A DNA stretch of 63,440 nucleotides from a virus. The position numbers and the translations under genes were made by a program. The DNA lies in IMG/VR virus record IMGVR_UViG_3300017963_000286, positions 1 to 63,440 of that record, one strand, 5' to 3'. Shown piece by piece: positions 1-63,440 of this stretch. The notes under the pieces were generated by a model that saw only the letters and a program-made list of their open reading frames with translations, was not told where the DNA came from and did not search any database. How positions within the stretch are numbered: the stretch's first letter is position 1; each line of letters opens with the position of its first letter.

Positions 1-352
1 ACCCGTCGACAGACGTCGGCGTGAAGTGGAGGGTGATCCGGGGGTCAATCCGACTCTGGGCAGTGAGGCCGATATAGGCGTGACCGGCGCCGCGCAGAAG
101 GCCGTACTGGTCGCGCACCGACTGCGGACCGCCCAGCTGCTCCTCGATCTGCTCGATGCAATCAATCAGGGAGTCGACCTGGACACCTTTCTCGCTGGCG
201 AGCCATCCCTCGTCCTGATCCCATCGGAATCCGAGATTTTGCTTAAAGGCATAGCCATTCGCATCCTGATCCCAAAACCCCTGTCCGAACGCAATTCGCA
301 TCCCAGACAATTTATTTTGCGGGGTCCGCTGATTCCGAGTCAGGGGTAGCAT
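1..352 (-). CDS. Partial phage protein of unknown function (C-terminus off the left edge)
   Basis: An open frame starts with an ATG that overlaps the stop of the upstream gene (ATGA) and runs off the left edge after 117 codons. The visible part has a glycine/tryptophan/aspartate-rich half-repeat (GFWDQD near residue 22, FRWDQDEG near 41) followed by an acidic segment and a beta-like stretch. I do not recognise the family. Tight coupling to the next gene places it in the same operon, at the downstream end of the head-gene block. Confidence 0.6.
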   Translation of the reverse strand, partial: MLPLTRNQRTPQNKLSGMRIAFGQGFWDQDANGYAFKQNLGFRWDQDEGWLASEKGVQVDSLIDCIEQIEEQLGGPQSVRDQYGLLRGAGHAYIGLTAQSRIDPRITLHFTPTSVDG

Positions 353-912
353 CACGTCCTCCCTTTGGCTTTACGCCTCTGCTTCATGCGTGCCATGCGA
401 TCACGAGCGTTGCGCGCGACGCGTTTAGATTCTCTTGCCGCGAATCGGGCCTGGTCAAGTTGCGGTGTCCAGAGCTTGTTGACTACGCCATTGTACCGAC
501 CCTTCTTCTTGTTCGCGACTTTCTCGCGCTGATGGCAGCGATTTCGTCTCATGCCACGGCCGGTCATGTTGATGGAGCCACGGCCGCTCAGGTAACCGTG
601 CTTGGCGAAGGTCGCGCAGCAGATATTGAAGGCAGACAGGAATTGCTCCTTTGGCGTCCCTCGCAGCTTCCGCCTCTTTTTGAACATCACGGCCAGGACA
701 CAATGCTTGATCATGGTCGGCACTTTATTTGTCCGGATCATCTCGAGCATGACCGATTCGGGGACAATCAGCTTTTTGCCGACACGACCCTCGATCTTCC
801 GCTGACGAGCTGCCGCGTCGGCGGCGAAGCGGTCTCCTTTTGCCTGGCCGCGCCGCCGCTGCTGCAACTGCTGCATGCGCAGGATGTAATTCCCGGATTT
901 CTTGTTCGCCAT
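352..912 (-). CDS. Very basic hypothetical phage protein
   Basis: 186 aa, extremely rich in Arg and Lys at both ends (residues 1-45 and 120-186) around a more ordinary central segment with three cysteines. The charge suggests nucleic-acid contact, for example an internal head or DNA-associated protein, but no domain is recognisable. GAGG lies 9 nt before the ATG, and the upstream frame stops directly next to it. Confidence 0.6.
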   Translation of the reverse strand: MANKKSGNYILRMQQLQQRRRGQAKGDRFAADAAARQRKIEGRVGKKLIVPESVMLEMIRTNKVPTMIKHCVLAVMFKKRRKLRGTPKEQFLSAFNICCATFAKHGYLSGRGSINMTGRGMRRNRCHQREKVANKKKGRYNGVVNKLWTPQLDQARFAARESKRVARNARDRMARMKQRRKAKGRT

Positions 913-1143
913 TTAGATCGGCCTCAGATCGAGGGGCTCCTCGAGCGAGTCGCGCCAGTCGCGGTCGTCGATGCCAACCCAAGGATCAGTGCCGCCGACG
1001 GGAAGGATCATGAGGGCGTCGGCCGGAAGGTGACTCGTCATGGCCCGATGAAGGCCGACCAGCTGTGTCGACCGCTTGATAGGACAGCCGGGACGTTGGC
1101 AGGCGGCAGCACGGCCGCAGCTGATGCAGACCGAAAAGTTCAA
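913..1143 (-). CDS. Small Cys-rich protein, zinc-binding candidate
   Basis: 76 aa. Near the N-terminus four cysteines fall in a CxxC-x5-C-x4-C arrangement (C-I-S-C then C-Q-R-P-G-C), which could bind zinc. I chose the TTG start because GGAGG lies 7 nt upstream and the TTG overlaps the TGA of the upstream gene. A longer ATG start would place the ribosome site inside the gene. Function unknown. Confidence 0.5.
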   Translation of the reverse strand: MNFSVCISCGRAAACQRPGCPIKRSTQLVGLHRAMTSHLPADALMILPVGGTDPWVGIDDRDWRDSLEEPLDLRPI

Positions 1144-2003
1144 GCGCGGTCCTCCAAGCACAAGGGCACGACGGTCATGTCAACCGGCGTCGAGCAGGCG
1201 CTTGGCGCGCGATCCATCATCGACTGGTCGAGAACCCGTAGAGCGTCGCCGATCGCGCCCGATAGCTCGATCCGCTCCGACTGCGACATATAGCCGTTGG
1301 CGAACAGCACGTCGCCAGCCTGGGTGAAGGCACGATGGACCGCCGCGATCAGGACCGAGAAAACGGTCGGGCTCGCCGGCTGCTCGAGAATAGCAGGGCG
1401 GGCCGGCGCTGGCGCCGGGGGCGGCGCTTCGGCGTCGTCAGCCACGATGCCGGGGACCTCAGTCGAGACGTCAATAACTGTGGGGCTCGATGACGCGCCG
1501 ATTGCGAAGTCGAGGGCCTCCATCAGACCACGCATAGAAAACTCCTTCCATGCCACGATTGGCCCAGTGCCGGGGTTCGGGCCGGCCGGGACACCCGGCG
1601 CGTTAATGCCGCCTGGGCCGGGGTAGGCCGGCGAACTCGGGGATGGGCTTTGCCCGGCGGCCCCCTGGGCGACGTTATCCTTGGGCAACGTGGCGCCGCT
1701 ATGGCCCTTCCCGTCGCCGTAGAGGGGGGCGAAGGCCCACGCGCCGTCATCACAGGCGCATCGGCCGTCAGCGTCGACCTGGCCGCAGGGGCACTTCTTC
1801 TTTTTGCCAAGGGCCGCGTCGACCGGCTCGAAGTCCATGGGCGGGCCAGCCGACTCCTTCATGTTCTGAAAGATATGGTTGACCAGGGCATAGTCGTCGT
1901 CCTTGAGGGCGTCGACGTCCTTCTTGAGCGACTTGGCGGCAGCGGCCTTGGCTCGGCCCCATGCCTTTTCATCAGCAGCTGTTTTCACGAGATTGGCTGG
2001 CAT
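1140..2003 (-). CDS. Hypothetical protein with Cys-rich knot and Pro/Ala linker
   Basis: 287 aa. The N-terminal 55 residues are helical and Lys/Ala-rich. A CPCG..CAC cluster follows near residue 70, then a long Gly/Pro/Ala linker and an Ala/Pro-rich segment before a helical C-terminus. ATG at 2003 is preferred over an ATG 18 nt upstream: it overlaps the previous stop as TGATG and has GGAAGGG before it. Modular low-complexity architecture fits a virion or head-associated protein, but no family is recognised. Confidence 0.55.
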   Translation of the reverse strand: MPANLVKTAADEKAWGRAKAAAAKSLKKDVDALKDDDYALVNHIFQNMKESAGPPMDFEPVDAALGKKKKCPCGQVDADGRCACDDGAWAFAPLYGDGKGHSGATLPKDNVAQGAAGQSPSPSSPAYPGPGGINAPGVPAGPNPGTGPIVAWKEFSMRGLMEALDFAIGASSSPTVIDVSTEVPGIVADDAEAPPPAPAPARPAILEQPASPTVFSVLIAAVHRAFTQAGDVLFANGYMSQSERIELSGAIGDALRVLDQSMMDRAPSACSTPVDMTVVPLCLEDRA

Positions 2004-2518
2004 CAGCGGCGACCCTTCCATTCGTAAGACGACTCTTCAACGCCGGTTTCGCCAACAACCTCATATGTCTGCGCGTCATCGACATACTTGAGGATGTTCC
2101 CTCGATGGTCGGTCGCCTTCCACTTAACGACCCCCTCCTTCGTCGCGGCTCCAAACTCGCCCGTGTCATTCCGCAGCATGATTTGACCATGGCGATCGAT
2201 GGTAAAGCTCCGGTCATCGAGATTCCCGATGCGCTCTTCGATCATCCTGCGAATGTCACCGACCGATTGCTCCAACTCCGATTGGTCGCTCTTGCTGGCG
2301 TTCCGCGCTCTATAGGCGTCGGCGTACCGCTGCCATGACGGCTCATCTATCCATATCTTGATTCCAACCTGGGCCTGCTGCGCGCGTGTGATGACCTCGT
2401 GCCGAATCACCGTGTAGGATAAATCCTTGGACGCAGCTCTGACGGCAGCCGAAGACTTTTTCGGACCGCCGATTCTACCGAGAGCGGCGCTGGTCGCTCG
2501 CCTTATCTTTCTTGGCAT
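2003..2518 (-). CDS. Hypothetical phage protein
   Basis: 171 aa, basic N-terminus (PRKIRRATSAALGRIGG) followed by a mixed alpha/beta body with a FTIDRHGQIML strand segment. It lies 5 nt downstream of the Nudix gene and is coupled to the next gene. No recognised domain. Confidence 0.55.
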   Translation of the reverse strand: MPRKIRRATSAALGRIGGPKKSSAAVRAASKDLSYTVIRHEVITRAQQAQVGIKIWIDEPSWQRYADAYRARNASKSDQSELEQSVGDIRRMIEERIGNLDDRSFTIDRHGQIMLRNDTGEFGAATKEGVVKWKATDHRGNILKYVDDAQTYEVVGETGVEESSYEWKGRR

Positions 2519-2523
2519 CCGAA

Positions 2524-4005
2524 TTACCCCTGATGTGCCGACTCAGTTTTGACCTCGGCAGCGTCCATGAACATCTTGGCTATCTGTTTGCCGAGCTCGC
2601 CTGGGAACACATCCATAGCAGCTCTGGCGCGGCGATGGGCCTTTTCGCGACTCGCCTTACTGCCGCCTCGGGCGATTGCGTTAGCCATGATCTTCGCAAG
2701 CTGTAAAGCCTTCGCGTCCGAACCGTTGGCTTTCATCATGATGTCGTCCATGCGCTCATAATCTTTGTCGCCTGGACGCTTGCCCTTGATGTCCTTGTAT
2801 CCGAGGAAGGTCGTGGCGCCCTCGTCGATCTCGGCATCTTGCAGACTGCTCAATTCCTCAAGCATGCCATCGATCATGCCCTCGATACTCTCGCTCCGTC
2901 GACCGGCCGAGGCTCGCATGATCGCCTTTTGAATCTCCCAGTAGCCATCCTCGATATTGTCGAGGGTAGCCGCGACATCGTCGTGACCATTCTGATTTGC
3001 CGTCGCCCGCATGTCATCGATGGCCTTGAACATGCGCTTGGCCACGCCATTGTAGCTGGACGAGCGCGCCGGCTTCTCGGCCGGCTCAGCAGGATATTCG
3101 TCCTCGTCGACTACCTCGGGGGCATCGTGGTCGACTTCGTCGTCGCCTTCGAACGCCTCGCCGTAGTGGCCCGTCGGCTTGACACCCTCGTCTCGCGCCT
3201 TGCCAGCGAGCCACAGCGTCACTTCAGACTTGCGTAATTGCGTGATTTCTTCTCGGGACGAAATCTGCATCACGACAAAATTGGAGGCGTTCCGCTTGCC
3301 GCTTGCCGGGATCGCCGCGAAGTCACTGCCTGGAACCATAAGGACGTCGACCCCGTCGATCTTCGTCCATGCGGCGTCCCAAACAGGAGGGTTAGATGCC
3401 TCGCTGATCCCAAACAGACGCGCGACCTCCTCGTCCGTCGGCTCTGCGTCAGCATCGTCGCAGCAGCACTCCTCCTGCTCCTTGGGGGCAAGCCCGAGGC
3501 TCTGCATGACGACATCTTTCTTGGGATCGACATGCATCGAGTCGGCATCCATGAAGCTCGGCAGACCGGCCTGGACGTTGATCCAATCCCAGTCAGTCAC
3601 CTCACCATCCGGGTCATGCTTGGTCTCCGTGTCGACGCCGCCTGGAAGGTCTACGCGGAATCCATAGACCTTCAGAGTAGATCCATCATCCATCGTGATC
3701 AGCTTGCTATCCATCGGCGAGAGTTGGTCTGGGTCAAGTTTGATCCCCGTCTCCTCCTCGACCTCTCGAAGAGCCGCTTCGACAGGGGTTTCGCCCGGGT
3801 CTGCGTGGCCGCCGGGAAGCGTCCATTTTCCATTATCGTTACGCTTGCCCATGCAAAGCCCGCCATTTGAAAAGATGGCGACCTTGCAGACAACGCGGTC
3901 GGCTTCCGGCTCATCTCCCTCGATCAGACGACGGCGTCCGCTTTTGAGACCGCTCAGCGATAGGCCGAAGTTGCTTTCAGCGAATAGATTTTTGATCCTG
4001 TGCAT
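2524..4005 (-). CDS. Nudix hydrolase fused to a long C-terminal region; candidate packaged internal protein
   Basis: 493 aa. Residues 36-150 form a Nudix domain with a complete Nudix box at 66-88 (GHADPGET ... REVEEETGI), so hydrolysis of a nucleoside-diphosphate-linked substrate is expected. The substrate cannot be read from the sequence. The C-terminal 340 residues are unassigned, acidic, and end in a helical Lys/Ala segment. The N-terminus is a basic leader ending RRRLIE before GDE, which matches the cleavage-site pattern of T4-type prohead proteases, so the protein may enter the head and be injected. GGAGAG precedes the ATG. Phage Nudix proteins elsewhere act on ADP-ribose, NAD or mRNA caps. 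Any such role here is inference. Confidence 0.75.
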   Translation of the reverse strand: MHRIKNLFAESNFGLSLSGLKSGRRRLIEGDEPEADRVVCKVAIFSNGGLCMGKRNDNGKWTLPGGHADPGETPVEAALREVEEETGIKLDPDQLSPMDSKLITMDDGSTLKVYGFRVDLPGGVDTETKHDPDGEVTDWDWINVQAGLPSFMDADSMHVDPKKDVVMQSLGLAPKEQEECCCDDADAEPTDEEVARLFGISEASNPPVWDAAWTKIDGVDVLMVPGSDFAAIPASGKRNASNFVVMQISSREEITQLRKSEVTLWLAGKARDEGVKPTGHYGEAFEGDDEVDHDAPEVVDEDEYPAEPAEKPARSSSYNGVAKRMFKAIDDMRATANQNGHDDVAATLDNIEDGYWEIQKAIMRASAGRRSESIEGMIDGMLEELSSLQDAEIDEGATTFLGYKDIKGKRPGDKDYERMDDIMMKANGSDAKALQLAKIMANAIARGGSKASREKAHRRARAAMDVFPGELGKQIAKMFMDAAEVKTESAHQG

Positions 4006-4016
4006 GACCTCTCCCG

Positions 4017-4295
4017 TCAGCCTGAATTAATCCGCTCTTTCAAAATATCCTGGACGTATTGGAGAAGGCCGAGCATCGCGAGCGTCTCTTCAGCTCCGCC
4101 TGCCGGGGCTATAAAGTGTCCAAAGCCATCTTCGCGCCTATAAACCAGCACCGCTGTGCCCACCTCTCCGGAAGCCGCTTGGTCCGCAAGTCTGAGTAAA
4201 AAATCGGCGAGCCTGTGATTCGGTTCCCAACGTGTCCGCTTGCGCGGAGGATGAAGAAGTCGGAGTTTCTGGTCAGCGTCGTTTTCATCGCTCAC
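4017..4295 (-). CDS. Small hypothetical phage protein
   Basis: 92 aa. Starts at GTG with GGAGGGG a few bases upstream. A basic N-terminal 20 residues precede an alpha/beta body (AVLVYRREDGFGHFIAPAG). It lies between the neck-like protein and the Nudix gene. Unknown function. Confidence 0.55.
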   Translation of the reverse strand: MSDENDADQKLRLLHPPRKRTRWEPNHRLADFLLRLADQAASGEVGTAVLVYRREDGFGHFIAPAGGAEETLAMLGLLQYVQDILKERINSG

Positions 4296-4312
4296 TGGCC
4301 CCTCCTTGTTGC

Positions 4313-5044
4313 CTACCCGATTACGATCGAGATAGGCATTTGACTATCCGCTATCTCCTCGTTGAGCTTCTCTTCCTCTTCTCGAGCTTCCTCGAGCAGT
4401 GCTTGGCCGTCCATTTGAACGGTTCCGCCAGCCGCAGCGTAACTGTCGTACTTGCTGCGGATTCGACCGAGACGTCTCTTCGCTTCGATCACGCAGCGTC
4501 GATAAATGAAGTCTTCGTCGCGATCGCGAAGATCCTCGATGCTCCAGGCGTCCCGTGCCTTTTTCCAGATCACCAGCATAAGCCCAGACGGAACGCGGCC
4601 CGGTAGGACCAGGACGCGCCGAGCCTCGTCCCATATCCACTCACGGTCGCCGCCAAATAGGCGGTTCGCCATCTCGAGCTTCTGGCGAATCTGGACGTAG
4701 TCGCCATGCGACATCAGTGTGTTGGCTACCCTCAGGCCGCCGGTCATCACATCGGCTGGAACGATGTCCTGAAAAAATCCAAGGGTCGCAAGGCATCCAA
4801 GCCCTCCCACCCCTCCTCCAGGGAACGCCACATCCAGCGGCGATTCCGCCTCGGCGGGGAGAACGACCTCTCTCGCCGCCGACTGCAAGCCGTACCCGAG
4901 CGCCCCCTTGCGGGCCTGAAACCATCGCTTGGCTGCGTCAAAGATCCCTCGCCGCCCAGACCACGCCGACTCATCGAGCTCGACCTTTACGGTCGGTTCG
5001 CCGAGCTCGCCAAGGATCGACTCTTTGATATCAGCCTCTTTCAC
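4313..5044 (-). CDS. Probable head-completion / neck-like virion protein
   Basis: 243 aa. The C-terminal third has the pattern I remember from T4-like neck proteins: a helix with RLGRIRSKYDSY, then AGGTVQMDGQALLEEA, then a Glu-rich helix and a short hydrophobic end PISIVIG. The N-terminal half carries a Gly-rich hydrophobic stretch near residues 75-90. The position in the head-gene block fits a connector between portal and tail. The start is GTG behind a run of Gs. The assignment rests on remembered family pattern only, so moderate confidence. Confidence 0.5.
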   Translation of the reverse strand: MKEADIKESILGELGEPTVKVELDESAWSGRRGIFDAAKRWFQARKGALGYGLQSAAREVVLPAEAESPLDVAFPGGGVGGLGCLATLGFFQDIVPADVMTGGLRVANTLMSHGDYVQIRQKLEMANRLFGGDREWIWDEARRVLVLPGRVPSGLMLVIWKKARDAWSIEDLRDRDEDFIYRRCVIEAKRRLGRIRSKYDSYAAAGGTVQMDGQALLEEAREEEEKLNEEIADSQMPISIVIG

Positions 5045-5062
5045 GGCCCCCCCTACCCTCGA

Positions 5063-5575
5063 TCAGCCCGGTTGACCTTCTGATTCTGGATCGTCGCCAC
5101 TCGCGGCTTCGGGAGCGTCAGCCTCTTGGCTCGCCTCAAAAAGACCCGCTAGCATCTCGTATGATGAGCGGACCTTGAAGAAGACGTCATTCAAGACGGG
5201 GATGGCCTGATCGCCAAACCGCGCCGATAGCTCCGAAGTCATCTCCTCGATGGCGCTCACCATGCCTTGGGCGGCCGTGAGGTTCATCAGTAGAAAGCTC
5301 ACCGGAACATCGACGCCCGCAGCCGACTGCGGTGCCACGTCAGGAACGGGGTCCTCCCCAGGCTCAAGCCCGACCTCTTCGTCATCAGCCTCGGACGGGG
5401 TCGCTGCAGCCAGAGCCCTCTTTTCGGCGTCTGAGCCAGGCATAACTTGAGGCGCCTCGGGATCGACCTTGGCATCGGCCGCCGCGACCGTGTCGGATTC
5501 TCCCTCTTCGGTCCTGCCATAAATCCTCTCGGATAAGGCGCCAGCTTTCACGAGTTGTCGAATGAGTTCGGACAT
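5063..5575 (-). CDS. Acidic hypothetical protein with possible packaging leader
   Basis: 170 aa. An amphipathic N-terminus (SELIRQLVKAGALSE then RIYG) is followed by a long Asp/Glu/Pro/Ala-rich disordered stretch and a compact helical region near residues 90-145. The L-S-E near residue 16 fits the prohead protease site pattern seen in neighbours, though the leader is less basic. GGAGG lies 8 nt before the ATG. Copy (a) of the 16-bp palindrome lies 39 nt upstream of the start. Confidence 0.55.
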   Translation of the reverse strand: MSELIRQLVKAGALSERIYGRTEEGESDTVAAADAKVDPEAPQVMPGSDAEKRALAAATPSEADDEEVGLEPGEDPVPDVAPQSAAGVDVPVSFLLMNLTAAQGMVSAIEEMTSELSARFGDQAIPVLNDVFFKVRSSYEMLAGLFEASQEADAPEAASGDDPESEGQPG

Positions 5576-5614
5576 TCGCTCAATCCTCCATCGCCCTGTG
5601 GGCCTTCATTCCAT

Positions 5615-5630
5615 GCGAACGCGCGTTCAC
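5615..5630. promoter_or_regulatory. 16-bp palindrome, copy a
   Basis: GCGAACGCGCGTTCAC, core GAACGCGCGTTC intact. It overlaps the stop codon of the CHAP lysin gene and sits 39 nt before the ATG of the downstream gene. Confidence 0.75.
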
Positions 5631-6268
5631 GTGGCGGGCCGAATGCCCCAAGGTCTTAAGAATCCCTTGACTCTCATCGTACCCGAATCGTTGATCCCCC
5701 GCACGCGGCGGTGAACCCCATCCCCCTCGCGGACCACCGATCGGCCATCGCTCGTGTTCCCTTCGATGGTCTCGAACTTACCGGGGGATAATACGCGCGC
5801 GACGATCCCGGCATGTCCCATAGCCGTCGGCTTGCCGTTCTTGAAGTGCTGCCAAATGATCAAATCTCCCGACCGCACATCGAGCGCCTGGATCCTGGCC
5901 GGCATGAGCGTTCGATTCCAGCACGTCATGACGTGCTCCGTTTTGAAAAGCCACGTCTCCGGTCCGTCGACCGCCTTGTCGACCGCTTCAATACAATAGA
6001 AGACAAACGCCAAGCACCACGGCTCACCAACCGCTCGCCCGTCGACCGCCTTCTGAAAGGCTTCGACTTCTGGACCGCGATTTGACCCCTTTTCGCGGAC
6101 CCCAACCCAGTGGGACGCCTCCGCGACAAGCGCCTTCATCTTGTCGTCGATCGTGCGCAGCGTCTGCCTCTTAGATTCTAAGTCTTGGGACTTGTTTTGG
6201 GACCTACTATAAGGCGCCCATCGAAGCTCGTCACGTGTTGGCTCTTTGGCCTTCTTGCTCCGAGTCAT
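5627..6268 (-). CDS. CHAP-domain peptidoglycan hydrolase (endolysin candidate)
   Basis: 213 aa. A Lys/Arg-rich N-terminal 45 residues precede a CHAP (NlpC/P60-like) domain at about 50-210: catalytic Cys near 85 in GEPWCLAFV, His near 152 in GHAGIV, and an acidic/Asn pair in ETIEGNT near 166-172. The WQHF and GDLIIW strands are typical. It would cut the peptide part of peptidoglycan. No signal peptide or membrane segment is seen, so it would need a holin, or it acts as a virion-borne lysin. GGAGG lies 5 nt before the ATG. The gene is within the structural block, not next to obvious lysis genes. Confidence 0.8.
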   Translation of the reverse strand: MTRSKKAKEPTRDELRWAPYSRSQNKSQDLESKRQTLRTIDDKMKALVAEASHWVGVREKGSNRGPEVEAFQKAVDGRAVGEPWCLAFVFYCIEAVDKAVDGPETWLFKTEHVMTCWNRTLMPARIQALDVRSGDLIIWQHFKNGKPTAMGHAGIVARVLSPGKFETIEGNTSDGRSVVREGDGVHRRVRGINDSGTMRVKGFLRPWGIRPAT

Positions 6269-6289
6269 GGGCGCCTCCGTGTGAGGGGA

Positions 6290-6898
6290 TCAGCGCGGTC
6301 GACCTACCAGGATCTTGGCGTGCTTCGAGCCGGCGATCTCGCGCTCATACCAGCCATCGTAACCGGGGTAGTGCGGGTCGGCGCCGATCCAGCGGACCCT
6401 TTTGCCGAGGACGCGCTCGACCTCGGCGTGGTCGCCGACGAATGGGACTGAATAGCGCGTGATGAGGACATGGGCGAGAGCGCCGGAAACCTCGGAGTAA
6501 TTCCCGGCCTTGTTGAGAAGCTCGACGGCGCGGTCGAACATCGCCGCCTTCGCGGTCGACGACCCGTCCGTGGCGAAGCCGGTCATCTTGCGACCGCGCG
6601 CCGTCGTCTTGCCGAAGATCGTCAGGTCGGGATCCGGATCGGCGTCGACATCGACGATCTTCCAGAAGTCGGAATCACCGGGGATGTCGTCGGCGTTGCG
6701 GACGTTGGCGTGACCGCCGATCTTGGCGTAAGACGCCGCAACGAGATCGTAGAGCTCGTCGGTCACGTCGCGGTTTTTGGGATCGCGCAGCGCAGCGAAA
6801 TCGCCCTGGCCAAGGGTGTGGAACCTCCCTTTGCCAGGGCTCACGTCAGCGTAAACGCCCTCGATCAGACCGAGGGCTGCAGCAGCTGCAAAACGCAT
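6290..6898 (-). CDS. Candidate packaged internal protein A
   Basis: 202 aa. Start ATG at 6898 is chosen because GAGGAGAT precedes it; an upstream ATG would bury that site. The N-terminus MRFAAAAALGLIE before GVYADV is near-identical in form to MRLATRAALGLIE of the gene at 32615, including the L-I-E cleavage-type site. The body has an alpha/beta pattern with no recognised domain. Probably routed into the prohead and trimmed; its function after injection is unknown. Confidence 0.6.
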   Translation of the reverse strand: MRFAAAAALGLIEGVYADVSPGKGRFHTLGQGDFAALRDPKNRDVTDELYDLVAASYAKIGGHANVRNADDIPGDSDFWKIVDVDADPDPDLTIFGKTTARGRKMTGFATDGSSTAKAAMFDRAVELLNKAGNYSEVSGALAHVLITRYSVPFVGDHAEVERVLGKRVRWIGADPHYPGYDGWYEREIAGSKHAKILVGRPR

Positions 6899-6911
6899 CG
6901 AGATGATCTCC

Positions 6912-7517
6912 TCAGTTGTTCCGCGACTTGGCGCCACTCTTGATAAGCTTCGAAAGCTTCACAAGGTACTCCTTACCCATGTCAGACGTGTTGGAGTCCC
7001 ACAGCCAATCAGTGGCCGAGCTGTCGTAACCGAGCGCCGTCATCTCTTTGACCGCATCGCGCACAACCTGGCCAGCGTTCTCGTTGGCCTTCTGGACGCG
7101 GATCACGATATCGAGGGCTTTCATGATCGTGTTTTTGTCGGCGACTTCGGCGGGCGCCGATTTCTTGGGCTTGCCTCTCCCTTTCGGAGAGATTTTCGCG
7201 ACGTAGCGCGCATAATCGTACCCCTGCGTGTCGACGAGGTAAGCCTCCGCACCTACCGTCACGATGCAAAGGTATCCGGAACTTTCTGCCGCCCTAGCCA
7301 TCTCGGGATTCTTGTCCATGGGACTTGGCTTGCCGCGAACAACCGGCAGGCCCTTGATGATGCTCACGACGCTGAACGGCATCGAAGCAAGCGGAACCTC
7401 ATCCCATGAGTCTGGCTTCACTGTAAATTTGACTGCGCCGCGCACAGCGTCGGCATCCACCCTGTCGATGGCCTCAATGACCCCGTAACCAAGAGCTTCA
7501 GCTATGATCCTCTTCAT
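6912..7517 (-). CDS. Candidate packaged internal protein B
   Basis: 201 aa. Leader MKRIIAEALGYGVIE before AIDRVD matches the packaging-type pattern of its neighbours (basic, hydrophobic, V-I-E site). The body contains a beta-rich segment with YLCIVTVGAEAYLVDTQGYDY and a Lys-rich linker near residue 110. No enzyme motif recognised. It lies 13 nt upstream of protein A in the same direction. Confidence 0.6.
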   Translation of the reverse strand: MKRIIAEALGYGVIEAIDRVDADAVRGAVKFTVKPDSWDEVPLASMPFSVVSIIKGLPVVRGKPSPMDKNPEMARAAESSGYLCIVTVGAEAYLVDTQGYDYARYVAKISPKGRGKPKKSAPAEVADKNTIMKALDIVIRVQKANENAGQVVRDAVKEMTALGYDSSATDWLWDSNTSDMGKEYLVKLSKLIKSGAKSRNN

Positions 7518-7548
7518 TTATCCACCCTCTTTTCGAGATTGTTTACGG

Positions 7549-8910
7549 CTAAAGTCCGCTGAGCGACCGCGCCAGCGCGGTTATCTCGCGGTCCTCGCCG
7601 AGACCAAAGCAACGCTTGATCTCTTCTTCGGTCGGCTCATCAGACGCGGCGTCGACGGGTGCCTGGTCCTGACTGGACCCTGGGAGTTTGCGAATCCATG
7701 CTGTCGCCTGCTCGAGGGCGTCGCCTGCGCCGGTCGAATCGCCCGAGGACAGGCGCAACAACGCGCCAGACACCATCTGGAGAACCGTACCCATGTCGGG
7801 GTCCTCGGCCTTGGTCGCGTCCATCGAAGCCTTGGCCATATCCTGCGCTGCCTTCTCGACAGCCGCAGACGAATCCTTGCTTTCAGTCACCGCTCTCCGC
7901 GACCGCGCCTCGTCGATCCCGGGCACCACAAAATATCGCGTCGTCAGTTTCTTTTCGTTCTTCAATGCCGACGACGTCCTGTAGTAGAAGTCGGAACCCG
8001 CGATGAATCCAGGGATAGTCATCGGATACATGCTGTACTTATCCCGGACGACGATCGTGCGAGTAGCTTCCTTGCCTGCGCGAGACGCCTTGTCGAACTC
8101 GGCCTTCGGCACTTCCTTGGAGGCGGCGGCGCCCTCAACAATTGCGCCGGTTTTGGGTCGAGATGACTCGTCCATAGAAACCGGCCCGAATTCGACTCTA
8201 CTATTCTCTGATTGCTGCCGGATATTTGTGTATCCCGCCGGCTTCAGGACCTTGTCTACCAAGGATTTCATCATTTTGATCTTTTTTGACTGATCATATG
8301 GGGACACCACGCCATATGCCGTGAAATAGTCTTCGTTCTTCATAGGGGCGCCGAAACTGACGATGAACTTGTCACCGTTATCTAGCGGCATCGTCAGGTC
8401 GTATGTGGCGCCCTTTTTCCTTTTGGACTTGAACCCAAATTTCTTGAGCAATGGAAGCATCTTTGACAGCGCACTATCCAGTGCAGCGATGTCGTAAACA
8501 CCTTCGGATATGACGCGCCCGCGATGATTGATCGACTCGTCCTGCTCTTCATCTTCGTCGGCATCTAGTTCCGACTCGAAATCTCGCGAAGTGTATAGCT
8601 CGCCGTTGCTTGGGATCACGCGCGACTTCTTCAGCATCCATTCCAGTCCCTGGATGTCACGCTCATTTCTCATGTGCCCGTCTTCGACCTCGGGGACCTC
8701 CCCGGTCTCTTCGTCGCTTCTGATCTCGTAGACAGTTTCGCCATCTTCGTTACGGACATCCGCGTAGAATTCACCGCGCTCGTTCTTGTTAATGTAATAG
8801 CCGAAAATTGGCTTTTTGTTTTTCGCCTCAGTAATCGGCTCGGCGCCTTGCAATACGCCTTCCAGTAGCTCGACCTCAGACCGAATGCTGCCGCCGCTGA
8901 TGTGACGCAT
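7549..8910 (-). CDS. Candidate packaged internal protein C (MRHISGGSI leader)
   Basis: 453 aa from the ATG at 8910, which has AGAGG upstream. The N-terminus MRHISGGSI is shared exactly with the next gene. The leader contains L-L-E near residue 17 and I-T-E before AKNKK near residue 28, either of which fits a prohead protease site. The rest is acidic and modular, with an HRG-rich middle and an Ala-rich C-terminus. No catalytic motif recognised. Confidence 0.6.
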   Translation of the reverse strand: MRHISGGSIRSEVELLEGVLQGAEPITEAKNKKPIFGYYINKNERGEFYADVRNEDGETVYEIRSDEETGEVPEVEDGHMRNERDIQGLEWMLKKSRVIPSNGELYTSRDFESELDADEDEEQDESINHRGRVISEGVYDIAALDSALSKMLPLLKKFGFKSKRKKGATYDLTMPLDNGDKFIVSFGAPMKNEDYFTAYGVVSPYDQSKKIKMMKSLVDKVLKPAGYTNIRQQSENSRVEFGPVSMDESSRPKTGAIVEGAAASKEVPKAEFDKASRAGKEATRTIVVRDKYSMYPMTIPGFIAGSDFYYRTSSALKNEKKLTTRYFVVPGIDEARSRRAVTESKDSSAAVEKAAQDMAKASMDATKAEDPDMGTVLQMVSGALLRLSSGDSTGAGDALEQATAWIRKLPGSSQDQAPVDAASDEPTEEEIKRCFGLGEDREITALARSLSGL

Positions 8911-8937
8911 TTCACCGCCTCTGTAATTTTTCATAGG

Positions 8938-9360
8938 TTAGTTCCCCTCTTTGATCTCGGGATGAGCGTCTCGGTAGTTGTCCATGTCGCTATAGGCGTT
9001 CGGGTCGGAATCGACATCGGCATGAATATAATCAGCGATCTGCCTCTCTGAAGGATCGCCGTAAACTGTTGTCTTGCTCCATGATTTTTCAGGACGCCGG
9101 TAGTATAGCTTCGAGGCAGCCATCTCCGGATCGACCTCAAAATTTTTTCCCTTAACCAAATAATACTGCCACGCGTATTTCATCTTTCGATTCATCGAGC
9201 TTGTGGTCGTCACCTTGCCTGGCCTGTCCTTAGTGAACTTCCAGACATCCCCCTTCGCCTCCTGCACGGCATTCTTATGAACCGGATTTTCAGCCTGACT
9301 TATGATGTTCGCTAGCAGTTGAACCTCGGCGAGAATGCTTCCGCCGCTGATGTGACGCAT
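8938..9360 (-). CDS. Candidate packaged internal protein D (MRHISGGSI leader)
   Basis: 140 aa from the ATG at 9360 (GAGG upstream). It begins MRHISGGSI like protein C and has V-Q-E before AKGDVW near residue 36, aligned with the I-T-E before AK of protein C. The two bodies after the site do not look alike, so a common leader appears to have been attached to different cargo. The palindrome copy (b) lies 39 nt upstream of the start. Confidence 0.6.
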   Translation of the reverse strand: MRHISGGSILAEVQLLANIISQAENPVHKNAVQEAKGDVWKFTKDRPGKVTTTSSMNRKMKYAWQYYLVKGKNFEVDPEMAASKLYYRRPEKSWSKTTVYGDPSERQIADYIHADVDSDPNAYSDMDNYRDAHPEIKEGN

Positions 9361-9399
9361 GGGATTGACCCTCGTGTGAATCGCGATTTTGTGAAATAT

Positions 9400-9415
9400 G
9401 CGAACGCGCATTCGC
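9400..9415. promoter_or_regulatory. 16-bp palindrome, copy b (one core mismatch)
   Basis: GCGAACGCGCATTCGC. Intergenic, 11 nt after the AAA ATPase stop and 39 nt before the next ATG, the same distance as copy a. Confidence 0.65.
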
Positions 9416-9426
9416 CCCGGTGGTGA

Positions 9427-10356
9427 TCAGTAGTCGGTCGGCACATCGGCGATGGCATAGCCCTCATCGGACCCGCCGCGCTCGCGCCGCTCGGCCGCCT
9501 CTTTCTGCTCTTCCAGGATCTCGCGCCGCGCTTCCATAATCGCCTGGCGCGGCGAGGCGCCATGGGCGACCACCAATGCGACCACGTCACGGAGCGTCCC
9601 AAACCCGGCGCCTTTAGTGTTGCGCGCCATCGCCTCACAGATGTGATCTGGAATGCGAGCGCCTGCCACGCCCTTGATGTAGGAGTAGCGCTGGTTCAGG
9701 TCCGGCATGGGGCAGTGGATCTTCTCCTCAAAGCGCCCCTTGCGGCGCAGCTTCATCGGCAGCGCCTTCAGATCGTTGACGGTCGCAAGGAAGAGAACAT
9801 GCTGCGGTGCATCCACGCCATCAAGCATCTGGTTCATCCGTTGCGTGCCGCCGTACTTCACAAGCTCGTCAAAATCTTCAAGCACGACGACCACGTCACG
9901 GCGCGCGTCAGACTGCCGGAAGGTCTTCAACGATCTGGTGATCGTCTGTGGATCATAGGCGTAAAAAACCACCTTTCCCTGATCCGCCCACCGCTCGGCC
10001 TCCTCGCGCACCATCGTCGACTTGCCGGACCCAGGAGGTCCATGAAGGACGATCCCACGCTTGTGGAGGATTCCGGATTTCGCATATCGGTCTCTGGCAG
10101 CGAAAAATGAATCTACCGACTCACGAAGCGCGTCGTATGCGCCCCCCGTCATCTCCACGGGGTCGTCGCAGTTGTACTCGAGCTGCTTTAGCCTCGGAAC
10201 GCGCCCCTCCTCGAGCGAATCCCACAGCGTATAAACGCCGGGCTCAACTCCCATCTTGAACCGATGCCCGTGCGCCGGCCTCTGGATCCTTACCTCCAAA
10301 ATGCTTCGAAGGTCTTCGTAGTCCATCGGCTCAACACGATCAAATGGCTCTTTCAT
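9427..10356 (-). CDS. AAA+ ATPase (BCS1/FtsH-like core)
   Basis: 309 aa. Walker A GPPGSGKST at about 106-114, Walker B VVVLEDFDE at 156-164, a sensor-1-type ATVND stretch near 200, and an arginine-finger-like LRRKGRFEEKI near 214-224. This is a single AAA+ module with an N-terminal region of about 90 residues. Such proteins form ring ATPases that remodel proteins or nucleoprotein. A head-assembly or DNA-handling role is inferred from its position beside capsid genes. GGGGAG lies 5 nt before the ATG. Confidence 0.8.
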   Translation of the reverse strand: MKEPFDRVEPMDYEDLRSILEVRIQRPAHGHRFKMGVEPGVYTLWDSLEEGRVPRLKQLEYNCDDPVEMTGGAYDALRESVDSFFAARDRYAKSGILHKRGIVLHGPPGSGKSTMVREEAERWADQGKVVFYAYDPQTITRSLKTFRQSDARRDVVVVLEDFDELVKYGGTQRMNQMLDGVDAPQHVLFLATVNDLKALPMKLRRKGRFEEKIHCPMPDLNQRYSYIKGVAGARIPDHICEAMARNTKGAGFGTLRDVVALVVAHGASPRQAIMEARREILEEQKEAAERRERGGSDEGYAIADVPTDY

Positions 10357-10400
10357 TGGGTCTCCCCAGGGCTTTGAGATTTCTTGAGGCGTTGAGCCCT

Positions 10401-10429
10401 ATTGTCGCGCCTGAGGGGAGATTAGACAA
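10401..10429 (-). promoter_or_regulatory. Possible weak sigma70-like promoter
   Basis: On the minus strand TTGTCT is followed after 17 nt by GACAAT, about 45 nt upstream of the AAA ATPase start. Both boxes are imperfect. Confidence 0.3.
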
Positions 10430-10476
10430 GGGCCGGGCTCCGGGGCTGGGAGGGGCCGCAAGGCTCTCCCGGATCA

Positions 10477-12228
10477 CTAGACCGCCGTGGGGAGGCTGGC
10501 TCTAGGTTTGAAGACGACCCTGGTCTCCAGAAAGTCCGACGGATGAATCTGCGATCTCTTGGCGTGGAAGGTGTCAGCAGAAACCTCCAAACCGAGCCCC
10601 GAAAGATACGCGACTACGTCGTCCGCCATCATGTAGTTCGTCTGCTCGACGCGGAGATTTTTACAGAAAATGACGCCGAACTTGGTCGTTCGTGCGGCAA
10701 CGAAGCGAAGTACCGGGTAGATCAGCGATTCCATGAAATCGGCATAACCCGAGAAGTAGTGAGGCTGACCTGGGTCATCTGAGTAAAACTCTTTGACCCA
10801 GTACGGCGGACTCGTCATGACGGCCTCGAACGATTCCGGAATTCCGCTGATCGCCCCGGCCGCGACATGAGCCGCATTTGCATGAATCACCTTGGCGTTC
10901 TCAGCACGCTCGCCGAGCATGTCGATCCATTTACGCAATTCGACGATGAGCGATCGATTGAGGTCGACCCCGATGTAGCGACCCGAGCATGCCAGCGTCC
11001 CAGTAAGGCGAGCGCCCCATCCCGCAAAAGGATCAAAAACGGTCCATCCCGGCTCGAATCCCATCGCTTTCAGTGTCTCGATCGCAAGGCGCACTGGGAA
11101 CCACGAGACCGTTCCGACCCGAAAGTTGCTTCTCGCTGCCTTCACCGCAGTCTTGACGCTAGCCTCTGTGCCATCAGTAACGATGGAATTAGCTCGCATA
11201 AACTCCCCAGGCGACACCTTCATGTCGTAGCGCGCCTCAAGAAAAGATCGGATCGTCAATTTCAAGGCCCAGTCGACGTCACGATTCCTTCCAGCGTCGA
11301 GCGCGGCCAGCACTTTGGCGGGATCAACCTCGACCAGAGAGATGTTCCGCGACCGCATCATGTGGTCCTTGCACAAAGACCGCGCATATGACTCTCGACC
11401 GCAGATCAAACAGAGAGAATCGACCGTCGATGACGCCTGGCCGTCATCCGTCCGAAACAAGGTTAGGCGGGACGACTCGTACTCGCGAAACTTCCGATCG
11501 CAGCGCATCCCCTCGCTGTCGGCATAGATGAGGTCAAGCCACCGAATCGAGTTTTCACGGTTGGTAAACCGGATTTCGGTCTTGACCCCCGTGGGCCGGA
11601 TCGTGAATTCCCGACCCTCGACCATTCCAGTCATCCTCGTCACGTCAGCGCCGACCGCTCGAATCAGAATCGGAGCCTTCATGCCCAGGAATGCCCGGCC
11701 GTCATTCATTCCGATATGGCCGTCGGTGTCCCAGAGTCCGCGCAGAAGGTGCGGCCTGAATTCCGCTGGCAGATCAGGGTAGGCGAGATTTACTGACTTC
11801 TTTCCAGACACGCCGCCCATCTTCCGACTGAACCATCCGGCGACCTCCACGCTACTAAAGTGGGCGCGATGGCCTCCGGCGATGAGGGTAATCGGAACGG
11901 ATGGCATGATCATGTCGCGCACGCGCTCTGTGAGATCCCGATCCCCCGAAACGAAAAAGCACCGCGCCGCGACGCGATTGCCCGCCTTGGTGACCGCCTG
12001 CTGCGCCCTGACATGGCCGTCGCCCATCATGGCTCCGAGAAGCCAAGCTTTCTGCGGAGTCCAAGCGTCGCTCATGTCTAAGGCGATGGCATGACGCCTG
12101 TTCGAGAGATCTGCTCCCTCGCGCTTCGCCTTGCGCCTCCACCGCATATAGCAGTTTCTGCAAAGGCCGCGGCGCAAGGTCGCCGACGGCGTTGAGCATT
12201 CGGAGCACGTAACTGCGACGTCATGCAT
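10477..12228 (-). CDS. LAGLIDADG homing endonuclease fused to a DNA amino-methyltransferase
   Basis: 583 aa from the ATG at 12228, which has GGAGG about 10 nt upstream. Order: zinc knuckle (C8-x2-C11, C23-x2-C26); two LAGLIDADG helices, LLGAMMGDG at 63-71 and LRGLWDTDG at 162-170, both with their acidic residue; a second Cys cluster (CLICG ... C) near 270-290; then an adenine/N4-cytosine methyltransferase with motif I FDPFAGWGARLTG near 398 and catalytic SPPYW near 473. The domain order I then IV is unlike the DPPY enzymes at 26-30 kb. Endonuclease and protective methylase in one chain would resemble a self-contained restriction-type or homing unit. It sits between the capsid gene terminator and the AAA gene, as free-standing homing genes often do. 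Confidence 0.75.
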   Translation of the reverse strand: MHDVAVTCSECSTPSATLRRGLCRNCYMRWRRKAKREGADLSNRRHAIALDMSDAWTPQKAWLLGAMMGDGHVRAQQAVTKAGNRVAARCFFVSGDRDLTERVRDMIMPSVPITLIAGGHRAHFSSVEVAGWFSRKMGGVSGKKSVNLAYPDLPAEFRPHLLRGLWDTDGHIGMNDGRAFLGMKAPILIRAVGADVTRMTGMVEGREFTIRPTGVKTEIRFTNRENSIRWLDLIYADSEGMRCDRKFREYESSRLTLFRTDDGQASSTVDSLCLICGRESYARSLCKDHMMRSRNISLVEVDPAKVLAALDAGRNRDVDWALKLTIRSFLEARYDMKVSPGEFMRANSIVTDGTEASVKTAVKAARSNFRVGTVSWFPVRLAIETLKAMGFEPGWTVFDPFAGWGARLTGTLACSGRYIGVDLNRSLIVELRKWIDMLGERAENAKVIHANAAHVAAGAISGIPESFEAVMTSPPYWVKEFYSDDPGQPHYFSGYADFMESLIYPVLRFVAARTTKFGVIFCKNLRVEQTNYMMADDVVAYLSGLGLEVSADTFHAKRSQIHPSDFLETRVVFKPRASLPTAV

Positions 12229-12300
12229 TGGCTTTGTCTCCTCCATGTTTCGGTCGTTTTGCTTGGAGGAGATTGCCCGATCAGGCGCGTAACGTCCACC

Positions 12301-12342
12301 TCTTTTCAAAAAGAAACAGCGTCGCCGTTACCAGCGACGCTG
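12301..12342 (-). terminator. Rho-independent terminator after the major capsid gene
   Basis: Perfect 9-bp stem CAGCGTCGC / GCGACGCTG with an 8-nt loop, followed on the minus strand by TTTCTTTTT. It starts about 18 nt beyond the capsid gene stop. Confidence 0.85.
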
Positions 12343-12360
12343 TCTAGAAGGTCAATGATT

Positions 12361-13779
12361 TCAGAGGCTGGTCACGTTGATGGTTCCGAAAAACTCCGGT
12401 CTAACCATCTTGGTCGCGTACCGCGTGCGAAGGCCCTTGCGGTATTGCATGTCGTTAGGGTCTAAGAACGTGGCGGTGACCTGCAGCGGCACATACGGCG
12501 CCCAGACGTAACCGGCATCGAGGAACGTCGGTCCCTTGTAGCCGATCAGGATCTTTCCGGATCCCGAGCCGCTTCCGGGGTTCACGACCGGGAAGAACGG
12601 ATCTTTGTAGAGACCGTACTTCGCGCTCACCGTGCCAGCGTACATGACGCCGAAGGTGTGGGGCTGCTGTACCGGAGCCTGCGGCGCTTCGCTCGGCGCG
12701 GCGACGGCCGGGCGGAAGTCGCCGTGGGTCGTCAGCTGCTCGAAGTACGCGCAAACATCCGGCGAGGAGACGGCGAAGTTCGCCGGGCCACGCAGGCTGT
12801 TCTTGTGGATACGGTTGGCGCCGATCGTCAGTGCCGTGATCAGGTTCCGATAGTGGTCGATGGCCGAGGCGCCCGAGGGAACCGCGACATCGTAGGTGCC
12901 CGAGTAGCCAGTCGCGCCGAGGCGCAGGTCATCGATGATCTCGCGGTCGAGTTCCAGGGCGATCTCGGCGGCGATGCCGGCGACGAGCTCGGCTTCGGCG
13001 TCGAGGCCGTGGAATGCCTTGAGGTCATCGGCTGCTTCCGAGCACCACAGGGCCTTGAGCTTGCGGCTCTTGGCCTTGATCTCGAGAAGCTCGATGTCGA
13101 TGTTGACCTGAGGAATGTTGGAGTTGCACTCCATGTTGTAGTCGTACTCGACGACCACTTCGACGCCGCCGCCGACCGGAGACGTGTACGCGAGAGCGAT
13201 CGCGCCGGTGGTGTAGTCGATGGTTCCCGAAACTCCCGTCCCCGAGATGTTCCCGAGGCCGTCATCCGTTCCGACGACGGTGTCGGCAGTGACGGTGACC
13301 GTCGATGCCTTGACCGGCGTGAAATCGAGGGTGGAGGAGAAGTTCGATCCGGCTCCGGTTCCGACCACTTCCTCGTCGATGTGCTCCGACGAATAGTAGG
13401 CGTTGAAGTCCTTGATGAGCTTCTGTCCGGCAGTGACCTTGCCCTTGGTCGTGCCGTACTTGAGCTCGTAATAGAAAATGCCGCCGATCGGGGCCGTCAT
13501 CGGCTGAACCGAGACGATCTCGTTGGCGATGAGGGTCGGGAAGACGCGACGCAGAACCGGGAACACAAACTTAAGGAAGGAGCCGACGTTGGTCGACTTC
13601 GTCTCTTCGTTCAGGTTCTGAAGGTATTGGCTCTGGTTCTCATAGAGCACCGCCATGACGTTCTTCGTGTGCTCAGTGCGGACGCCCTTGAGCAGGGGCT
13701 GCCACTTTTGTACCAACCCCTGGACGTAGCTCTGATCTTGGATCGACCGAGCTTCCGTCAACTGCTGACGCCTTTTCAT
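12361..13779 (-). CDS. Major capsid protein, T4 gp23-like
   Basis: 472 aa. The N-terminal third carries the recognisable gp23-type segments FVFPVLRRVFPTLIANEIV and VQPMTAPIGGIFYYE (residues about 68-107), and the protein keeps a beta-rich HK97-fold layout to its end. MKRRQQLTE before ARS at the N-terminus is a possible prohead protease site. It is the last gene before a strong terminator, and AAGGAGGT 8 nt before the ATG is the best ribosome site in the region, fitting the need for high copy number. Upstream is the protease/scaffold gene, the usual order in this virus group. Confidence 0.9.
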   Translation of the reverse strand: MKRRQQLTEARSIQDQSYVQGLVQKWQPLLKGVRTEHTKNVMAVLYENQSQYLQNLNEETKSTNVGSFLKFVFPVLRRVFPTLIANEIVSVQPMTAPIGGIFYYELKYGTTKGKVTAGQKLIKDFNAYYSSEHIDEEVVGTGAGSNFSSTLDFTPVKASTVTVTADTVVGTDDGLGNISGTGVSGTIDYTTGAIALAYTSPVGGGVEVVVEYDYNMECNSNIPQVNIDIELLEIKAKSRKLKALWCSEAADDLKAFHGLDAEAELVAGIAAEIALELDREIIDDLRLGATGYSGTYDVAVPSGASAIDHYRNLITALTIGANRIHKNSLRGPANFAVSSPDVCAYFEQLTTHGDFRPAVAAPSEAPQAPVQQPHTFGVMYAGTVSAKYGLYKDPFFPVVNPGSGSGSGKILIGYKGPTFLDAGYVWAPYVPLQVTATFLDPNDMQYRKGLRTRYATKMVRPEFFGTINVTSL

Positions 13780-13837
13780 ACTGCCAAACCTCCTTAAAAC
13801 TCGGTCCCAAAGTCACGACGGACCACCCGCCTGACTT

Positions 13838-16063
13838 TCACACCCGAGAGAGTCGCTCCACTTCGCGCACATCGAGTTCGACGCCCTCACCGAGCGAGAT
13901 GGTCTCATCCTTGCTCGCCGGTAAGCGGGCACGGACGGAGTCCTCGACAACGGTCGCAGGCGCCTTCCGAAGGGACGAGATGCCCCGACGGATGCGTTCG
14001 AAGTCACTGGTTCCACGACTCTCCGACGAACGGCGTTTCCACCCTTCGACGAGCTGGTCGACAGTCTGCTTGTTCTTGTTCTCTAGTTTCTTGAAATCAG
14101 CGCGGATCGCAATTGCCTGCGGCATGCCGGCGATCGACCGCTCGAGATACGTCTCGAGAAGAGCGTCGCGCGCCTTGGCCATCGCCGTATCCCGCTCCTG
14201 GGTCAAGACCTTGTTGGCGTCGCTAGCGCGCTGAACACGCTCGGATAGGGCGCGAACGCTCTCCTCGAGCTTCTTCTCGCGGGTCGCGGTTCCGGCCTTG
14301 CGGGTCTCGGTCAGCTGCTTGGCGGCTGCGACATGGGGAGCCAGCGCCTCTTGGAGAGCCTCCACCGACTCAAAGCGGTTGAGGTCGCCGATCTGAGCGA
14401 TGGCTTCGGATGCCTTGGGATGAGCAGCCAACGCGTCGCGGGCGACGAGCGTGAAGCCGAGGTCTTTGACTGCGCGCGAAAGCGTGTCGCGCTCCTCGGT
14501 CAAAGCCTTGATCTGGTCAGCCACGTAGGCATTGGCATCTGCGAGAGCAGCCTTCTTCGCCTCGGCAAGTACCTGGGCGCGAACGCGTTCGATGGCTTCG
14601 GAGACGTCTTCCAGCTTGGCGTTACCTGCCGAAAGGTAATACATGCCGGGATTGCGTTGCGGCCCACCAGCTTTCTTCAACAGAGCGTTGAATTCTCTTG
14701 CGGCGGCAATCATGTCGGCCGTTTCGCCGCCACGAACCTGTTTGGCATATGCCTCATACGCCTTCCACAACTGCGACCTAGCATCCGATCTGTCTAGGGC
14801 CTCGCCCATCGCGTCGATGACGTCAGCTGCCTCCGAAAGACCGATGGCCTTACGGAATTGCTGGGCGAGATCGGCGTCCGGAAACACGTAATTGAATCCA
14901 GCAAGCGAATCACTTCGCTTTGCCTTCTTCGCGAGAGCCATGGCGGCAGGCGACCACGGGATCGTCTTGTCATGGTCCTTGCGACTCAAGAAAACCGAGG
15001 TATCTTTGCCCTCAGAGACCGGGGCGTCGTCTGCCGCGTCCGCATCCGACACAGCCGGATCCTCGACGCCCTCAGCATTCGGATTCGGACGGCAGGAACC
15101 ATCGGGGTTCGTGAGCACGCCGGGAACGTACTTCTCTTCCTTGATCACGCCACTAACGGAGCCCATCGCTCCCCAGCGGAAGTTTCCACCGAGCGAGAAG
15201 GAGATCTCCGGATACTGGATGACCAGGGAGCCGTTGTCTGCAAAGACCCGGCGTGGCTTCTGGCCGTTAAGATCATCGGCAAGGGCCTTGAGGTCGACAA
15301 AGGCTTCGGTCAGGCGCTCGCTGCTCTCGACCGTGCGCGGCTTGTCCGCCTCACCAGAGGCCACAGGGGCGTCACCGGCCGCCGTGAGGCCGCCGCCGTC
15401 AGCGTCCTGCTCAGGAGAGGCCCCCTCGGAGCCCTCGCCCTCGACGGGAAGGGCCGGGGGAGCTGCCTCCTGGACCTGCTCTTCGCCCTCGTCGCCCTCT
15501 TCCTTGGCGCCACAGTCGCCCTCGGACAAGACTGGCGCCGCAGGCGTCGTCTTCGCCTCAACCGTCATGTCAGGGTAGGCCGTGCGCTGAGCAGGGTCCG
15601 CCACAAAGTCGAAGGTATCGAGCTGAAAGTCGTCCTGCACCACGTCGACCCCGTCCTCGTTGCGTGTGACCGAGCCATAACCCCGGCTCGAGACACCGAT
15701 CGATGCGCCGGCCTCGTAAAGAGCGCGGATCGTCTTGCCGGCATCAGTGTTCAAGACCTCGGCCGAACCCGTGATCTCTCCCTCGGGGGAAAGCTCAAGG
15801 CCCGTGATCAGGTGAGATACACGAGTCAGCTTGGTCTTGCCGTCCGCCGGATGATCGCACTCGCCGAAGACCTTGCGGGCAGCGATGCTCTCCGCGAGGC
15901 GCCTGATCTCGCGCTCCATGATAGCCGTCGGATAGACCCGGCGGTTTTCAGTCGGGCGATCGGCAAAGCCAAACTGGCCACGCGCTACGAGCTTCCCACT
16001 CACCGAATCCTCGGTGAGCGAAAAGCGGAATGGAACCTTATCAATCAGCAACTGCCTTGCCAT
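13838..16063 (-). CDS. Prohead maturation protease fused to scaffold-like coiled coil
   Basis: 741 aa from the ATG at 16063 (GGAGG 6 nt upstream). Residues 1-190 match the T4 gp21-type serine protease: catalytic His 71 in GECDHP and Ser 125/126 in VSSRGYG. Residues about 200-290 are acidic and low complexity, 290-420 hold a compact domain, and about 440-680 are long helices with heptad-like spacing, as in head scaffolds. T4 encodes protease (about 212 aa) and scaffold separately, so this is a fusion. It is expected to cut leaders at [LIV]-x-E in the capsid protein, scaffold and internal proteins, then itself. Confidence 0.85.
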   Translation of the reverse strand: MARQLLIDKVPFRFSLTEDSVSGKLVARGQFGFADRPTENRRVYPTAIMEREIRRLAESIAARKVFGECDHPADGKTKLTRVSHLITGLELSPEGEITGSAEVLNTDAGKTIRALYEAGASIGVSSRGYGSVTRNEDGVDVVQDDFQLDTFDFVADPAQRTAYPDMTVEAKTTPAAPVLSEGDCGAKEEGDEGEEQVQEAAPPALPVEGEGSEGASPEQDADGGGLTAAGDAPVASGEADKPRTVESSERLTEAFVDLKALADDLNGQKPRRVFADNGSLVIQYPEISFSLGGNFRWGAMGSVSGVIKEEKYVPGVLTNPDGSCRPNPNAEGVEDPAVSDADAADDAPVSEGKDTSVFLSRKDHDKTIPWSPAAMALAKKAKRSDSLAGFNYVFPDADLAQQFRKAIGLSEAADVIDAMGEALDRSDARSQLWKAYEAYAKQVRGGETADMIAAAREFNALLKKAGGPQRNPGMYYLSAGNAKLEDVSEAIERVRAQVLAEAKKAALADANAYVADQIKALTEERDTLSRAVKDLGFTLVARDALAAHPKASEAIAQIGDLNRFESVEALQEALAPHVAAAKQLTETRKAGTATREKKLEESVRALSERVQRASDANKVLTQERDTAMAKARDALLETYLERSIAGMPQAIAIRADFKKLENKNKQTVDQLVEGWKRRSSESRGTSDFERIRRGISSLRKAPATVVEDSVRARLPASKDETISLGEGVELDVREVERLSRV

Positions 16064-16079
16064 GGTGTCCCTCCGGAAA

Positions 16080-17528
16080 TCAGCGCTTAGTTCTCTTGCC
16101 CTGACGCGACTCCTGAGTCGCTTCTGGTGCGCTGCTGGCCGCGCCGTCGACTGCGTCACCAGTCTTAGCGCCGCCTTCCGGGGTCGGAGTTGAGATGGCG
16201 GTCTGTCCGTCCGGCATGCCGTCTCCGATCACCGTCGGGTCAGACCCCAACGAGTTCGGGGGGAGCTCGCCGCCGGCCTGCGGGGGATTGTCCTGGCCGA
16301 TGTAGCCAATGTCCCCAAGGTGCTGGACCAGCTGGTTGTAGAGCTTCATGGCGCCGCCAAGATAGGAGACCATGTCGCCCATCAGGTCGGCAGCCTGCCC
16401 CATCGAGACGTTGCCCTGTTGCAGATTGAGGGCGACTTCGGCGGCCTCGACGCGGATCGCGGCGAGCTCGTGATCCATCGGGAATTCGATGCTTTCGTTG
16501 ATCGAACGCCCCTTGCGCTTGCGCGTACGCGACTCGAAAACGTCCTCGTCACCGAAATCGTCGTCGTCCTCAACTTCATCGTCGTCGCCGAGATCGTCGT
16601 CACCGAATTCGTCTCCGAATTCGTCGTCCATGTCCGAATCGCAGTCGAAATCGTCGTCCATGTCAGAGTCGTCTGCGTCGTCCATGTCGAGATCGTCATC
16701 ATCAAGGTCAGCGTCGAGGTCGAGATCAAGACCGTCGTCGAGGGTCGGATCTTCCTCAGTCATCTCCGGAGCCGATGGCTCCTCGTCACCCTCGAGCTTG
16801 TCGCCCGTCGGCGCCGCCGTCGCCGGCTTGTCCCCGGCGTAATCGGTGACTTCTCCGCCAGACTTTTCTGCGGAGCCTTGATTGGCCTCGCCGGATTCCC
16901 AGCCATAGGCGGATCCCGCATGCATGACATCGATGCCGAGAGCGGTCTCTTCGTCGAGAAGTGAACTCTCGAGCACTGCAAATCGGCGCCCCAGAGCGCC
17001 GGCAAGCTGGGAGACCTTCATCATGGCCTCGGCTACCTGCTTGCGAGCCGAGCCCCGAGGAGCTTTGGAAACGATGTGGTGTACGTTCACCGACTCCAGC
17101 ATCGTTGCGGCCCGCTCCATTCCCTGAACGAGGCGGAAGCGCATCCGAGGACCGGCGCTCTTGCCCTTGGTCATCTTCTTCAGCTTCGCCATCCGCTTCT
17201 TATATCCCGCCTTCTTACGGGCGAGGCGACGCTTGCGGTTGTTCTTCGCTTTGTTCTTGCGAGCGGCCTGGCGGGCTTTAGCCTTCTCGCCAGACTTCAT
17301 CTTCTTGACCTTGACTCGCTCGAGGCCCTCGACCGTTGCCGGGGCGTCTTCCTCGCCAGGGACCTCTTCTTCAGCGGCCAGCTCTGGCGTGTCGAGTTGT
17401 TCGCCTTCGTCAGATTCAATGAGCTTACGCCTGGCAGGACGAGACTCGTTCAGGCCAAGCGTGGCACCACTGATGCCGATCTTCGCAAAGTCTTCGGCCA
17501 GCGACGAAATGCGACGAAAATGCTGCAT
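16080..17528 (-). CDS. Charged head-core protein with packaging-type leader
   Basis: 482 aa from the ATG at 17528 (GAGGGG upstream). The leader has G-L-N-E near residue 28 and RRKLIE before SDEG near residue 37. A block of about 50 residues rich in Lys/Arg (about 75-125) follows, then later a run of about 65 residues made largely of Asp (about 270-335, e.g. DLDLDADLDDDDLDMDD). Such a polyampholyte resembles internal core or scaffold proteins. It is one gene upstream of the protease, where T4 keeps core genes. A predicted promoter lies 75 nt upstream. Confidence 0.65.
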   Translation of the reverse strand: MQHFRRISSLAEDFAKIGISGATLGLNESRPARRKLIESDEGEQLDTPELAAEEEVPGEEDAPATVEGLERVKVKKMKSGEKAKARQAARKNKAKNNRKRRLARKKAGYKKRMAKLKKMTKGKSAGPRMRFRLVQGMERAATMLESVNVHHIVSKAPRGSARKQVAEAMMKVSQLAGALGRRFAVLESSLLDEETALGIDVMHAGSAYGWESGEANQGSAEKSGGEVTDYAGDKPATAAPTGDKLEGDEEPSAPEMTEEDPTLDDGLDLDLDADLDDDDLDMDDADDSDMDDDFDCDSDMDDEFGDEFGDDDLGDDDEVEDDDDFGDEDVFESRTRKRKGRSINESIEFPMDHELAAIRVEAAEVALNLQQGNVSMGQAADLMGDMVSYLGGAMKLYNQLVQHLGDIGYIGQDNPPQAGGELPPNSLGSDPTVIGDGMPDGQTAISTPTPEGGAKTGDAVDGAASSAPEATQESRQGKRTKR

Positions 17529-17602
17529 CGCGGGGCTCCCCTCGGTGTGGCGGTAACCGCTCAAAGGCGGGATAGATTGAAACGTGAGGTCTACAACTCG
17601 GG

Positions 17603-17633
17603 ATTGTACCACGACAAACAGGAAGTCGATCAA
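17603..17633 (-). promoter_or_regulatory. Sigma70-like promoter upstream of core/protease/capsid genes
   Basis: Minus strand TTGATC, 19 nt, TACAAT, in the 123-bp gap before the core-protein gene. The TACAAT box differs from consensus at one base; the 19-nt spacer is long and equals that of the promoter at 19646. Confidence 0.45.
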
Positions 17634-17651
17634 CCAGAGCTTGCGGTCTAC

Positions 17652-18029
17652 TCAACGCATCAAGAAAATAATGTCGTCATCGGCGATCTCCCGATTCGAC
17701 ATCGTCGCCTCGTAAACCCTGTGCAGAGCGGCTTTGCGCTCTTCCCCAAGGTCTGATTCGGACAGGGTGCGTCCGGGGCACCGCTCCCTAAAAGTCACAT
17801 AGAGGGAGCCGTCTTTGGCCTCCCGTAGGGAGTATCGATGCAGGCCGCCGGCCGCGTCGGCGATGACCGCCTGACTGGGGAATGTCGCGACGATCGAGAA
17901 CGGCGCTGGCAGTCGGTCGGTCGTCGATTCCTCGTGCCGAGTCACCGCGCAATAGGCGCGTTGGCGCATGTCCTCGTGACTGCCACGCATGATTTTCGCG
18001 AGCTCAGAAGCTCGAATATAGCGTTTCAC
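17652..18029 (-). CDS. Hypothetical phage protein
   Basis: 125 aa. GTG start overlaps the upstream stop (GTGA) with GGAGA in front. It begins MKRYIRASELAKIMRG, then an alpha/beta body. No recognised motif. It is the last gene before the promoter gap preceding the core protein. Confidence 0.55.
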   Translation of the reverse strand: MKRYIRASELAKIMRGSHEDMRQRAYCAVTRHEESTTDRLPAPFSIVATFPSQAVIADAAGGLHRYSLREAKDGSLYVTFRERCPGRTLSESDLGEERKAALHRVYEATMSNREIADDDIIFLMR

Positions 18030-18424
18030 GTAGTCTCCAATGGCTTGCTTGCCTCAGCGATCAGCTTATCGAGATAGGATCTAGCTTTCTTCAGGGCGAC
18101 CACGCCCCCAGTTTTTCGCCAACAGATTAGGCTCCAACAGATGTTCCCTTCGAGAAATCCCATTTTCTGATCGATGATGAATCCTAAAATCTCTTCTGAT
18201 TCTTCAATATCGACCGTCGATTTCTCTCGCGAGCCAGAGGGACGCTTGGCTTTAGCGCGGTCAATCAATCGACGCACTTCGGATGCAACATGCTGCTTCT
18301 GATCGCTAACAAACTGACCGCTCGCGTTCCGAGACCTTGCCTTTTTGTCCGGGATCGCCGGCTTGTCCCTAGGACCGGGTTTGAAATACCCAACATCGTC
18401 CGAAACCTGACGATCCTTAGCCAT
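18026..18424 (-). CDS. Hypothetical basic/helical phage protein
   Basis: 132 aa, basic N-terminal half (Lys/Arg/Ser-rich, residues 1-60) and a helical C-terminal half containing GNICWSLICW and two Lys-rich helices. Starts before the chosen ATG have no ribosome site, and this one is only weakly marked. Function unknown. Confidence 0.5.
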   Translation of the reverse strand: MAKDRQVSDDVGYFKPGPRDKPAIPDKKARSRNASGQFVSDQKQHVASEVRRLIDRAKAKRPSGSREKSTVDIEESEEILGFIIDQKMGFLEGNICWSLICWRKTGGVVALKKARSYLDKLIAEASKPLETT

Positions 18425-18469
18425 AGGTATTCCCATATGTGTTGGGGTGACGGGTGTCATCATACCAGA

Positions 18470-18850
18470 TCATTCGCGCGTATCGTAATCGTCCTCGTTA
18501 GAGGCTGGTCCCTCGTCGTTATCGAATAGAAGCCAAGAACAATTGTTCCAAAGCAAATAGGCCAGCGGCTTTTCCAGTTTATGGACGAGCCAATGAGGCA
18601 CCTCGAACCCGTAATCCTCCTCCGCCGCATGAACTAATTCATGAACAAATGTCTCAAGGCGGGCGAAAGGCTTGAGACCCTTACGGATCAATATTAGACG
18701 GCTATCGGGAAGCGTCAGCCCGTCGATCAACTCGTCCGGGTGATCGCCATCCTCGACGTCGGGCTTGATGCGAAGGACGAAGCGAATGCGCCAAGGGGCG
18801 GCGTCATGACGAAGATGCACTTCCCTAGGGAAATCCTTCTGCCTGCGCAT
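18470..18850 (-). CDS. Small HExxH zinc-metallopeptidase-like protein
   Basis: 126 aa. Residues 67-92 read as a metallopeptidase helix with HELVH at 70-74 followed by AAEEDYGFEVPHW, giving a possible third ligand. The rest is beta-rich N-terminal and a hydrophobic helix near 95-108. The start abuts the stop of the metallophosphoesterase gene. Target unknown; a minimal SprT/ImmA-like peptidase is the closest description. Confidence 0.6.
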   Translation of the reverse strand: MRRQKDFPREVHLRHDAAPWRIRFVLRIKPDVEDGDHPDELIDGLTLPDSRLILIRKGLKPFARLETFVHELVHAAEEDYGFEVPHWLVHKLEKPLAYLLWNNCSWLLFDNDEGPASNEDDYDTRE

Positions 18851-19570
18851 TCAACCAACATCCTCCATTTGATAGTCGTCGAGCGGGACGAAGATCGGGC
18901 GCAGGCCATCATCCACGGCAACGCCGCAGCCAAGGATCGGTCGGTTCCGTTGTTCTTTATTATATCGGAAGGCATAGGCTTGCTCATCTATTAGGCAGCC
19001 GACGTTTAGCCCCCAGCAGTACTTGTCGTGCGTGCGGATGTGGGCGACGCCCGCGTTCGAATGAAGGTGCCCAAAAACCACGTTGATGTTGGAGTCGAGC
19101 GCCGCTGTCCGATAAGCGTACATCCCACCATAGCCGACCCCGTGCATGACCTTGATGGGGTATTTGCATTGGATCAGCCACTGCTTGCGCCAAACCCAGT
19201 TCTCCGGCGCCTCGATCAGCTCCTGGTAAGCCTTGAGCATCATCGAGGGGATCTCGGCAGCCGTCGCCTTCTTTATCCAGCGATCGCCGTGGTTAGATCG
19301 GCATACCTTCATCATCGGGAACGCCGCGTACCACTCCTTCATTTTTTCGATCGTGTCGCGGATCTCGGAGAGAGGGGAGTGCCAGGCGTCCGGGTCCTTG
19401 GTGTACATCGAGCCGAAATACTGGTCGACCTCGTCGCCGACATGGAAGCAGTTCTCGTTCGGTATCCCGTATTCTCGCTGGACGTCTTTGCAAAACTGAA
19501 TGGCTCTATGGTGGGCGAATGGTTCCTGCGTGTCGGAAATAAACAAAAATCGGTCATGGCGCGGCGTCAT
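18851..19570 (-). CDS. Calcineurin-like metallophosphoesterase
   Basis: 239 aa. The five motif blocks are present: SDTQEP near 12, GDEVDQ at 45-50, SNHGDRW at 92-98, a MHGVGYG segment near 140, and FGHLHS near 170. These bind two metal ions and hydrolyse phosphoesters. Phage members are often DNA-processing or tRNA/RNA-repair associated, but the substrate is not readable here. The first gene after a good promoter, so it leads the metallopeptidase/core/protease/capsid run. Confidence 0.8.
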   Translation of the reverse strand: MTPRHDRFLFISDTQEPFAHHRAIQFCKDVQREYGIPNENCFHVGDEVDQYFGSMYTKDPDAWHSPLSEIRDTIEKMKEWYAAFPMMKVCRSNHGDRWIKKATAAEIPSMMLKAYQELIEAPENWVWRKQWLIQCKYPIKVMHGVGYGGMYAYRTAALDSNINVVFGHLHSNAGVAHIRTHDKYCWGLNVGCLIDEQAYAFRYNKEQRNRPILGCGVAVDDGLRPIFVPLDDYQMEDVG

Positions 19571-19645
19571 CCGGACCCTCCAGTGCGGGCGGTCTCGTGT
19601 CCGTCGTGCAGATCGATAGAAGAGCAGGGAAATGCGAATGCTTAA

Positions 19646-19676
19646 ATCATACGCGAGGAAGGATGGCGGCTGTCAA
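19646..19676 (-). promoter_or_regulatory. Sigma70-like promoter for the head-assembly run
   Basis: Minus strand TTGACA, 19 nt, TATGAT in a 151-bp intergenic gap, 76 nt upstream of the metallophosphoesterase ATG. The -35 box is perfect and the -10 has one mismatch. The long spacer is the only weakness. Confidence 0.6.
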
Positions 19677-19721
19677 ATTACCGACCGATTTTCACCTGAT
19701 CGAGCCCTAGGCGCATTGAGA

Positions 19722-19970
19722 TTATCGATCTTCTTCCCTTAGTTGAAATCCGCGATCTGCGAAGCAATATTGATGACCTGACCAGAAGCCTGAGGCGTCG
19801 CTTACAGCCTCCACCTCATGATTTTTGTGCTTATCAAGCCACTCTTTCTCGTCTCCTCGTTCATAGACATCTGTAAGCCAACCGACATGGTCCTTAGCCT
19901 TTAAAGCTGGTGTGAATGTGTCGTTGGTTTCCTTGCACGTATGGCAGAGAAGAATTACTTGGGAGCTCAT
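19722..19970 (-). CDS. Small hypothetical protein
   Basis: 82 aa. Two cysteines in CHTC near the N-terminus and HQYC near the C-terminus could bind a metal. The body is charged and contains TDVYERGDEKEWLDKH. Located between the ADP-ribosyltransferase-like gene and the promoter gap. Unknown function. Confidence 0.5.
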   Translation of the reverse strand: MSSQVILLCHTCKETNDTFTPALKAKDHVGWLTDVYERGDEKEWLDKHKNHEVEAVSDASGFWSGHQYCFADRGFQLREEDR

Positions 19971-19976
19971 CAAGCC

Positions 19977-21140
19977 TCATATCTTAACGAGAACGTCGAA
20001 CTTGCCGTTCTGGGCCTCCGATGGGCGTATAAATGGTATATAGCCGATCCGGCGGAGCTTTGAACTGATCTCTTTGGCCGTCCGCTGAGTAACAGCGGCA
20101 GAGTGCGTTTTGACCCTCATGCCATGGTGGCTCGTCGCCTCGTTAACGAGCAAAGCAGGGATCCCTCGTCGCTCGGCCGACTCCTTGGTCGATCGGATCT
20201 CGGCCTTCATGCGGGCTATCGCGCGATCAAGCGTCGCCTCATAGTCAGCATCAAAGCGCTGGCTCGCGAGGTAGTCGACCAATTCGGAGACAGAACTCGT
20301 CGGCAATCTGAAACCGTAATCTTTGCCGCCCTTGAACGTGAATCGAAACGGTTCGATATGGACCACTCCGGATGGCTCCACGGAGACTTCGATTGCCGTC
20401 GTCAACTCACGGCCATCGTATGGGGATCGCCTTTTGAGGCGCTCATACTCAATCGAAAATCCGGTCATCTTATTCCAAGTCCTGCCGATCGAAGCCCCGT
20501 CGGTCTTCTTCTTCAAACGCTCGGATGCGGCCTTGAGAACCTTTTTCAGGTCTCCTGCCTTTGTCGCCGAGGCGGCATCCTTCGGCCACGGTCCAAGCAA
20601 CTTGTGAATTTCCACGGCCATCGAAACGGGGGCGAGCAGATATTCCTTTTGATCGAAATGCAGGCAATTCTTTTTGACAGAGTCTGGTAAGTGCTCCACG
20701 TCAATAAGGATGTCGTCCGGCTGTACCGTGGCCTTCAGGATGATCCCCAGAGAACCTTCCTCTCGGCCGGCGATTGAGTGCAGCCCAGCGAACGGCTCGG
20801 CTTCGGATGGATCGCTCGTCCACGATTGCACCTTGCTGGACTTGTAGACTCCCTTGGCGCCTTCCTTGGCCACGAGCTTCGACTTCTTAAGGAACGCCGC
20901 GCCGGTCAGCTGGTCAAAGCCAAGGGCGCGATAGAGGACGACGGGATGCTTGACCTTGAATGGAACGAATGGGTTGTCAACGCCAAACCCGAGCTTCCGA
21001 CCCGCTTTCTGGTTGTATCGCGACAGCTCGTCGCACGCCCACGATGGAATCTCGGCCTCGACCGCCTCCACGAACGCGCGTTCGCATTTAGGAGGGACCG
21101 TTTCAAAGAGCAGCTCGCCGCGTAGCTTTAGCGCTTCCAT
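19977..21140 (-). CDS. ADP-ribosyltransferase-like protein
   Basis: 387 aa. Residues 65-170 carry the R-S-E signature of ADP-ribosyltransferases: Arg 71 in VLYRAL, the S-x-T-S strand SWTSDPSEAEPF at 106-117, and the Q-x-E turn at 164-166 in FDQKEYLL. The beta strand ILKATVQPDDILIDV between them is typical. The C-terminal half (200-387) is an unassigned alpha/beta region. T4 packages and injects such an enzyme (Alt) to modify host RNA polymerase. This one lies directly after the portal gene and its N-terminus has an L-F-E at residues 11-13. GGAGG precedes the ATG, which overlaps the portal stop. NAD-dependent activity is inferred from motifs only. Confidence 0.6.
   Translation of the reverse strand: MEALKLRGELLFETVPPKCERAFVEAVEAEIPSWACDELSRYNQKAGRKLGFGVDNPFVPFKVKHPVVLYRALGFDQLTGAAFLKKSKLVAKEGAKGVYKSSKVQSWTSDPSEAEPFAGLHSIAGREEGSLGIILKATVQPDDILIDVEHLPDSVKKNCLHFDQKEYLLAPVSMAVEIHKLLGPWPKDAASATKAGDLKKVLKAASERLKKKTDGASIGRTWNKMTGFSIEYERLKRRSPYDGRELTTAIEVSVEPSGVVHIEPFRFTFKGGKDYGFRLPTSSVSELVDYLASQRFDADYEATLDRAIARMKAEIRSTKESAERRGIPALLVNEATSHHGMRVKTHSAAVTQRTAKEISSKLRRIGYIPFIRPSEAQNGKFDVLVKI
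21070..21085. promoter_or_regulatory. 16-bp palindrome, copy c
   Basis: ACGAACGCGCGTTCGC, core intact, inside codons 19-24 of the ADP-ribosyltransferase-like gene, about 55 nt after its start and 45 nt beyond the portal stop. Confidence 0.65.
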
Positions 21141-22834
21141 TTCCCCATGCCCTCCGTTCGTACCTGCCGCTTAGGCAAACTGCGTTTGACCTCGTTGACG
21201 AGCAGCTTCAGCTCTTTGAGCCGACGGGCCGTATCGGTTCGGCCCTCGCGGAACTCCTTGAGAGCGGCGTCAGCCTTGTGCTCGTTGAGGCGGGCCGCTG
21301 CGGCGACCCTCTCGCGGCTGACATCGGCTTTGATTCGCTCTCGCGATTCGGCCGACAGCCCCCCGTCCCGATCCTCTTGCTGGATCTTGGATGCCGCAAT
21401 CTCGTCATCAGACATGCCGAGAATTCGAGAGTTGATCCAGTAGTCCGAAAAGCCAGCGTTTCGGTAACGATCAGCCAGATCCATCTTGGCGGTCTGGACC
21501 TCCATCTGGGCCATCTCGAGCACGCCGGACGGGACGTTCATCATCGAGCGATACTCGACCACGTCTGGGTCGATATTTTTGGCGGCGAGATCGACCCTGG
21601 CGACCTGATCGAACCCGTTCTTTATGACCCTTTGAGTGCGCATGACGGACCTGGCCATGCGCACGTCGAGTTGGGCAAGGTTAGCGCGGCCGACTGTGTC
21701 ATCCCCCGCGAGGTAACTCTTGGGGACCTTGAGCGATGCGATCAGCTTCTCTTTGAAATACTCGACGTCTTCGGTCTGCTGTCCTTCGGGACCAGAAAGC
21801 ACCTCGACCTCAGTCGATCGCTTCTCCTTGCGGACGGCCAGGAAGAGATCCTCGTCTGCGGAGAGAGGATTGTAGTCAAAGTTGACCTTGCCGGATTGGT
21901 CAATGAATTTGGTCTTCTTAAACTCGTTTTTGACCTGCTGGAGGAGGCGCTTGGCCTCGCGAGGCGGCACGTCGCCAACATCAACGTAGAACGCGTACCT
22001 CTGAGGGCTCCGCGATATTTTGTACACCATCATCGCGTCTTCCATCATCATCAGCCGCCGCCATGCGTAACGGGCTGAGTCGACGATAGAGAGGCCATAG
22101 AGGTCTGCGGCGTCCTTCGATCGCATTCGAAAGTGAACGACCTCCCAAGGCTCGTAAACTCGGGTCAAGTCCGACTCGAGGAGGCCCATCTCGCGACGAC
22201 GCCAGTCATCGTCGACCGCGCGCGTCCGTAGACGCCTGAAGAACTCATCGGTTGAAATCGTGAATCCGAGGTTTGGATCGAAGATAAATCCATAGTGGAC
22301 GTTATCCTCATCCTGGATCCGGCGCATCGCTGGGACATACATCGGTCGGAGCTCGACGACCCCGGCGCCATCGACGGCAATGATCTCAGAGAAATTGTTG
22401 CCCCACTGACAGGTCTGCCGCGCGATGTCCCATAGGTCCTCATCAACTCGAATCTGTTTGACGAGCATCTGGTTCAGGATCTTCTGAACCGAATCATCGG
22501 GCGCTTCGTACCATAGCGCCTTGCCATCAAGAACGTCCGAGATCGTGGCGTCGTCGGCGAAAAGGTCGAGAGCTGTTGAAATCTCAGGGTAATTCGACAT
22601 GAGTTCGTAATCCTCGTACCTTGATACGAGGTCGTTTTCGATCGCGAGAGCATCCGACATATGGTTCGAGACGCCGCCGGCCACGACGCCGAGAGCAGAT
22701 CCCCCCAACGCCATCCCGCGTCGCGGTGATGTTGGCGATACCATCATGTCAGCTGACGTCGGAGCGCCAGGGATCATTTGGTCGCGCCGAAACACGCGGC
22801 GGATCATATCGAGGCTGTTAGAAGCGAAGCTCAT
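21128..22834 (-). CDS. Portal protein, T4 gp20-like
   Basis: 568 aa. The central part matches large myovirus portals: RYEDYELMSNYPEISTALDL near 72-91, WGNNFSEIIAV near 145, a PWEVVHFRMRS strand near 233, and the stem/crown helices with EYFKEKLIASLKVPKSYL near 385. The N-terminal 55 residues are Gly/Ser/Met-rich and the C-terminal 100 are Lys/Arg-rich helix. It would form the dodecameric vertex through which DNA enters. Located between terminase and the ADP-ribosyltransferase-like gene. Confidence 0.9.
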   Translation of the reverse strand: MSFASNSLDMIRRVFRRDQMIPGAPTSADMMVSPTSPRRGMALGGSALGVVAGGVSNHMSDALAIENDLVSRYEDYELMSNYPEISTALDLFADDATISDVLDGKALWYEAPDDSVQKILNQMLVKQIRVDEDLWDIARQTCQWGNNFSEIIAVDGAGVVELRPMYVPAMRRIQDEDNVHYGFIFDPNLGFTISTDEFFRRLRTRAVDDDWRRREMGLLESDLTRVYEPWEVVHFRMRSKDAADLYGLSIVDSARYAWRRLMMMEDAMMVYKISRSPQRYAFYVDVGDVPPREAKRLLQQVKNEFKKTKFIDQSGKVNFDYNPLSADEDLFLAVRKEKRSTEVEVLSGPEGQQTEDVEYFKEKLIASLKVPKSYLAGDDTVGRANLAQLDVRMARSVMRTQRVIKNGFDQVARVDLAAKNIDPDVVEYRSMMNVPSGVLEMAQMEVQTAKMDLADRYRNAGFSDYWINSRILGMSDDEIAASKIQQEDRDGGLSAESRERIKADVSRERVAAAARLNEHKADAALKEFREGRTDTARRLKELKLLVNEVKRSLPKRQVRTEGMGKWKR

Positions 22835-22865
22835 CTAGTCGTCCCTCACGAGCATTAGCTGTTTT

Positions 22866-25800
22866 TCATCCCCTGATTAGAAGCTCCTCAGGGTCGAACA
22901 CCGCCGTCACTTGTCGCATGTCTTCCACTCTACCGTCTGTCCGCCTCCGGTTGTAGCTCGGAGGGACTGACCGAGGAATCTTGCGGATCTCCACGGGCGG
23001 GGCATCGGACTGTGATGCCTGACCTTGGTGCTCGATCGCCCGATCCGCCAAGTCAGCCGACACGACTGGATCGGAGCTTTGGATGAAGGACCCCGGCGCC
23101 GGCAGCGAAATCCCGCGCTCCGGAAGGTTGGGGGTTCGCCCAAGGGCGTGCTCGAGGACATGATAGACGACATGGCAGACCGCATCCGCGCAATCCTTGG
23201 AGCTGTCGGCCCGGTGGTCAATCTTCGACGGCCCCTCCTCCAAGCTCTTGAGCTCGTGATAAAGGACCGGATAGTCATAACAGGAGAAGCGCCCGTCATA
23301 GATCAAGGCTCGGAAGAGGCGGTATGGATCCTTGGTGGTATCAACAGAAAATATCTCCGCCTTATACCCCTGAGCCTCGAGCGCCTGACACATTTCCCGA
23401 GATTGATAGCTATCTGTTGTAAAGCGCGCAAAATGGAACCCATGCGCTGCGAATTCGTACAGTAGCTTTCTGACATTTCGGAAAACGACCTCTTCTCCTC
23501 GCCGCCCTTTGATGCGCAAGACAAAGTCGATATGAACCGTCGGTAGCATCTCGACGATCTGATTCCCATCAGCCGAATCCTGAACCATTGGGATGGGGTC
23601 GCCCGCACATCCGAAAGCCAGGCCGAAGGCGTCGCCCGTCGAAGCCGGGTCGAGCCCAACGAATCGCGGCCGGTCGGGGAACCGCAACGGCTCCCACTCC
23701 CCGTCGGGACGCTGTCGCGCGATCTGCGGCCATTGGATGCGGTAAGGAAGTCTGGAGTCCCATTCGGATGTTTGATTATAAAGCGGGCACAGGAACGGAT
23801 GCGATCGCGCGGTATCCTTCGACTTTTCGATGAGGTCGACCCGAGACATGAAGCTCGATATCGCCACGGTCGAGACGCCCATAAGGTCGCGCAGCGCTTC
23901 CTCCATGTTGTTCTCGAAATCAGGACGAAGGTCGACTGGAACATCGATGATCAGCGCCTCTCGCCCATACTGCTTGAGGTTCTCGTCCGGGGGGAGAATG
24001 CGGGATGGATACGATTCCGTCCCGACTAAGAGCTTGAAAGTCTCCTTTGAGAACTGATCCCGCTTGACGTCAACAAGCGATCGGTCGCGCACAAAGATGG
24101 TCTTCTCTCCATCCGCAATGGCCTTGTTGATGATCTGCTCTGTAAAGGAGTCGTTCGTCGTTTTCGACGACAAGACGCACAAAATACCAGGGACCTTGCC
24201 GTTGCGGTTGAAGCGCGACTTCATTCGCCGAATGACTGACGTGTATAGGCGCATCGCCTTCTGGTAATTCTTGGCGCGGACATGCGAGGACACCATCGCA
24301 TTCGATCCGTAGGACGAGCTCGTCCGGACGAAGTTGCCCTCGTCGAAGATGCCCCCGAAAATGTTCATGCCAATGATCGACGTGTCGGTTGATGATCCGG
24401 CAATGATCTGAAGGTTTTTCGGGAAAACGATTTCGTCCTTCGTCTCCCGCTTGGGCGGAAAGACGTCTCGGAAATAATAGCTCTCCCTCATCTTGGCTGA
24501 AATGCCCTCAAAAACGACGCGGCGAGCCGTCTCCTTTGACGAAGCAATCGTGCAAAAGCCGATGACTGAGCCCGAAGCGAGGCCGTAGCTGCGAGCGGGG
24601 TCCTTGAGGCAGCTGGCCTCGTAAATCATTCGAAGGATGACAAGGTGCGAGAAGAAGCTCTTGCCCGTGTTATGGGTGTGAACGCCGTCGACCAAATAGG
24701 CGTTCCCGTTGGGGACCACGAGGTCATAGGTCTCGACCTCAAGTCCATCCTGGACTACCTCGTTGACCGACTCCCACAAGACCTCTGGGTCGTAATGCGC
24801 CTCGGCAGCATGCTCCAGCATCGCCGGATGCTCCGCCAGAAATTCGCCCATCTTGAGATGAGTGACTCGCCGCGTCTTGCCGACGGCTGAGCTTTGCCAG
24901 CAAGCATACCGGCTGCCTCGCGGCCGCTTGACGCCGTGGCGCTTGATCCAGTCGCCGGCCTCAGCCCACGTCAATGGCAGTAAGTCAGCATTGGAATTTT
25001 CATTTTTCGTAGCGATATCATCGATAAGTGCCTTCCAACGCTCCCCATGCCCGTCGACAGGACAGCCGATGGCGGCGTTGAACGTCTCCAGATTTGAGAT
25101 GCCACGGATCTCACAGTGCCACATCGTCCGCTCATTCGACCGACCGCTGTGGCTTGAAAAGACCCGGCCACGGATGCCAAACCGCTTGAGTAGCAGCCAG
25201 GTCTGCTTGATCAGGACCTCGTTGGCCAGAGATAGCGTCACGCCATAGACAGCCTTTTTGCCGGCCCGGGTCTTGGCGTCAAGCGCCCACTGCGCGTCGA
25301 GGAATAGACCTCGAAGGTAGGCGGCGACAATTGGGAGAGGCGAGCGCGTCACGAGGGGGCTAACCTTTTTCTCCCAGGCGCGAGTGCCCCGAAGCCCGTG
25401 GCGGTCAATAAGCTCGTAGCTCATGCTATGGCAGCAGATCGCGCGAGCCTTTGACCTCGTGGCCTCCTCCCGCCAGGTGATCCCCAGTTGCGAGGACAGT
25501 CGGCAAAAGCGCTCTATGACCGCATCGTCGGCCTTATGGAATGAGTTGCCGTGGGCCTCTCTAAGGCTGCCATCGGCCGTCACCATGCCGACCCACTCAG
25601 CCTCGGCCTCCGAGACGGTAAAGACGTCCGAAAGAACTCGGATCGTCCTGGGCGTGCGGACGCGGTCTCGCGACGGGTCGAGATCCTTTGCCTCAATCCA
25701 TCCCCGCTGCGTCATGAACTTGTGATCCGGAGTGCATCGGACCTCAAAGCCATGGCCGAAGCGGACCAGAATCGTCCGCTGGCGGCCGGTCGCCTTGCCG

Positions 25801-26234
25801 ACGGCACGATGGTGCGCGTCAAACAGGGCCACGAGGTCCTCGCCGCCGACCATGCTTTCGATCGGCCGGATAGCTCCATTGGCAGCCTGGACGAGATGGC
25901 CGGCGGCCAGGCATCCCGTCGATCCGGTGATCACTGCCTGCGAATAGAGCCCGGTCCCGAACATCTCGATCAAATCATCACGCCAGACCGAATACAGATT
26001 CGATGTGATGTCGCCCATGAAATACGGGTCGAAAAGCCAGGTCTCAACGTCAACGCACTCCCGATCGTATTCGTGCGCCGCGAGCACCGCCTCGAGATCA
26101 AGGTTCTCAATCGCCCCGTAAAATACAGAGCGCTCTTCCTCGGTCATAGCTTCGACTTCAGCGAGCAGAGCATCTTCGAAATCGGCGGGCAGCGTCAAGG
26201 AAGTGGTTCTATATGAATCCTTCAGGATCGGCAT
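22866..26234 (-). CDS. terL: Terminase large subunit interrupted by an intein
   Basis: 1122 codons. Residues 1-107 and 523-1122 (707 aa when joined) are a packaging ATPase/nuclease. The P-loop GSTG/TGKS is split exactly by the intein at residues 108-522. Walker B is GGIFDEG after the C-extein start. The RNase H-like nuclease region shows FVGLDPAST, then FTTDSYQS, then SSKDCADAV near the C-terminus. The ATPase can work only after splicing, so DNA packaging depends on it. GGAGA lies 4 nt before the ATG, and a tiny membrane ORF overlaps the start. Confidence 0.92.
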   Translation of the reverse strand: MPILKDSYRTTSLTLPADFEDALLAEVEAMTEEERSVFYGAIENLDLEAVLAAHEYDRECVDVETWLFDPYFMGDITSNLYSVWRDDLIEMFGTGLYSQAVITGSTGCLAAGHLVQAANGAIRPIESMVGGEDLVALFDAHHRAVGKATGRQRTILVRFGHGFEVRCTPDHKFMTQRGWIEAKDLDPSRDRVRTPRTIRVLSDVFTVSEAEAEWVGMVTADGSLREAHGNSFHKADDAVIERFCRLSSQLGITWREEATRSKARAICCHSMSYELIDRHGLRGTRAWEKKVSPLVTRSPLPIVAAYLRGLFLDAQWALDAKTRAGKKAVYGVTLSLANEVLIKQTWLLLKRFGIRGRVFSSHSGRSNERTMWHCEIRGISNLETFNAAIGCPVDGHGERWKALIDDIATKNENSNADLLPLTWAEAGDWIKRHGVKRPRGSRYACWQSSAVGKTRRVTHLKMGEFLAEHPAMLEHAAEAHYDPEVLWESVNEVVQDGLEVETYDLVVPNGNAYLVDGVHTHNTGKSFFSHLVILRMIYEASCLKDPARSYGLASGSVIGFCTIASSKETARRVVFEGISAKMRESYYFRDVFPPKRETKDEIVFPKNLQIIAGSSTDTSIIGMNIFGGIFDEGNFVRTSSSYGSNAMVSSHVRAKNYQKAMRLYTSVIRRMKSRFNRNGKVPGILCVLSSKTTNDSFTEQIINKAIADGEKTIFVRDRSLVDVKRDQFSKETFKLLVGTESYPSRILPPDENLKQYGREALIIDVPVDLRPDFENNMEEALRDLMGVSTVAISSFMSRVDLIEKSKDTARSHPFLCPLYNQTSEWDSRLPYRIQWPQIARQRPDGEWEPLRFPDRPRFVGLDPASTGDAFGLAFGCAGDPIPMVQDSADGNQIVEMLPTVHIDFVLRIKGRRGEEVVFRNVRKLLYEFAAHGFHFARFTTDSYQSREMCQALEAQGYKAEIFSVDTTKDPYRLFRALIYDGRFSCYDYPVLYHELKSLEEGPSKIDHRADSSKDCADAVCHVVYHVLEHALGRTPNLPERGISLPAPGSFIQSSDPVVSADLADRAIEHQGQASQSDAPPVEIRKIPRSVPPSYNRRRTDGRVEDMRQVTAVFDPEELLIRG
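24669..25913 (-). mobile_element. Intein with LAGLIDADG endonuclease domain in the terminase P-loop
   Basis: 415 residues, from Cys 1 (CLAAGHLV) to the terminal HN (VDGVHTHN), with Thr as the +1 residue. Block B is seen as CTPDHKFMT with the T-x-x-H motif, and block F as YDLVVPNGNAYLVDG. Between them lie one good LAGLIDADG motif (VGMVTADGS, residues 215-223 of the precursor) and a second (LRGLFLDAQ near 307-315) whose acidic residue is displaced and whose final Gly is lost. Splicing residues are intact, while endonuclease activity may be decayed. Confidence 0.88.
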
Positions 26235-26332
26235 GAGTTCTCCGCGTTGATATCGAACAAGGTCGTTCCCGCGATGAACCCGAGCACCATTGGCCAGGTC
26301 ACGACTGCGGTCCAGTATTCGATCGACCGCAT
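26222..26332 (-). CDS. Tiny membrane protein overlapping the terminase start
   Basis: 36 codons: MRSIEYW, then a hydrophobic span AVVTWPMVLGFIAGTTLF. AAGGAGGG lies just before tandem ATGs that overlap the methyltransferase stop, and the end overlaps the terminase ATG by 13 nt. Coupled translation with terminase is likely. Too short to assign. Confidence 0.5.
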   Translation of the reverse strand: MRSIEYWTAVVTWPMVLGFIAGTTLFDINAENSCRS

Positions 26333-27072
26333 CATCCCTCCTTGAGGGCGGCGCGGCCGGTGAAGCGCTCCCATCTATCGACGATTATCGAGGCGTAGAC
26401 TGGATCGATCTCGACCGCATAGCATCTGCGCCCCGTCTTCTGAGCGGCGATGATCGCCGTCCCCGAACCGGCAAATGGCTCATAAAGAAGATCGCCGACC
26501 ACCGTGTGATTCTCGATCGGCTTCTCGTAGACAGCCGTCGGCTTCTGTGTCGGGTGAGGCGTGCGGTCCTCCTTCGAGCCCGACATGATGTGGTTGGGCG
26601 GTGCGATGTCCCAGACGGTAACCTGCTTGCGGTCGCCGACCCAGTTAGCGTCCTTGCCTTTTTTGACGGCATAGATGCAGGGTTCGTGCTTCCAGTGATA
26701 GGCCGATCGGCTCAGCACCATGATCGTCTTGTTCCAGATGATCTGCTGGCGGCAGTCGTAGTCGGCATCTCGCAGTGACTTCATCACGACATCCGTGAAA
26801 GCCGAGGCGTGCCAGATGTAGGCGACCTGAGCGTTTGATAGTTGCCAGACCTCGGTCCAATCGGCTTTATCGTCGGAGGTGACCTTGCCGGTCCGGCTTC
26901 CGCCGAATCGAGTAGCGCCGGCTTGCTCGCGCCACTCGGCGTCATACTCGACCCCGTAAGGCGGGTCGGTGACCATGAGGAGTGGCGTTTCGCTGTTGAG
27001 GACGCGGCCGACATGTTCGGGGTTCGTGGAATCGCCGCACAGGAGACGATGGGAGGACTTCAGCCGCATCAT
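26332..27072 (-). CDS. DNA methyltransferase 3 of the tandem array (DPPY type, no ParB domain)
   Basis: 246 aa. It begins MMRLKSSHRLLCGDST, exactly the junction where the fused relative at 28387 passes from ParB-like to methyltransferase domain. Catalytic DPPYG near 38-42 and SAM-binding FAGSGT near residue 206 give the order IV then I (beta-type, N6-adenine or N4-cytosine). Overlaps its neighbour by ATGA. Probably modifies phage DNA against restriction. Target sequence unknown. Confidence 0.82.
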   Translation of the reverse strand: MMRLKSSHRLLCGDSTNPEHVGRVLNSETPLLMVTDPPYGVEYDAEWREQAGATRFGGSRTGKVTSDDKADWTEVWQLSNAQVAYIWHASAFTDVVMKSLRDADYDCRQQIIWNKTIMVLSRSAYHWKHEPCIYAVKKGKDANWVGDRKQVTVWDIAPPNHIMSGSKEDRTPHPTQKPTAVYEKPIENHTVVGDLLYEPFAGSGTAIIAAQKTGRRCYAVEIDPVYASIIVDRWERFTGRAALKEG

Positions 27073-27785
27073 GCAAGCACCGCCTTTTCACCGGAAAACG
27101 CCTCAAAGCGAGCCAGAATTACGTCGCAATAGTGAGGGGCTAACTCTATGCCAAAGCATTGCCGCCGGGTCTTTTCGCAGGCGATAAGGGTCGAGCCCGA
27201 TCCGAGAAAAAGGTCGACGACGCGCGTGCGGCCTTCGCCCCACCGCTCAAAAAACCATTCCGCTAGCTTCACCGGCTTTTGGGTTGGATGAACGCGCTTG
27301 TCTTTTTCTACGCTGCAGATCCCAGAATGAACCATACGGCAGATAAGCCTCTGGTGCTTTGCGCGTGACCAGCACAGCTCAAACTCCGAAGTTGACATCG
27401 CTTGTACGATCGGACCATCGGCAGCATATCGCTTGTCCCAGACGACCCAGCTGCCATCGTTTTTCTTCGGCAAATGCTCAGCGAAATAATCAGCGCCCCA
27501 GATAAATGTCTCCCCACAACCGAGGTCGAGAATGGCCTTAATAAGGTCAGGAGAAAAGTCATCATGATCGCCAATGACGTGGCCGTGCTTTTTGCCCTTG
27601 TTGCCGAGAGTAGAGTGCGAGCCCCCGAACGACTTTGCTTTCGACCAGTCGGTGTCAAGCTTCATTCCGTATGGCGGGTCGCAATAGACCAAGTCTGGCT
27701 TCTCTCCTCCGAGCAGACGCTCGACGCTCGCGGCGTCCGTCGAATCGCCGCAAAGCAGGCGATGCCTCGATTTCAAGCGCAGCAT
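27069..27785 (-). CDS. DNA methyltransferase 2 of the tandem array (split from its ParB-like partner)
   Basis: 238 aa from the ATG with AAGGAGT upstream. Starts MLRLKSRHRLLCGDST, then catalytic DPPYG near 38 and FLGSGST near 205, beta-type order. A PDLIKAILDLGCGETFIWG stretch forms the central target-recognition part and differs from the other two copies, so the target may differ. The start overlaps the end of the ParB-like gene, leaving the two halves of the ancestral fusion as coupled separate genes. Confidence 0.82.
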   Translation of the reverse strand: MLRLKSRHRLLCGDSTDAASVERLLGGEKPDLVYCDPPYGMKLDTDWSKAKSFGGSHSTLGNKGKKHGHVIGDHDDFSPDLIKAILDLGCGETFIWGADYFAEHLPKKNDGSWVVWDKRYAADGPIVQAMSTSEFELCWSRAKHQRLICRMVHSGICSVEKDKRVHPTQKPVKLAEWFFERWGEGRTRVVDLFLGSGSTLIACEKTRRQCFGIELAPHYCDVILARFEAFSGEKAVLA

Positions 27786-28390
27786 TTGGAGCACTCCTTG
27801 TCAACCTGGGCAGCGTCATAGTCGGTGATGTGACCGCACTTGTCGCACTCCAGGTACGCGCCGAGGAGCCACAGGTCGCCCGGCTTGACCCTAGTCTCGC
27901 CGGCCTCAGGAATCTCATCCGGATCGGTGTTGCCGCCGGCAGGCTCTTTCGTCTGGAGATTGAGAAGGTTCACCTCGGGCAGGCGAAACGTCTCGTTGAG
28001 CTGCAGCGGAGTGAGGTTGAGGTCAGCGACGAACGCCTCGAGCCCCTTCTTCTCGACCACGCCATATTGAGAGGCGAGGGCCAGGACCTTCTCTTTGGCC
28101 TCCGACTCGCTCGCGGCGCCAACCTCGACGGCCGGATAGGCGGACGGGACCTCGACCCCTTCGCGAGCCATCCGGGTGATGACGGCGAGCCGCTGGTGAC
28201 CGTCGAGGAGCTTCTTCTCGCCGCTTGGGGCGACCCAGACGTGGAACGGGGACGAGAAGCCGAGCTTCAGCATCTGCGCGCTGAAGCGCTTGTAGTTCTC
28301 CTCCGACAGGCTCTTAAGCTCGCCCTGGAAGTGGACGAGGTCTGCGAGCGCGACGGTGGTCGAACCAGTGCATTCGATGCGCAAGGTCAT
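27773..28390 (-). CDS. ParB-like nuclease/NTPase-fold protein with C-terminal zinc ribbon
   Basis: 205 aa. Residues 1-170 are closely similar to the N-terminal part of the fused gene next door (both start with IECTG; KLGFSSPFH and LDGHQRL are shared, the latter the ParB/sulfiredoxin-type loop). After PGDLWLLG, where the relative continues into a methyltransferase, this one ends in a zinc-ribbon-like CDKCG ... CSKC. So an insertion or recombination has cut the fusion and added a zinc-binding tail. Confidence 0.7.
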   Translation of the reverse strand: MTLRIECTGSTTVALADLVHFQGELKSLSEENYKRFSAQMLKLGFSSPFHVWVAPSGEKKLLDGHQRLAVITRMAREGVEVPSAYPAVEVGAASESEAKEKVLALASQYGVVEKKGLEAFVADLNLTPLQLNETFRLPEVNLLNLQTKEPAGGNTDPDEIPEAGETRVKPGDLWLLGAYLECDKCGHITDYDAAQVDKECSKCCA

Positions 28391-29643
28391 GCGAGTTTCT
28401 CCGCCTTCTGGCCTGTGAACTGTTCAAAGCGAGCGACGATGACAGAAGCATAGTGGGGGTCGAGCTCGATAAGGCGCGCGCGGCGTCCGAGCTGCTCGGA
28501 GGCGATCATCGTGGTGCCTGATCCGCCGAAAAGGTCGAGGACGATCTCGCCAGGAGCGGTGCTGTTTTGGATGCAATAGGCGACCAGCTCGACCGGCTTC
28601 ATCGTCGGATGCTCGCCGTTGCGCGACGGCTTGTCGAATTCGAGGACGGTGCTTTGCTTGCGGTCGCTGTGCCAAGAATGGGCGCCGCCGGGAAGCCACC
28701 CGTAGGCGATCGGTTCATGCCTCCACTGGTAGTCTTGCCGGCCCATCACGAGGCTCGACTTGACCCAGATCAAACACTGCTTCATCAGAAGGCCGGCATC
28801 TCGCAGACCGCCTCGAAAGTTGTAGCCCTCAGAATCGGCATGAGCGACATAGAAGGCAGCGCCGGGGCGCATGACGCGCGCCATGTTGGTAAAGACGGTA
28901 GTCAGGAAGGCCCTGAAGTCGCCGTCGCTCATCTTGTCGTTCATGACGACCAGGCCGTCGGTTCGACGATTGCGAGCAGCTGCCTCCTCAGGCGTCTCCA
29001 TGCCGAGCGCCACGTTGTAGGGAGGGTCGGTCCAAACGCAGTCGGCCTTCTCGCCGGCCATCAGGCGGTCGACGTCCTCGGGCTTGGTGGAGTCGCCGAC
29101 GAGCAATCGATGGCTCCCCAGCTGCCAAAGCTCGCCAGGCTGGCAGCGCGGCTCAGGCTTCTCGGGCACATCGTCAGGATCAGCGTTGCCAGCTGCAGGC
29201 GGCGTGTCGAGCGCCTTCAGGTCAACGTCTAGCAGGCGGAATTCGCTCTTGATCTCGAGCTTCGAGAGGCCGGCCTCGAGTGCGAAAAGCCTTAGACCCT
29301 CGCCGTCAATCTTGCCGTACTGCGAAGCGAGCGCCAAAACCTTTTGCTTGGCCTGCTGTTCGTCGGCCGCAAAGACCTCCACCGCCGGAAACGCGTCCGG
29401 CATCTCGACGCCTTCCTCCGCCATGCGGGTCAACGTCGTGAGGCGCTGATGACCATCCACCAGCTTCCATGCCTGATCGGGCGCCTGCCAGAGATGGAAG
29501 GGGCTCGAGAAGCCGAGCTTGAGCAGCTGCGCTTTGAACGCCTGGTAGTTCTCTTCGGGCAGAGTTTTCAGTCCGCCTTGAAACCGCACCAGATCGCCGA
29601 GCGTCATCGCCTTCGTGCCTGTGCATTCGATCCTGAGCTTCAC
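28387..29643 (-). CDS. ParB-like domain fused to DNA methyltransferase (complete form)
   Basis: 418 aa. ParB-like part at 1-140 with LVDGHQRL at 61-68, linker rich in Pro/Asp at 145-170, junction PGELWQLGSHRLLVGDST, then a beta-type methyltransferase: DPPYN at 206-210 and FGGSGTT at 372-378. This domain pair is common in phages and prophages and usually acts as an orphan DNA methylase. It is the best preserved of three tandem relatives. Overlaps its neighbours by 4 nt on each side. Confidence 0.85.
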   Translation of the reverse strand: MKLRIECTGTKAMTLGDLVRFQGGLKTLPEENYQAFKAQLLKLGFSSPFHLWQAPDQAWKLVDGHQRLTTLTRMAEEGVEMPDAFPAVEVFAADEQQAKQKVLALASQYGKIDGEGLRLFALEAGLSKLEIKSEFRLLDVDLKALDTPPAAGNADPDDVPEKPEPRCQPGELWQLGSHRLLVGDSTKPEDVDRLMAGEKADCVWTDPPYNVALGMETPEEAAARNRRTDGLVVMNDKMSDGDFRAFLTTVFTNMARVMRPGAAFYVAHADSEGYNFRGGLRDAGLLMKQCLIWVKSSLVMGRQDYQWRHEPIAYGWLPGGAHSWHSDRKQSTVLEFDKPSRNGEHPTMKPVELVAYCIQNSTAPGEIVLDLFGGSGTTMIASEQLGRRARLIELDPHYASVIVARFEQFTGQKAEKLA

Positions 29644-29906
29644 CAGATCACCTCCCCATTACGTACCCAGCCGTGAAACTTGCAGGCGCCGCCCGTCGTG
29701 CAGTTGATCGACGGCTCGACCGTTACGTTTTCAAATCCGCCGCCCTTCAGGCCCGAGGTCAGCCGCCAGTAGGCGCGACTCGGGTAGATCGGCTCGCCCC
29801 AAAACTGAGGCATGATGGCGTGCCCGTCGTCGCACGCGGGGCAGCTGAACATCAGGCCCTCGTCGGTCCAGAGGGGGTCGAGATCCTTGAGCGGTCGACT
29901 ATTCAT
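29640..29906 (-). CDS. Small zinc-ribbon-like phage protein
   Basis: 88 aa from the ATG at 29906, chosen because GGAGG lies 5 nt upstream and directly follows the palindrome; a longer frame would read through the palindrome. It contains CPACDDGH near residue 22 and ends in SINCTTGGACKFHGWVRNG, a C-x-F-H-G-W pattern I recall from small conserved phage proteins (DUF6527-like). Overlaps the ParB/methyltransferase start. Confidence 0.6.
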   Translation of the reverse strand: MNSRPLKDLDPLWTDEGLMFSCPACDDGHAIMPQFWGEPIYPSRAYWRLTSGLKGGGFENVTVEPSINCTTGGACKFHGWVRNGEVIW

Positions 29907-29916
29907 CCAAACCTCC

Positions 29917-29932
29917 GCGAACGCGCGTTCGC
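29917..29932. promoter_or_regulatory. 16-bp palindrome, copy d (perfect)
   Basis: GCGAACGCGCGTTCGC, strictly intergenic: 2 nt after one stop codon and 10 nt before the next ATG, abutting its Shine-Dalgarno. Confidence 0.8.
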
Positions 29933-29934
29933 AA

Positions 29935-30108
29935 TCAGCGGCCTCGTTCATCCATCTCGGCATTCCTGAGGTTTACAGCCGGAACCCATACGGGACTGCA
30001 AGCCTCAAGGAAGACCTGGACCGCTGTCGCCAACACAACAAACGGCAGTAGGAGGCACCAAGCTGGGTAAATCAAGACGAACGCGGCGCTCGACAAAAAC
30101 ACCTTCAT
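29935..30108 (-). CDS. Small membrane protein
   Basis: 57 aa from the ATG at 30108: MKVFLSS, then a long hydrophobic stretch of about 30 residues (FVLIYPAWCLLLPFVVLAT), then a polar acidic tail. One or two membrane passes. The ribosome site is weak. A longer frame adds 14 basic residues. Confidence 0.45.
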   Translation of the reverse strand: MKVFLSSAAFVLIYPAWCLLLPFVVLATAVQVFLEACSPVWVPAVNLRNAEMDERGR

Positions 30109-30267
30109 AGAAGCACCGCGCCGCAAATTTGGCAGCATAAACCAACGCACCTACGTGTCGCAGTCAAAGGTCATCGCTCCGATCGATTGAAATCGTTTGA
30201 TTATTCTACGATCGGAATGCGAGGAGCGCCAGCCTCAGTCAGATGGGCTTGAGGCTCACGATGACAA
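30109..30267. other. Intergenic gap with inverted repeats
   Basis: 159 bp without a supported gene. It holds two short inverted repeats, CCGATCG ... CGATCGG around an AT-rich centre and AGCCTCA ... TGAGGCT, neither followed by a U-tract. A regulatory role is possible but not shown. Confidence 0.3.
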
Positions 30268-30846
30268 TCAACCGCCGAGAGCGGCCTTGACCCGCTCGTA
30301 ATCCGCCCGGGTCGCTTCCGCGTCGCCGGCCTGCCAGAAGAAGAAGGCGCCAATCCCGAGAAGCGGATGCCACTCCGGCAACACGATGTGCGCCCAGTCG
30401 GGCAGCTCGTCCGGCTTCCAACAGCACTTGTGAGCCTCTGGATTGGTCGCCGTCTCGTCGACCATCCAGGGATCGAGCGGCGTGAACAGGATCTGCTTTC
30501 TGGAAAACCCCTGCATGCGCTGAAGCAGAATCCTGCCCTCTGGCTTGTGGACGTGCTCGATCCCGTCAAGGCAGAGCGCGACATCATACTGACGGCGCAG
30601 GACCTCGTGGTCGCCGTGGATCACGTCAGCATGGACGAATTCGAGACCAGCAAACTCTGAGACGTAATTGCCGATGTCGACAAAGGTCGAGCGAGCGAAT
30701 GGCAGACGCCGCGTGAGTCGTGCGACGTGCGAAAAGAGGTCGATCATCGACTGTGACTCGAGACCGGGGCCGACGATGGCCCGCACAATATCCAGAAAGC
30801 GCTCATAGGTGCCGGCGCCGCCCTGACGAATGATCATCGCATCCAT
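30268..30846 (-). CDS. SAM-dependent methyltransferase (class I, type 11-like)
   Basis: 192 aa. A truncated Rossmann pattern: VDIGNYVSEF near 58 in place of motif I, then FVHADVIHGD near 70, and YDVALCLDGIEHVHKPEG near 88-105, typical of small-molecule or sugar methyltransferases. GAGGAG lies before the ATG. It directly follows the glycosyltransferase gene, suggesting that both act on a glycan. Confidence 0.65.
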   Translation of the reverse strand: MDAMIIRQGGAGTYERFLDIVRAIVGPGLESQSMIDLFSHVARLTRRLPFARSTFVDIGNYVSEFAGLEFVHADVIHGDHEVLRRQYDVALCLDGIEHVHKPEGRILLQRMQGFSRKQILFTPLDPWMVDETATNPEAHKCCWKPDELPDWAHIVLPEWHPLLGIGAFFFWQAGDAEATRADYERVKAALGG

Positions 30847-31619
30847 GCCTTTTTCTCCTCTGCTCTAGCTGCGATCCAATCGGCCATACGACGCGGGTGA
30901 TGGACTGGAATGGGCGCGAGCTCGGCGCGGTCGATCAGGCGAAACGGGTCATGATGGCCGGTCGCCTTCATGTCGACGCACCTGGGATCGGCCTGCCCCG
31001 GGCCATGGAACCAAGACTGCATGTCGATGCTCTTGTCGAGCAGAGCTTCGAAACGGCGCACCAGGCCATAGTGGAAGATCTGGACCTCATCGACATGATC
31101 CCACGAGACGGCGTCCATTCGAAGAGATTCGGCATCTCCCATGGCCGGGGCGCCGGTGTGCCCGAGTCGGACAGGCATATCGCTGCACGGCTTCTTCGAG
31201 GAGGTCAGGGACACCATATGGTCGAAGTCGCCGAATAGGTTGAATCTACGAACGGCGAATGTCCGGTGCTTCTGGGACGTCATCAGCCGGCGAACCGCCG
31301 CGAAGCTATCCTCATGCAAGACCTCGTCAGCCTGGAGCATGAAGTGCCAGTCGGTCCTCAAGTAGGATCGGGCCTGATTGGCAAGGACCGCCAGGCGCTC
31401 GTGCTTGGGCGCGCAGTCCCAGCGGGCTCCCTCGATCAGCCGCACCTTGGCGCTCGCTGCGGCGATCTGGCGCAGGGCCTCGAGCGTTCCATCGGTGCTC
31501 TCGGCATCAAGGATTACAACCTCATCACATAGATCGATCAAAGACCCGATTGCCTCGCGAAAACAGTAATCAAACGTGTCGACGTTATGCGTGAAGATGC
31601 TGCCTCCTAACCCCGGCAT
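30834..31619 (-). CDS. Family-2-like glycosyltransferase
   Basis: 261 aa. GT-A pattern: DEVVILDAESTDGT near 32-45, then HFMLQADEVLHEDS near 92-105 where the QAD stands for the metal-binding DxD, and an aromatic-rich C-terminal half. It would move a sugar from a nucleotide donor onto phage DNA, phage protein or host envelope. GGAGG before the ATG; overlaps the next gene by 13 nt. Confidence 0.7.
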   Translation of the reverse strand: MPGLGGSIFTHNVDTFDYCFREAIGSLIDLCDEVVILDAESTDGTLEALRQIAAASAKVRLIEGARWDCAPKHERLAVLANQARSYLRTDWHFMLQADEVLHEDSFAAVRRLMTSQKHRTFAVRRFNLFGDFDHMVSLTSSKKPCSDMPVRLGHTGAPAMGDAESLRMDAVSWDHVDEVQIFHYGLVRRFEALLDKSIDMQSWFHGPGQADPRCVDMKATGHHDPFRLIDRAELAPIPVHHPRRMADWIAARAEEKKAWMR

Positions 31620-31640
31620 CCGGACCTCCTTTTGATTGTG

Positions 31641-32615
31641 TCACGCACGCATAAACTCCATGCCCCACCACACGCCAAACGTGCGGCGCAGGAGGTTGGG
31701 GGTCCATATATCCGTCGATGAGACGCTCGGTCTTCCAGACAACTCTCCCCAAAACCGCCCACTCAAGACATGGCGTGGATGCACGTCTGTATAGCCATCC
31801 CACCAGGGATGGAGGAGCGTCTCGCCATATCGACCACAGACTTTCGCTTCGTGGCAGAACGACGACGAAAGAGAAACGACTCGGTCGACATTGGGATCCG
31901 CGAGCAAGCGATATGGAGTGAACTCGCATCCGTGAATAGATAGCGGAAGACCGATCCCGCGAAGAAGGTCGACGTCCTCTGCGACTGACTCTTTGTCGGC
32001 ATATGGATGAGGCCGATAGATCAGCGCCTTGGCTGACTGCCCGAGGCGCGTTCGGAAGTCAGATAGTCGCGCAAACCGCGCGCCGGAAACCACGGACCTG
32101 TCGCGCCTCGTCTGGCCGACAACGAGCGTGGTGCCGCCTACCGTTGGGAATGCCGGGGTACGGATCGACGCGGCAAGGCACGCTCCCGCTTGCGCCTGGA
32201 TCCATGCCGGATCGGCCGCAGCCCATGCGGGGATCTCTAACAACCCGGACGTTCTGATTCCAAACAAAAGGTCATCGCAGAAACGAATCGGCGAAATTCG
32301 GATATCGACAAGGGGAATGGATCTGCGCCGACAAGTCTCGATGAGTTTTGCGTCCGGCTCGAAAGCGACATAAATGGCATCCTCGCCGTGGCGATCGACC
32401 TGCCAAGCATCGGCGCCAATCCGCTCTGGGAACGACTCGCGAGCAAGCCAGGATCCCTCATCCAAAATGGTCGACTCATCAGACAATAGGACCGGAGTTA
32501 AACCGGCCATTTTGATGTGAGGCTGCACGAGGTGGAATATCACCTCGACGTTGCCGCGCTGTGATAATGGGCGGCGGGTGTCGCCACAAATGACAACCTT
32601 CGTCGACATTTCCAT
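31641..32615 (-). CDS. Capsule-type glycosyltransferase-like protein
   Basis: 324 aa. The C-terminal half has ALIYRPHPYADKES near 215 and VVSLSSSFCHEAKVCGR near 255-271, the RPHP and S-S-x-x-x-E pattern of capsule polysaccharide transferases (KpsS/KpsC-like, GT-B fold). The N-terminus VVICGDTRRPLSQRG also fits. The assignment is by pattern memory. It starts with ATG overlapping the upstream stop as TAATG. Forms a three-gene sugar-related run with the next two genes. Confidence 0.5.
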   Translation of the reverse strand: MEMSTKVVICGDTRRPLSQRGNVEVIFHLVQPHIKMAGLTPVLLSDESTILDEGSWLARESFPERIGADAWQVDRHGEDAIYVAFEPDAKLIETCRRRSIPLVDIRISPIRFCDDLLFGIRTSGLLEIPAWAAADPAWIQAQAGACLAASIRTPAFPTVGGTTLVVGQTRRDRSVVSGARFARLSDFRTRLGQSAKALIYRPHPYADKESVAEDVDLLRGIGLPLSIHGCEFTPYRLLADPNVDRVVSLSSSFCHEAKVCGRYGETLLHPWWDGYTDVHPRHVLSGRFWGELSGRPSVSSTDIWTPNLLRRTFGVWWGMEFMRA

Positions 32616-33004
32616 TAAGCCTTGAGGTCGAGCCGAAAGGCTCCCTTGCCCTTGCCGATCTTTTTCAGCGCAGCAAGAACCTCATCGACCTTCTCGGCTG
32701 AGCCCTGGATCGTCAGGTGCCCGGTCTCGGCGCCGGGGAGCGGGTCCTTGGCATCGTCGGCCGGCCAGCTCTGATCGTCAGAGGGGTAATAGGCGCTCAT
32801 CATGATGAAGTCTTTGCGGTGCGGTGTGTAGATCCAACTCCCCCTCCACCCTTGACGGCTCCCGTCGGCGGGGTCGCCCATCCCATACCTCTGCATGAAG
32901 CCGAGCCAGTCATCAAAGCTCTTTGCCTTGAACTCCGTGAAACCCGCGCTCACGGCGCCGGAGGACTCGATCAGCCCAAGGGCCGCTCTAGTCGCCAATC
33001 TCAT
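32615..33004 (-). CDS. Candidate packaged internal protein E
   Basis: 129 aa. MRLATRAALGLIE before SSGAV repeats the leader of protein A at 6290 almost residue for residue, 26 kb away, with the same L-I-E site. The rest is a small alpha/beta protein with a RYGMGDPADGSRQGWRG loop and a Lys-rich C-terminus. Strong AGGAGGAGA ribosome site. Confidence 0.6.
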   Translation of the reverse strand: MRLATRAALGLIESSGAVSAGFTEFKAKSFDDWLGFMQRYGMGDPADGSRQGWRGSWIYTPHRKDFIMMSAYYPSDDQSWPADDAKDPLPGAETGHLTIQGSAEKVDEVLAALKKIGKGKGAFRLDLKA

Positions 33005-33711
33005 ACCATCTCCTCCTGCTCCTGAAGCGACGCAAAACCGTTAATCGTTCGAGAGTCCCACGCTGTGCGCCAATGCGCACGCGCGTTCGCTATATCCTGA
33101 GGAGTCACCGTCATGACCCCCATCGTCTCGCGCAGAGCGAACGGAATCTCGCTGGCCCCCAAAGCGTCTCGATAAACATCCCAGACTAGCTCTGAACAGT
33201 AGAAGGCCCGCCGCTTATGAACGACCTGTCCAATATTCGCGGTCTTCAACCGATCGATCTGAAAAAGATAGTCATATGGACTGCCAACAGCCGCTAGAGC
33301 GGCCTCGGCAGCGCGCTCCATGTCCCGATCTGCGCAAAACAACGGAGTCATAGCGATCACCCGATCCTTCCCGGAGAAAAAAGTAGCTAGATCCGTGATT
33401 CGAACCAGTGGCGATACCGCCTCCACGACACACGGCAAAACCAAGATGTCGCGGCTTCCAGGCATCACGACCCGACGATGGCCGACATAAACCGCCGCGT
33501 GAGTGTACTCGCCGGATATAAGGAGATTGCTGAACTCGCCATTTTTTCTAGTGAGGAGGGGTTGTCCAGGGATGAGGCGACTAATGGCGTGATGATAATG
33601 AATGCCGGTGACGGCGTGATGCGTCCATGGCGCGTGGATCCTGCCAAGAATTCTCGTCACGGGGATCGCGGCATTCAAAATGGAGAGACGGATGTGCGCG
33701 AGCGTCGTCAT
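33001..33711 (-). CDS. YiiX/NlpC-P60-like papain-fold cysteine peptidase
   Basis: 236 aa. Permuted papain-fold pattern: His in GEYTHAAVYVG near residue 71, and the catalytic Cys in AFYCSELVWDVY near 172. These enzymes cut amide or ester bonds in lipids, proteins or peptidoglycan. The start ATG at 33711 has GAGGAG upstream. The C-terminal 20 codons contain a mismatched palindrome copy. Its place among virion genes suggests a virion component, for entry or envelope processing. Confidence 0.65.
   Translation of the reverse strand: MTTLAHIRLSILNAAIPVTRILGRIHAPWTHHAVTGIHYHHAISRLIPGQPLLTRKNGEFSNLLISGEYTHAAVYVGHRRVVMPGSRDILVLPCVVEAVSPLVRITDLATFFSGKDRVIAMTPLFCADRDMERAAEAALAAVGSPYDYLFQIDRLKTANIGQVVHKRRAFYCSELVWDVYRDALGASEIPFALRETMGVMTVTPQDIANARAHWRTAWDSRTINGFASLQEQEEMV
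33075..33090. promoter_or_regulatory. 16-bp palindrome, copy e (one core mismatch)
   Basis: GCGCACGCGCGTTCGC, inside the last 30 codons of the cysteine peptidase gene, 70 nt before the next start codon. Confidence 0.5.
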
Positions 33712-33720
33712 AGTCACTCC

Positions 33721-34866
33721 TCATGTTCCCGATGGACTAAGTTGTACATAGAACGTCGCAGTCGCGAGCTTCCCATGATTTGCCGTGAGCTCCGAATCCC
33801 CTTCCAAAATAAGCCGGAACACCGTGCCCATCTGACTGTCGATAACAAAAGACTGCAGGTAATTAAACGGCACGACCAACGTCTCTGTTGTTATCTCAGA
33901 GCAAACAGGGATCGTCCCCTTCCCCTCATTCGCTGCATTGATGATATCCGTGAAATTTCGATAGCGAGACCGATGCTGGCCCATAGCCGTCGGTCCATTG
34001 GGCCAAGCACTACCAAAATATGGCTCGGCCCAAGATACGCCGTCATAGGCGGCGACATTCGTGACCTTCGGAGACCCCGTAGTGAACGCGGGATTCGCCC
34101 ATATTTCGAATCGAATGACGTCCGAGAATGCTCCGATGTCGATCGAAAACTGCATTTCTACGTGTTCGACGACGTACTTATAGCCAGCCGGCGGAGTCAA
34201 GATCCACTCGCTGGCGCGCGAAACTTCATTCAGGTGATTGAACGACGCCGTGACCGTGTCGCCGGGGTCGAGGGGGGAGTCGAATGTCACCTTCCCAAGC
34301 AAGTGATCGACAGAAAATCCAGAGGACTGCACAACCCCATTTTTCATGACGATGACGTCAAAGTCGGAATGCTTCGCGAACGATCCGGTCCGAAGCGGAA
34401 TCATGAACTCGTTGTAAAACAGATACGGATGCCGAATGTTTATCCAAGGAGCCAATGCCGAGTATGACTGATGGTCTCCGGAATCGGTGAGTGCTTGATC
34501 TGTAACGCGAACCGATCGCTGATACCATGTCGTCTTGTCAGTCAGAAGAGGCGTGAGTAGTGACATCCCCCGCGTTCCAGGGGCGCCGACCCGCAACGAT
34601 GGCTCCACCATCATCTGACCGCGTGGGTTTTGCGGAAATCTTTGAGGCGAACCTTGAAATCGCAGCCATCCATCAGCCGGGTCCGTGAACGTCGTCGCAC
34701 CGTCATCGAATTGAACCGTTCCGTTTGAGAACCATTCAAACATCTGCGTATCGAGCATTCGATCAGCGGTGTCCGGCGATATGTCGTTGAATCCTGGAGC
34801 GAGGCTGGTTCCACTCGCGATATGCAAGACGTAACCTTCGGTCGTATTTTTTAGTCGTCGAGCCAC
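33721..34866 (-). CDS. Virion structural protein, unassigned
   Basis: 381 aa, beta-rich and almost Cys-free, with repeated aromatic/Asn/Gly turns (YNEFMIPLRTGSFAKHSDF, SVDHLLGKVTFDSPLDPGD). The look is that of a tail, baseplate or head-decoration protein. GTG start with GAGGT. It sits upstream of the cysteine peptidase and downstream of the fibre-like genes, in the same direction. Confidence 0.55.
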   Translation of the reverse strand: MARRLKNTTEGYVLHIASGTSLAPGFNDISPDTADRMLDTQMFEWFSNGTVQFDDGATTFTDPADGWLRFQGSPQRFPQNPRGQMMVEPSLRVGAPGTRGMSLLTPLLTDKTTWYQRSVRVTDQALTDSGDHQSYSALAPWINIRHPYLFYNEFMIPLRTGSFAKHSDFDVIVMKNGVVQSSGFSVDHLLGKVTFDSPLDPGDTVTASFNHLNEVSRASEWILTPPAGYKYVVEHVEMQFSIDIGAFSDVIRFEIWANPAFTTGSPKVTNVAAYDGVSWAEPYFGSAWPNGPTAMGQHRSRYRNFTDIINAANEGKGTIPVCSEITTETLVVPFNYLQSFVIDSQMGTVFRLILEGDSELTANHGKLATATFYVQLSPSGT

Positions 34867-34874
34867 GTATTACC

Positions 34875-35444
34875 TCACCTCGGAACTACAAATATCCCAA
34901 CGACCGCGTTCGCTGCCGCACTGTTCGCCGCGCCCGTCTTATAGTAAACCGAAATTTCCTCATCATGATTCAAATCGATAGACAGAATGGCAGTCGCGCT
35001 ATACGAGCCGACGGGAATGGTTATTTCGGCCCCTGGAATATCTGTAAACGTCGCAACCCCAGTTCGGCGCTGAACTTGAAAAACGACCTCTGTGTTTGTG
35101 ACATTCCCGCTGAGTGAAACTGTGATTTTAGTTATTTTGTTTGTGCCGGGAATCAGTTGGCCTGTATTCGAGCTCACCACCGATCCGACCTGCAGATACG
35201 ATCCCGGATTCAACGAGCCAGCTCGAGTAAAGAAAAACGGCGGCGTGACGCCGGATCCACCGCCGACGCCGTACCCGACCTGGGTCCATTCCGTCGCGCC
35301 CGATCCAGTTTTCTGCCATACTCCGCCGCCGTCCTTCATTGCCAGCGAACCCGTTGGCGCGTCCGCGCCGCCCAACGTCGTAGGGTCGGCGTCGACCTCG
35401 ATGACGATGATCTCGTTAACAGTGATTCGCCCCTTCTCGCTCAC
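34875..35444 (-). CDS. Fibre-like virion protein, short
   Basis: 189 aa. The N-terminal part has PTGSLAMKDGGGVWQKTGS then ATEWTQV, which aligns with SIGSVAMLDD..KMYLKTGS then ADTAWAQF in the fibre-like gene at 35933. A Gly-rich linker follows, then a beta-sandwich-like C-terminus (YYKTGAANSAAANAVVGIFVV). Probably a fibre, spike or decoration subunit. GTG start overlapping the upstream stop. Confidence 0.55.
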   Translation of the reverse strand: MSEKGRITVNEIIVIEVDADPTTLGGADAPTGSLAMKDGGGVWQKTGSGATEWTQVGYGVGGGSGVTPPFFFTRAGSLNPGSYLQVGSVVSSNTGQLIPGTNKITKITVSLSGNVTNTEVVFQVQRRTGVATFTDIPGAEITIPVGSYSATAILSIDLNHDEEISVYYKTGAANSAAANAVVGIFVVPR

Positions 35445-35860
35445 GCCTCGTCCTCAACGATGAATTCGAGGAAGCAAAAATCCTCAGGGGTGAGGAGATC
35501 CAAGGTCTCCAGGTCGATGACCGATATCGGAATCGTTGAGATGCCAACCTTGAGCTCCTGCAGTTCCTTCAGCTTTTGCTTACACTCCTCAGCCTTATCC
35601 TCGCGGAGCTCAACTCCGCGCTTGCCATCGCCAAGGTCGGACATTTTTAGTTTGCCGTCGTCTCCGCGCTCGCCATACTCGGCGATATAGGAGTCTTTGA
35701 TTTCGTTATACTTTGCTAGCTCGGTATCAACGGATCGCTTGACCCCCCGCAGTCTGAAACAGGTCGCGGTCGGAAGTGTCATCGACTTCATCAACTTCGA
35801 CATCGAAGCGCCGAACTGTGGGTGAAGCAATGTTCCAAGACTCATCTCGATTTTTTGCAC
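35441..35860 (-). CDS. Hypothetical protein, possibly tail/fibre accessory
   Basis: 139 aa from a GTG at 35860 with GGAGG 8 nt upstream (an ATG 15 nt later lacks such a site). Helical, Lys/Glu-rich middle (residues 50-110), then an acidic end PEDFCFLEFIVEDE. Starts just after a terminator, so it probably has its own promoter or depends on read-through. Position among fibre genes suggests an assembly helper. Confidence 0.5.
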   Translation of the reverse strand: MQKIEMSLGTLLHPQFGASMSKLMKSMTLPTATCFRLRGVKRSVDTELAKYNEIKDSYIAEYGERGDDGKLKMSDLGDGKRGVELREDKAEECKQKLKELQELKVGISTIPISVIDLETLDLLTPEDFCFLEFIVEDEA

Positions 35861-35872
35861 TCTCTGTTCCTC

Positions 35873-35913
35873 CGAAAAGAACGAGCCAGAAGACGAGGCC
35901 GTCCTCTGGCTCG
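35873..35913 (-). terminator. Rho-independent terminator after the fibre-like gene
   Basis: Minus strand CGAGCCAGA-G-GAC, 6-nt loop, GTC-T-TCTGGCTCG, then TTCTTTTC. It starts 20 nt past the fibre-like gene stop. Confidence 0.75.
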
Positions 35914-35932
35914 CCGAAAGCATTCAATCCCA

Positions 35933-37246
35933 TTAGTTGAGAGTATAGACCCGGTACGTTACGGTCCAATCAATGTCCTTGTCCGTTTGACCGGCAACAC
36001 GGATTCTGACGTTTGTCGTGTTGATATCATAATCAACAGACCATGGATTATTGTCCTCGTCTGTCCAGTCGGTCTGCGTATTCTTGGGCTGCGTGACCGT
36101 GCCGCCGATGTTGCGGAAGCGCGCGGTGCGCCTATAGCCTGCCGAGTCGCCCGGAGTGCCCGCGACACCGCCCGTCTGACGAGCCAGGACCATCGCTTCG
36201 ATGACGACCTCCGAATCGGTTGGGATCGCAATCGTTGCCAAAGTCGTAGTCGTATTGTCAGTTGTCGATACCTGGGCCTGCAGCTGCTCCCATTGCGCCT
36301 TGGTCGCCGTCGCATCCTGCTGCTTGATGGCTCCGTGGAAGATCGAGCTTCCATCGACATCGAGCATCCGGGTCGGGGTGTTCGTGCCGATTCCGAGACG
36401 CTTGGTGGAGTTGTCCCAGAAGAAATCAGCGTCCGAAATGATGTTGTTGGCGTCCGAGAAGAACGAAACCTGACCCGCGACCCCGGGAGTTCCCGTGGGA
36501 CGAACCACGAACGTCCCCGCGCTGTCCGGAACGCTGATCTCGCGACCGGCTGTCAGCTGAGTCAGGTCGAGCTCAAACTCGAACGCCACGTTTGGAGCAA
36601 GGAAGACCCAGCCGTTACGATCGGCCGACGTCTTGAAATATCCAGTGACAAGTCCGTCCTCTTCGACCTCAAAGCCACTGCCGCCGCCAGATGCTGCCGC
36701 TCCGCCCTTATTCAGCCGGATAAGCTTGTCGGTCACTTCCAGGTTGGTGGTGTTGATCCAAGTGAGAGTCCCGTTGACCGTCAGGTCTCCCTGGATGACG
36801 ACGTCATCGCCAAACGTCTTGTCACCGTTAATCGTCTGGACGCCCTCGGTCAGGACAAAATCGGCCGCAGTGACAGCGTCTCCCGGATTCGGGATACGGT
36901 ACGCGATGTCAGCGGATCGAGTCGGCTGCGCCTCAATAAAGACGTTAATCAGCTGGCTGTTTTGCGTGACTTCGTCATCAACATGATAGCCGTTCGGGCT
37001 CAAATCGTAGATCGGCAGGCGCATGAAGGTGCCCTGACCCACGAGATTGCCGTCTCCGACGGTGACAAACTGCGCCCAGGCCGTGTCGGCTGAGCCGGTC
37101 TTGAGATACATCTTGCCGGTGCCAGAGTCGTCCAGCATCGCGACAGAGCCGATGCTTGACACCGTGCCGCCGCCGGCCCCCGGGGCCGAGCCAACCTCAA
37201 GGATGTCCTTATGGTTGACTGTCTGCAAACCAGTGATCGCCGCCAT
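35933..37246 (-). CDS. Fibre-like virion protein, long
   Basis: 437 aa. Residues 25-65 share a module with the short fibre-like protein. Residues 130-230 have repeating beta strands of the type GDKTFGDDVVIQGDLTVNG, usual in trimeric fibre shafts and peptidase-tailed fibres. The C-terminal 110 residues (NVRIRVAGQTDKDIDWTV) resemble the whole of the next upstream gene. AAGGAGG before the ATG and a terminator after the stop imply strong expression. Likely receptor-binding or fibre structural protein. Confidence 0.65.
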   Translation of the reverse strand: MAAITGLQTVNHKDILEVGSAPGAGGGTVSSIGSVAMLDDSGTGKMYLKTGSADTAWAQFVTVGDGNLVGQGTFMRLPIYDLSPNGYHVDDEVTQNSQLINVFIEAQPTRSADIAYRIPNPGDAVTAADFVLTEGVQTINGDKTFGDDVVIQGDLTVNGTLTWINTTNLEVTDKLIRLNKGGAAASGGGSGFEVEEDGLVTGYFKTSADRNGWVFLAPNVAFEFELDLTQLTAGREISVPDSAGTFVVRPTGTPGVAGQVSFFSDANNIISDADFFWDNSTKRLGIGTNTPTRMLDVDGSSIFHGAIKQQDATATKAQWEQLQAQVSTTDNTTTTLATIAIPTDSEVVIEAMVLARQTGGVAGTPGDSAGYRRTARFRNIGGTVTQPKNTQTDWTDEDNNPWSVDYDINTTNVRIRVAGQTDKDIDWTVTYRVYTLN

Positions 37247-37298
37247 GTGGTCAGCCCTCCTTTAAAACGATTGTCGCATTAATGGGCATGGCCAAAGG

Positions 37299-37706
37299 TC
37301 AAACGTACTTGAGGCTCACGCATCCAGTCCAAGATACGGTGGACGCCGAAGCCGCCTTGACGCGGAACCGAACATTCTCAGCGTTGAGTTGAAAATCGAG
37401 ATCGAACCCTGGGGATGATCGTTCTGTGAATATTGTATGCCATATCCTCTGGATTTGCACATCGCCCCCCTCGCGATAGAACAGGCCGATCCTGCGGAAG
37501 GCGGCGCGCCCCAGACCATCCACGCTGCGACAGATCACGTCTACTTCGACGAGAGCGACCTGGCCGTCGTCGATCGGCACGGTCACGGCATCTGTGAAAG
37601 CGGCCGACATCGTCAGGACATCAAACGCTACGGTCTGCTTGCAGGTCGCCCCGAGCAGGACCGACTCAAGAATTCTAAGCCTTGTTCCTAATGACTCACA
37701 GCTCAA
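37299..37706 (-). CDS. Fibre-tip-like virion protein
   Basis: 135 aa, beta-rich. Its end (ENVRFRVKAASASTVSWT then GCVSLKYV) follows the C-terminal pattern of the long fibre-like protein, so it may be a free-standing copy of that domain. TTG start with AGGGG upstream is uncertain. No other motif. Confidence 0.5.
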   Translation of the reverse strand: MSCESLGTRLRILESVLLGATCKQTVAFDVLTMSAAFTDAVTVPIDDGQVALVEVDVICRSVDGLGRAAFRRIGLFYREGGDVQIQRIWHTIFTERSSPGFDLDFQLNAENVRFRVKAASASTVSWTGCVSLKYV

Positions 37707-37804
37707 TTGGCGCCCCTGGAACGCAGGCCGGGCAGGCGCCCACTGCGCGAGATCGGGTCAAAGATCAGTGGCCGATTCAGATTTGTCCCAGGATACCACC
37801 GATC

Positions 37805-38917
37805 TCAGCTCGTGACCTCCTTGACCCACGGCAACAGATCGACACGACCAAGCATGGCGTGGGCGAACACCTCGGCCCAGAACTCGCCGGAATTGACCAA
37901 GGCATACGAGGACACGGCGAATGGGTGCTTAGGAGGAAGGGGCGGTCCATCAACGATGTCGTAATCGGAGATCCCCTCTCCCGCTCGCCAGGTGGAACGC
38001 AAGCCAGCGGGGCGGTTCGCTTCGTGCTCATAGTTGCCGCGATACTGCAGCTTGCCTCGAGCGAATTCGACAGCCGTGATGACCAGGACCTCGCCGCTCT
38101 TAGGGTTACGCACCTTGTGCCCTACCTGGAGCCTCGGGCGGTCCTTCTTGACCTCTTGAAACATGCGCTCGATTTCAGGGCGGTTCAGCTTGAACTTGTG
38201 ATAGAGGCGGTGCCCGAGCTCGTGCATCGCGGTTCGCACGACGCGATCGTCAGTCTCGCTCTTGAGGGTGATCCGGATCTGGTCGGTATCCGGGGCATAG
38301 TCGGCTAGGAGAGTCCGCTTGGTGCCGCCCTTTGAGGCGAGGATGACCTCCCCATAGCAGAGGTAGCCAAACCCATGTGACTTGAGGATGGACGCGGCCT
38401 TCGTCAGAATCTTCTGGATTCTCGCCTCATCCTTGCTCGATGCCCCGATGACCTTGAAGCAGGATGCCTGGAGCGCCCCTTCGCTGTCGCCGAGATTACT
38501 GTGGATCTCGGGGAAGGCGAACTTGAACATGACCGTCGACATGCCCTCCTTGTTCAGAAACAGCTTGATTAGGTCCTTCTCGCTGATCCCCGTGGCGACA
38601 CTTTTACTTATGCCCCTCTGCTGCGCATAGGTCGCTGCGATGGCGAATAGCTTCTCCGGGGTCGGGGCGTTAAGCGCGGCAGCCAGAGTGCTGAGCACTG
38701 TATGCCCGAAGACATTGTTGTTTTTCAAAATCAGAACATCGTACTTTTTGGCATCGGCGCGAACCATCGCCAGAGCCCCTCGGCCCCGGCCGTAAAGGAA
38801 GAGGAGCCCATCTTTTTCCTTTTTGCCGGAGTAGTCGCGCTCCGTCAGATGGCCGAGGAAGGTCGTGACCTGGATGCTGTTTCCCAGATACGGCTTACCG
38901 AAACCCCATCCCCACAT
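37805..38917 (-). CDS. HExxH zinc metallopeptidase
   Basis: 370 aa. The C-terminal half has HELGH at 232-236 (MHELGHRLYHKF), followed about 110 residues later by EFWAEVFAHAML as a third ligand or helix, a gluzincin-like layout. A beta domain (RNPKSGEVLVITAVEF) is inserted between. The N-terminal 200 residues are unassigned. The N-terminus contains L-T-E near residue 24, so packaging cannot be excluded. GGGAG lies before the ATG, and palindrome copy f is 23 nt upstream. Confidence 0.6.
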   Translation of the reverse strand: MWGWGFGKPYLGNSIQVTTFLGHLTERDYSGKKEKDGLLFLYGRGRGALAMVRADAKKYDVLILKNNNVFGHTVLSTLAAALNAPTPEKLFAIAATYAQQRGISKSVATGISEKDLIKLFLNKEGMSTVMFKFAFPEIHSNLGDSEGALQASCFKVIGASSKDEARIQKILTKAASILKSHGFGYLCYGEVILASKGGTKRTLLADYAPDTDQIRITLKSETDDRVVRTAMHELGHRLYHKFKLNRPEIERMFQEVKKDRPRLQVGHKVRNPKSGEVLVITAVEFARGKLQYRGNYEHEANRPAGLRSTWRAGEGISDYDIVDGPPLPPKHPFAVSSYALVNSGEFWAEVFAHAMLGRVDLLPWVKEVTS

Positions 38918-38940
38918 TTCGATGGCTCCCTTTTGTCCAC

Positions 38941-38956
38941 GCGAACGCGCGTTCGT
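38941..38956. promoter_or_regulatory. 16-bp palindrome, copy f
   Basis: GCGAACGCGCGTTCGT, core intact, in the 39-bp gap between two genes: directly after one stop and 23 nt before the metallopeptidase ATG. Confidence 0.78.
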
Positions 38957-39184
38957 TCACTCAAGTCGGTCGATGATATCCGAAAGCGAGTCAGGAAGAG
39001 ATTCCGGATCCGGTCTCGATACCGCGAGACCGGCTTCGCAAAATGGACACATGGCGAATGCCTCGGCGATATCGAAGATCCAATGCTGGAGGGTCTTTAC
39101 CTCCTGCGCGGTCTCTTGCCCGCACTCCGGGCAAACGTAGACCAAAATCAGCATCAATCTTCCGTGGACTGCCGCATCATCCAT
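38957..39184 (-). CDS. Small zinc-ribbon protein
   Basis: 75 aa from an ATG with GGGAG upstream. Two CxxC pairs, CPECG near 19 and CPFCE near 46, form a zinc ribbon. The C-terminus is acidic (DPESLPDSLSDIIDRLE). Probably nucleic-acid or protein binding; no function assigned. Confidence 0.6.
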   Translation of the reverse strand: MDDAAVHGRLMLILVYVCPECGQETAQEVKTLQHWIFDIAEAFAMCPFCEAGLAVSRPDPESLPDSLSDIIDRLE

Positions 39185-39185
39185 T

Positions 39186-39326
39186 TTAACTCCCGTGACG
39201 CGGCGGCAAGTCCCGCTTGTCGTGCCTGGGAAGGCGCCAACACATATTGCCGAGATTCCATCCGGCGAGAAACCCGACGCATCCGACAACGACATAAAAG
39301 ATCACGCCGATCATAAATTCTATCAT
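39186..39326 (-). CDS. Tiny membrane protein
   Basis: 46 aa. ATG at 39326 with GGGG upstream, overlapping the upstream stop. One membrane span (MIGVIFYVVVGCVGFLAGW) and a basic tail (RLPRHDKRDLPPRHGS). Confidence 0.55.
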   Translation of the reverse strand: MIEFMIGVIFYVVVGCVGFLAGWNLGNMCWRLPRHDKRDLPPRHGS

Positions 39327-39661
39327 CTGATCCCCGTGAGTTCTTGGGACTCGGCCTGAGAGCTGGCGACCCTCTTCAGGAACTCCTCGGTGCGACTCGT
39401 GTCGATCCCGCGTGGCCACACCTGCATGCGGATTTCACACTCGCGGATTCGGTAGAAGAGAGCCCAGAAGGTGTGGGCAGAAATGAGTTTGAAGTCACCC
39501 ATGCCGGTACTGATAACCGCGTCGCTCTGTACCGTTGCCATCCATGACACGTCGGAGCTTTCCACACCGCTGTCAAAGCCATGGCGGTATGCGGTCCAGA
39601 TCAGAAAAACGACGAGCCCCACCAAGACAATCGCCAACGGGATCGTGATCTCGACGACCAT
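39323..39661 (-). CDS. Membrane-anchored small protein
   Basis: 112 aa. N-terminal membrane span (IPLAIVLVGLVVFLIWTAY), then a soluble alpha/beta tail. It is a pair with the tiny membrane gene downstream (stop/start overlap). A role in lysis or membrane exclusion is possible but not shown. Confidence 0.55.
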   Translation of the reverse strand: MVVEITIPLAIVLVGLVVFLIWTAYRHGFDSGVESSDVSWMATVQSDAVISTGMGDFKLISAHTFWALFYRIRECEIRMQVWPRGIDTSRTEEFLKRVASSQAESQELTGIR

Positions 39662-39737
39662 AAGGCCCGGCCCTCCCCTTGATTGTCAAATGCGGATGCC
39701 TTCAGCGTAGCATGGCCGGGCAATGGCTGCGCGAGGA

Positions 39738-40352
39738 TCAGTCGTCGCCGAAACTGGCGCTAGCGTCGGAGGAGTAGGAGCCGCCGCTGTCGGGCGCGCC
39801 GTCGTCGGGGTCTGCAGTTGGCGGCGCCTGACCGTCGTCGTCGAAGGCCGCGCTCGCCAGGGCGCCCATCGCCAGGCCCCCGACCATGCCGGCAACAGCG
39901 GCCGTTCCTGGGGCCACACGGGCCGATTCTGAGGCCGCCCCGCCGCCCAGGGGGTCGTCACGCCTGGAGACCAAGTATTTGACCACCAGCCCCCTGAGAA
40001 CCAGGCCGATCCCCACGATCGCCACAGGCGCAATAATCCAGTAGGTGATCCCCCCACCCTCGGGCGGATCTGCGACCTTGGCCGGCGTCAGGGCGAGCTC
40101 GCTGGCCTCGGTCACTTCATTGATCTGATAGCCGCGCGGAACCAGGACCACCGGCCTACCCTTTGCCTCACTCCAGGAGAGCGTCGGCTTCTCGACAAGG
40201 CCCTCGTAGACCTCCGTGGTGTCGTTATTCAAAGCGCCCTCGGGGCAGGCGTCGACCTTTTCTGCAAGACGCACGATGAAGCGGTCGCCTGCTTTGACAA
40301 CCTCACGGACAGGATAGGTCGTGAACTTGTCGAGCGTGCAAGTGGTCGTCAT
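39738..40352 (-). CDS. Membrane protein with acidic, Ser/Gly-rich tail
   Basis: 204 aa. Residues 1-95 are a soluble beta-rich domain, 100-125 a membrane span (ITYWIIAPVAIVGIGLVL), then a Gly/Ala helix and an acidic tail ending in alternating Ser/Ala/Asp (SSDASASFGDD). GGAGG before the ATG. Family not recognised. Confidence 0.55.
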   Translation of the reverse strand: MTTTCTLDKFTTYPVREVVKAGDRFIVRLAEKVDACPEGALNNDTTEVYEGLVEKPTLSWSEAKGRPVVLVPRGYQINEVTEASELALTPAKVADPPEGGGITYWIIAPVAIVGIGLVLRGLVVKYLVSRRDDPLGGGAASESARVAPGTAAVAGMVGGLAMGALASAAFDDDGQAPPTADPDDGAPDSGGSYSSDASASFGDD

Positions 40353-40387
40353 TGAATTTCGCCTCCGCGACGATGGCTCGCATTACT

Positions 40388-40720
40388 TTACGACGCCGAG
40401 GCGCGCCTTACCAGAAGAGCCACCGCCGCATCCTCCCGTACATGGGGGTTAGCGCGCCGCCAGCTTCCTAGATGCCCGATCTCGAGATGGCAGCTGCGCT
40501 TGCCGTCACAGAGCGTAATGAAATTGCTCGGCACCAGCTCAAGCGAACGATCCTGACTCACGGGCACTATGTGATGCACCTCGAGCTTCTCCGACGTGCC
40601 GCAGGCGCAGCAGTTCGGTTCTATGGCCAAGTGCTGCTTGCGAGCGGCTCGCCATAGGGGGGATCGGCGGACAATCGGCTTCCCGGCCAGAAAGTCTCGG
40701 GCCAGCTTCATCAACCGCAT
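40388..40720 (-). CDS. HNH endonuclease
   Basis: 110 aa. Core residues 33-88: CCACG, LEVHHIVPVSQ, then NFITLC and HLEIGH, a complete HNH/zinc arrangement. Compact size fits phage HNH nucleases used in packaging or as free-standing homing enzymes. It is far from terminase (14 kb), so the homing reading is as likely. GGGGAG lies before the ATG. Confidence 0.75.
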   Translation of the reverse strand: MRLMKLARDFLAGKPIVRRSPLWRAARKQHLAIEPNCCACGTSEKLEVHHIVPVSQDRSLELVPSNFITLCDGKRSCHLEIGHLGSWRRANPHVREDAAVALLVRRASAS

Positions 40721-40950
40721 CGGTTCTCCCCTCCATCACTATTACAATCAAGCCACTGGACCACCGTTCTCCCGCCGTGCTCATGAATGGTAATAAGGGT
40801 TTCAATGTCATCATAGATGGCGACTGAAGTATACCGAGTCAGCCAATTAAGAGCGCACTTGCCGTTGGCGAACTGAACCCCCTCGGCGACAACGCCCGTG
40901 CCACTCACGCCACTTACGTCTTCTCGGCGGACGAGATGAAAGAGCCTCAT
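40711..40950 (-). CDS. Small hypothetical phage protein
   Basis: 79 aa, alpha/beta with MRLFHLVRREDVSGVSGTG at the start. GGAGG 4 nt before the ATG, which overlaps the upstream stop. Unknown function. Confidence 0.55.
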   Translation of the reverse strand: MRLFHLVRREDVSGVSGTGVVAEGVQFANGKCALNWLTRYTSVAIYDDIETLITIHEHGGRTVVQWLDCNSDGGENRCG

Positions 40951-41738
40951 GGTGCCTCCTGAGCTTCGACATCGATCGTCTCGGCTTCTTCTGCGGCCTG
41001 CCGTTCTTCGCGACGCTGCAGCTCTTCCGCCTTTTCGGCGTTGAGATTCAATATCTCGGACAATTTCTCGGAATTGCCTCGACGGACACGCTCGAGGGCG
41101 TTAAGGATGCGGCGGCGACTCTCGTCGCTCATTATCGCACGGGCCGCTGACGATCCATAACGCTGCTCATATGTCTGGCGCAGAAAATCCAGCTGGGCGA
41201 TTACCTCGCCAGGTCCCTTGTTGCCACTGCTGGACGGCGGAGGCGGGGCGTACCGACGCTTCTTCGTGTCGATCTCGGCCATGGTTTTCAGGATGTCATG
41301 ACTCAAACGAATGGCGTCGTTGTTGAGCTTGGTCATACGGCCTGAGCGTTTTTCGGACACATAAAGGTCCCGGACGCGGTCGAGCTGAAACGCCAAAAGC
41401 ATATTGAGCCCATCCAGGGGATCGACCCGCCCCGGGGTAGAACTGATCAGCGGAACGTGCCCGACCGGAGCTCGCTCCCCGACAGACGCCTTGTCTCGCT
41501 TGATCCAATAGTAAATCGCCGATTCAACGGCGGCCTGGGTCGACTCGAGATATTCCCCGCGACCGTGAATGTAAATCGCGATCTTGGAGGCCGACTCTCC
41601 GTTTTCGATCATCGTCAAAACATCGGGCCAGCACTTCAGTCGCTCGAGCTTATAGGCCGTATAACGAGTTTTTGTCGGGCGGGGTGTGTCCTGGTGTGCC
41701 GGCGGTGCCGGGACAACATTCTGTTGGTCGTCGCTCAA
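40947..41738 (-). CDS. Helical protein, possible terminase small subunit or DNA-binding protein
   Basis: 263 aa. Residues 30-85 look like a DNA-binding helical segment (CWPDVLTMIENGESASKIA). Residues 105-165 form long helices with LSHDILKTMAEIDTKKRRY, and the C-terminal 60 residues are a Glu/Arg coiled coil. This layout recalls terminase small subunits, but the gene is 15 kb from the large subunit. TTG start with GGAGA. Confidence 0.4.
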   Translation of the reverse strand: MSDDQQNVVPAPPAHQDTPRPTKTRYTAYKLERLKCWPDVLTMIENGESASKIAIYIHGRGEYLESTQAAVESAIYYWIKRDKASVGERAPVGHVPLISSTPGRVDPLDGLNMLLAFQLDRVRDLYVSEKRSGRMTKLNNDAIRLSHDILKTMAEIDTKKRRYAPPPPSSSGNKGPGEVIAQLDFLRQTYEQRYGSSAARAIMSDESRRRILNALERVRRGNSEKLSEILNLNAEKAEELQRREERQAAEEAETIDVEAQEAP

Positions 41739-41762
41739 GATTTATCTCCAGTGCCGCGCGCG

Positions 41763-41909
41763 TCACGGTTCGGAAAGACCGGAGCGGCAGTCATCGTAGC
41801 CGTCTGCGACGCCAACCTTGTAGGCGACGAATGGGGCGAGACACAGGAACAGAAATGCTATCCCCCAAGCCCATTTATCGCATTCCGGATGATTTTGATT
41901 CTGGTTCAT
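41763..41909 (-). CDS. Tiny membrane protein
   Basis: 48 aa. MNQNQNHPECDKWAW then a span GIAFLFLCLAPFVAYKVG and a short charged end with one Cys. GGAGG lies 5 nt before the ATG, which overlaps the upstream stop (ATGA). Too short for standard calling but well supported by the ribosome site. Confidence 0.6.
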   Translation of the reverse strand: MNQNQNHPECDKWAWGIAFLFLCLAPFVAYKVGVADGYDDCRSGLSEP

Positions 41910-42190
41910 GGTCGCCTCCTGATCGGGGTTACCTCGGCCCCATCCAATCGCCTGAGGTCCTTACGATTGGCCCAGACTTCGAACAGGTAAATGACCGAGA
42001 CATCATATCCGACAATCGTTCTCGCGGTCTTCTCAGCGACGGCTCGAGTTCGCCGCAACACGAGCTCGAAACGATCAATCGGTCTGTATCCCATTTCGAG
42101 AAGCTTCGTCGGAACGAGCTGAGCGGCGGAGTGATAGACGCTACTCGGATGGTGCGATGTTAGCTCGAATTCTAAAATCAAATCATCCAT
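41906..42190 (-). CDS. Small hypothetical protein
   Basis: 94 aa from the ATG at 42190 (AAGGGGG 9 nt upstream): MDDLILEFELTS, then an alpha/beta body and a basic end. Longer starts lack a ribosome site. Unknown. Confidence 0.5.
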   Translation of the reverse strand: MDDLILEFELTSHHPSSVYHSAAQLVPTKLLEMGYRPIDRFELVLRRTRAVAEKTARTIVGYDVSVIYLFEVWANRKDLRRLDGAEVTPIRRRP

Positions 42191-42204
42191 CCAGTCGTCC
42201 CCCT

Positions 42205-42459
42205 TCATAACGTCATTGTTATCTCGATCAACTCCTGATTGATGATGCACGCGACAGCAGCGATATAGCTCGCGACTTGATCGACGCCCGGCGCGGTCGA
42301 CCCTGCCTCCCAGGACAGGACCACCGACTCCGACACGCCAACCTTTCTGGCCACCTCGCGGGGAGAAAGGCCGGAAGATGCCCTGAGGCTCCTTAGCCGA
42401 ACACCGATGACCCTCATGGCATTCTGCCTCGTCAACTTCGTCAATTCGTAAACGTCCAC
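42205..42459 (-). CDS. XRE-family helix-turn-helix regulator
   Basis: 84 aa. A single HTH domain of the Cro/C1 type at 17-70: IGVRLRSLRASSGLS, PREVARKVGVSESVV as the recognition unit, then LSWEAGSTAP. GTG start behind GAGG. No dimerisation or cleavage domain is attached, so it is Cro-like in size. It is the only clear sequence-specific regulator in the window and a candidate, though untested, reader of the 16-bp palindrome. Confidence 0.75.
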   Translation of the reverse strand: MDVYELTKLTRQNAMRVIGVRLRSLRASSGLSPREVARKVGVSESVVLSWEAGSTAPGVDQVASYIAAVACIINQELIEITMTL

Positions 42460-42460
42460 T

Positions 42461-42985
42461 TCACGGCCTCTTCGCTACTGTCACGACGACTTCGTGAGCT
42501 AGATAATCATACTTCACTGCAGACACTGTTCCGGTGATCGTGCGCCCCCCAGACAGATTGAAGCAAGCGAGCGCTCCAACCGATGGGATCGGGTGACAAT
42601 ATGCGGCGAGCGTCAGCGTCTCGCGCTCTTTTGTCGGGGTCTGCAAAACCAGATGCCAACTGTCCAGATTCATTTCATTTGTTCTCCGGGGGGTTGAGCC
42701 TTTGAATCCCATAGTCGGGATCGCCATCTCAAGCTGGCGCATCCAATCCACGACAGGAGATCGCGACAGCGCTCGCGTCACAACCGCGAAGCAGAATTCG
42801 CAATCGGCGGGCGTATCGCAAAGGCCGTCAGCGTGAATGATGCAGGCATACCGCATCACGCCCTGAAGGTCGCCGTGAAGTACCTCTGCTACTTCAGCGT
42901 GACCTTCAAAATACGAAGCGATTTTGATCACCCTGCCGCGACGGGGGCGCCGCCGCTTGTCACCCGATCCGACCGACCGCGACAT
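42461..42985 (-). CDS. Hypothetical protein
   Basis: 174 aa. Basic N-terminal 25 residues (GDKRRRPRRGRVIKI), then a body with several cysteines (CIIHADGLCD..CEFCF near 50-68). The start is uncertain: GGGGAG lies only 1-2 nt before this ATG. It overlaps the upstream gene by 26 nt. Confidence 0.45.
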   Translation of the reverse strand: MSRSVGSGDKRRRPRRGRVIKIASYFEGHAEVAEVLHGDLQGVMRYACIIHADGLCDTPADCEFCFAVVTRALSRSPVVDWMRQLEMAIPTMGFKGSTPRRTNEMNLDSWHLVLQTPTKERETLTLAAYCHPIPSVGALACFNLSGGRTITGTVSAVKYDYLAHEVVVTVAKRP

Positions 42986-43277
42986 GCTCCCCGCCAACCA
43001 GATTTGCTTGCTTGAGTGTGTCCGATGGTCGCAGGAATCGACGGCCGTTGTCTACGAAGAACGTCCAGATGCCTAGGCCGTCGTCCTGGAGCCTGAGCGC
43101 CGCCGCAGCCTGCTCGGCCGCTATCTCGACAGTGGAGTCGTCATCGAAGAAGGCGACGACCTTTTTGTCCCCCTTGGCCGACCAGCATACGAGCTTCACC
43201 TTGGGCCTCCTCTCGCCTCTCCTTGAGGCCGGGACGAAGGCGCTCGATCGACTGGCGCTCGATCGACTGGCGCTCAT
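42960..43277 (-). CDS. Small hypothetical protein with Ser/Arg repeat
   Basis: 105 aa. Starts with a tandem SASRSSASRSS caused by a DNA repeat near 43250, then a basic linker and a beta-rich domain (KVKLVCWSAKGDKKVVAFF ... GIWTFFVDNGRRFL). GAGAG lies upstream of the ATG. Unknown function. Confidence 0.5.
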   Translation of the reverse strand: MSASRSSASRSSAFVPASRRGERRPKVKLVCWSAKGDKKVVAFFDDDSTVEIAAEQAAAALRLQDDGLGIWTFFVDNGRRFLRPSDTLKQANLVGGEHVAVGRIG

Positions 43278-43540
43278 CGGCACGGGCTCTCGTTCATAAT
43301 GCTCACCGCAGCCATTACGTTGTCGACCTCGATGGCCGACCGAATCCAATCCGTGCTCAGGCATTCAACGACAGCTAAATTTGGCCGCCGTCCTTTCAAG
43401 CTGCTGAGATAGTGGTTCAAATCCGAATACATCGTGCCGCCTAGTCTTTTCAGAATGACCTCCGTTATCGGCGGAATAAAAAGCGAACGCGCGTTCGCGC
43501 CATCGCGCTGGACGAAGGCTACCCAGGAACGGTGGGTCAT
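43274..43540 (-). CDS. Small hypothetical protein containing a palindrome copy
   Basis: 88 aa. GAGG lies before an ATG overlapping the upstream stop. Codons 14-19 (GANARS) encode palindrome copy g. After it comes IPPITEVILKRLGG and an alpha/beta body. A second start beyond the palindrome is possible but has no clean ATG site nearby. Confidence 0.45.
   Translation of the reverse strand: MTHRSWVAFVQRDGANARSLFIPPITEVILKRLGGTMYSDLNHYLSSLKGRRPNLAVVECLSTDWIRSAIEVDNVMAAVSIMNESPCR
43483..43498. promoter_or_regulatory. 16-bp palindrome, copy g (perfect)
   Basis: GCGAACGCGCGTTCGC, about 42 nt after a start codon and 39 nt from the previous stop, within codons 14-19 of the small gene. Confidence 0.7.
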
Positions 43541-43704
43541 GGGTCCTCGCCGTCGTCACAGATATCGCGGATCGCATCGGCATACTGCGAGATCGTCAGC
43601 TGGCGGCGGTGATAGGCTTCAGAAAGGATCTCCCGAGCGTGCTCGGGAGTGCCGGCCGCCATCGCCTTGATGAGCACGGAGTCCTTGACTGAATCCTCGG
43701 TCAT
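43537..43704 (-). CDS. Small helical protein
   Basis: 55 aa: MTEDSVKDSVLIKAMAAG, then helical PEHAREILSEAYHRRQ and an acidic end. ATG overlaps the stop of the upstream micro-gene and the end overlaps the next ATG. Coding pattern is clean; function unknown. Confidence 0.5.
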   Translation of the reverse strand: MTEDSVKDSVLIKAMAAGTPEHAREILSEAYHRRQLTISQYADAIRDICDDGEDP

Positions 43705-43796
43705 GAGAGCCCCCCAAACAGAGCCTCAAGAAGGCCGCCGATCGCGATTAGCCCGACAAACGCCCAGACCAGCCCCATGAACAGTATGCTCGCCAT
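43701..43796 (-). CDS. Micro-protein, single membrane span
   Basis: 31 aa, nearly all hydrophobic (ILFMGLVWAFVGLIAIGG). GGAGG lies 7 nt before the ATG, and the stop overlaps the next ATG. Confidence 0.5.
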   Translation of the reverse strand: MASILFMGLVWAFVGLIAIGGLLEALFGGLS

Positions 43797-43873
43797 GGCA
43801 GCGCCTCCACGTTTGGGATCGATCCTAACCATGAGCATAACAGATTGACGGCTAAATCTCCGCTGGGACGAGC

Positions 43874-44155
43874 TTACGCTGGCTCATAGGTAAGCTCGAA
43901 GATATCTGGTTTGCATGGGTAGACTTCCCCTTTAATACCCATGATCACCCAATCACCTACTTGCGCGGTCATCCTACCCTCTAGCGTCTGTATGCAGAGA
44001 GAGCTGTCTATGCCATCGGCAGCATCGTCATAGTCGGCAGAAGACATCACGGGGATATCAATGTCCCTGTGATGTCTGAACGGTTCCGGTATCTCCCACG
44101 ATTTACCGGACCATTTGAAGGCTTCGATGACTACTGGTTTCTTGCGGTATTTCAT
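43874..44155 (-). CDS. Conserved phage hypothetical protein (MKYRKKPVVIEAF type)
   Basis: 93 aa from an ATG with GGGGG upstream. The start MKYRKKPVVIEAFKW and the end GDWVIMGIKGEVYPCKPD are the two conserved ends of a small protein found in many unrelated phages. Function is not known to me. Confidence 0.65.
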   Translation of the reverse strand: MKYRKKPVVIEAFKWSGKSWEIPEPFRHHRDIDIPVMSSADYDDAADGIDSSLCIQTLEGRMTAQVGDWVIMGIKGEVYPCKPDIFELTYEPA

Positions 44156-44172
44156 CCTACCCCCGGCTCTTC

Positions 44173-44373
44173 TCATTCATCACTGGTCTCCTCCTCCTTG
44201 CGTCCCAACTTCCGCTTTTCGTATTCGTTAGCAGCTTGAACGAGATTTTTGAGATACACCGTTTCTGCAGTCGCGGGGCCTTCTCGGAGAGCCGCCCCGA
44301 CCAACATCATGATCGCTGTCATGACATGGCCGTGCGCCGGATGAAGAGCCATTCGCGGGTTCGCGGTCGTCAT
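44173..44373 (-). CDS. Small helical hypothetical protein
   Basis: 66 aa with a hydrophobic middle (GHVMTAIMMLVGAALREG) and a Lys/Glu-rich C-terminal helix. ATG overlaps the upstream stop. Possibly membrane-touching. Confidence 0.5.
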   Translation of the reverse strand: MTTANPRMALHPAHGHVMTAIMMLVGAALREGPATAETVYLKNLVQAANEYEKRKLGRKEEETSDE

Positions 44374-44816
44374 AGATCCTCCTGAGATCGCCGTAATGCT
44401 TCCAGAGATCGCATCAGCTGCGCCCTCCTCTTTCCAAAAGGAGAATGAGTGACTTCCACCGAGCTCTCGCCGGGTTTAGCTCGCCTTTCCATTCGTGGAT
44501 CGATCACCGAAATGTCGACCCAAGGTCCACCCATATGAACCGTCCACGCCCGCCGGCCGAAGGGCTTCTCGGCGACCCGCTCGTCGAGGAATCCACCGAA
44601 CTCCTCGGCGATCATGGTAAGCAGCGCGCGGGCATCCGAAGCACCTTCGATCCACGGCACCGCGACGATGTCGCAGTCGCGCCGTAGGCTCCCGTGCAGC
44701 CCGAGGCACCAGCCTAGCTCGCGCGCCCGCTCGACCGCTCGCCCATAATAGGCGGCGTAGCACACCGGCAGGTGCGGCTTGTCACGCAGGTCTTCCGATG
44801 CCTTAGTCTCTCTCAA
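44370..44816 (-). CDS. Conserved phage hypothetical protein
   Basis: 148 aa from a TTG with GGAGG in front. The pattern PVCYAAYYGRAVERARELGW, then LHGSLRRDCDIVAVPW, then KPFGRRAWTVHMGGPWVDIS is a well-known conserved phage family without an assigned role. The start is slightly uncertain because a longer TTG frame exists. Confidence 0.6.
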   Translation of the reverse strand: MRETKASEDLRDKPHLPVCYAAYYGRAVERARELGWCLGLHGSLRRDCDIVAVPWIEGASDARALLTMIAEEFGGFLDERVAEKPFGRRAWTVHMGGPWVDISVIDPRMERRAKPGESSVEVTHSPFGKRRAQLMRSLEALRRSQEDL

Positions 44817-44925
44817 GAGCCCTCCAAATAACAACCAGCGCCGCCGTCACTGGATCAGCCCCTAGGTAACGAAGCACGATCCAGTCGTTCTTGATGGCGA
44901 CCAAATATGTCCAAATCCTCTTCAT
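44803..44925 (-). CDS. Micro-protein
   Basis: 40 aa: MKRIWTYLVAIKNDWIVLRY, then a hydrophobic ALVVIW helix and charged end. GAGG lies 6 nt before the ATG; the end overlaps the next gene. Confidence 0.45.
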   Translation of the reverse strand: MKRIWTYLVAIKNDWIVLRYLGADPVTAALVVIWRALERD

Positions 44926-44933
44926 GAGTCGCC

Positions 44934-45242
44934 TCAAAGGCTGCCCTCGAACTCGTGCTTGTAGGTCTCGCCCTCGACGAAGGGGGCGTAGTTCTTGAAC
45001 ACCTTCTTGAGATCGACGCCGCAGAACGGGCAGAAGTTGAGTACCGACAGATAGCCGAGCTCAAGGTCGCCAAGCGCCATGGCAACATGCGGACTGCCAT
45101 CCCGACCCATCGGAACGTCCCTGCGGCTCCAAATCCAATTGCGGCGCATCGCCTGATAGAAAGGGCGGCACGCGGCGTCCGCCGAGCACTCGGCGCCTTC
45201 CACAACCTTGTGGGTGTGAATCTGAATCACCTTGTCGTTCAA
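44934..45242 (-). CDS. Small protein with zinc ribbon
   Basis: 102 aa. Cysteines at C-S-A-D-A-A-C near 20 and CPFCG near 71 could form a zinc site; the C-terminus is KYAP-type charged. TTG start with AGGAC upstream. Unknown role. Confidence 0.5.
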   Translation of the reverse strand: MNDKVIQIHTHKVVEGAECSADAACRPFYQAMRRNWIWSRRDVPMGRDGSPHVAMALGDLELGYLSVLNFCPFCGVDLKKVFKNYAPFVEGETYKHEFEGSL

Positions 45243-45288
45243 GTCCTTGTCCTTTCGAAGTCAAAACCGGCCTCACCCGCCTCTCCCT

Positions 45289-45546
45289 TCAGCGTGGACG
45301 CAGGGCCATCGAGGATGCAGCGAGCGTCCACTCGTCGTCGGTCATGCCGCCAATCAAATTTATGAATGCCCCAAGGGTGTGGTGCGTCGGCATCAAGACC
45401 TCGTCCCCCTCGCCGTTCCTGCCGATCAGGCACAAGTCAAACCCGGCCTCCTCCGTCAGCCCCATGACCCATGTCGTTTGGCCAACCTTGATTCGACCGC
45501 CATCCAGCAGAAATGTCAGAGCCCGGCCGGCGCGATGCGAAATCAT
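45289..45546 (-). CDS. Small hypothetical protein
   Basis: 85 aa from an ATG with AAGGGG upstream, alpha/beta: LTFLLDGGRIKVGQTTW then GLTEEAGFDLCLIGRNG. Overlaps the upstream stop. Unknown. Confidence 0.5.
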   Translation of the reverse strand: MISHRAGRALTFLLDGGRIKVGQTTWVMGLTEEAGFDLCLIGRNGEGDEVLMPTHHTLGAFINLIGGMTDDEWTLAASSMALRPR

Positions 45547-45884
45547 AATTCCCCTTCCTGGATGGCATACACCACGAATGCCCACGCCTCTTTGTCGTCA
45601 AAGCCCTCGGCTCTGCAAAGATCGAGCAATTTTTTCGCGTTACTCTTCTGATAAATACCCAGCAGCGCCTCGTAAGACGCCGACGAAACCAACGCATCGA
45701 CGCTGATCCCATGAAACTTCGCCGCAGCAGCATTAAGCGACGCCTGATCAAAAACCGGCTGACCGTCATCGAGCGCAGTGATTTTGGCTGCGAATGCGTC
45801 CCCATCCATTTTTTCTAATTTAGAACTGACTCGAAGCATCGCTAGCATCAGGTCCATCCTGCTGTAGGGACATTGAATTCCCAT
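45543..45884 (-). CDS. Small helical hypothetical protein
   Basis: 113 aa, Ala/Leu/Lys-rich helices with FHGISVDALVSSASYEALLG in the middle, resembling an alpha-helical DNA- or protein-binding fold. AAGGGA precedes the ATG. Unknown. Confidence 0.5.
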   Translation of the reverse strand: MGIQCPYSRMDLMLAMLRVSSKLEKMDGDAFAAKITALDDGQPVFDQASLNAAAAKFHGISVDALVSSASYEALLGIYQKSNAKKLLDLCRAEGFDDKEAWAFVVYAIQEGEL

Positions 45885-45886
45885 CG

Positions 45887-46231
45887 TCAAGCTTCCCTTC
45901 TTCGTAAATCTGGAGCTCCGGCCAAATCCTGAGCGTGACGCAATCTTGCCTGCCTCTCGCGAGCCAGCTCGCCGTTGATCTGTCGGCGATAGAAAACGGG
46001 CGTCATAAATGTCACGATCTCCATCCAGTCCCTCCGAAAGATCACCACGATCGGCTCGGCGCTCACCGACTTATCCAGCACAAAATAAACCTCGGTGCCA
46101 TCCCCGACCCCGCGCTGCATCGCGACCAGCCAAGCGTTATGACCCGAATCGATCTGGCGATGAAAAGCTGCGCGCATCTTCGGCGTCAGCTCCTGACCAT
46201 ATCGCTCACGAAATCGCTTAGCCGAATGAAC
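45887..46231 (-). CDS. Hypothetical protein, toxin-fold-like size
   Basis: 114 aa from a GTG with AAGGAG 7 nt upstream: MHSAKRFRERYGQEL, then helices and a beta pair (YFVLDKSVSAEPIVVIFRRD then VTFM). The layout resembles small RelE/HicA-like RNA-interacting proteins, but no antitoxin is adjacent and I cannot confirm it. Confidence 0.45.
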   Translation of the reverse strand, partial: VHSAKRFRERYGQELTPKMRAAFHRQIDSGHNAWLVAMQRGVGDGTEVYFVLDKSVSAEPIVVIFRRDWMEIVTFMTPVFYRRQINGELARERQARLRHAQDLAGAPDLRRREA

Positions 46232-46266
46232 ACGAATATGCTCCTTGTGTAGCGTTCCTCCGTCAG

Positions 46267-46722
46267 TCAATCCGCCCCCCTTATCAACCGATCCGCCCTA
46301 TCTATCGCATCGACCACCGTTTTTTGCGTCAATCCCTGGCGTCTCTCCCGCAGTATCTTGCAAGCCCATCTGCCCTTCTGAACGCGCGACCTCACCCGGT
46401 TATCACATCGGCAGCACACGGACTTCGGAACCCAGGCCATGCCGTCTAGAACCGGATGATCCGAGCCATAAGACTCCACATCCGGGCAACAGTACGCGAG
46501 CGCATTGAGCTTGACGGCCACGCGTCTCCCGCGATCATCGTCCTTTGCGGAGATGACGCGACGAGCAAAATCGGTCGATTTGTCGCCACGACGCGCAGCG
46601 AAGTCAGCGATCATCCGCTCTAGTTGAGCCGGCGATTTGATAAAGACCCACCTATGGGTCCGGAGCCGTATCGCCCCGTCCTCGCTGGCGATGAGACTCT
46701 TGAAAAGGTGGGCGATACTCAT
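46267..46722 (-). CDS. Hypothetical protein with Cys cluster
   Basis: 151 aa from the ATG at 46722. CCPDVES near 79-84 and SVCCRCDNRVRSRVQKGRW near 103-122 give four clustered cysteines. Helical ends. Weak ribosome site. Unknown. Confidence 0.5.
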   Translation of the reverse strand: MSIAHLFKSLIASEDGAIRLRTHRWVFIKSPAQLERMIADFAARRGDKSTDFARRVISAKDDDRGRRVAVKLNALAYCCPDVESYGSDHPVLDGMAWVPKSVCCRCDNRVRSRVQKGRWACKILRERRQGLTQKTVVDAIDRADRLIRGAD

Positions 46723-46856
46723 TGACGGACCACCGCAAACCAAACCACGGCGATCAGCGCGACTATAAGCGCCGACGTCATGATTCCGAAAACGACCGCA
46801 GCACACCCGCCAACGTCGCGCTTTGTCGCCTCTAACATTTCATCGTTGTTCTTCAA
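46719..46856 (-). CDS. Tiny membrane protein
   Basis: 45 aa, TTG start with GGAGGG upstream. A long membrane span (AAVVFGIMTSALIVALIAVV). Overlaps both neighbours. Confidence 0.5.
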   Translation of the reverse strand: MKNNDEMLEATKRDVGGCAAVVFGIMTSALIVALIAVVWFAVVRQ

Positions 46857-46936
46857 AAGTTACCCTCCGCCACTTGCCAGCATTCCAGTCCTAGTTCACG
46901 CCACATCTTGACATCGACGATGATGGCGGGTGTCAT
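46853..46936 (-). CDS. Micro-ORF
   Basis: 27 aa: MTPAIIVDVKMWRELGLECW, then VAEGNF. Chained by overlaps to the gene before and after. AGAT before the ATG is a poor ribosome site, so expression is uncertain. Confidence 0.35.
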   Translation of the reverse strand: MTPAIIVDVKMWRELGLECWQVAEGNF

Positions 46937-47235
46937 TGCATCTCCTGAATGCGCTTATTGAGCGTCGCCCCGAGCTGCTCCATAGCACCAGGGGCGTCGC
47001 GGTCGAAGAAGTCGATCGAGTGCGCGACCTTGCGCAGCGTCTCGGGGATCGGCGTACCATTGGGCGCCACCACCATGATTGGCTTGTCGAGCAAGATGGC
47101 CAGCCCGAGCTGAAGGACCGGAAGGGGCTCCTTGTGGTAGTTAGCGGAAAGCATCGATACGAAGATCCGGCTCTGCTCGATCTTCTCACGATTGCGCTTA
47201 ACGGCTTCTGAAAGCTCCCGCTCAAAATCCTGCAT
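46933..47235 (-). CDS. TIR / nucleoside-2-deoxyribosyltransferase-like small protein
   Basis: 100 aa from the ATG with GGAGG upstream. Rossmann-like core: SRIFVSMLSANYHKEPL near 22-38, then LGLAILLDKPIMVVAPNG near 43-60, then a third strand SIDFFD. This S-x-x-x-x-E then hydrophobic strand pattern is shared by TIR-like and 2-deoxyribosyltransferase-like proteins that act on nucleotides or NAD. The catalytic Glu is not certain. Confidence 0.5.
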   Translation of the reverse strand: MQDFERELSEAVKRNREKIEQSRIFVSMLSANYHKEPLPVLQLGLAILLDKPIMVVAPNGTPIPETLRKVAHSIDFFDRDAPGAMEQLGATLNKRIQEMQ

Positions 47236-47276
47236 ATTATCCTCCAAAGTTATTTGGCCACAGCGGGTCGTGTCGA

Positions 47277-47828
47277 TCAGTACTCCGCCGCAGCATACCG
47301 CGCATCGCTTTCAACCATCTTCTCGAAACAGGCGCGACATGGACGATCGTTCTCGTCGCCGTAGTCGTCCCCACCAAGAGCCTTCAGGTCGTCGAGCGAA
47401 AGGGCGGGCTTCTTCTCGCAGCGATAGCAAGACGGGACGTGCGAACGCGCGTTCGCGGACATCGCCCCGACCTCACGGCACGCATCCGGCGAGACGCGGC
47501 CGAAGACAATCAGGGGGCGAAGCTCATCCGCCGTGAGCTTGGCGTCAGCCGCCTCACCGGATCGATCGCTGCCGCATAGGATGCCGCATCCGGCAAAGAA
47601 GGATTGATGCGGCGAGCGGGCGGGGCCATCCACCAGACGGACGATGAATCCATAGTCGACATCCTTGCATAGGCCGTCGCCGTCGACGTAGATGCAATCG
47701 TGGTTGTCGAAATAGACGGCGCCGTCGATCGAATCGCATTGGATGCGGTCGTAAATCGCCTGCAATGACCCATCCGTCTCGACGTCGACCACCCGCTGTC
47801 GATAGGCGTCAATCAATACCGCCTTCAT
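47277..47828 (-). CDS. DUF3846-like protein joined to a Cys-rich module
   Basis: 183 aa. Residues 1-120 (MKAVLIDAYRQRVVDVE ... GPARSPHQSFFAG) look like the DUF3846-type phage protein. Residues 134-183 form a separate zinc-like module (CYRCEKK ... CRACFEK). Palindrome copy h lies exactly between the two (codons about 125-130). GGAGG precedes the ATG. The layout suggests two genes joined across a palindrome. Confidence 0.55.
   Translation of the reverse strand: MKAVLIDAYRQRVVDVETDGSLQAIYDRIQCDSIDGAVYFDNHDCIYVDGDGLCKDVDYGFIVRLVDGPARSPHQSFFAGCGILCGSDRSGEAADAKLTADELRPLIVFGRVSPDACREVGAMSANARSHVPSCYRCEKKPALSLDDLKALGGDDYGDENDRPCRACFEKMVESDARYAAAEY
47441..47456. promoter_or_regulatory. 16-bp palindrome, copy h (perfect)
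   Basis: GCGAACGCGCGTTCGC inside a gene, at the boundary between two protein modules, 162 nt before the stop. The copy deepest inside a gene. Confidence 0.65.
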
Positions 47829-47840
47829 AATCCCTCCGTG

Positions 47841-48065
47841 TCAGTATTTGACGACCCATCCCGCGACGCCCCCGGTTCGATGGAATGTGCCGTGCGCGGC
47901 GCGATAATACGCCTGCCCGCCTGGCTCGCCGTTCTCGCCGAGAGCCTGGACGTATCCAAGTACGCCCCGTGCGGTCGCCTCGCAGACGGTCATCATGCAG
48001 GCGCGGAACATTGGGTTTTCTGTCTTAACTGGGTCCAGTTGAACGATCTCGCCGATTTGAATCAA
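47841..48065 (-). CDS. Conserved phage hypothetical protein (MIQIGEIV type)
   Basis: 74 aa: the middle NPMFRACMMTVCEATARGV then GYVQALGENGEPGGQAYYRA is a pattern seen in many phage genomes as a small protein of unknown role. TTG start with AGGA upstream. Confidence 0.6.
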   Translation of the reverse strand: MIQIGEIVQLDPVKTENPMFRACMMTVCEATARGVLGYVQALGENGEPGGQAYYRAAHGTFHRTGGVAGWVVKY

Positions 48066-48250
48066 GGGTAGGTCCTTCCTGAACGAGAAGTGATGGGCAC
48101 GTCTCTAGTGACAAAAGATCCGCAGCGCAAGCAGCGGGAATGAAAGACAAGGTATCCGGGGCCAGGCTTGACTGCCATAAGGTCGAGGCCGCCCGCATGA
48201 ACGCAGAGAGCACGGCGGATGACGCCAATCAGTATTTTGAGAAAGGTCAC
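48062..48250 (-). CDS. Small protein with CxxC
   Basis: 62 aa from a GTG overlapping the upstream stop (GTGA). CLRCG near residue 40; hydrophobic N-terminus TFLKILIGVI. Unknown role. Confidence 0.5.
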   Translation of the reverse strand: MTFLKILIGVIRRALCVHAGGLDLMAVKPGPGYLVFHSRCLRCGSFVTRDVPITSRSGRTYP

Positions 48251-48555
48251 GGCATCCATCCCTTGGCGCGAGCGACCTGGCGGGGTCTCGGTCTCGGCGT
48301 CACATCCACAGCTTCGAAATATTCATCAGCCCGATGCTCGGGATCACGCGCATTGATGATCGAGGCATAGGCCGCGATGTCGTCCAAAAGCTCTTGGCTC
48401 GGAACACGACCGTCATCGCGCATAGCGCACAGCAAGCGATGCTGGTCACGGACGACCGCAATAGAAACCAGCTCCACCTGGCGCTCGCCTAGCCATTGGT
48501 CATTCAAGGTCATCACTACGTCTGCGGCATTCGGGTCACCAATGTTGCGGGTCAC
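48247..48555 (-). CDS. Small hypothetical protein
   Basis: 102 aa from a GTG overlapping the upstream stop with GGAGG 7 nt before it. Helical with a long Arg-rich C-terminal tail (RPRPRQVARAKGW). Unknown. Confidence 0.5.
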   Translation of the reverse strand: MTRNIGDPNAADVVMTLNDQWLGERQVELVSIAVVRDQHRLLCAMRDDGRVPSQELLDDIAAYASIINARDPEHRADEYFEAVDVTPRPRPRQVARAKGWMP

Positions 48556-48725
48556 AAGGAGCCCTCCCAGGGGTCCGACTCGCGCTTCGGCTCCCAATCT
48601 TCAACGTCCAGATCCTCGACCTCCGGGTGTGTGGCCTCGGCGGCAAACCGAATCCATTCTCCCCCCCTCGACGGACTTCGCACCCAGCCCTCAAAAGCCT
48701 GCTTGCGCGCCTCTACCAAATTCAT
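48552..48725 (-). CDS. Small hypothetical protein
   Basis: 57 aa from ATG with GGAGG 8 nt upstream: MNLVEARKQAFEGWVRSPS, then a tail rich in Glu, Asp and Trp. The pattern VEARKQA is seen in many phage small proteins. Unknown role. Confidence 0.5.
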   Translation of the reverse strand: MNLVEARKQAFEGWVRSPSRGGEWIRFAAEATHPEVEDLDVEDWEPKRESDPWEGSL

Positions 48726-49009
48726 CACCGCTTCCTCCATTTGATAAGACCGTTTTCCCGCGCCCACACGATGTATGGCAGCTGCTCGCCGTAGGTATCG
48801 TAGAACCCCCGACACATCACATTCCCCCACTCGTGACAGGTGAAGTGCCTACCGCTGGCCAAAGCCGCAAGCGCCTTACGCTCACCGTAATCCCACGGGA
48901 CATGAGGGCGAGCGCCGAAAAGACATCGACCGCACGACCGCTCACACACGTTCAGGCCATCGTTGGGGGCCTCGGGGCGCGCCTCGACAGGGCTAAGCTC
49001 GTCACCCAC
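48725..49009 (-). CDS. Small zinc-binding-type phage protein
   Basis: 94 aa. Five cysteines (C-E-R-S-C-G-R-C near 22-29, then FTCHEW and VMCRGFYD). GTG start with GAGG. Probably a small metal-binding virus protein; unassigned. Confidence 0.5.
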   Translation of the reverse strand: MGDELSPVEARPEAPNDGLNVCERSCGRCLFGARPHVPWDYGERKALAALASGRHFTCHEWGNVMCRGFYDTYGEQLPYIVWARENGLIKWRKR

Positions 49010-49217
49010 GGGCGATCACCTCAGCTTGAGCCATTACTTCCGAGAGTGTCACGTCGCGAGACCGCAACTCCGCTTTCACCCAGTTGCCGAGAGTCAGGAC
49101 GCCCATCCCCATAGAAAGCTCACGAACCTTCTTGCGGACGTCCGCGTTCGAGAAAATGCCGTCTATGATCTCGCGATCACTATAGTCCCCGCGCACGAAA
49201 ACCATCTTGAAGCTCAC
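49002..49217 (-). CDS. Small helical hypothetical protein
   Basis: 71 aa, alpha/helical with SNADVRKKVRELSMGM. GGAGG upstream of a GTG that overlaps the upstream stop. Unknown. Confidence 0.5.
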   Translation of the reverse strand: MSFKMVFVRGDYSDREIIDGIFSNADVRKKVRELSMGMGVLTLGNWVKAELRSRDVTLSEVMAQAEVIARG

Positions 49218-49477
49218 TGCACATTCCTCCGGTCCACCAGTTGATAGCCGAGTTTTGCGAACGCCCTCTGCAGCATTGCCAACGAAACCTCGGAGACGAT
49301 CTTGACCGCCCCGGTAGCTCCGTCCGTCATGTCAAACGCAAACGACGCCCCTCCCATAGCCCCGTCGGCTTTGTGATGAAGCCCGGTGATCACCGATATC
49401 AGATATGGGCCTTCGCCGAGATCGATCTTCTCGACGCCCCAATCACGAACCTCGAGATCGCTGATTACTCTGGCCAC
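49214..49477 (-). CDS. Small hypothetical protein
   Basis: 87 aa from a GTG with GGGAGG in front: MARVISDLEVRDWG, then LISVITGLHHKADGAMGG. Beta then helix. The frame upstream of this start runs into a terminator, so the short form is the likely one. Confidence 0.5.
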   Translation of the reverse strand: MARVISDLEVRDWGVEKIDLGEGPYLISVITGLHHKADGAMGGASFAFDMTDGATGAVKIVSEVSLAMLQRAFAKLGYQLVDRRNVQ

Positions 49478-49528
49478 ACACCCCTCCCGATTTTTGATTT
49501 TCGAGGCGAAAACTAGAATCTTTGGGGG

Positions 49529-49568
49529 GAAAAAGAAAGGCCGACGTGCCGCATCGGGCGCGCCGGCC
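49529..49568 (-). terminator. Rho-independent terminator
   Basis: Minus strand GGCCG ... CGGCC hairpin of about 12 pairs with one mismatch, loop of 6, then TTTCTTTTT. It follows the small signal-anchored gene that ends at 49587. Confidence 0.7.
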
Positions 49569-49586
49569 ATAACTATCTAACATGTT

Positions 49587-49829
49587 TCACTTCAGTGAGG
49601 ACCCCGACGGCTCATATGACTCGCCTGGATCCTCTTCCAGCGCCGGTTCGTCCATCCATGCGTCGGGATCCGTACCAGTCGCCGTACCAGTCGCCGTCGC
49701 CGTGTCGGTCGCGGTCTCCGATGACATTGGCGCCGCGCCGACCGCATCCTTAACCTTCGCTTCGTAAACCAATACAAGAATCGCGAGCAAGGGCAGCAGA
49801 ATCATGAGCAGGATCTTCGCCAACTTCAT
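49587..49829 (-). CDS. Small signal-anchored protein with Thr/Ala repeat
   Basis: 80 aa from the ATG at 49829 (GGGAGA upstream). N-terminal hydrophobic anchor (MKLAKILLMILLPLLAILVL), then a short A-T-G-T repeat (TATDTATATGTATGTD) and an acidic end. Could be a spanin-like or surface-exposed protein; unassigned. Confidence 0.5.
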   Translation of the reverse strand: MKLAKILLMILLPLLAILVLVYEAKVKDAVGAAPMSSETATDTATATGTATGTDPDAWMDEPALEEDPGESYEPSGSSLK

Positions 49830-49876
49830 ACCAGCTCTCCCTATGGTGAATCGGGAAGCGAAATGCTCGCCCGAAA

Positions 49877-50032
49877 TCATTTGCGCTTCGCTGATCGAGG
49901 CAGGAGCGGTCTGACGTAGCGTCTAACTGGCTCGCGCTCGCCGCCGCACTGGCAGACGCCGCAGGTGCGGCACTTGTCGCAGCCCTTGCATATCTCACAG
50001 CAGTACTGGCGGAAGGTCGGCGGGAGAGTCAC
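49877..50032 (-). CDS. Cys-rich micro-protein
   Basis: 51 aa with nine cysteines in the first half (YCCEICKGCDKCRTCG then CQCGG), followed by an Arg-rich tail (REPVRRYVRPLLPRSAKR). GTG start overlaps the stop of another frame but lacks a strong ribosome site. Likely binds two metal ions. Missing from simple ORF lists because of its size. Confidence 0.5.
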   Translation of the reverse strand: MTLPPTFRQYCCEICKGCDKCRTCGVCQCGGEREPVRRYVRPLLPRSAKRK

Positions 50033-50084
50033 GGGCGATCAGGACCATGCTCGGGGCGCCATTTGTCAGCCCGTTTGACTGCAA

Positions 50085-50267
50085 TCACTTCCTCTTCCTC
50101 TTCCTTTGACGGCGGCGGCACGCCTTCGCGTCGATGCACGACACCGGGGACCGATGATGAATCGATCCCTCTATATTCAACTCGCCGGGTGGGCGAGTGC
50201 ATCCGCACCGAACGCAAACCTTGTCCGGCCAAAGTATCCCGTGGTCCACGTTAACGCTATGGCTCAC
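50085..50267 (-). CDS. Small Cys-containing basic protein
   Basis: 60 aa from a GTG with GGAG upstream. CVRCGCTRPPG near 18, then CIDAKAC near 45 and a very basic end (RRRQRKRKRK). Possible zinc finger with RNA or DNA contact. A 19-codon frame further down (after GAGG) could be another micro-gene but is not called. Confidence 0.5.
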   Translation of the reverse strand: MSHSVNVDHGILWPDKVCVRCGCTRPPGELNIEGSIHHRSPVSCIDAKACRRRQRKRKRK

Positions 50268-50268
50268 T

Positions 50269-50571
50269 TCACCAACTCCGCCGATTAATAGCCGACTCGA
50301 GAAGGACGAGGCACGAGGTCGCGACCTTTTGAACCTCAACCCTCAAGCGCTCAACCTCACAGATGAGCTCGGTCACGTCCTCGCGGGCATTAGCGACGAA
50401 GGCCGCGTTCTCGTGCATCCCGGCGTAATGTGTCGTCCGCATCAAAATACCACCATCGTCGTTCATGATATACGGAACGTCCATCGTCGAGGCCGGCTCA
50501 CCGACATGCCACGGGCCGGCCGTCGCGTTCGCGCATCGCATCTTGATTTCGTTCAAGCGATTAGGATTCAT
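50269..50571 (-). CDS. Ea22-like small phage protein
   Basis: 100 aa: ATAGPWHV near 16-23, then NAAFVANAREDVTELICEVE near 55-74 and a C-terminal helix. This A-T-x-G-P-W / N-A-x-F-x-x-A-R pattern is the Ea22-type family found in lambdoid and other phages; role unknown. GAGG lies before an ATG overlapping the upstream stop. Confidence 0.6.
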   Translation of the reverse strand: MNPNRLNEIKMRCANATAGPWHVGEPASTMDVPYIMNDDGGILMRTTHYAGMHENAAFVANAREDVTELICEVERLRVEVQKVATSCLVLLESAINRRSW

Positions 50572-50867
50572 TCGGCAGCCTCAAAGGTCGAGCCATTCTT
50601 TAGCCGCTCGCGCACAACAGCGCGATAGACCTCGCGCCAGTTTTTGTACCATCGATCCACTAGATCCATGAACTTGTTCATAGGGAGACTGGCCGCTGCC
50701 TCGTTTTCTCGCTCGATGGCGCCGAGATAGAACCGGCTTGCCGGTCCTTCGATGGCCCACATCAATTCCTCGCGAGAAGGGCTCACCTCGGCGTGCATCT
50801 TGGTGAGCGCCGCGTAGGCGTCGTCAACAAGGCGGTACTTGTCGGCCAGGTCGATAGGGTCACTCAT
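50568..50867 (-). CDS. Small helical hypothetical protein
   Basis: 99 aa from the ATG at 50867. Long helices with NKFMDLVDRWYKNWREVYR. A longer start would overlap the upstream gene fully. Unknown. Confidence 0.5.
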   Translation of the reverse strand: MSDPIDLADKYRLVDDAYAALTKMHAEVSPSREELMWAIEGPASRFYLGAIERENEAAASLPMNKFMDLVDRWYKNWREVYRAVVRERLKNGSTFEAAE

Positions 50868-51241
50868 ATCGACCGCCCGTCGATGATCGCTAGAAGCCGC
50901 CGACACTTCACCTCGTCGAACATCGCGATATGCGCCTCGTCTTCGTCGAGCTCAAGGGCCTCGCGCATCCATCGGTACGCCTCCTTGCGCTTCATGCGCC
51001 CGGTCCGCCAAATGGGATCGAAGGCCGCATGACACACCTTGCGAAGCCATCGGAGCTCGCCATTCGCGAGCGATCCGAGCGGCTTGGTCGTGCCGCGATG
51101 CGTCCCCACGTAAGCATTGCAAGTCGGATAGTTGCCGCAGATATAGACAGGGCCATAGCTGACCCCGCCATAAATCACCGCGCTGTCTCTCAGAACAGAA
51201 CGGGCACCGCAATATCCGCAGATGGGGGCTTCGTCGCTCAT
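50864..51241 (-). CDS. DUF3268 zinc-finger protein
   Basis: 125 aa: CGYCGARSVLRDSAVIYG near 8-25, then YICGNYPTCNAYVGTHRG near 33-50 and a C-terminal region RKEAYRWMREAL with EAHIAMFD. This is the pattern of the DUF3268 zinc-ribbon family, common in phages and some mobile elements. Role unknown. GGAGG before the ATG. Confidence 0.75.
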   Translation of the reverse strand: MSDEAPICGYCGARSVLRDSAVIYGGVSYGPVYICGNYPTCNAYVGTHRGTTKPLGSLANGELRWLRKVCHAAFDPIWRTGRMKRKEAYRWMREALELDEDEAHIAMFDEVKCRRLLAIIDGRSI

Positions 51242-51489
51242 TCGCCGACCTCCTCCACCTCCTTGGGCTCCTCGATCCGGTCGGCAATGATCCTGAAGAT
51301 CGCAACGGCAAGGTCGGCGTCGACGCTTCTGCGCACGAGATATTCAATCCCCGAGGCAAGAACGGCGCGATCCTCGAGCCAGTCCGCGCTCGGGATCAGC
51401 AGGCGCTGGCTCGCCATCCACTTCGTGATCCGGAGCGAGTAGTCCGCGATCACGCCTCGGTCCTCGATTGTAAAGGAACGCTTCACCAT
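51238..51489 (-). CDS. Small helical hypothetical protein
   Basis: 83 aa from the ATG with GGAGGT upstream. Mostly helical with an acidic C-terminus (EEPKEVEEVGE). Unknown. Confidence 0.5.
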   Translation of the reverse strand: MVKRSFTIEDRGVIADYSLRITKWMASQRLLIPSADWLEDRAVLASGIEYLVRRSVDADLAVAIFRIIADRIEEPKEVEEVGE

Positions 51490-51845
51490 TGCGTCACCTC
51501 CACCCACGCTTTCGCGTCCCATCGCCGTCGACCGAGCCCGACGATCTCTTGGGGGTCGATGAGCGTCACTTTGCGAAACCGCCGCTCTTGAGCGTGGGAC
51601 GTACGCAAAGGCGCGTGCGGGTCTTCATTGCCGGAAAGCGACTGCCAATCCCCAGGCTCGACTTCGAAGAAGGAATAGATTCGTTCCGGGTGGGAGGCGG
51701 CAGGAGGCAGCCGATCATCAACCTGAATGTCGAGAGCGCCGGCAATCCTTGCCAACGCCTTGATCTCGTCCTTGCTCCCAACGAAAACCCGAATACCGTC
51801 CGCGAACGCGCGTTCGCCATCAATCAAATGCTCCGTCTCAGTCAC
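51483..51845 (-). CDS. Small hypothetical protein containing a palindrome copy
   Basis: 120 aa from a GTG with GAGG overlapping the upstream stop. Codons 10-15 (ERAFAD) encode palindrome copy i. Alpha/beta with SFFEVEPGDWQSLSG and EIVGLGRRRWDAKAWVEV at the end. Unknown role. Confidence 0.5.
   Translation of the reverse strand: MTETEHLIDGERAFADGIRVFVGSKDEIKALARIAGALDIQVDDRLPPAASHPERIYSFFEVEPGDWQSLSGNEDPHAPLRTSHAQERRFRKVTLIDPQEIVGLGRRRWDAKAWVEVTQW
51802..51817. promoter_or_regulatory. 16-bp palindrome, copy i (perfect)
   Basis: GCGAACGCGCGTTCGC, about 28 nt downstream of the start codon of the host gene and 25 nt from the previous stop. Confidence 0.7.
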
Positions 51846-52105
51846 TGGCACCTCGTGCACTCTTCAATTGTGGGTTTGTTATGATCGCCACGGTATCTCC
51901 ACCATTGCGCTAACTCAATGCCAATCAAAATAAGCCAGTTGGCGGCGAGGGGCCACAGAGCGTAGTGCCAGGTGTAGACCAGCTTCACGACGCATCCGAC
52001 CAGGCCCAACAGGTGGAGGAGGCCGCGATCCTTGACCAGGAAGCTGGCAAGGAAGATCGACGTGCCCGTCCATCCCAGGGCAGTCCACATGGCTTCCGTC
52101 ATCAT
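51842..52105 (-). CDS. PQ-loop-like membrane protein
   Basis: 87 aa from an ATG overlapping the upstream stop (ATGA). Three membrane spans (ALGWTGTSIFLASFLV, LLHLLGLVGCVVKLVYTW, WPLAANWLILIGIELAQ). G-W-x-G-T and the L-x-x-N-W near the end recall small PQ-loop-like membrane proteins. Role unknown; holin or transport are possibilities only. Confidence 0.6.
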   Translation of the reverse strand: MMTEAMWTALGWTGTSIFLASFLVKDRGLLHLLGLVGCVVKLVYTWHYALWPLAANWLILIGIELAQWWRYRGDHNKPTIEECTRCQ

Positions 52106-52677
52106 TTGGCAAACACCACCACCCAAAAATTATTGAGGACCGCTCCTCCCATGACGCGATTGTTTGGCTCGAGCATCGCCGCCCGGTGGGGCGGACTGTT
52201 CAGCCAGCCGATGACCGCTGACTCTGGGCTCCGATGCCCGCAGGCGAGGATCTCGCTCCCGGCGCCAATCCGGAATCCACAGGTCGACGCGCGCTGGACA
52301 AAGTTCGACCCGTCCGACCCCGTGTGGCTACACGACCTCGAGGCGCCCACGTCCGAAGCGTGGCGGTCCGCCGCGCAGGCCAGCTGGTCGTCGATGGGAA
52401 TCAGAGGCAGGGCATGCTTCGCGCGCTCGAGGTTGATCGCCACATAGAGGCGCTCCAGATCTCCGAGGGGCACTGGGACATCCGGCTCCGGCGATTGATC
52501 GCCGTCACCCGGTTCGCCGCCTTCCGAGGGCGGAGCCTGGCCCTCAGGCTGGGGCTGCGGTTCGCCGCCCCGGTCGTCGCTACAAGCGGTCACGATGAAC
52601 GCGGCCAAGAGTAAGTAGATGAATCTATCGAAAACGATAGATCTGCCTACCGCCAAAAGCGCCCTCCCCTTTAGCAT
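52102..52677 (-). CDS. CAP-domain lipoprotein
   Basis: 191 aa. A lipobox (FIVTAC) near residue 32 follows a hydrophobic signal segment. Then comes a Glu/Pro/Gly-rich linker, and from about 80 a CAP/SCP domain with SCSHTGSDGSNFVQRA, GAGSEILACGHRS, AVIGWLNSPPHRAAML and FWVVVFAK. Secreted CAP proteins bind or cut extracellular ligands. Phage-encoded ones could act at the cell surface. The gene ends just before the PQ-loop-like gene, with overlap. Confidence 0.75.
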   Translation of the reverse strand: MLKGRALLAVGRSIVFDRFIYLLLAAFIVTACSDDRGGEPQPQPEGQAPPSEGGEPGDGDQSPEPDVPVPLGDLERLYVAINLERAKHALPLIPIDDQLACAADRHASDVGASRSCSHTGSDGSNFVQRASTCGFRIGAGSEILACGHRSPESAVIGWLNSPPHRAAMLEPNNRVMGGAVLNNFWVVVFAK

Positions 52678-52695
52678 CACCGTTCCCCCTTTCCC

Positions 52696-52914
52696 TCACG
52701 TCCTAAGCAACCCCACCATGGCCGACACTATGACGGCCAAGGATAAAGTCTGGTTTGTGTCCGCGCCCAACGATCGCGCGAAGTGCGCCGCTCCGAACAC
52801 GGCGGCGGCCGAGAAGAGGATCGCGATGGTCCGGCCAATCAAATAGAGGACCGTCGGTCGAGCGTAGGTGTCGGTTGTTCTGTGCGCCGAGGGCGGGGGC
52901 GACGATAGCTGCAT
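52696..52914 (-). CDS. Small membrane protein with two spans
   Basis: 72 aa: N-terminal Pro/Thr-rich 20 residues, then IGRTIAILFSAAAVFGAA and TLSLAVIVSAMVGLL spans. GGAGG lies 9 nt before the ATG. Holin-like size and shape, but no supporting motif. Confidence 0.5.
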   Translation of the reverse strand: MQLSSPPPSAHRTTDTYARPTVLYLIGRTIAILFSAAAVFGAAHFARSLGADTNQTLSLAVIVSAMVGLLRT

Positions 52915-52995
52915 GGACGGGCTCCTCCAGCGAACTAGCTGCGCGCTCGGAGCTAGGAGCCCGGGGCGCCTAGTCCGTTGGGAGAATCATAGGGA

Positions 52996-53295
52996 TCACT
53001 GCTTCGAGAGAAAGAGGGCGAAGGCTTCGTCGAATTCTTCTTGTCGGAGATCGCGTCCGGTCGCTAACCACCGATCAATCACTGAGCGGATCAGAGCTAT
53101 GGCGCCCAGGCTCCGGTTGAAGCCTTCAAGGCGGAAGAGAACTCGGCGTTTCTTGAAGTCGGACCCGAAGATTTGCACCTGATAGTTGCCGATCTCAGAG
53201 GTGCCGCTGAGGTCATTATATATAAGGAAGCGCGCGATGTTGTAGCGGGCCTTGCGAGAGCCGGACGGGAGAACCCTAATGGTCAGCTCAAGCAT
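52996..53295 (-). CDS. Small hypothetical protein
   Basis: 99 aa, beta then helix: LELTIRVLPSGSRKARYNIA then YQVQIFGSDFKKRRVLFRLEG, with a helical end. Unknown role. Weak ribosome site. Confidence 0.5.
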   Translation of the reverse strand: MLELTIRVLPSGSRKARYNIARFLIYNDLSGTSEIGNYQVQIFGSDFKKRRVLFRLEGFNRSLGAIALIRSVIDRWLATGRDLRQEEFDEAFALFLSKQ

Positions 53296-53307
53296 AGGCC
53301 ACTCTAG

Positions 53308-53484
53308 TCATCCAAGGAGTAGCTGCCTTGAGCCCTTACTCTCCTGGACCTTTGGGGATGGCGCGGCTTCGTCGCCGTTGAGCGGCTTGCCTTCCGCTGC
53401 CTTGGTCGTTTGCTTTGCGATGGCTTCGCCTTCGTCTTTTGGATCTTTGTCATCCATGACTTCGCACAAGCGCTTGGAATCCAT
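53308..53484 (-). CDS. Small hydrophilic protein
   Basis: 58 aa from an ATG with GGAGG 5 nt upstream. MDSKRLCEVMDDKDPKDEGE then a Lys/Glu/Ala-rich, low-complexity tail. Unknown; possibly disordered. Confidence 0.5.
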   Translation of the reverse strand: MDSKRLCEVMDDKDPKDEGEAIAKQTTKAAEGKPLNGDEAAPSPKVQESKGSRQLLLG

Positions 53485-53571
53485 GGTGTCCTCCGGACTT
53501 GTTGTCGGCGCCATCACAAACTTTCAGGGAAAGCGGTCCTGCAATGATACCACGCCTCGGCTTTCCGACAC

Positions 53572-53622
53572 CAAGAAAAACGCCCGTTGTTTTCTTGAAA
53601 ACATCAAGAGAAACAAGGGCGT
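53572..53622 (-). terminator. Rho-independent terminator
   Basis: Minus strand ACGCCC, TTGTTT, TCTTGA hairpin of about 18 pairs with two single-base bulges, followed by TTTTTCTT. It lies about 150 nt beyond the gene ending at 53775 and separates it from the 53.3 kb genes. Confidence 0.8.
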
Positions 53623-53774
53623 GTAACAAGGGACGCGGCCGACCCTCTGGGCGGGAATCTAATGTGCGGCTCGTGAATTTCACGTGGCCGTGGGTGAGAT
53701 TTCAAGGGGCGGGTAGACTAGGACGGCTTTCCGATCGACGGGAAGGAAGGGTCGTGCCGCGATGTTTGTCGTGG
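53623..53774. other. Non-coding gap before terminator
   Basis: 152 bp between a stop codon and the terminator at 53572. I see no gene, repeat or promoter in it. Confidence 0.3.
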
Positions 53775-54161
53775 TTAGGTCTCCTGGATCGACACGGCAG
53801 CGGAGCGATCGAGACGAGCGCGCTCAACGGGCGTTAAGCGCCGAGCTGCGGCCCACCCCCTATCGACGAACCATTGATACAGCTTCCGGACCGCCGACAG
53901 GCGGATGGCGATAAACTGGGCTCCAGGGGGGTAATCATTGCGCTCGACGAAGAGGGTCATGTGCTGAGCAATGATGCTGCCCTCGCGCATCTGCCCGATC
54001 CCAACGCTGAGGTTTTTGATCGTCGTCACGTAGAGGGGGATGAAGGCGCGACGGATTCGGTCGTACTCGCCTCGGCGCTCTTCGTCTGTCCAGCGTTCTG
54101 CTGAGGGGACCTGGACGACCGGCGATCCCTTCCGGACATTGGTTTGAGCGCTGCTGAACAT
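53775..54161 (-). CDS. Hypothetical protein
   Basis: 128 aa from the ATG with GGGAGA upstream. Segments IPLYVTTIKNLSVGIGQ and HMTLFVERNDYPPGAQFIAIR suggest a beta-rich core, with a basic helical end (ARRLTPVERARLDRS). Unknown role. Confidence 0.5.
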   Translation of the reverse strand: MFSSAQTNVRKGSPVVQVPSAERWTDEERRGEYDRIRRAFIPLYVTTIKNLSVGIGQMREGSIIAQHMTLFVERNDYPPGAQFIAIRLSAVRKLYQWFVDRGWAAARRLTPVERARLDRSAAVSIQET

Positions 54162-54206
54162 TGTTGATTCTCCCGTGGCTAGGCCGCGCATCTTGCCCTA
54201 AACGGG

Positions 54207-54229
54207 GAAAAAAGAAAGCCGAAAATCGG
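54207..54229 (-). terminator. Possible weak terminator
   Basis: Minus strand CCGATTTTCGG, a 4-bp hairpin, followed by TTTCTTTTTT, in the gap before the gene at 53775. Short stem, so low confidence. Confidence 0.3.
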
Positions 54230-54245
54230 TGAGTTGAAGCGAAAA

Positions 54246-54374
54246 TCAAGGATCACGATCGTCGTCGTCATCCCGTGTGATAACGATAAATACCAATATC
54301 ATTAAGAGCATAGCCGACATGCTGGCGATTTGATGCCAGGCAATGTCGAGAATGAGCTCACCTGCATTTGTCAA
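54246..54374 (-). CDS. Tiny membrane protein with acidic tail
   Basis: 42 aa, TTG start overlapping the stop of the methyltransferase (tTGA). MTNAGELILDIAWHQIAS, then a span MLLMILVFIVIT and an Asp-rich tail RDDDDDRDP. Confidence 0.45.
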   Translation of the reverse strand: MTNAGELILDIAWHQIASMSAMLLMILVFIVITRDDDDDRDP

Positions 54375-55999
54375 ACCACCTCGGCCTCCCCGGTCGCGAC
54401 CGGCGCCCAGGGGACCAGCCCTGCCTCGATCGCCTCGCTGCGATAGTTCCCGGACGCATCTTTGATCCCGCTCAGTCGCATAAAAGCCTCCCTTACTTGC
54501 GCAGGGACCACGGCGTTACCAAGCGCCCGAATCTGCTCCACTCGAGAAGGGAACCCTGTCACTGTGCGCGGCACATCAGGCCACTCACTCCACCACACGT
54601 CACCTACGGCAGCTGCGACGACAAGCCAGTCCTGGTGCGCTGACCCAAGAGAATCCCAGATGTTTTCAAGAGGCGTTGGGTGCTTAGCGAACGAAGAAGC
54701 AAAAGCATCGTCGAGGCGATGCGCGGGGCTCATCGACTGAATCGCGTGGTGCGACCGTGCGTAAGTAAAGTATGCCACAATTTGCACAGCGATGCCAAAC
54801 GGAAGCGAGCCCTCCTGATACCCCCCGTCAAGCTTGACCCCTGACAAGCTTGACCCCTGACAGCGGTGCTCATGAACAGCCCTAAGAATCGCCTCAGGAG
54901 AAAGGGTGGCTACGACTTCTTGATCTTGCGAACGGCCTTCTTCGCCGCCAGCCAAGCGTTCCATCCCATCGTGTCGAGCTCGGTCCAGCCCGCCGGAAAG
55001 TTCATGAGCCAGCAGACGAACGTCGGATTGAGTACCCTCGGCTTCTTCTGAAACTCGCCCGGCGGCAGGGGCCACGGGTCCTTCTTCAGGACGTGCTCGT
55101 TGAGCGGCGCCCCGCCCTGCCTCGAGTAGCTCTCTTCGGTCGCCGTCACTCCCGAGCGGTGATCGCGCGAGGTCGGGGTCGGGAAGATCTCCCCCGCTGC
55201 CCTGGCGGCATCGGTCAGCGTCGTCCCCGGATGCATGATTCCCGTCGTCGTCGTGTGTCGACCCGAACTCTTGGCGTCGGTCGAGGTCGGGGTCGGCCAC
55301 ATGCCGATGCCGGTCGACGTCACCGTGCAAGGTATGGGCGAGTATTCGACGCGCGAGTTCGGCCAGAGATCCTTTGACGCCATCGTGTCGAGGGAGACGA
55401 CCTGGCGCTGCGTGCCCTTCCTGATCCCGTTGCCGCCCGTCCCGTAGCGAGCGGCGGTCGGCGTCGGAAGCAGCGGCTGGCCCGATTCGGTGTGCGTGGG
55501 CAAGTAAGAACCACCTGTCACGGATATGCGGCGATGCCACATCTGCAGCGGCCAAACAATCCCATCGACAGTCATACCCGAGCGCGGCCAGCTCTTTGAC
55601 CACTCGCTCTCCGCCACGGGTCCTAATCGCCGCGACATTTTCAAGGAAGACGAAGCTCGGCCTGACTTCGTCAACGAGCCTGAGTATCTCGAAAAAAAGC
55701 CTGCTTCGCTTCCCTTCCAAACCAGCTTGAACGCCTGCGGAGGAGATATCTTGACATGGAAATCCCCCAAAGATGATCTCAGGCCGCTCTGGCAACTCTC
55801 TGCCTTGGAGTGTGGAGACGTCATCCCAGATTGGCGCGGGGTCGAGCCTGCCATCGCGCATTCTCGACAAAAGCACCTGTCTGCAGAATGAGTCGATGTC
55901 GCAATATGCGACCGTTCGGACCCATGGCCGCAATGCGACAGCGATTCCGCCGATCCCCGAAAAGAGGTCCAACCCGGGCATCCTTCGGGAAATATCCAT
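54371..55999 (-). CDS. Cytosine-C5 DNA methyltransferase (Dcm-like)
   Basis: 542 aa from the ATG at 55999 (AGAGGGG upstream). Motif I GLDLFSGIGG near 9, motif IV GGFPCQDIS near 79, motif VI FLENV near 118, motif VIII RDRWFLLA near 160, and motif X-like QIRALGNAVVP near 490. The middle, residues about 190-375, is Arg/Asp/Gly-rich and does not look like a usual target-recognition domain. The other frame of the same DNA does (see alternative ORF). The gene could be whole with an odd middle, carry an overlapping gene, or be decaying by frameshifts. A 16-bp tandem duplication sits at 54831-54862. Confidence 0.7.
   Translation of the reverse strand: MDISRRMPGLDLFSGIGGIAVALRPWVRTVAYCDIDSFCRQVLLSRMRDGRLDPAPIWDDVSTLQGRELPERPEIIFGGFPCQDISSAGVQAGLEGKRSRLFFEILRLVDEVRPSFVFLENVAAIRTRGGERVVKELAALGYDCRWDCLAAADVASPHIRDRWFLLAHAHRIGPAAASDADRRSLRDGRQRDQEGHAAPGRLPRHDGVKGSLAELARRILAHTLHGDVDRHRHVADPDLDRRQEFGSTHDDDGNHASGDDADRCRQGSGGDLPDPDLARSPLGSDGDRRELLEAGRGAAQRARPEEGPVAPAAGRVSEEAEGTQSDVRLLAHELSGGLDRARHDGMERLAGGEEGRSQDQEVVATLSPEAILRAVHEHRCQGSSLSGVKLDGGYQEGSLPFGIAVQIVAYFTYARSHHAIQSMSPAHRLDDAFASSFAKHPTPLENIWDSLGSAHQDWLVVAAAVGDVWWSEWPDVPRTVTGFPSRVEQIRALGNAVVPAQVREAFMRLSGIKDASGNYRSEAIEAGLVPWAPVATGEAEVV
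54831..54862. repeat. 16-bp tandem duplication
   Basis: AAGCTTGACCCCTGAC twice in a row inside the C-terminal third of the methyltransferase gene. Because 16 is not a multiple of three, gain or loss of one copy shifts the reading frame. Confidence 0.85.
54910..55575 (-). other. Alternative-frame ORF resembling a methyltransferase target-recognition/C-terminal region
   Basis: In the frame shifted relative to the methyltransferase, 221 codons read as the familiar phage methylase-associated pattern: MWHRRISVTGGSYLPT, then LLPTPTAARYG, MWPTPTSTDAKSSG, FPTPTSRD, and LNPTFVCWLMNFPAGWTE before a stop. Both frames therefore contain family-like sequence over the same DNA. Whether this frame is translated, or represents the original sequence before indels, cannot be told from here. 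Confidence 0.45.
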
Positions 56000-56000
56000 G

Positions 56001-56633
56001 TCATTGAACCCCTCTCGACGCGTGATGGACCGCGATGCGGCGCAGCCAATCGATCCATTTATCAAGCGGCATGTCCCGCTTCAGAAAATTACAGGTCTTG
56101 CAGCAAGGTACGCAGTTTCCTTCGACGTAACCCAAAGCGTTGTCTTGCCTGTCAATTCCGTTTATTCCCTCTCGCGCGCCGCAATATTCGCAAGCTCCTC
56201 GCACTAGCTCAGCGAAAAGATCAAACGAAAGGTCAAATGACCGTCCGCGCTTGGGAGCCTCTTTGCGATACTGCCGAAATCGCAAACGTACCTTAGCTTC
56301 GTCGCCAAGAAGTTTTCGCGGATTTGGTAAGCAGCCGCACGACCTTGTATTACCTGATCTGAGATTGGTGCTTCGAATGGCCGCCCTGTTGCCGCAATCA
56401 CAAGCGCACAGCCATTTGAACACTCCCGATGAGTCGGGAGCAGACGGCTCTAATGCTGTCAATCGCCCAAATCTCTGCCCTGTGATGTCTATATACGGCT
56501 TGACCTTCCTGGGCTCTCGTTGGCGATCCTTGTTAGCGGCACGATAAGCAGCTCGCGTATCCTTAACACGGTCCTTATTCCGCTCCCTCCACGAGCGCAC
56601 GGCAGCCGCTTTATCCTCTCTCGTTTTCGTCAA
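56001..56633 (-). CDS. HNH homing endonuclease
   Basis: 210 aa. N-terminal basic helix, then a DNA-binding zinc domain (GQRFGRLTALEP near 53, then LCACDCGNRAAIRSTNLRSG ... SCGC near 80-100), and a C-terminal HNH nuclease (CEYCG near 147, GIDRQDNALGYVEGNCVPCC near 157-176). This is the usual build of free-standing phage homing enzymes. TTG start with GGAG 11 nt upstream; palindrome copy j lies 25 nt upstream. It sits between a methyltransferase gene and a tRNA gene. Confidence 0.75.
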   Translation of the reverse strand: MTKTREDKAAAVRSWRERNKDRVKDTRAAYRAANKDRQREPRKVKPYIDITGQRFGRLTALEPSAPDSSGVFKWLCACDCGNRAAIRSTNLRSGNTRSCGCLPNPRKLLGDEAKVRLRFRQYRKEAPKRGRSFDLSFDLFAELVRGACEYCGAREGINGIDRQDNALGYVEGNCVPCCKTCNFLKRDMPLDKWIDWLRRIAVHHASRGVQ

Positions 56634-56658
56634 CTTACAACCGCTCCCGTCTCAGCGT

Positions 56659-56674
56659 GCGAACGCGCGTTCAC
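56659..56674. promoter_or_regulatory. 16-bp palindrome, copy j
   Basis: GCGAACGCGCGTTCAC, core intact, intergenic: 6 nt beyond the tRNA 3' end and 25 nt before the HNH start. Confidence 0.78.
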
Positions 56675-56680
56675 ATGGAG

Positions 56681-56766
56681 AGATGCGGGCTGGATTCGAA
56701 CCAGCGATAGAGCAAGCGCTCGCGGGCTTTGCAAACCCGCCCCTTCGGCCGCTCGGGCACCGCATC
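56681..56766 (-). tRNA. Class-II-shaped tRNA with Cys anticodon GCA
   Basis: 86 nt. Acceptor GATGCGG/CCGCATC (7 perfect pairs) with discriminator U; D arm CCC/GGG with a serine-like TGCCCGAGCGGCCGAAGGGG; anticodon stem CGGGT/GCCCG with loop TTGCAAA, giving anticodon GCA (Cys); a long variable arm GAGC-GCTT-GCTC; T arm GCTGG/CCAGC with TTCGAAT. CCA is not encoded. Cys identity is supported by GCA and U73, but ordinary tRNA-Cys has a short variable loop, whereas this one has the long arm of Ser/Leu tRNAs. Confidence 0.85.
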
Positions 56767-56779
56767 AGCCATCAGTCAT

Positions 56780-57892
56780 TCAGAGCTCAGTCGAATCTTC
56801 GTCGCGACTCCTTAGATAAGCCCTGATCTGATCACGCAGACACAGCATCCGATCGCTGCCGTCGTCGTTGAGCATCCAAAGGCCCTGCCAGTCGCGAATC
56901 AAGTCGGTCGTCGGATCGAACTGGTTTTCGGTCAGTATCTTCCAGCGGTCCCAATAGAACCGTTTTCGCTTGCTCCCATGGAACGCGTGGGTGATGACCC
57001 CGGGAACGCATCCGACGTTTCGACGAATGTATCGCTCGGCTCGAGCCTGCCACTTCAGCACAGTGGCGCGATAGGCGGGCGTCACATCCGTCGGCATCGC
57101 CTCGTCGCCTCGGCCGAGAAGAGCCAGAGCCATATGATGGTCCCCAGCCCCAAGAATGCCGGTATCGAGCAGGCCGCCCACTGCATTGAACGCTTCGCGA
57201 CGAGCGGCCCATCCGTAGCCGGGATGCCAAAAAACTCTGTTGCCGGGGAGGCCGGCGCCCAGCCGATAGGGGCCGTTGGTCTCGCCTTTTATGTGCGACG
57301 ACGTGAACCTCTGCGGATTTAGCTTTCCATCCACAACCAAAGGCGGGATCTCAGGATTGTTAAACTGGTTCAAATAGCAGTGGTTCATCCCGATGTTGGT
57401 GCCAATGACATCGAGCGCGGGGGGAGGCCCGATGTCTATGGCCTGTGAGAACATCTGAACGAAGTCGTAATGCTGCAGCTGATGAATCGTCTCCTGAACC
57501 CAGTCGGGTCGAACGAAGTCGATGTCAGCATCGAGCCACGCCACGTACTTCCAATCAGGGATTGGGATCCGTGATACGCCGATATTTATCGCGCATTCCT
57601 TGTGCCACATCTCCTCGCGCGTGCGCAGCTGCACGTGCCAAGGATTGCCAGCCTCGGTGATCTCAAACGGGCGCTCGCCATACGCGAGCTCGACCGTCAG
57701 CAGCTGGGCGCCGCTCTCCTCTACGTGCTTGGCAAACTTCCGGTAGAGGTTGTAACGCGTGCGGTAGCGGACCGGGTTCGACACCATCGTGACCACGACA
57801 AACTTACTCAGGTCGATCGGCGTCAGGTCACTGCGATGGATGCTGCGGTACCCAAGGTCATGGAAATGACCCGGAGAGGTAGGCGTAGCCAT
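56780..57892 (-). CDS. GT-A-fold glycosyltransferase
   Basis: 370 aa. WKYVAWLDADIDFVRPDW near 115-132 carries the D-A-D metal-binding motif. Later PGYGWAARREAFNAVGGLLD near 232-251 and GILGAGDHHMALALLG near 252-268 form the acceptor-side GT pattern. C-terminal helices end near the tRNA. It could glycosylate phage DNA, virion protein or host surface sugars. No clear ribosome site, so the ATG is chosen from length. Confidence 0.75.
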   Translation of the reverse strand: MATPTSPGHFHDLGYRSIHRSDLTPIDLSKFVVVTMVSNPVRYRTRYNLYRKFAKHVEESGAQLLTVELAYGERPFEITEAGNPWHVQLRTREEMWHKECAINIGVSRIPIPDWKYVAWLDADIDFVRPDWVQETIHQLQHYDFVQMFSQAIDIGPPPALDVIGTNIGMNHCYLNQFNNPEIPPLVVDGKLNPQRFTSSHIKGETNGPYRLGAGLPGNRVFWHPGYGWAARREAFNAVGGLLDTGILGAGDHHMALALLGRGDEAMPTDVTPAYRATVLKWQARAERYIRRNVGCVPGVITHAFHGSKRKRFYWDRWKILTENQFDPTTDLIRDWQGLWMLNDDGSDRMLCLRDQIRAYLRSRDEDSTEL

Positions 57893-57949
57893 TCAGGAGA
57901 GCCCTCGGTCAGGGATTGTTTGCCCAAGAATAGCACGCCGCCGGATGAG

Positions 57950-58489
57950 CTATCCAGGGATAGAAGGCTTATTTTTGAGGAGCATCCCAGCGATGTCCGC
58001 CAGCTGCACCTCGCCATAGAACTCGACGCCGCCGTCGTGCTCACCCGTATATGCGTCGTAGCTCGACCAGTAGCCTAGAGCCTCGATCCAGCGAAACGAC
58101 CGGATGGGAAGCTCGGTCTGGCGCGGCGCGGCCAAAGGGTTTTTGGCGAGTTCGGCGTACTCGTCACGCTTGAGAGTCGCCTCCTTGATCAGCTCCTCGA
58201 CGGCGCCCCTGATCCAGTCGGTACCCATCTCGCGCTCTTCGTACTCGACGCCCGTCGAGTAGCCATAATCGCAACGGCCTTCGTGAATGAGGCTGTAGGT
58301 GATCGCGCAGGCGTCCTCCTCAAAGACGACATCGTCGGCCAGGTCGTCATCAAGAACGTCCTTCGGGATGTCCTTGGTGACGTCTGCGTAGTCGCCGTTC
58401 CAAAGCATGCTCTCTAGCTCGAGAGCGCTGGAGGTGTCGCCGGCATAGAAAAAATGAGCGGTGAACTCTACAAGTGAACAGATTTTCAT
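57950..58489 (-). CDS. Acidic hypothetical protein
   Basis: 179 aa. ATG overlaps the upstream stop. Acidic N-terminal half (DIPKDVLDDDLADDVVFEED near 41-60) and an alpha/beta C-terminal half with RSFRWIEALGYWSSYDAY. No domain recognised. Confidence 0.5.
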   Translation of the reverse strand: MKICSLVEFTAHFFYAGDTSSALELESMLWNGDYADVTKDIPKDVLDDDLADDVVFEEDACAITYSLIHEGRCDYGYSTGVEYEEREMGTDWIRGAVEELIKEATLKRDEYAELAKNPLAAPRQTELPIRSFRWIEALGYWSSYDAYTGEHDGGVEFYGEVQLADIAGMLLKNKPSIPG

Positions 58490-58773
58490 TCGTCATCCGA
58501 TTTGTCGTCGTCGACCAGGTGAAGGTGACTCTTGGGCCTGACCGACGCAGCCGCGAGATAGCGAAGGCGGCGCGCTCGAGCCTCCTCGGGCGATTCGCGC
58601 GCAAGGTGGTGCATGAGATACAAACGGGCCATCTCCACCAACATGCCGATCAAGGCGAGTATCGCAATCAATCCGAACCCAAACGACACGACAGCCGCGC
58701 CGCCTGGGTCCATCTCGTTGATGACGACGCCCGTTACAGCGACCATGATGATGGGGACGAGCACGGGCGCCAT
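58486..58773 (-). CDS. Small membrane protein
   Basis: 95 aa from the ATG at 58773, chosen because the longer frame reads through palindrome copy k. Two membrane spans (APVLVPIIMVAVTGVVI, FGFGLIAILALIGML), then a basic/acidic cytoplasmic tail. Unknown role. Confidence 0.5.
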   Translation of the reverse strand: MAPVLVPIIMVAVTGVVINEMDPGGAAVVSFGFGLIAILALIGMLVEMARLYLMHHLARESPEEARARRLRYLAAASVRPKSHLHLVDDDKSDDE

Positions 58774-58781
58774 GATCCCGT

Positions 58782-58797
58782 GCGAACGCGCGTTCAC
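58782..58797. promoter_or_regulatory. 16-bp palindrome, copy k
   Basis: GCGAACGCGCGTTCAC, core intact. It overlaps the stop codon of the gene at 58794 and lies 8 nt before the next ATG. Confidence 0.75.
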
Positions 58798-58979
58798 AGC
58801 CCCAACCACCCCTGCTGCTCCTCGGTCAGATCCTCAGACCGGATCGCAAACATAATAGTCGTCGAGCGGCGCCCCGCCCCACGCTCCTTCGCCAGCCACA
58901 CTACCGGATGGTCATAGGTGAACACGTTGCGGGTCGATCCATCCACCCAGTCATACACCGTCAGCATCCAAGGCCGCAT
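58794..58979 (-). CDS. Small hypothetical protein
   Basis: 61 aa, MRPWMLTVYDWVDGSTRNVF at the start and a charged C-terminus. Overlaps the SPFH gene stop. Unknown. Confidence 0.5.
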   Translation of the reverse strand: MRPWMLTVYDWVDGSTRNVFTYDHPVVWLAKERGAGRRSTTIMFAIRSEDLTEEQQGWLGL

Positions 58980-59761
58980 CACTTCGCCCCCGACTGCGGC
59001 AGCATGTTGAGCAGCGGCGCGCCCTGGCCGAGCGTCAAGATGTGCGGCGGCTCACCATTCCACTTCTTGAGCGCCTGAACCATCTCCCACTCGACGAGTC
59101 CCTTGTTCTTCGAAAGCGCCTCAGAGCGGATCGTCATCGACTCGGCTTCGGCCTTGGCGGCGATCACCTGTTGATTAGCCTGCTCCTGGATCTCGACCGT
59201 CTTGTTGCGGGCTTCTGCCGCCTTTTGGATGGCGACCACCTTCGCCTCGACCGCCTTTTCGTAGGCGTCGTCGAAGTCTAGGTTTGTGAAATCCAGTCGC
59301 GTCGCTACAACCTGACGTGACTCAAGAACCTTGCGCACTTCCTCAAACGCCTTTGTACGCGCTTCGTCTCGCTTCGCCACTAGATCGTCAGCGATGTATT
59401 GTCCGGTCACGTCTTTGATCGCGCCCAGCAGCGCCGGACCGACAATCGTATTGGGCCAATCCACGCCAAATTGTCGGAAGAGCTTATGAATCACGGCTGG
59501 ATCCGGATAATACGTGATAGCGAAATCGATATCGACGCGCTGAGTGTCGCGTGTGAAACATGATGTTCTCGCTTCCCATTTCACTTCTCGAACCGATATC
59601 TCGGAAATGGTCGTCGTGAACGGATTGTAGAAGTAAAGCCCCTCGGGGAGAGGCTCCCCCTGGATCTCGCCGAAGCGGGTCTCAATCCCGCGAGATCCTG
59701 TATCGACCTGCTCGCACCCGATCAGCCCAGTCATCGTCAGAAAAATCGCCAAGTACCTCAT
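58979..59761 (-). CDS. SPFH/band-7 (prohibitin-like) lipoprotein
   Basis: 260 aa. Residues 1-16 form a short lipoprotein signal (LAIFLTMTGLIGC, Cys 16). Residues about 20-185 are an SPFH domain (RGIETRFGEI, GLYFYNPFTTTI, REVKWEA, QRVDIDFAITYYPDP, IHKLFRQFGVDW), and 185-240 a Ala/Glu/Lys coiled coil (AVEAKVVAIQKAAEARNK). Such proteins make ring scaffolds on membranes. The role in a phage is unknown; superinfection or lysis control are possibilities. ATG overlaps the upstream stop, GAGGG in front. Confidence 0.8.
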   Translation of the reverse strand: MRYLAIFLTMTGLIGCEQVDTGSRGIETRFGEIQGEPLPEGLYFYNPFTTTISEISVREVKWEARTSCFTRDTQRVDIDFAITYYPDPAVIHKLFRQFGVDWPNTIVGPALLGAIKDVTGQYIADDLVAKRDEARTKAFEEVRKVLESRQVVATRLDFTNLDFDDAYEKAVEAKVVAIQKAAEARNKTVEIQEQANQQVIAAKAEAESMTIRSEALSKNKGLVEWEMVQALKKWNGEPPHILTLGQGAPLLNMLPQSGAK

Positions 59762-60288
59762 CCTACCGCGCCCTCCGCTATCTTTAATTTTTTCTCGCGC
59801 AACATCTCCGCGATGTCCTCGAGACCGAAAAATCCGACAATGACGGGATCACTTCTGTATTGAAGCGATCCCGGCGAATCCGTTGACTCCCAACTAAAAT
59901 CCCGGGCTACCAAAGCCATCATCCGCAACATACTCGGTCGAGGATTATCGACTTCCCTGCGAAGCTCGGCCAATCGAGCTGCCGCTTCGACCACTATCGC
60001 CATCCGCAAAGGCTCTATCGCCTTCTCCAGTCCATAAAGCTCGATGTCCGCTTCGAAGCCAGTCGAATGCGGGCAGTCGTGACAATCCCCTACGGCGAAG
60101 GCCGAGACGCCCCAAAACGATCGAGCGGCCAGGTCCGGCTCCGTGCCGGACAGAAAATCGCCCCGATCATCAATTAAGACCATTCCATCGAGCATGTGCG
60201 GCTCAAAATCAAACCCGGCCGGTCCGAATCGAGTAATACCGAACTCAACGATAGCGTCTTGGCTGCGGCCCTCAAACATCACCGTCAT
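59758..60288 (-). CDS. Hypothetical protein
   Basis: 176 aa from the ATG at 60288 with GAGGG upstream. Beta-rich first half, a possible metal pair CHDC near residue 70, and a helical second half. Ends next to the SPFH gene with ATGA. Overlaps the CsrA gene end by 17 nt. Confidence 0.55.
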
Positions 60289-60457
60289 CGTCATCCCTCT
60301 CTTTTCTACGATCCGGGCGGTCAAATCGCACGTCAGATTCGGCTTTACATCCGATCCGGACTTGCTTCCCCCGTATCGCCAACACTGTAATGAAGACCTC
60401 GCGATCTCCAATCACGATTCTCACCTCTTCGCCCAATCGACGTGTCAAAACCAGCAT
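60272..60457 (-). CDS. csrA: CsrA-like RNA-binding translational regulator
   Basis: 61 aa. Residues 1-48 follow CsrA closely: [34 protein letters not shown], then VRFDRPD, with the Arg at the position needed for RNA binding. The usual protein is a homodimer that binds GGA in leader RNAs and blocks or stabilises translation. Here a charged tail ([12 protein letters not shown]) replaces the normal end. It is coupled to the upstream gene as TGAATG without its own ribosome site. Confidence 0.85.
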
Positions 60458-60637
60458 TCAATTCACCATGCGAAAAACGATAACCGCGACAACAACGACA
60501 ACAATGATGAAACGACGCACCACAATTCTAGTAATCTCGTGCTCGTCGACTCCGCCAAAACCACTGGCGCCAATCGTGTATGCCCCTTCAAAACAAACGA
60601 GGAGCAGGATCATCGCAAAGAGAGAGTCGATAGCCAT
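60458..60637 (-). CDS. Small membrane protein
   Basis: 59 aa from an ATG with GGAGG 7 nt upstream: MAIDSLFAMILLLVCFEGAY, and a second strongly hydrophobic span (FIIVVVVVAVIVF) near the C-terminus. Directly upstream of the CsrA gene. Unknown. Confidence 0.5.
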   Translation of the reverse strand: MAIDSLFAMILLLVCFEGAYTIGASGFGGVDEHEITRIVVRRFIIVVVVVAVIVFRMVN

Positions 60638-60966
60638 CCCTTTATCCTCCAAAGCACTCGGCGTAAGCGCGATTCAGGATGCGCCCCGATCTCCGCAAAT
60701 AGATCGGGAGATATCTCCTCCTGACCGCCAAGACCCTCCTCGGCGGCGTTTCGGCACGCAGCTATTGCTTCGGCGCAGTCGCGATTGCACAATTTGCATG
60801 ACAAGACGAAATTCTCGTCATCGTTTGTGCCGCCCAATGAGATCGGGATCCTGCGATCAACCGTGGTCTCATGCCACGCTAGCCGGCGTCGGCATCGGTA
60901 GCACTTGGGGTCGCGCTTAAATAAGCGGTCGCGAACTTCAGCGTAAAAAAACGACTTTGCTCTCAT
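60610..60966 (-). CDS. HNH endonuclease
   Basis: 118 aa from the ATG with GAGAGG 8 nt upstream. Core CYRCRRRLAWHETTVDRRIP near 21-40, then NDDENFVLSCKLCNRDC near 46-62, an intact HNH/zinc module, and a helical tail. Probably a free-standing homing-type enzyme. Confidence 0.7.
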   Translation of the reverse strand: MRAKSFFYAEVRDRLFKRDPKCYRCRRRLAWHETTVDRRIPISLGGTNDDENFVLSCKLCNRDCAEAIAACRNAAEEGLGGQEEISPDLFAEIGAHPESRLRRVLWRIKGWLSTLSLR

Positions 60967-61064
60967 CCTGAGAACCTCTCGGCGCATCAAATGCGATGGG
61001 TCGCAAATATCGAAAAAGGGATAAGCTCCGTTACCACCCATCCCATTAGAGAGTCCAGCGAATT

Positions 61065-61268
61065 CTAATCTTCTGGTTCCGGCTCTGAGCCGGCCGTCTT
61101 TTCGGCGCCTTCCGGAGAGACGTCGATCAGACCAACCAACACCACACGCATAGTCCGCCGAACAACCAGCCCCTCGCAAGCGAACGTCGCTGATCCACCC
61201 CGGCGATTCGCTCGAGCGGGCCGGCGCAGCCATCGTCGCCATCGACGAGGAATTTTGTAACGGCCCAC
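61065..61268 (-). CDS. Small basic protein
   Basis: 67 aa from a GTG with GGGAG upstream: MGRYKIPRRWRRWLRRPARA, then a hydrophobic strand (MRVVLVGLIDV) and an acidic tail. Unknown. The longer frame has no better start. About 100 bp on the low side of it hold no supported gene. Confidence 0.4.
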   Translation of the reverse strand: MGRYKIPRRWRRWLRRPARANRRGGSATFACEGLVVRRTMRVVLVGLIDVSPEGAEKTAGSEPEPED

Positions 61269-61309
61269 GGCGCTCCCTTGGCTGCGCGGGGCCACTCGGC
61301 AGCGCCTAG

Positions 61310-61558
61310 TTAGTTACGGGATTTGGCGTACTCGATACGAATGCTCCGACCCTTTAACTCGCGATGATGCAGTGCGCGCATTGCGTCTTCCGCTTCTCCG
61401 GCGGTCGCGAATTCGACGAAGCCAAAGCCTCGGCTGCGGCCGGTGTCGCGATCTTTCACGACCTGCGCTTTGATGACCTCGCCGTATGCCGAAAATGCCT
61501 CCAGCAGAGCGTCGTCATCGATTCCCCATTGCAGATTGCTAACATAGAGCTTTCGCAT
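61310..61558 (-). CDS. RRM-type RNA-binding protein
   Basis: 82 aa, a single RRM: RNP-2 LYVSNL at 4-9, RNP-1 RGFGFVEF at 43-50 (RDTGRSRGFGFVEF), and a final SIRIEYAK. Such short RRM proteins occur in bacteria as RNA chaperone-like proteins; a phage-encoded copy is unusual. ATG at 61558 is preferred, with only weak GGGA upstream. First gene of the minus-strand block at a divergent region. Confidence 0.82.
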   Translation of the reverse strand: MRKLYVSNLQWGIDDDALLEAFSAYGEVIKAQVVKDRDTGRSRGFGFVEFATAGEAEDAMRALHHRELKGRSIRIEYAKSRN

Positions 61559-61762
61559 CGATTGTCCCTGATATTGCGGCGGCCGGCACCGCCAGCACAA
61601 CGACTACCACCCAACAGTCCGTCTGTCGGGCGCCATCTTCCGTCTAGAATGGAATCGCTTGAAGTCAGACTACCAGGGCAGTAGGGCAGGGCGCAAGCCG
61701 AGCCAGAATTTGCTTTAAATAGGCATTATGGTTTATGAAGACCGAGAAAAGGAGAACCCATT
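61559..61762. promoter_or_regulatory. Divergent intergenic region
   Basis: 204 bp between the minus-strand RRM gene and a plus-strand gene, so it must hold promoters for both. On the plus strand TTTGCT, 16 nt, GTTTAT (61711-61738 approximately) is a candidate. No clear minus-strand -35/-10 pair is visible. A switch point between the two transcription directions. Confidence 0.45.
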
Positions 61763-62404
61763 ATGACCGTTGCCAAGAAGAAGTTTGACCCGCTTGCAAA
61801 CGCCCGTGTCGTTGGAGCAAAAACAAAAGGCCGGGAGGCCCTCGACCGCATCGAGATCCAAGATCAGGCCGTCGCTCGATCCGTCACGGAGTACGCTCGG
61901 CTCGACTCCCAAAAGAAGGAGGCGGAGGCTGCCGCTAAGCCGCATAAAGAAGCCATATTAGCTCAAGCGAGAGCGGCATTCGCTAACCGCCTGGCGTCGT
62001 CCGATGACCCCAGCTCATTCATGCTGACCGCTGGTGACACATCCATACAAGTGACGATTCCTCGAAAAATCGCTTCCCTCGGCGATCCAGAACTGAAAAC
62101 ACTCACCGAAGATTTCGGACGCGATGTCGTCGACGACTTACTCGAAAAGGGTGACAAGGTCGGTCTCAATCTTAAGGTCTGGGAAGCTCACGCAGACGTG
62201 CTCATCAGCGCTCTCAACGCGCTCGGGCCGGACGGCAGGCGACTCGTCCCGACCGAAGTCTTGTCAGCCCTGTTCATCCGAGACATGAAACCACGGGAAG
62301 ATATTTTTCAGCGGATCGTCAAACGAACTAATAAAAATCCCGAACAAATTCAGACACTATTGTTTGGCAAACTGGGCATCACGCCGACGCTTTCCGTGCG
62401 TTGA
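61763..62404 (+). CDS. Hypothetical plus-strand protein
   Basis: 213 aa with AAGGAG 7 nt before the ATG. Basic N-terminus (TVAKKKFDPLANARVVGAK), helical Glu/Ala/Lys region near 30-75, then a beta-helix mix (FMLTAGDTSIQVTIPRKIA). The C-terminal LFGKLGITPTLSVR is conserved-looking. One of only two supported plus-strand genes in the window. Unknown function. Confidence 0.65.
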   Translation: MTVAKKKFDPLANARVVGAKTKGREALDRIEIQDQAVARSVTEYARLDSQKKEAEAAAKPHKEAILAQARAAFANRLASSDDPSSFMLTAGDTSIQVTIPRKIASLGDPELKTLTEDFGRDVVDDLLEKGDKVGLNLKVWEAHADVLISALNALGPDGRRLVPTEVLSALFIRDMKPREDIFQRIVKRTNKNPEQIQTLLFGKLGITPTLSVR

Positions 62405-62468
62405 AACTCCTCCCTTGGGCGGGCCTTCGTGCTCGCCCGATCCCCCTCGGACTGATACCCTCCAATTC

Positions 62469-62999
62469 ATGTCCCTCACTATGCCAGCTTTCCGTGACTT
62501 TGCGTCGCCATGCCGATCGTTGATTAAGAGTCTCGTCAACGATCATGGATGGGTCGGCCAGCCGTGGCTCGGCTTTGCGCGCGTGGCGATCAAAATCGAT
62601 GCGAATGGCGTGATAGGATGCGTGTCGCCCGAGGGGCGCGACAGCATCAATGCTCTCGACGCCGAGACGCGGGCTATGATTCGGACAGCACTCACCCCGA
62701 AAACGCGAAGCAACGTCTACTTCGCGCTACGGGGGCGACGACCTGGCGAAAAGATATGGATCATGGATTGTCTCCGCGCCGAGGGCCGTGATCTGACGTT
62801 TGCGAGCTTTGCGGAACGATGGGAGGAGATCCCGAAAAATTTCATCTCCCCCAAGCTCAAGCTCGCCGCTCCGTTGCGGACCGATCACGCATGCTGGGAG
62901 GCGACCGCTGTCGGGAAAGTCCTCATGCGCAATCCCAACGCATGGGGATGGTTTCCGTCTTCCTCGCTCATTCTGCGATCACGAGACAGGTCACCCTGA
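62469..62999 (+). CDS. Plus-strand protein, possible degenerate ATP-dependent ligase-type domain
   Basis: 176 aa from the ATG at 62469 (start uncertain, no ribosome site). The order FARVAIKIDANGVIGCVSP, then GEKIWIMDCLRAEGRDLTFA and a FAERWEEI segment recalls the central part of ATP-dependent DNA/RNA ligases, but the nucleotidyl-lysine motif is not clear. Convergent with the next minus-strand gene, overlapping by 9 nt. Identification is tentative. Confidence 0.4.
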   Translation: MSLTMPAFRDFASPCRSLIKSLVNDHGWVGQPWLGFARVAIKIDANGVIGCVSPEGRDSINALDAETRAMIRTALTPKTRSNVYFALRGRRPGEKIWIMDCLRAEGRDLTFASFAERWEEIPKNFISPKLKLAAPLRTDHACWEATAVGKVLMRNPNAWGWFPSSSLILRSRDRSP

Positions 63000-63215
63000 C
63001 ACGCCCGCGAGGCCGAAAGGCATCTCGTATATGGGCTCGAAGTCGCCCGAGACAGTTTCGCTAAACGAAAAGCGATGATAAATCATCTCTCGATCGCGCT
63101 GCCCATCCACAAGCGTCCGCCCGGTCACCAGCTCCTTCCTGACATACCCTACCGCTGAGACCGTATCGACCCACGCCGGCCCTATCTGACTCAGAAATTT
63201 GACCTCCGTCGCCAT
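62991..63215 (-). CDS. Small hypothetical protein
   Basis: 74 aa, ATG with GGAGG upstream, following directly after the TAA of the gene at the right edge. Beta-rich with REMIYHRFSFSETVSGDF. Unknown function. Confidence 0.5.
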   Translation of the reverse strand: MATEVKFLSQIGPAWVDTVSAVGYVRKELVTGRTLVDGQRDREMIYHRFSFSETVSGDFEPIYEMPFGLAGVSG

Positions 63216-63216
63216 T

Positions 63217-63440
63217 TTAGTCCTCCTCGTCCCCGCCCCGCTCCAGGAGCGTCGGGATGGCCTCGGCCGTCTTCAGAAGGATCTCAAAGCGCTCGCGAGT
63301 CATGCCGATATTGCGAGCGAGGATCGGCAGCATCGCGGCTGTCGGGTTCGGGAAGGAATCTTTGAAATTGGCGACGAGCTCGCGGAGATCTGTCTCTGTT
63401 AGGCCCCGCGCCTGTCCTTTTTCGTCCTGTTCACGCTCGC
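63217..63440 (-). CDS. Partial phage protein (N-terminus off the right edge)
   Basis: An open frame without a start, 74 codons to a TAA. Helical, with LTETDLRELVANFKDSFPN, then LPILARNIGMTRERFEILL and an acidic end. Unknown family. Reads into the next minus-strand gene. Confidence 0.5.
   Translation of the reverse strand, partial: EREQDEKGQARGLTETDLRELVANFKDSFPNPTAAMLPILARNIGMTRERFEILLKTAEAIPTLLERGGDEED

What the first reader, a model, noticed from the sequence alone, without database searches (positions are those of the whole stretch)
10477..12228. Homing endonuclease and DNA methyltransferase fused in one protein
Two intact LAGLIDADG helices and a SPPYW-type methyltransferase lie in one 583-aa chain with two Cys clusters between. 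The two activities in one chain recall type IIG restriction enzymes, but with a homing-type nuclease in place of the usual PD-(D/E)xK domain. It could be a self-protecting homing element, a phage-borne restriction system against competitors, or a regulator whose nuclease only needs a rare target.
Basis: partly seen in the sequence, partly recalled or inferred. Interest (0 to 1): 0.7.

Follow-up and report, generated by a model that had tools for sequence, protein, structure and literature searches.

The report
Capsid-site homing nuclease fused to methyltransferase
A phage gene sitting just behind the major capsid gene makes one protein that joins a gene-copying DNA cutter to a DNA-methylating enzyme, and relatives at the same spot keep both parts even when one cutter has been swapped for another, so it looks like a mobile element that carries its own DNA-marking enzyme.

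Summary
One unbroken minus-strand ORF (10477-12228, 583 aa) carries a zinc finger, a two-motif LAGLIDADG domain with both catalytic Asp, a second zinc finger and an amino-methyltransferase with intact motifs I (DPFAGWGAR) and IV (TSPPYW). AlphaFold models both folds well (PI-PfuI Z 18.9; class I methyltransferases Z 16-18). The fusion is not a one-off. Six distinct phages carry LAGLIDADG_3-methyltransferase fusions, all directly behind the T4-type capsid gene; two HNH-methyltransferase lineages sit in the same spot; 17 distinct LAGLIDADG_2-methyltransferase proteins sit elsewhere. In a near-identical pair, a solo relative is a clean ~1.07-kb insertion at the capsid stop codon. In one relative (L266) both LAGLIDADG Asp are lost but a GIY-YIG nuclease has been added, and the methyltransferase is kept. 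The best reading is a homing-type mobile element at a capsid-3' hot spot that carries its own methyltransferase. Whether the methyltransferase protects the element's own target (as in restriction-modification) or is anti-restriction cargo is open. Insertion already destroys the target and solo endonucleases live at the same site, so self-protection is plausible, not shown. The closest precedent is Taj_79, a different methyltransferase class with a LAGLIDADG insertion.

The parts
10477..12228 (-). Fusion gene: zinc finger - LAGLIDADG_3 nuclease - zinc finger - amino-methyltransferase, 583 aa (P0001)
   Evidence: identical copies in two other contigs
12151..12207 (-). N-terminal Cys4 zinc-finger-like motif (C8, C11, C23, C26)
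   Evidence: sequence; PHROG 5351 HNH-associated hit, weak, E 0.0013
11464..12066 (-). LAGLIDADG domain, residues 55-255, single-chain two-motif type
   Evidence: Pfam LAGLIDADG_3; AlphaFold pLDDT mostly above 85; PI-PfuI Z 18.9, I-Tsp061I Z 16.4, I-DmoI Z about 16
12016..12042 (-). LAGLIDADG motif 1, LLGAMMGDG, catalytic-position Asp D70
   Evidence: invariant in A3
11719..11745 (-). LAGLIDADG motif 2, LRGLWDTDG, catalytic-position Asp D169
   Evidence: invariant in A3
11362..11412 (-). Second zinc-finger-like motif (C273, C276, C286, H289) between the two enzymes
   Evidence: shared with L026 and, as double zinc fingers, L162, L165, L266
10504..11106 (-). Methyltransferase core, residues 375-575; motif order X-I-IV
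   Evidence: AlphaFold pLDDT mostly above 90; class I methyltransferases Z 16-18
11008..11034 (-). Motif I DPFAGWGAR (D399, P400, G403 and R407 present in all 57 members aligned)
10798..10815 (-). Motif IV TSPPYW (P474 and P475, and E480 and Y482 just after it, present in all 57 members aligned)
12361..13779 (-). T4-type major capsid protein gene, immediately upstream; the hot-spot landmark
   Evidence: PHROG 138 E 1.1e-70
12314..12345 (-). Strong terminator hairpin between capsid gene and fusion gene
   Evidence: 14 pairs, T-rich tail
9427..10356 (-). AAA ATPase-like gene downstream; absent next to the capsid gene in relatives

Best explanation
A free-standing homing element parked at the 3' end of the major capsid gene of a T4-type phage. 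Its product is a single-chain bifunctional enzyme. The LAGLIDADG half, helped by the zinc fingers, recognises and cuts a long site, most likely at the conserved capsid 3' end of phages that lack the element, so that repair copies the gene in (inferred for this gene; the insertion pattern is shown for relatives). The methyltransferase half, tethered to the same DNA-binding modules, most likely marks DNA at the same or similar sites so that resident and newly copied genomes are not cut (inferred). Shown: both folds and active-site motifs intact; fixed genomic position in six distinct phages; clean insertion at that position by related solo endonucleases; nuclease-methyltransferase pairing kept when the nuclease class changes. 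Not shown: cutting, methylation, shared specificity.
For: Location: fusions of this subtype found by domain searches that did not use the capsid gene are directly behind the T4-type capsid gene in 4 of 4 loci (gaps 116-244 bp), and L266 and the window make six; HNH-methyltransferase fusions in 6 of 6 loci (2 lineages); LAGLIDADG_2-methyltransferase 0 of 23; rest of the methyltransferase family 0 of 87. Mobility: 14 of 80 capsid relatives have a LAGLIDADG_3 gene there. L290 against L288: 98.8% identity to position -7 of the capsid gene, then about 1.07 kb extra, then 97.5% over 2.9 kb; L291/L288, L274/L272 and L161/L310 agree. L165 and L266 fusions sit between the capsid gene and a gene that directly follows it in empty relatives. 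The tree puts the window's LAGLIDADG in a starred 10-member clade, all capsid-adjacent, mixing solo and fused forms. Coupling: catalytic Asp kept in every fused protein readable there; L266 lost both (GDG to GRC, TDG to AKG) but gained a GIY-YIG homing nuclease (PHROG 314, 7e-10) and kept the methyltransferase; domain trees of LAGLIDADG_2 fusions correlate, r 0.72-0.79, 0 of 5000 permutations.
Against: No close empty relative of the window itself was found; in the nearest relatives (69% capsid identity) the AAA and other genes are missing too, so the window's own insertion boundary is unresolved. Solo endonucleases live at the same site without a methyltransferase, and insertion at the capsid stop codon already breaks the presumed target, so methyl protection is not obviously needed. 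The methyltransferase family also occurs alone in phages (about 330 aa), which fits an anti-restriction role. The trees do not show whether the fusion arose once (AU p 0.32).
Confidence: 0.58

Rival explanations
1. Homing element with cargo: the nuclease spreads the gene, while the methyltransferase independently modifies the phage genome at short motifs to escape host restriction. The fusion only guarantees co-inheritance.
For: The same methyltransferase family stands alone in Staphylococcus/Mammaliicoccus herelleviruses and many environmental phages. A Mom-like DNA-modification ORF sits behind the capsid gene in L009 (reading by eye). Solo endonucleases at the site need no methyltransferase.
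Against: Cargo does not need to be in the same chain, yet in-frame fusions to several nuclease classes recur and the domain trees of LAGLIDADG_2 fusions are congruent.
Confidence: 0.25
2. Phage-borne single-chain restriction-modification enzyme (type IIG-like) that mainly attacks competing phages or plasmids; its place behind the capsid gene is just a permissive locus.
For: One chain holds nuclease and methyltransferase; nuclease classes are interchangeable; PADLOC type II methyltransferase models match (E about 4e-8).
Against: Strict capsid-3' position shared with solo homing endonucleases of the same clade. [quoted passage not shown]
Confidence: 0.1
3. Domesticated DNA-binding regulator or marker: the nuclease is catalytically silent and the LAGLIDADG part only directs methylation.
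For: L266 shows that a LAGLIDADG part can lose its Asp and be kept, presumably for binding.
Against: The window protein and all other fused relatives readable at the motifs keep both Asp; L266 replaced the lost nuclease rather than doing without.
Confidence: 0.07

Closest known systems
Taj_79 and eight related actinophage DNA methylases with a non-intein LAGLIDADG domain (Gosselin et al. 2023, PMC9957025)
   Same: LAGLIDADG domain and DNA methyltransferase in one phage protein without intein splicing; those authors also raised, and doubted, a one-peptide restriction-modification role
   Different: In Taj_79 the methyltransferase has the permuted order DPPYN...DPFAGSG and the 139-aa LAGLIDADG piece interrupts it; here the order is I-IV, the LAGLIDADG part is a full two-motif domain in front of an uninterrupted methyltransferase, and the gene sits behind the capsid gene
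Free-standing phage homing endonucleases at capsid genes, e.g. T4 segD between genes 23 and 24 (PMC2988022); HEG clusters near capsid genes (PMC10448857)
   Same: Nuclease gene directly behind the T4-type major capsid gene; presence/absence between relatives
   Different: SegD is GIY-YIG and opposite in orientation; neither paper mentions methylation ('methyl' 0 occurrences in both)
I-MsaII-type LAGLIDADG enzymes in recA introns of Staphylococcus phages
   Same: Nearest named database relatives of the nuclease half, 25-27% identity
   Different: Intron-encoded, solo, HTH modules instead of zinc fingers
Type IIG single-chain restriction-modification enzymes
   Same: Nuclease and methyltransferase in one chain
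   Different: LAGLIDADG instead of PD-(D/E)XK; virus-borne at a homing hot spot; shared target not shown
MegaTev engineered nucleases (GIY-YIG plus LAGLIDADG; discussed in PMC5751168)
   Same: L266 joins a GIY-YIG and a LAGLIDADG domain in one chain, as MegaTevs do (architecture of MegaTevs from own knowledge)
   Different: L266 is natural, its LAGLIDADG catalytic Asp are lost, and it also carries a methyltransferase

Membership tests
LAGLIDADG homing endonuclease | Two LAGLIDADG motifs with catalytic acidic residues in a single chain | tested here: met
   D70 and D169
LAGLIDADG homing endonuclease | LAGLIDADG fold | tested here: met
   PI-PfuI Z 18.9 (190 residues), I-DmoI Z about 16
LAGLIDADG homing endonuclease | Gene present/absent as an insertion at a specific site between close relatives | tested here: inconclusive
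   Met for solo relatives (L290/L288) and by gene order for fused L165 and L266; no close empty relative of the window itself
LAGLIDADG homing endonuclease | Site-specific cleavage and homing | not testable with these tools
   needs biochemistry and co-infection
N6/N4 amino-DNA-methyltransferase (PF01555 clan) | Motif I (DPF/C-x-G) and motif IV ((S/T/D)PP(Y/F)) | tested here: met
   DPFAGWGAR, TSPPYW; key positions present in all 57 aligned members
N6/N4 amino-DNA-methyltransferase (PF01555 clan) | Profile score above the curated cut-off | tested here: inconclusive
   24.2 against 26.7 for P0001; fused relatives L164, L165, L266 pass
N6/N4 amino-DNA-methyltransferase (PF01555 clan) | Methyl transfer to DNA adenine N6 or cytosine N4 | not testable with these tools
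   needs assay
Type IIG restriction-modification enzyme | Nuclease and methyltransferase in one polypeptide | tested here: met
Type IIG restriction-modification enzyme | Amino-terminal PD-(D/E)XK nuclease | tested here: not met
   The nuclease is LAGLIDADG by Pfam, PHROGs and fold
Type IIG restriction-modification enzyme | Cutting and methylation directed to the same site by one recognition domain | not testable with these tools
   needs assay
Intein, or LAGLIDADG inserted inside a methylase (Taj_79 type) | Endonuclease domain interrupts the methyltransferase | tested here: not met
   LAGLIDADG (55-255) lies wholly before the methyltransferase core (375-575)

The most novel reading that the evidence does not exclude
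A self-marking homing enzyme: one chain in which a homing nuclease and a methyltransferase share DNA-binding modules, so that genomes carrying the element are methylated at the homing target and empty competitors are cut. This would be a restriction-modification logic built from homing parts, with the nuclease replaceable (LAGLIDADG_2, LAGLIDADG_3, HNH, GIY-YIG, Vsr-like).
Probability: 0.38. Interest if true: 0.85.

Novelty: new variant of a known kind. Interest (0 to 1): 0.68.

Why it matters
LAGLIDADG nucleases are known as homing enzymes and were stated not to have been described in restriction-modification systems (PMC9957025). A widespread phage family that joins homing-type nucleases to one methyltransferase family, with the nuclease replaced when it decays, makes a long-discussed link between homing and restriction-modification directly testable. 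It also marks the capsid 3' end as a recurrent homing hot spot in T4-type phages, and offers natural nuclease-methyltransferase chimeras (and one GIY-YIG/LAGLIDADG chimera) as protein tools.

Tried and rejected
Two genes joined by sequencing error: rejected, one ORF, identical in three contigs. Intein or Taj_79-type insertion: rejected by domain order. Wider cellular distribution: the genome-contig scan gave 5 relatives, none with LAGLIDADG (four read as ParB-type by eye, one as PD-(D/E)XK-type by motif). Plasmids: no match. AAA gene as part of a shared cassette: no other relatives found. Recoding of the capsid 3' end as cleavage resistance: considered, but the codon variants at the capsid end do not track occupancy (L289 and L288 alike, L290 and L283 alike). 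PD-(D/E)XK in L084 and relatives: motif reading only; AlphaFold gave a moderate model and the fold search listed only the methyltransferase part, so it stays unproven. Further fused members: the last viral scan found no new ones. Literature searches for a described homing endonuclease-methyltransferase fusion found only PMC9957025 (open-access library only). No sigma-70-type promoter was found in 9300-12700. An internal start for a methyltransferase-only product near residue 291 (AAGGA before ATGATG) was seen in the sequence and not excluded.

Full report
CHECK. The gene is a single 583-aa ORF on the minus strand at the stated coordinates, with a good ribosome-binding motif. Both active-site signatures are present. 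The same DNA, 8.7 kb around the gene, is found without a single mismatch in two other IMG/VR contigs, so it is not an assembly chimera. The neighbours are a T4-type major capsid gene (PHROG 138, 1.1e-70) and a prohead protease upstream, and an AAA-type gene downstream.

STRUCTURE. AlphaFold with a 31-row alignment gave pLDDT mostly above 85 for residues 55-255 and mostly above 90 for 375-575; the zinc-finger and linker parts are weaker. Fold comparison put 56-260 on LAGLIDADG enzymes (PI-PfuI Z 18.9; I-Tsp061I 16.4; I-DmoI about 16) and the C-terminal half on class I S-adenosylmethionine methyltransferases (Z 16-18).

THE METHYLTRANSFERASE FAMILY. An alignment search of IMG/VR with the methyltransferase half found about 400 relatives, of which the best 80 were kept. 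Fifty-seven distinct members share D-P-x-x-G-x-x-x-R and P-P-(Y/F)-x-x-x-E-x-Y. Many are long proteins. Pfam shows LAGLIDADG_2 (mostly 40-150 bits) in the same chain in L027, L028, L029, L031, L039, L046, L047, L049/L052, L056, L058, L061, L064, L094, L097, L100 and L128, and in L005 = L063; that is 17 distinct proteins. Others carry ParB_N (L053, L081, L095), Vsr (L019, Pfam 27.3 bits), HNH/endonuclease VII (L110, L132; PHROG 1035 and 3322, E 1e-15 to 1e-22), or no extra domain (about 330 aa, also in named Staphylococcus phages). By motif alone, further members look Vsr-like or PD-(D/E)XK-like; these readings are unproven except where profiles agree (L037 matches phage HNH/homing endonuclease families). 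In 85,000 bacterial and archaeal species genomes the search pattern gave 5 relatives and no LAGLIDADG fusion, so the fusion looks virus-restricted at this sensitivity.

THE WINDOW'S SUBTYPE. The nuclease half belongs to LAGLIDADG_3. L026 has the same architecture over the full length (28% identity). Searching with the nuclease half gave L162, L164 and L165, and the capsid search gave L266. With the window that makes six distinct fusions. A tree of the nuclease half has a starred clade of ten: these six plus the solo enzymes L156, L158, L161 and L169. Whether the methyltransferase joined once is open: on the methyltransferase tree P0001 pairs with L026, and the other four form a separate starred clade, but one clade is not rejected (AU p 0.32).

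LOCATION. All ten of those genes lie directly behind a T4-type capsid gene. The domain searches did not use the capsid gene, so this is not bait bias for nine of the ten; L266 came from the capsid search. As controls, 0 of 23 LAGLIDADG_2 fusions and 0 of 87 other methyltransferase-family loci are capsid-adjacent, while the HNH-methyltransferase fusions, whose nuclease is of another class, are (6 of 6 loci, two lineages). Some loci are near-copies, so these counts are not independent events.

MOBILITY. A capsid-gene search brought 80 relatives; 14 carry a LAGLIDADG_3 gene right there and most of the rest do not. L290 (occupied) and L288 (empty) are 98.8% identical up to 7 nt before the end of the capsid gene; the match resumes at the insert's end with the empty copy's last 6 nt (97.5% over 2.9 kb). 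The insert is about 1.07 kb, supplies a new capsid stop codon, and its own stop codon is the old capsid CTC-TGA. L291/L288, L274/L272 and L161/L310 agree. For fused members, the gene after the fusion in L266, and genes shortly after it in L165, are the ones that directly follow the capsid gene in empty relatives. For the window the nearest capsid relatives (58-69%) lack both the fusion and the AAA gene, and in L008, L010 and L011 a homologue of the window's 5627-6268 gene follows the capsid gene within about 0.55 kb, so the exact boundary is unresolved.

NUCLEASE REPLACEMENT. L266 is a natural experiment. Its LAGLIDADG region is still recognisable (PHROG 4645, 2.1e-6) but GDG has become GRC and DTDG has become DAKG, so both catalytic Asp are gone. 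An N-terminal GIY-YIG-type homing nuclease (PHROG 314 homing endonuclease, 7e-10; GIY-YIG class read from the motifs) with a NUMOD3-like stretch has been added, and the zinc fingers and methyltransferase motifs remain. In L063/L005 an extra LAGLIDADG copy has decayed (GNG, DRG) while the second is intact. Across LAGLIDADG_2 fusions the trees of the two halves correlate (r 0.72, or 0.79 without two long branches; 0 of 5000 permutations; within the largest subclade r 0.66, 78 of 5000). This points to selection for a working nuclease together with the methyltransferase, not to a passenger.

MECHANISM. The best-supported part is a homing-type mobile element at a capsid-3' hot spot; T4 itself has segD behind its capsid gene (PMC2988022). 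The role of the methyltransferase is the weak link. For self-marking: one chain, shared DNA-binding modules, recurrence with different nucleases. Against: solo enzymes live at the same site, and insertion breaks the presumed target. Anti-restriction cargo remains a serious rival. About 0.75 is my estimate for 'mobile bifunctional element', about 0.4-0.5 for self-marking given that, about 0.25-0.3 for cargo.

KNOWN OR NEW. The domain pair has been seen before in nine actinophage methylases (PMC9957025), but as a short insertion inside a methyltransferase of another motif order. In the open-access literature searched, no capsid-site fusion, swappable-nuclease family or homing endonuclease-methyltransferase element was found. 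I rate it a new variant of a known kind.

Noticed in passing
L266:5661-7907 (+): Natural chimera of a GIY-YIG-type nuclease, a LAGLIDADG domain that has lost its catalytic Asp, zinc fingers and a methyltransferase, resembling engineered MegaTevs
   Followed up: partly
window 8938-9411 and 7549-8934 (-): Two neighbouring unknown genes begin with the same leader, MRHISGGSI-xx-EV-x-LL; possibly a head-targeting leader of internal head proteins
   Followed up: no
L009:4957-5298 (+): ORF right behind the capsid gene reads like a Mom-type DNA-modification acyltransferase, so other DNA-modifying genes may use the same site
   Followed up: no
L010:7268-7492 (+): Short ORF behind the capsid gene with a zinc finger like that of the fusion protein, perhaps an element remnant
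   Followed up: no
L084:2705-4549, L055, L089, L044, L079 (+): Same methyltransferase family with an N-terminal region that reads as duplicated PD-(D/E)XK-like domains (GE..FD..VKT); fold not confirmed
   Followed up: partly
L063 = L005, residues 73-185: First of two LAGLIDADG copies has lost catalytic residues while the second is intact
   Followed up: partly
L169:2914-3864 and about 5149-6076 (+): Two LAGLIDADG_3 genes near the same capsid gene, with one conserved gene cluster member (c0) between them
   Followed up: no
window 56680-56766 (-): Single tRNA-Cys gene
   Followed up: no

Follow-up and report, generated by a model that had tools for sequence, protein, structure and literature searches.

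A class-II-shaped tRNA-Cys(GCA) gene in a virus genome, with counterparts in other phages and in Phycisphaerae

A 63,440-base virus record (the window, by which we mean this whole stretch of DNA) carries, as its sole tRNA in 63 kb, an 86-nt gene that is very probably a tRNA-Cys whose variable loop has been expanded into a class-II arm, and whose product would be charged with cysteine and decode UGC and UGU during infection. Its cloverleaf is intact, its identity elements are those of cysteine, its body is similar to that of class-I tRNA-Cys, and its type both recurs in phages and serves as the only tRNA-Cys seen in a bacterial lineage; transcription, charging, and decoding in this phage we infer. 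In bacteria, a long variable arm is assigned to the Ser, Leu, Tyr, and Sec tRNAs.

The gene lies on the minus strand at 56681..56766, where ARAGORN calls tRNA-Cys(gca) (56680-56766) and 56681-56766, scanned alone, scores 49.7 bits with the Rfam tRNA model (cut-off 29); at gathering thresholds over the whole window, 1-63440, Rfam reported nothing and missed this tRNA. An earlier reading, made from the letters without database searches (the sequence-only reading), had described a tRNA with a GCA anticodon, U73, a long class-II variable arm, and well-paired stems, all of which is confirmed. On the minus strand the full tRNA reads GATGCGG TG CCC GAGCGGCCGAA GGG G CGGGT TTGCAAA GCCCG CGAGCGCTTGCTCTATC GCTGG TTCGAAT CCAGC CCGCATC T. 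Its acceptor stem pairs at 7/7 positions between the 5′ strand GATGCGG (56760..56766; G1:C72, A2:U71) and the 3′ strand CCGCATC (56682..56688); the D arm (56741..56757) has a 3-bp stem, CCC/GGG, and the loop GAGCGGCCGAA, which contains G20b; the anticodon stem pairs at 5/5 positions, one of them G-U, and presents GCA (56730..56732) within the loop TTGCAAA; and the T arm, GCTGG TTCGAAT CCAGC (56689..56705), pairs at 5/5 positions, for a 7/5 acceptor–T branch. The discriminator U73 (56681) is followed by CTCC, CCA not being encoded. The 17-nt variable arm CGAGCGCTTGCTCTATC (56706..56722) forms a 4-bp stem, GAGC/GCUC, with the loop GCUU, followed by four unpaired nucleotides up to the T stem, and thus has the class-II shape (a variable region of more than 10 nt with a stem) rather than the 4-5-nt variable loop of class I. 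Unaided, an RNA energy model yields the cloverleaf together with the variable hairpin at −40.7 kcal/mol (z −2.0). Because 35% of shuffles of the 17 variable-arm letters also give a 4-bp stem, what is informative in this one gene is the length of the arm and not its stem; in the distinct viral class-II GCA tRNAs taken together, the variable stems surpass those of all 500 shuffles.

The tRNA sits among co-directional genes on the minus strand. Upstream, a gene that appears glycosyltransferase-like by inspection, with no PHROG match (56780..57892), ends 14 nt before it; downstream is an HNH endonuclease gene (56001..56633) whose CxxC cysteines are TGC/TGT codons; and beyond the tRNA and the HNH gene lies a gene for a C5 DNA methyltransferase that has a GGFPCQ motif (54371-56065). 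No promoter-like site was found near the tRNA. A near-perfect palindrome around GAACGCGCGTTC, possibly an operator or an RNA hairpin, occurs in about 11 copies in the window, often between genes (5613-5632, 9398-9417, 21068-21087, 29915-29934, 33073-33092, 38940-38958, 43481-43500, 47439-47458, 51800-51819, 56657-56676, and 58780-58799), where 0.38 matches are expected; none of the other loci fetched contains it in perfect form. The T4-type head genes of the window are about 30-35% identical to their best matches among known phages.

The major cysteine determinants in E. coli and yeast are U73 and the GCA anticodon, U73 alone confers Cys identity on minihelices, and tRNA-Ser is recognized through its long arm, while in vivo G73 also acts as a determinant and the pairs G1:C72 and G2:C71 are conserved (PMC9976931). 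The window tRNA has GCA, U73, and a body nearest to tRNA-Cys. Body similarity was judged by a profile of 48 positions that leaves out the anticodon, N73, the variable arm, and pattern-fixed positions, and that classified 50/55 Ser and 52/59 class-I Cys held-out controls correctly, its class-I reference tRNA-Cys having been gathered by a D-arm pattern and hence not being a random sample. Under this profile the window body scores −45.8 as class-I Cys versus −56.7 as Ser, 10.9 log units towards Cys, a margin reached by 0/55 held-out Ser tRNAs. Segment by segment, the body is Cys-like in the acceptor stem and undecided in the anticodon stem; with no distinctly Ser segment, and with the type recurring in many phages, the suggestion that the gene is a recombinant hybrid finds no support. 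The D arm that had been called serine-like does fit serine, but its fit to class-I phage tRNA-Cys is just as good. Since GCA and U73 are kept on a Cys-like body, it is most likely that host CysRS charges the window tRNA with cysteine.

The proposed course of events would begin with a phage tRNA-Cys whose variable loop expands into a class-II arm, a step that the class-II-like D arm of phage tRNA-Cys (a 3-bp stem and an 11-nt loop, the very feature by which this set was selected) may ease. The host would add the CCA, which is absent from the gene, and host CysRS would attach cysteine; the Cys-tRNA would then supplement the host tRNA-Cys and read the UGC and UGU codons of phage messages during infection. 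The window has 178 Cys codons in 38 ORFs, 138 UGC and 40 UGU.

Long-armed GCA tRNAs are by no means confined to the window. A pattern joining a Ser-like D arm to a Cys anticodon loop, run over viral contigs, gave among the matches listed mostly ordinary class-I tRNA-Cys with variable loops of 5-7 nt, and lengths near-continuous from 5 to 18 nt (9 and 11 included). A second pattern, which specified a long variable region and left N73 free, matched in 84 viral and 86 bacterial contigs. From the viral contigs come 42 distinct class-II GCA tRNAs that form good cloverleaves; at N73, 40 of them have U, two have A, and none has G; over all class-II GCA tRNAs, N73 is U in 94 and A in five, as against U in 11/166 class-II Ser/Leu/Tyr tRNAs (Fisher 4e-52, a value inflated by sequence relatedness), all tRNA sets being derived from sequence patterns and not random samples. 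Carriers include the isolates Enterobacter phage PG7, with its relatives, and Escherichia phage EcS1; this type is present in 32 records at a coverage of at least 80%, most of the annotated ones, those of PG7 and EcS1 included, being labelled simply “tRNA-Cys”, and the variable stems of PG7 and EcS1 differ in sequence while both are paired. The window capsid protein is matched in only 8/24 records of class-II GCA phages, and as the carriers thus share no common capsid lineage, the tRNA is not one phage family's quirk. G20b, found in 29/42 class-II versus 1/63 class-I viral tRNA-Cys, suggests a structural change accompanying the long arm.

No relative of the window tRNA is close, the nearest being 74% identical over 65 core positions, and BLAST of the locus or the tRNA against annotated phages found no full-length relative. 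Contigs near-identical to the window in the head genes are fragments in which no tRNA match was found, and a 157-kb relative has 17 Rfam tRNA matches, no Cys tRNA among them. In a tree of GCA tRNAs, weak in that it has only 65 columns, there are 24 changes between short and long arms, at least seven of them forced by supported branches, and the window tRNA is one of five long-armed viral tRNAs that together form a supported group. Literature searches, largely confined to papers free of subscription, turned up no description of a class-II tRNA-Cys with a 7/5 branch.

A bacterial precedent exists, concentrated in Phycisphaerae. Among 80 listed of the 86 bacterial contigs that matched, 41 are titled Phycisphaer- and some others Planctomycetota, and the Phycisphaerae tRNA reads GGCCGTGTGCCCGAGTGG...TTGCAAA...(U73). 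All 46 tRNAs of CP053450.1 (PNC22), a complete planctomycete MAG chromosome, were read and cover all 20 amino acids; the single tRNA-Cys is of class II with GCA and U73, and the four Ser tRNAs all have G73. Of 148 planctomycete genomes, eight have a class-II tRNA-Cys and about 130 of the others a class-I match; no class-I tRNA-Cys was found in those eight, one match in G126 not being a tRNA by its sequence. All eight encode CysRS, with TGC as the codon of its zinc-ligand cysteine, from which it follows that TGC means cysteine where the class-II tRNA is the only tRNA-Cys seen, and by which charging with cysteine is strongly implied. The eight CysRS (L396-L403) are full length and score 336-379 bits against TIGR00435, other full-length matches scoring mostly 390-548; these low family scores may reflect co-adaptation, or phylogeny only. 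Across 11 Phycisphaerae-type tRNAs (genomes being so called by inference from the similarity of their tRNAs to those of named contigs), the variable arm shows double compensatory changes in 3/3 pairs and is 100% paired, the pattern of a maintained helix.

How the window tRNA came by its arm admits other accounts. One is alloacceptor remolding, whereby a Tyr or mixed class-II body took on GCA and U73 and so came to serve as a Cys tRNA, the product still being Cys-charged. Taken alone, the T arm of the window tRNA is nearest Tyr, slightly ahead of Cys, 5/37 viral class-II GCA bodies are nearest Tyr by the 48-position profile, and the repeated change between class-I and class-II shape on the tree would suit such recruitment. 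However, the window tRNA is nearest class-I tRNA-Cys both in its acceptor stem and over its body as a whole, the near-continuum of variable lengths among the matches listed points to growth of a Cys loop, and the apparent anticodon shifts in Tyr-like bodies retain A73, so that we consider remolding of this gene unlikely. The three GCA tRNAs of that last kind (L277, L316, and L323), of class II with bodies nearest Tyr, are apparent anticodon-shift tRNAs or sequencing errors.

Another account, compatible with Cys charging and offered for the arm itself, is that the variable region was reshaped so as to withstand, or act as a decoy for, a host nuclease whose target is the variable loop of tRNAs. 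Nucleases of this kind exist (PMC13096335) and could be the selective cause of the long arm. The sequence-only reading had thought of a Cys tRNA adapted to escape a tRNA-cleaving defence, and its “Cys tRNA” half is favoured by GCA, U73, and the Cys-scoring body. Escape by mutation of the anticodon loop was considered and set aside as unlikely, TTGCAAA being an ordinary Cys loop. Long arms do occur on many phage isotypes: viral loci contain 51 tRNAs of isotypes that are normally class I (Asn, Asp, Glu, Gly, His, Ile, Lys, Met, Phe, Pro, Thr, Trp, and Val) in which the variable region is at least 11 nt long and its stem has 3 bp or more, some of them perhaps imperfectly parsed, above all a recurrent Ile(UAU) with 22-27 nt. 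In 42/51 the discriminator is the one most common for the isotype in question (shuffle mean 26.5), so that growth of the arm is not accompanied by a switch of isotype; six of the nine exceptions are Thr with U73, which is common in class-I phage Thr. The recurrent tRNA-Ile(UAU), often with AGATNAG in its variable region and nearly always with A73, was seen at L105, L111, L113, L127, L140, L147, L171, L176, L185, L190, and L203, and class-II-shaped Thr, Asn, Asp, Met, Lys, His, Glu, and Trp tRNAs, mostly with their own discriminator, at L095, L103, L115, L150, L189, L204, L210, L221, L226, L246, L254, L255, and L321. Nevertheless, this analysis identified no nuclease acting on tRNA-Cys variable loops, and in Phycisphaerae this shape belongs to a resident gene, with no obvious need for escape from a nuclease of their own, which leaves a nuclease origin for the window arm doubtful. 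The broader proposal, that phages repeatedly give class-I tRNAs of many isotypes a class-II shape, with isotype kept, to resist or decoy nucleases that cut at or close to the variable loop, the window tRNA-Cys being one example, we likewise consider unlikely.

Much less probable is a serine tRNA with a Cys anticodon, charged by SerRS via its long arm and inserting Ser where Cys is encoded, whether as a mistranslator or as a partial change of code. The class-II arm and G20b would suit it, the anticodon is not read by SerRS (PMC9976931), and a GGA Ser anticodon is one mutation from GCA. Yet the discriminator is U73 and not G73, and the second acceptor pair is A2:U71 where G2:C71 occurs in 64/67 Ser tRNAs versus 15/47 viral class-II GCA tRNAs. 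The arm, which had been likened to that of serine tRNA, has a 4-bp stem and four unpaired 3′ nucleotides, as against 5-7 bp and one nucleotide in most Ser tRNAs. The body scores as Cys, and a tRNA of this type is the sole tRNA-Cys of one bacterial genome. Moreover, the catalytic cysteine of the window C5 methyltransferase and the zinc-binding CxxC residues of its HNH protein are coded TGT/TGC, so that misreading of Cys as Ser would be costly. Some serylation of the window tRNA may nonetheless occur, given that SerRS relies chiefly on the long arm and takes no account of the anticodon. That the gene is a decayed, non-functional relic or an assembly error is the least credible of all, for although it is a single tRNA in 63 kb with no encoded CCA, all its stems are perfect, its identity elements are intact, and it belongs to a supported five-member clade with other viral class-II GCA tRNAs.

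A Cys-charged tRNA with an expanded variable loop thus remains by far the preferred reading. Together, a bacterial lineage with a long-armed sole tRNA-Cys and the many phages with such tRNAs show that class and isotype can separate in nature. This is relevant to the rejection of long-armed tRNAs by SerRS and to the question why phages remodel the variable regions of their tRNAs.

Among known systems, tRNA-Sec is set apart by its 8-bp acceptor stem, UCA anticodon, and 6-bp D stem, for which the window tRNA has 7 bp, GCA, and 3 bp. tRNA-Ser resembles it in the long variable arm and the D-arm consensus, but differs in G73, G2:C71, a longer arm with another offset, and another body. The T5 phage tRNA-Tyr, with its cleavage-resistant variable loop (PMC13096335), is likewise a phage tRNA with a distinctive variable region; however, Tyr is already of class II in bacteria, and cleavage resistance is a property of the T5 tRNA. 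The selC* tRNA-Cys (Mukai et al., reviewed in PMC7609411) joins Cys identity (GCA, U73) to a long variable arm as the window tRNA does, but comes from anaerobes and has an 8/4 branch and a bulged A51a; the 8/4 or 9/3 acceptor–T branch of selC* and allo-tRNAs is replaced here by a plain 7/5. Class-I bacterial and phage tRNA-Cys share GCA in TTGCAAA, U73, the 7/5 branch, the 3-bp D stem, and the body profile, and differ in a variable loop of 4-7 nt versus 17 and in G20b, present in the window tRNA and in 1/63 class-I phage tRNA-Cys. The Phycisphaerae tRNA-Cys has only a distantly similar body, the nearest (L280) differing at 19/61 core positions, but both it and the class-II tRNA-Cys of PG7 and EcS1 share with the window tRNA the GCA anticodon, U73, the 7/5 branch, and the long variable arm.
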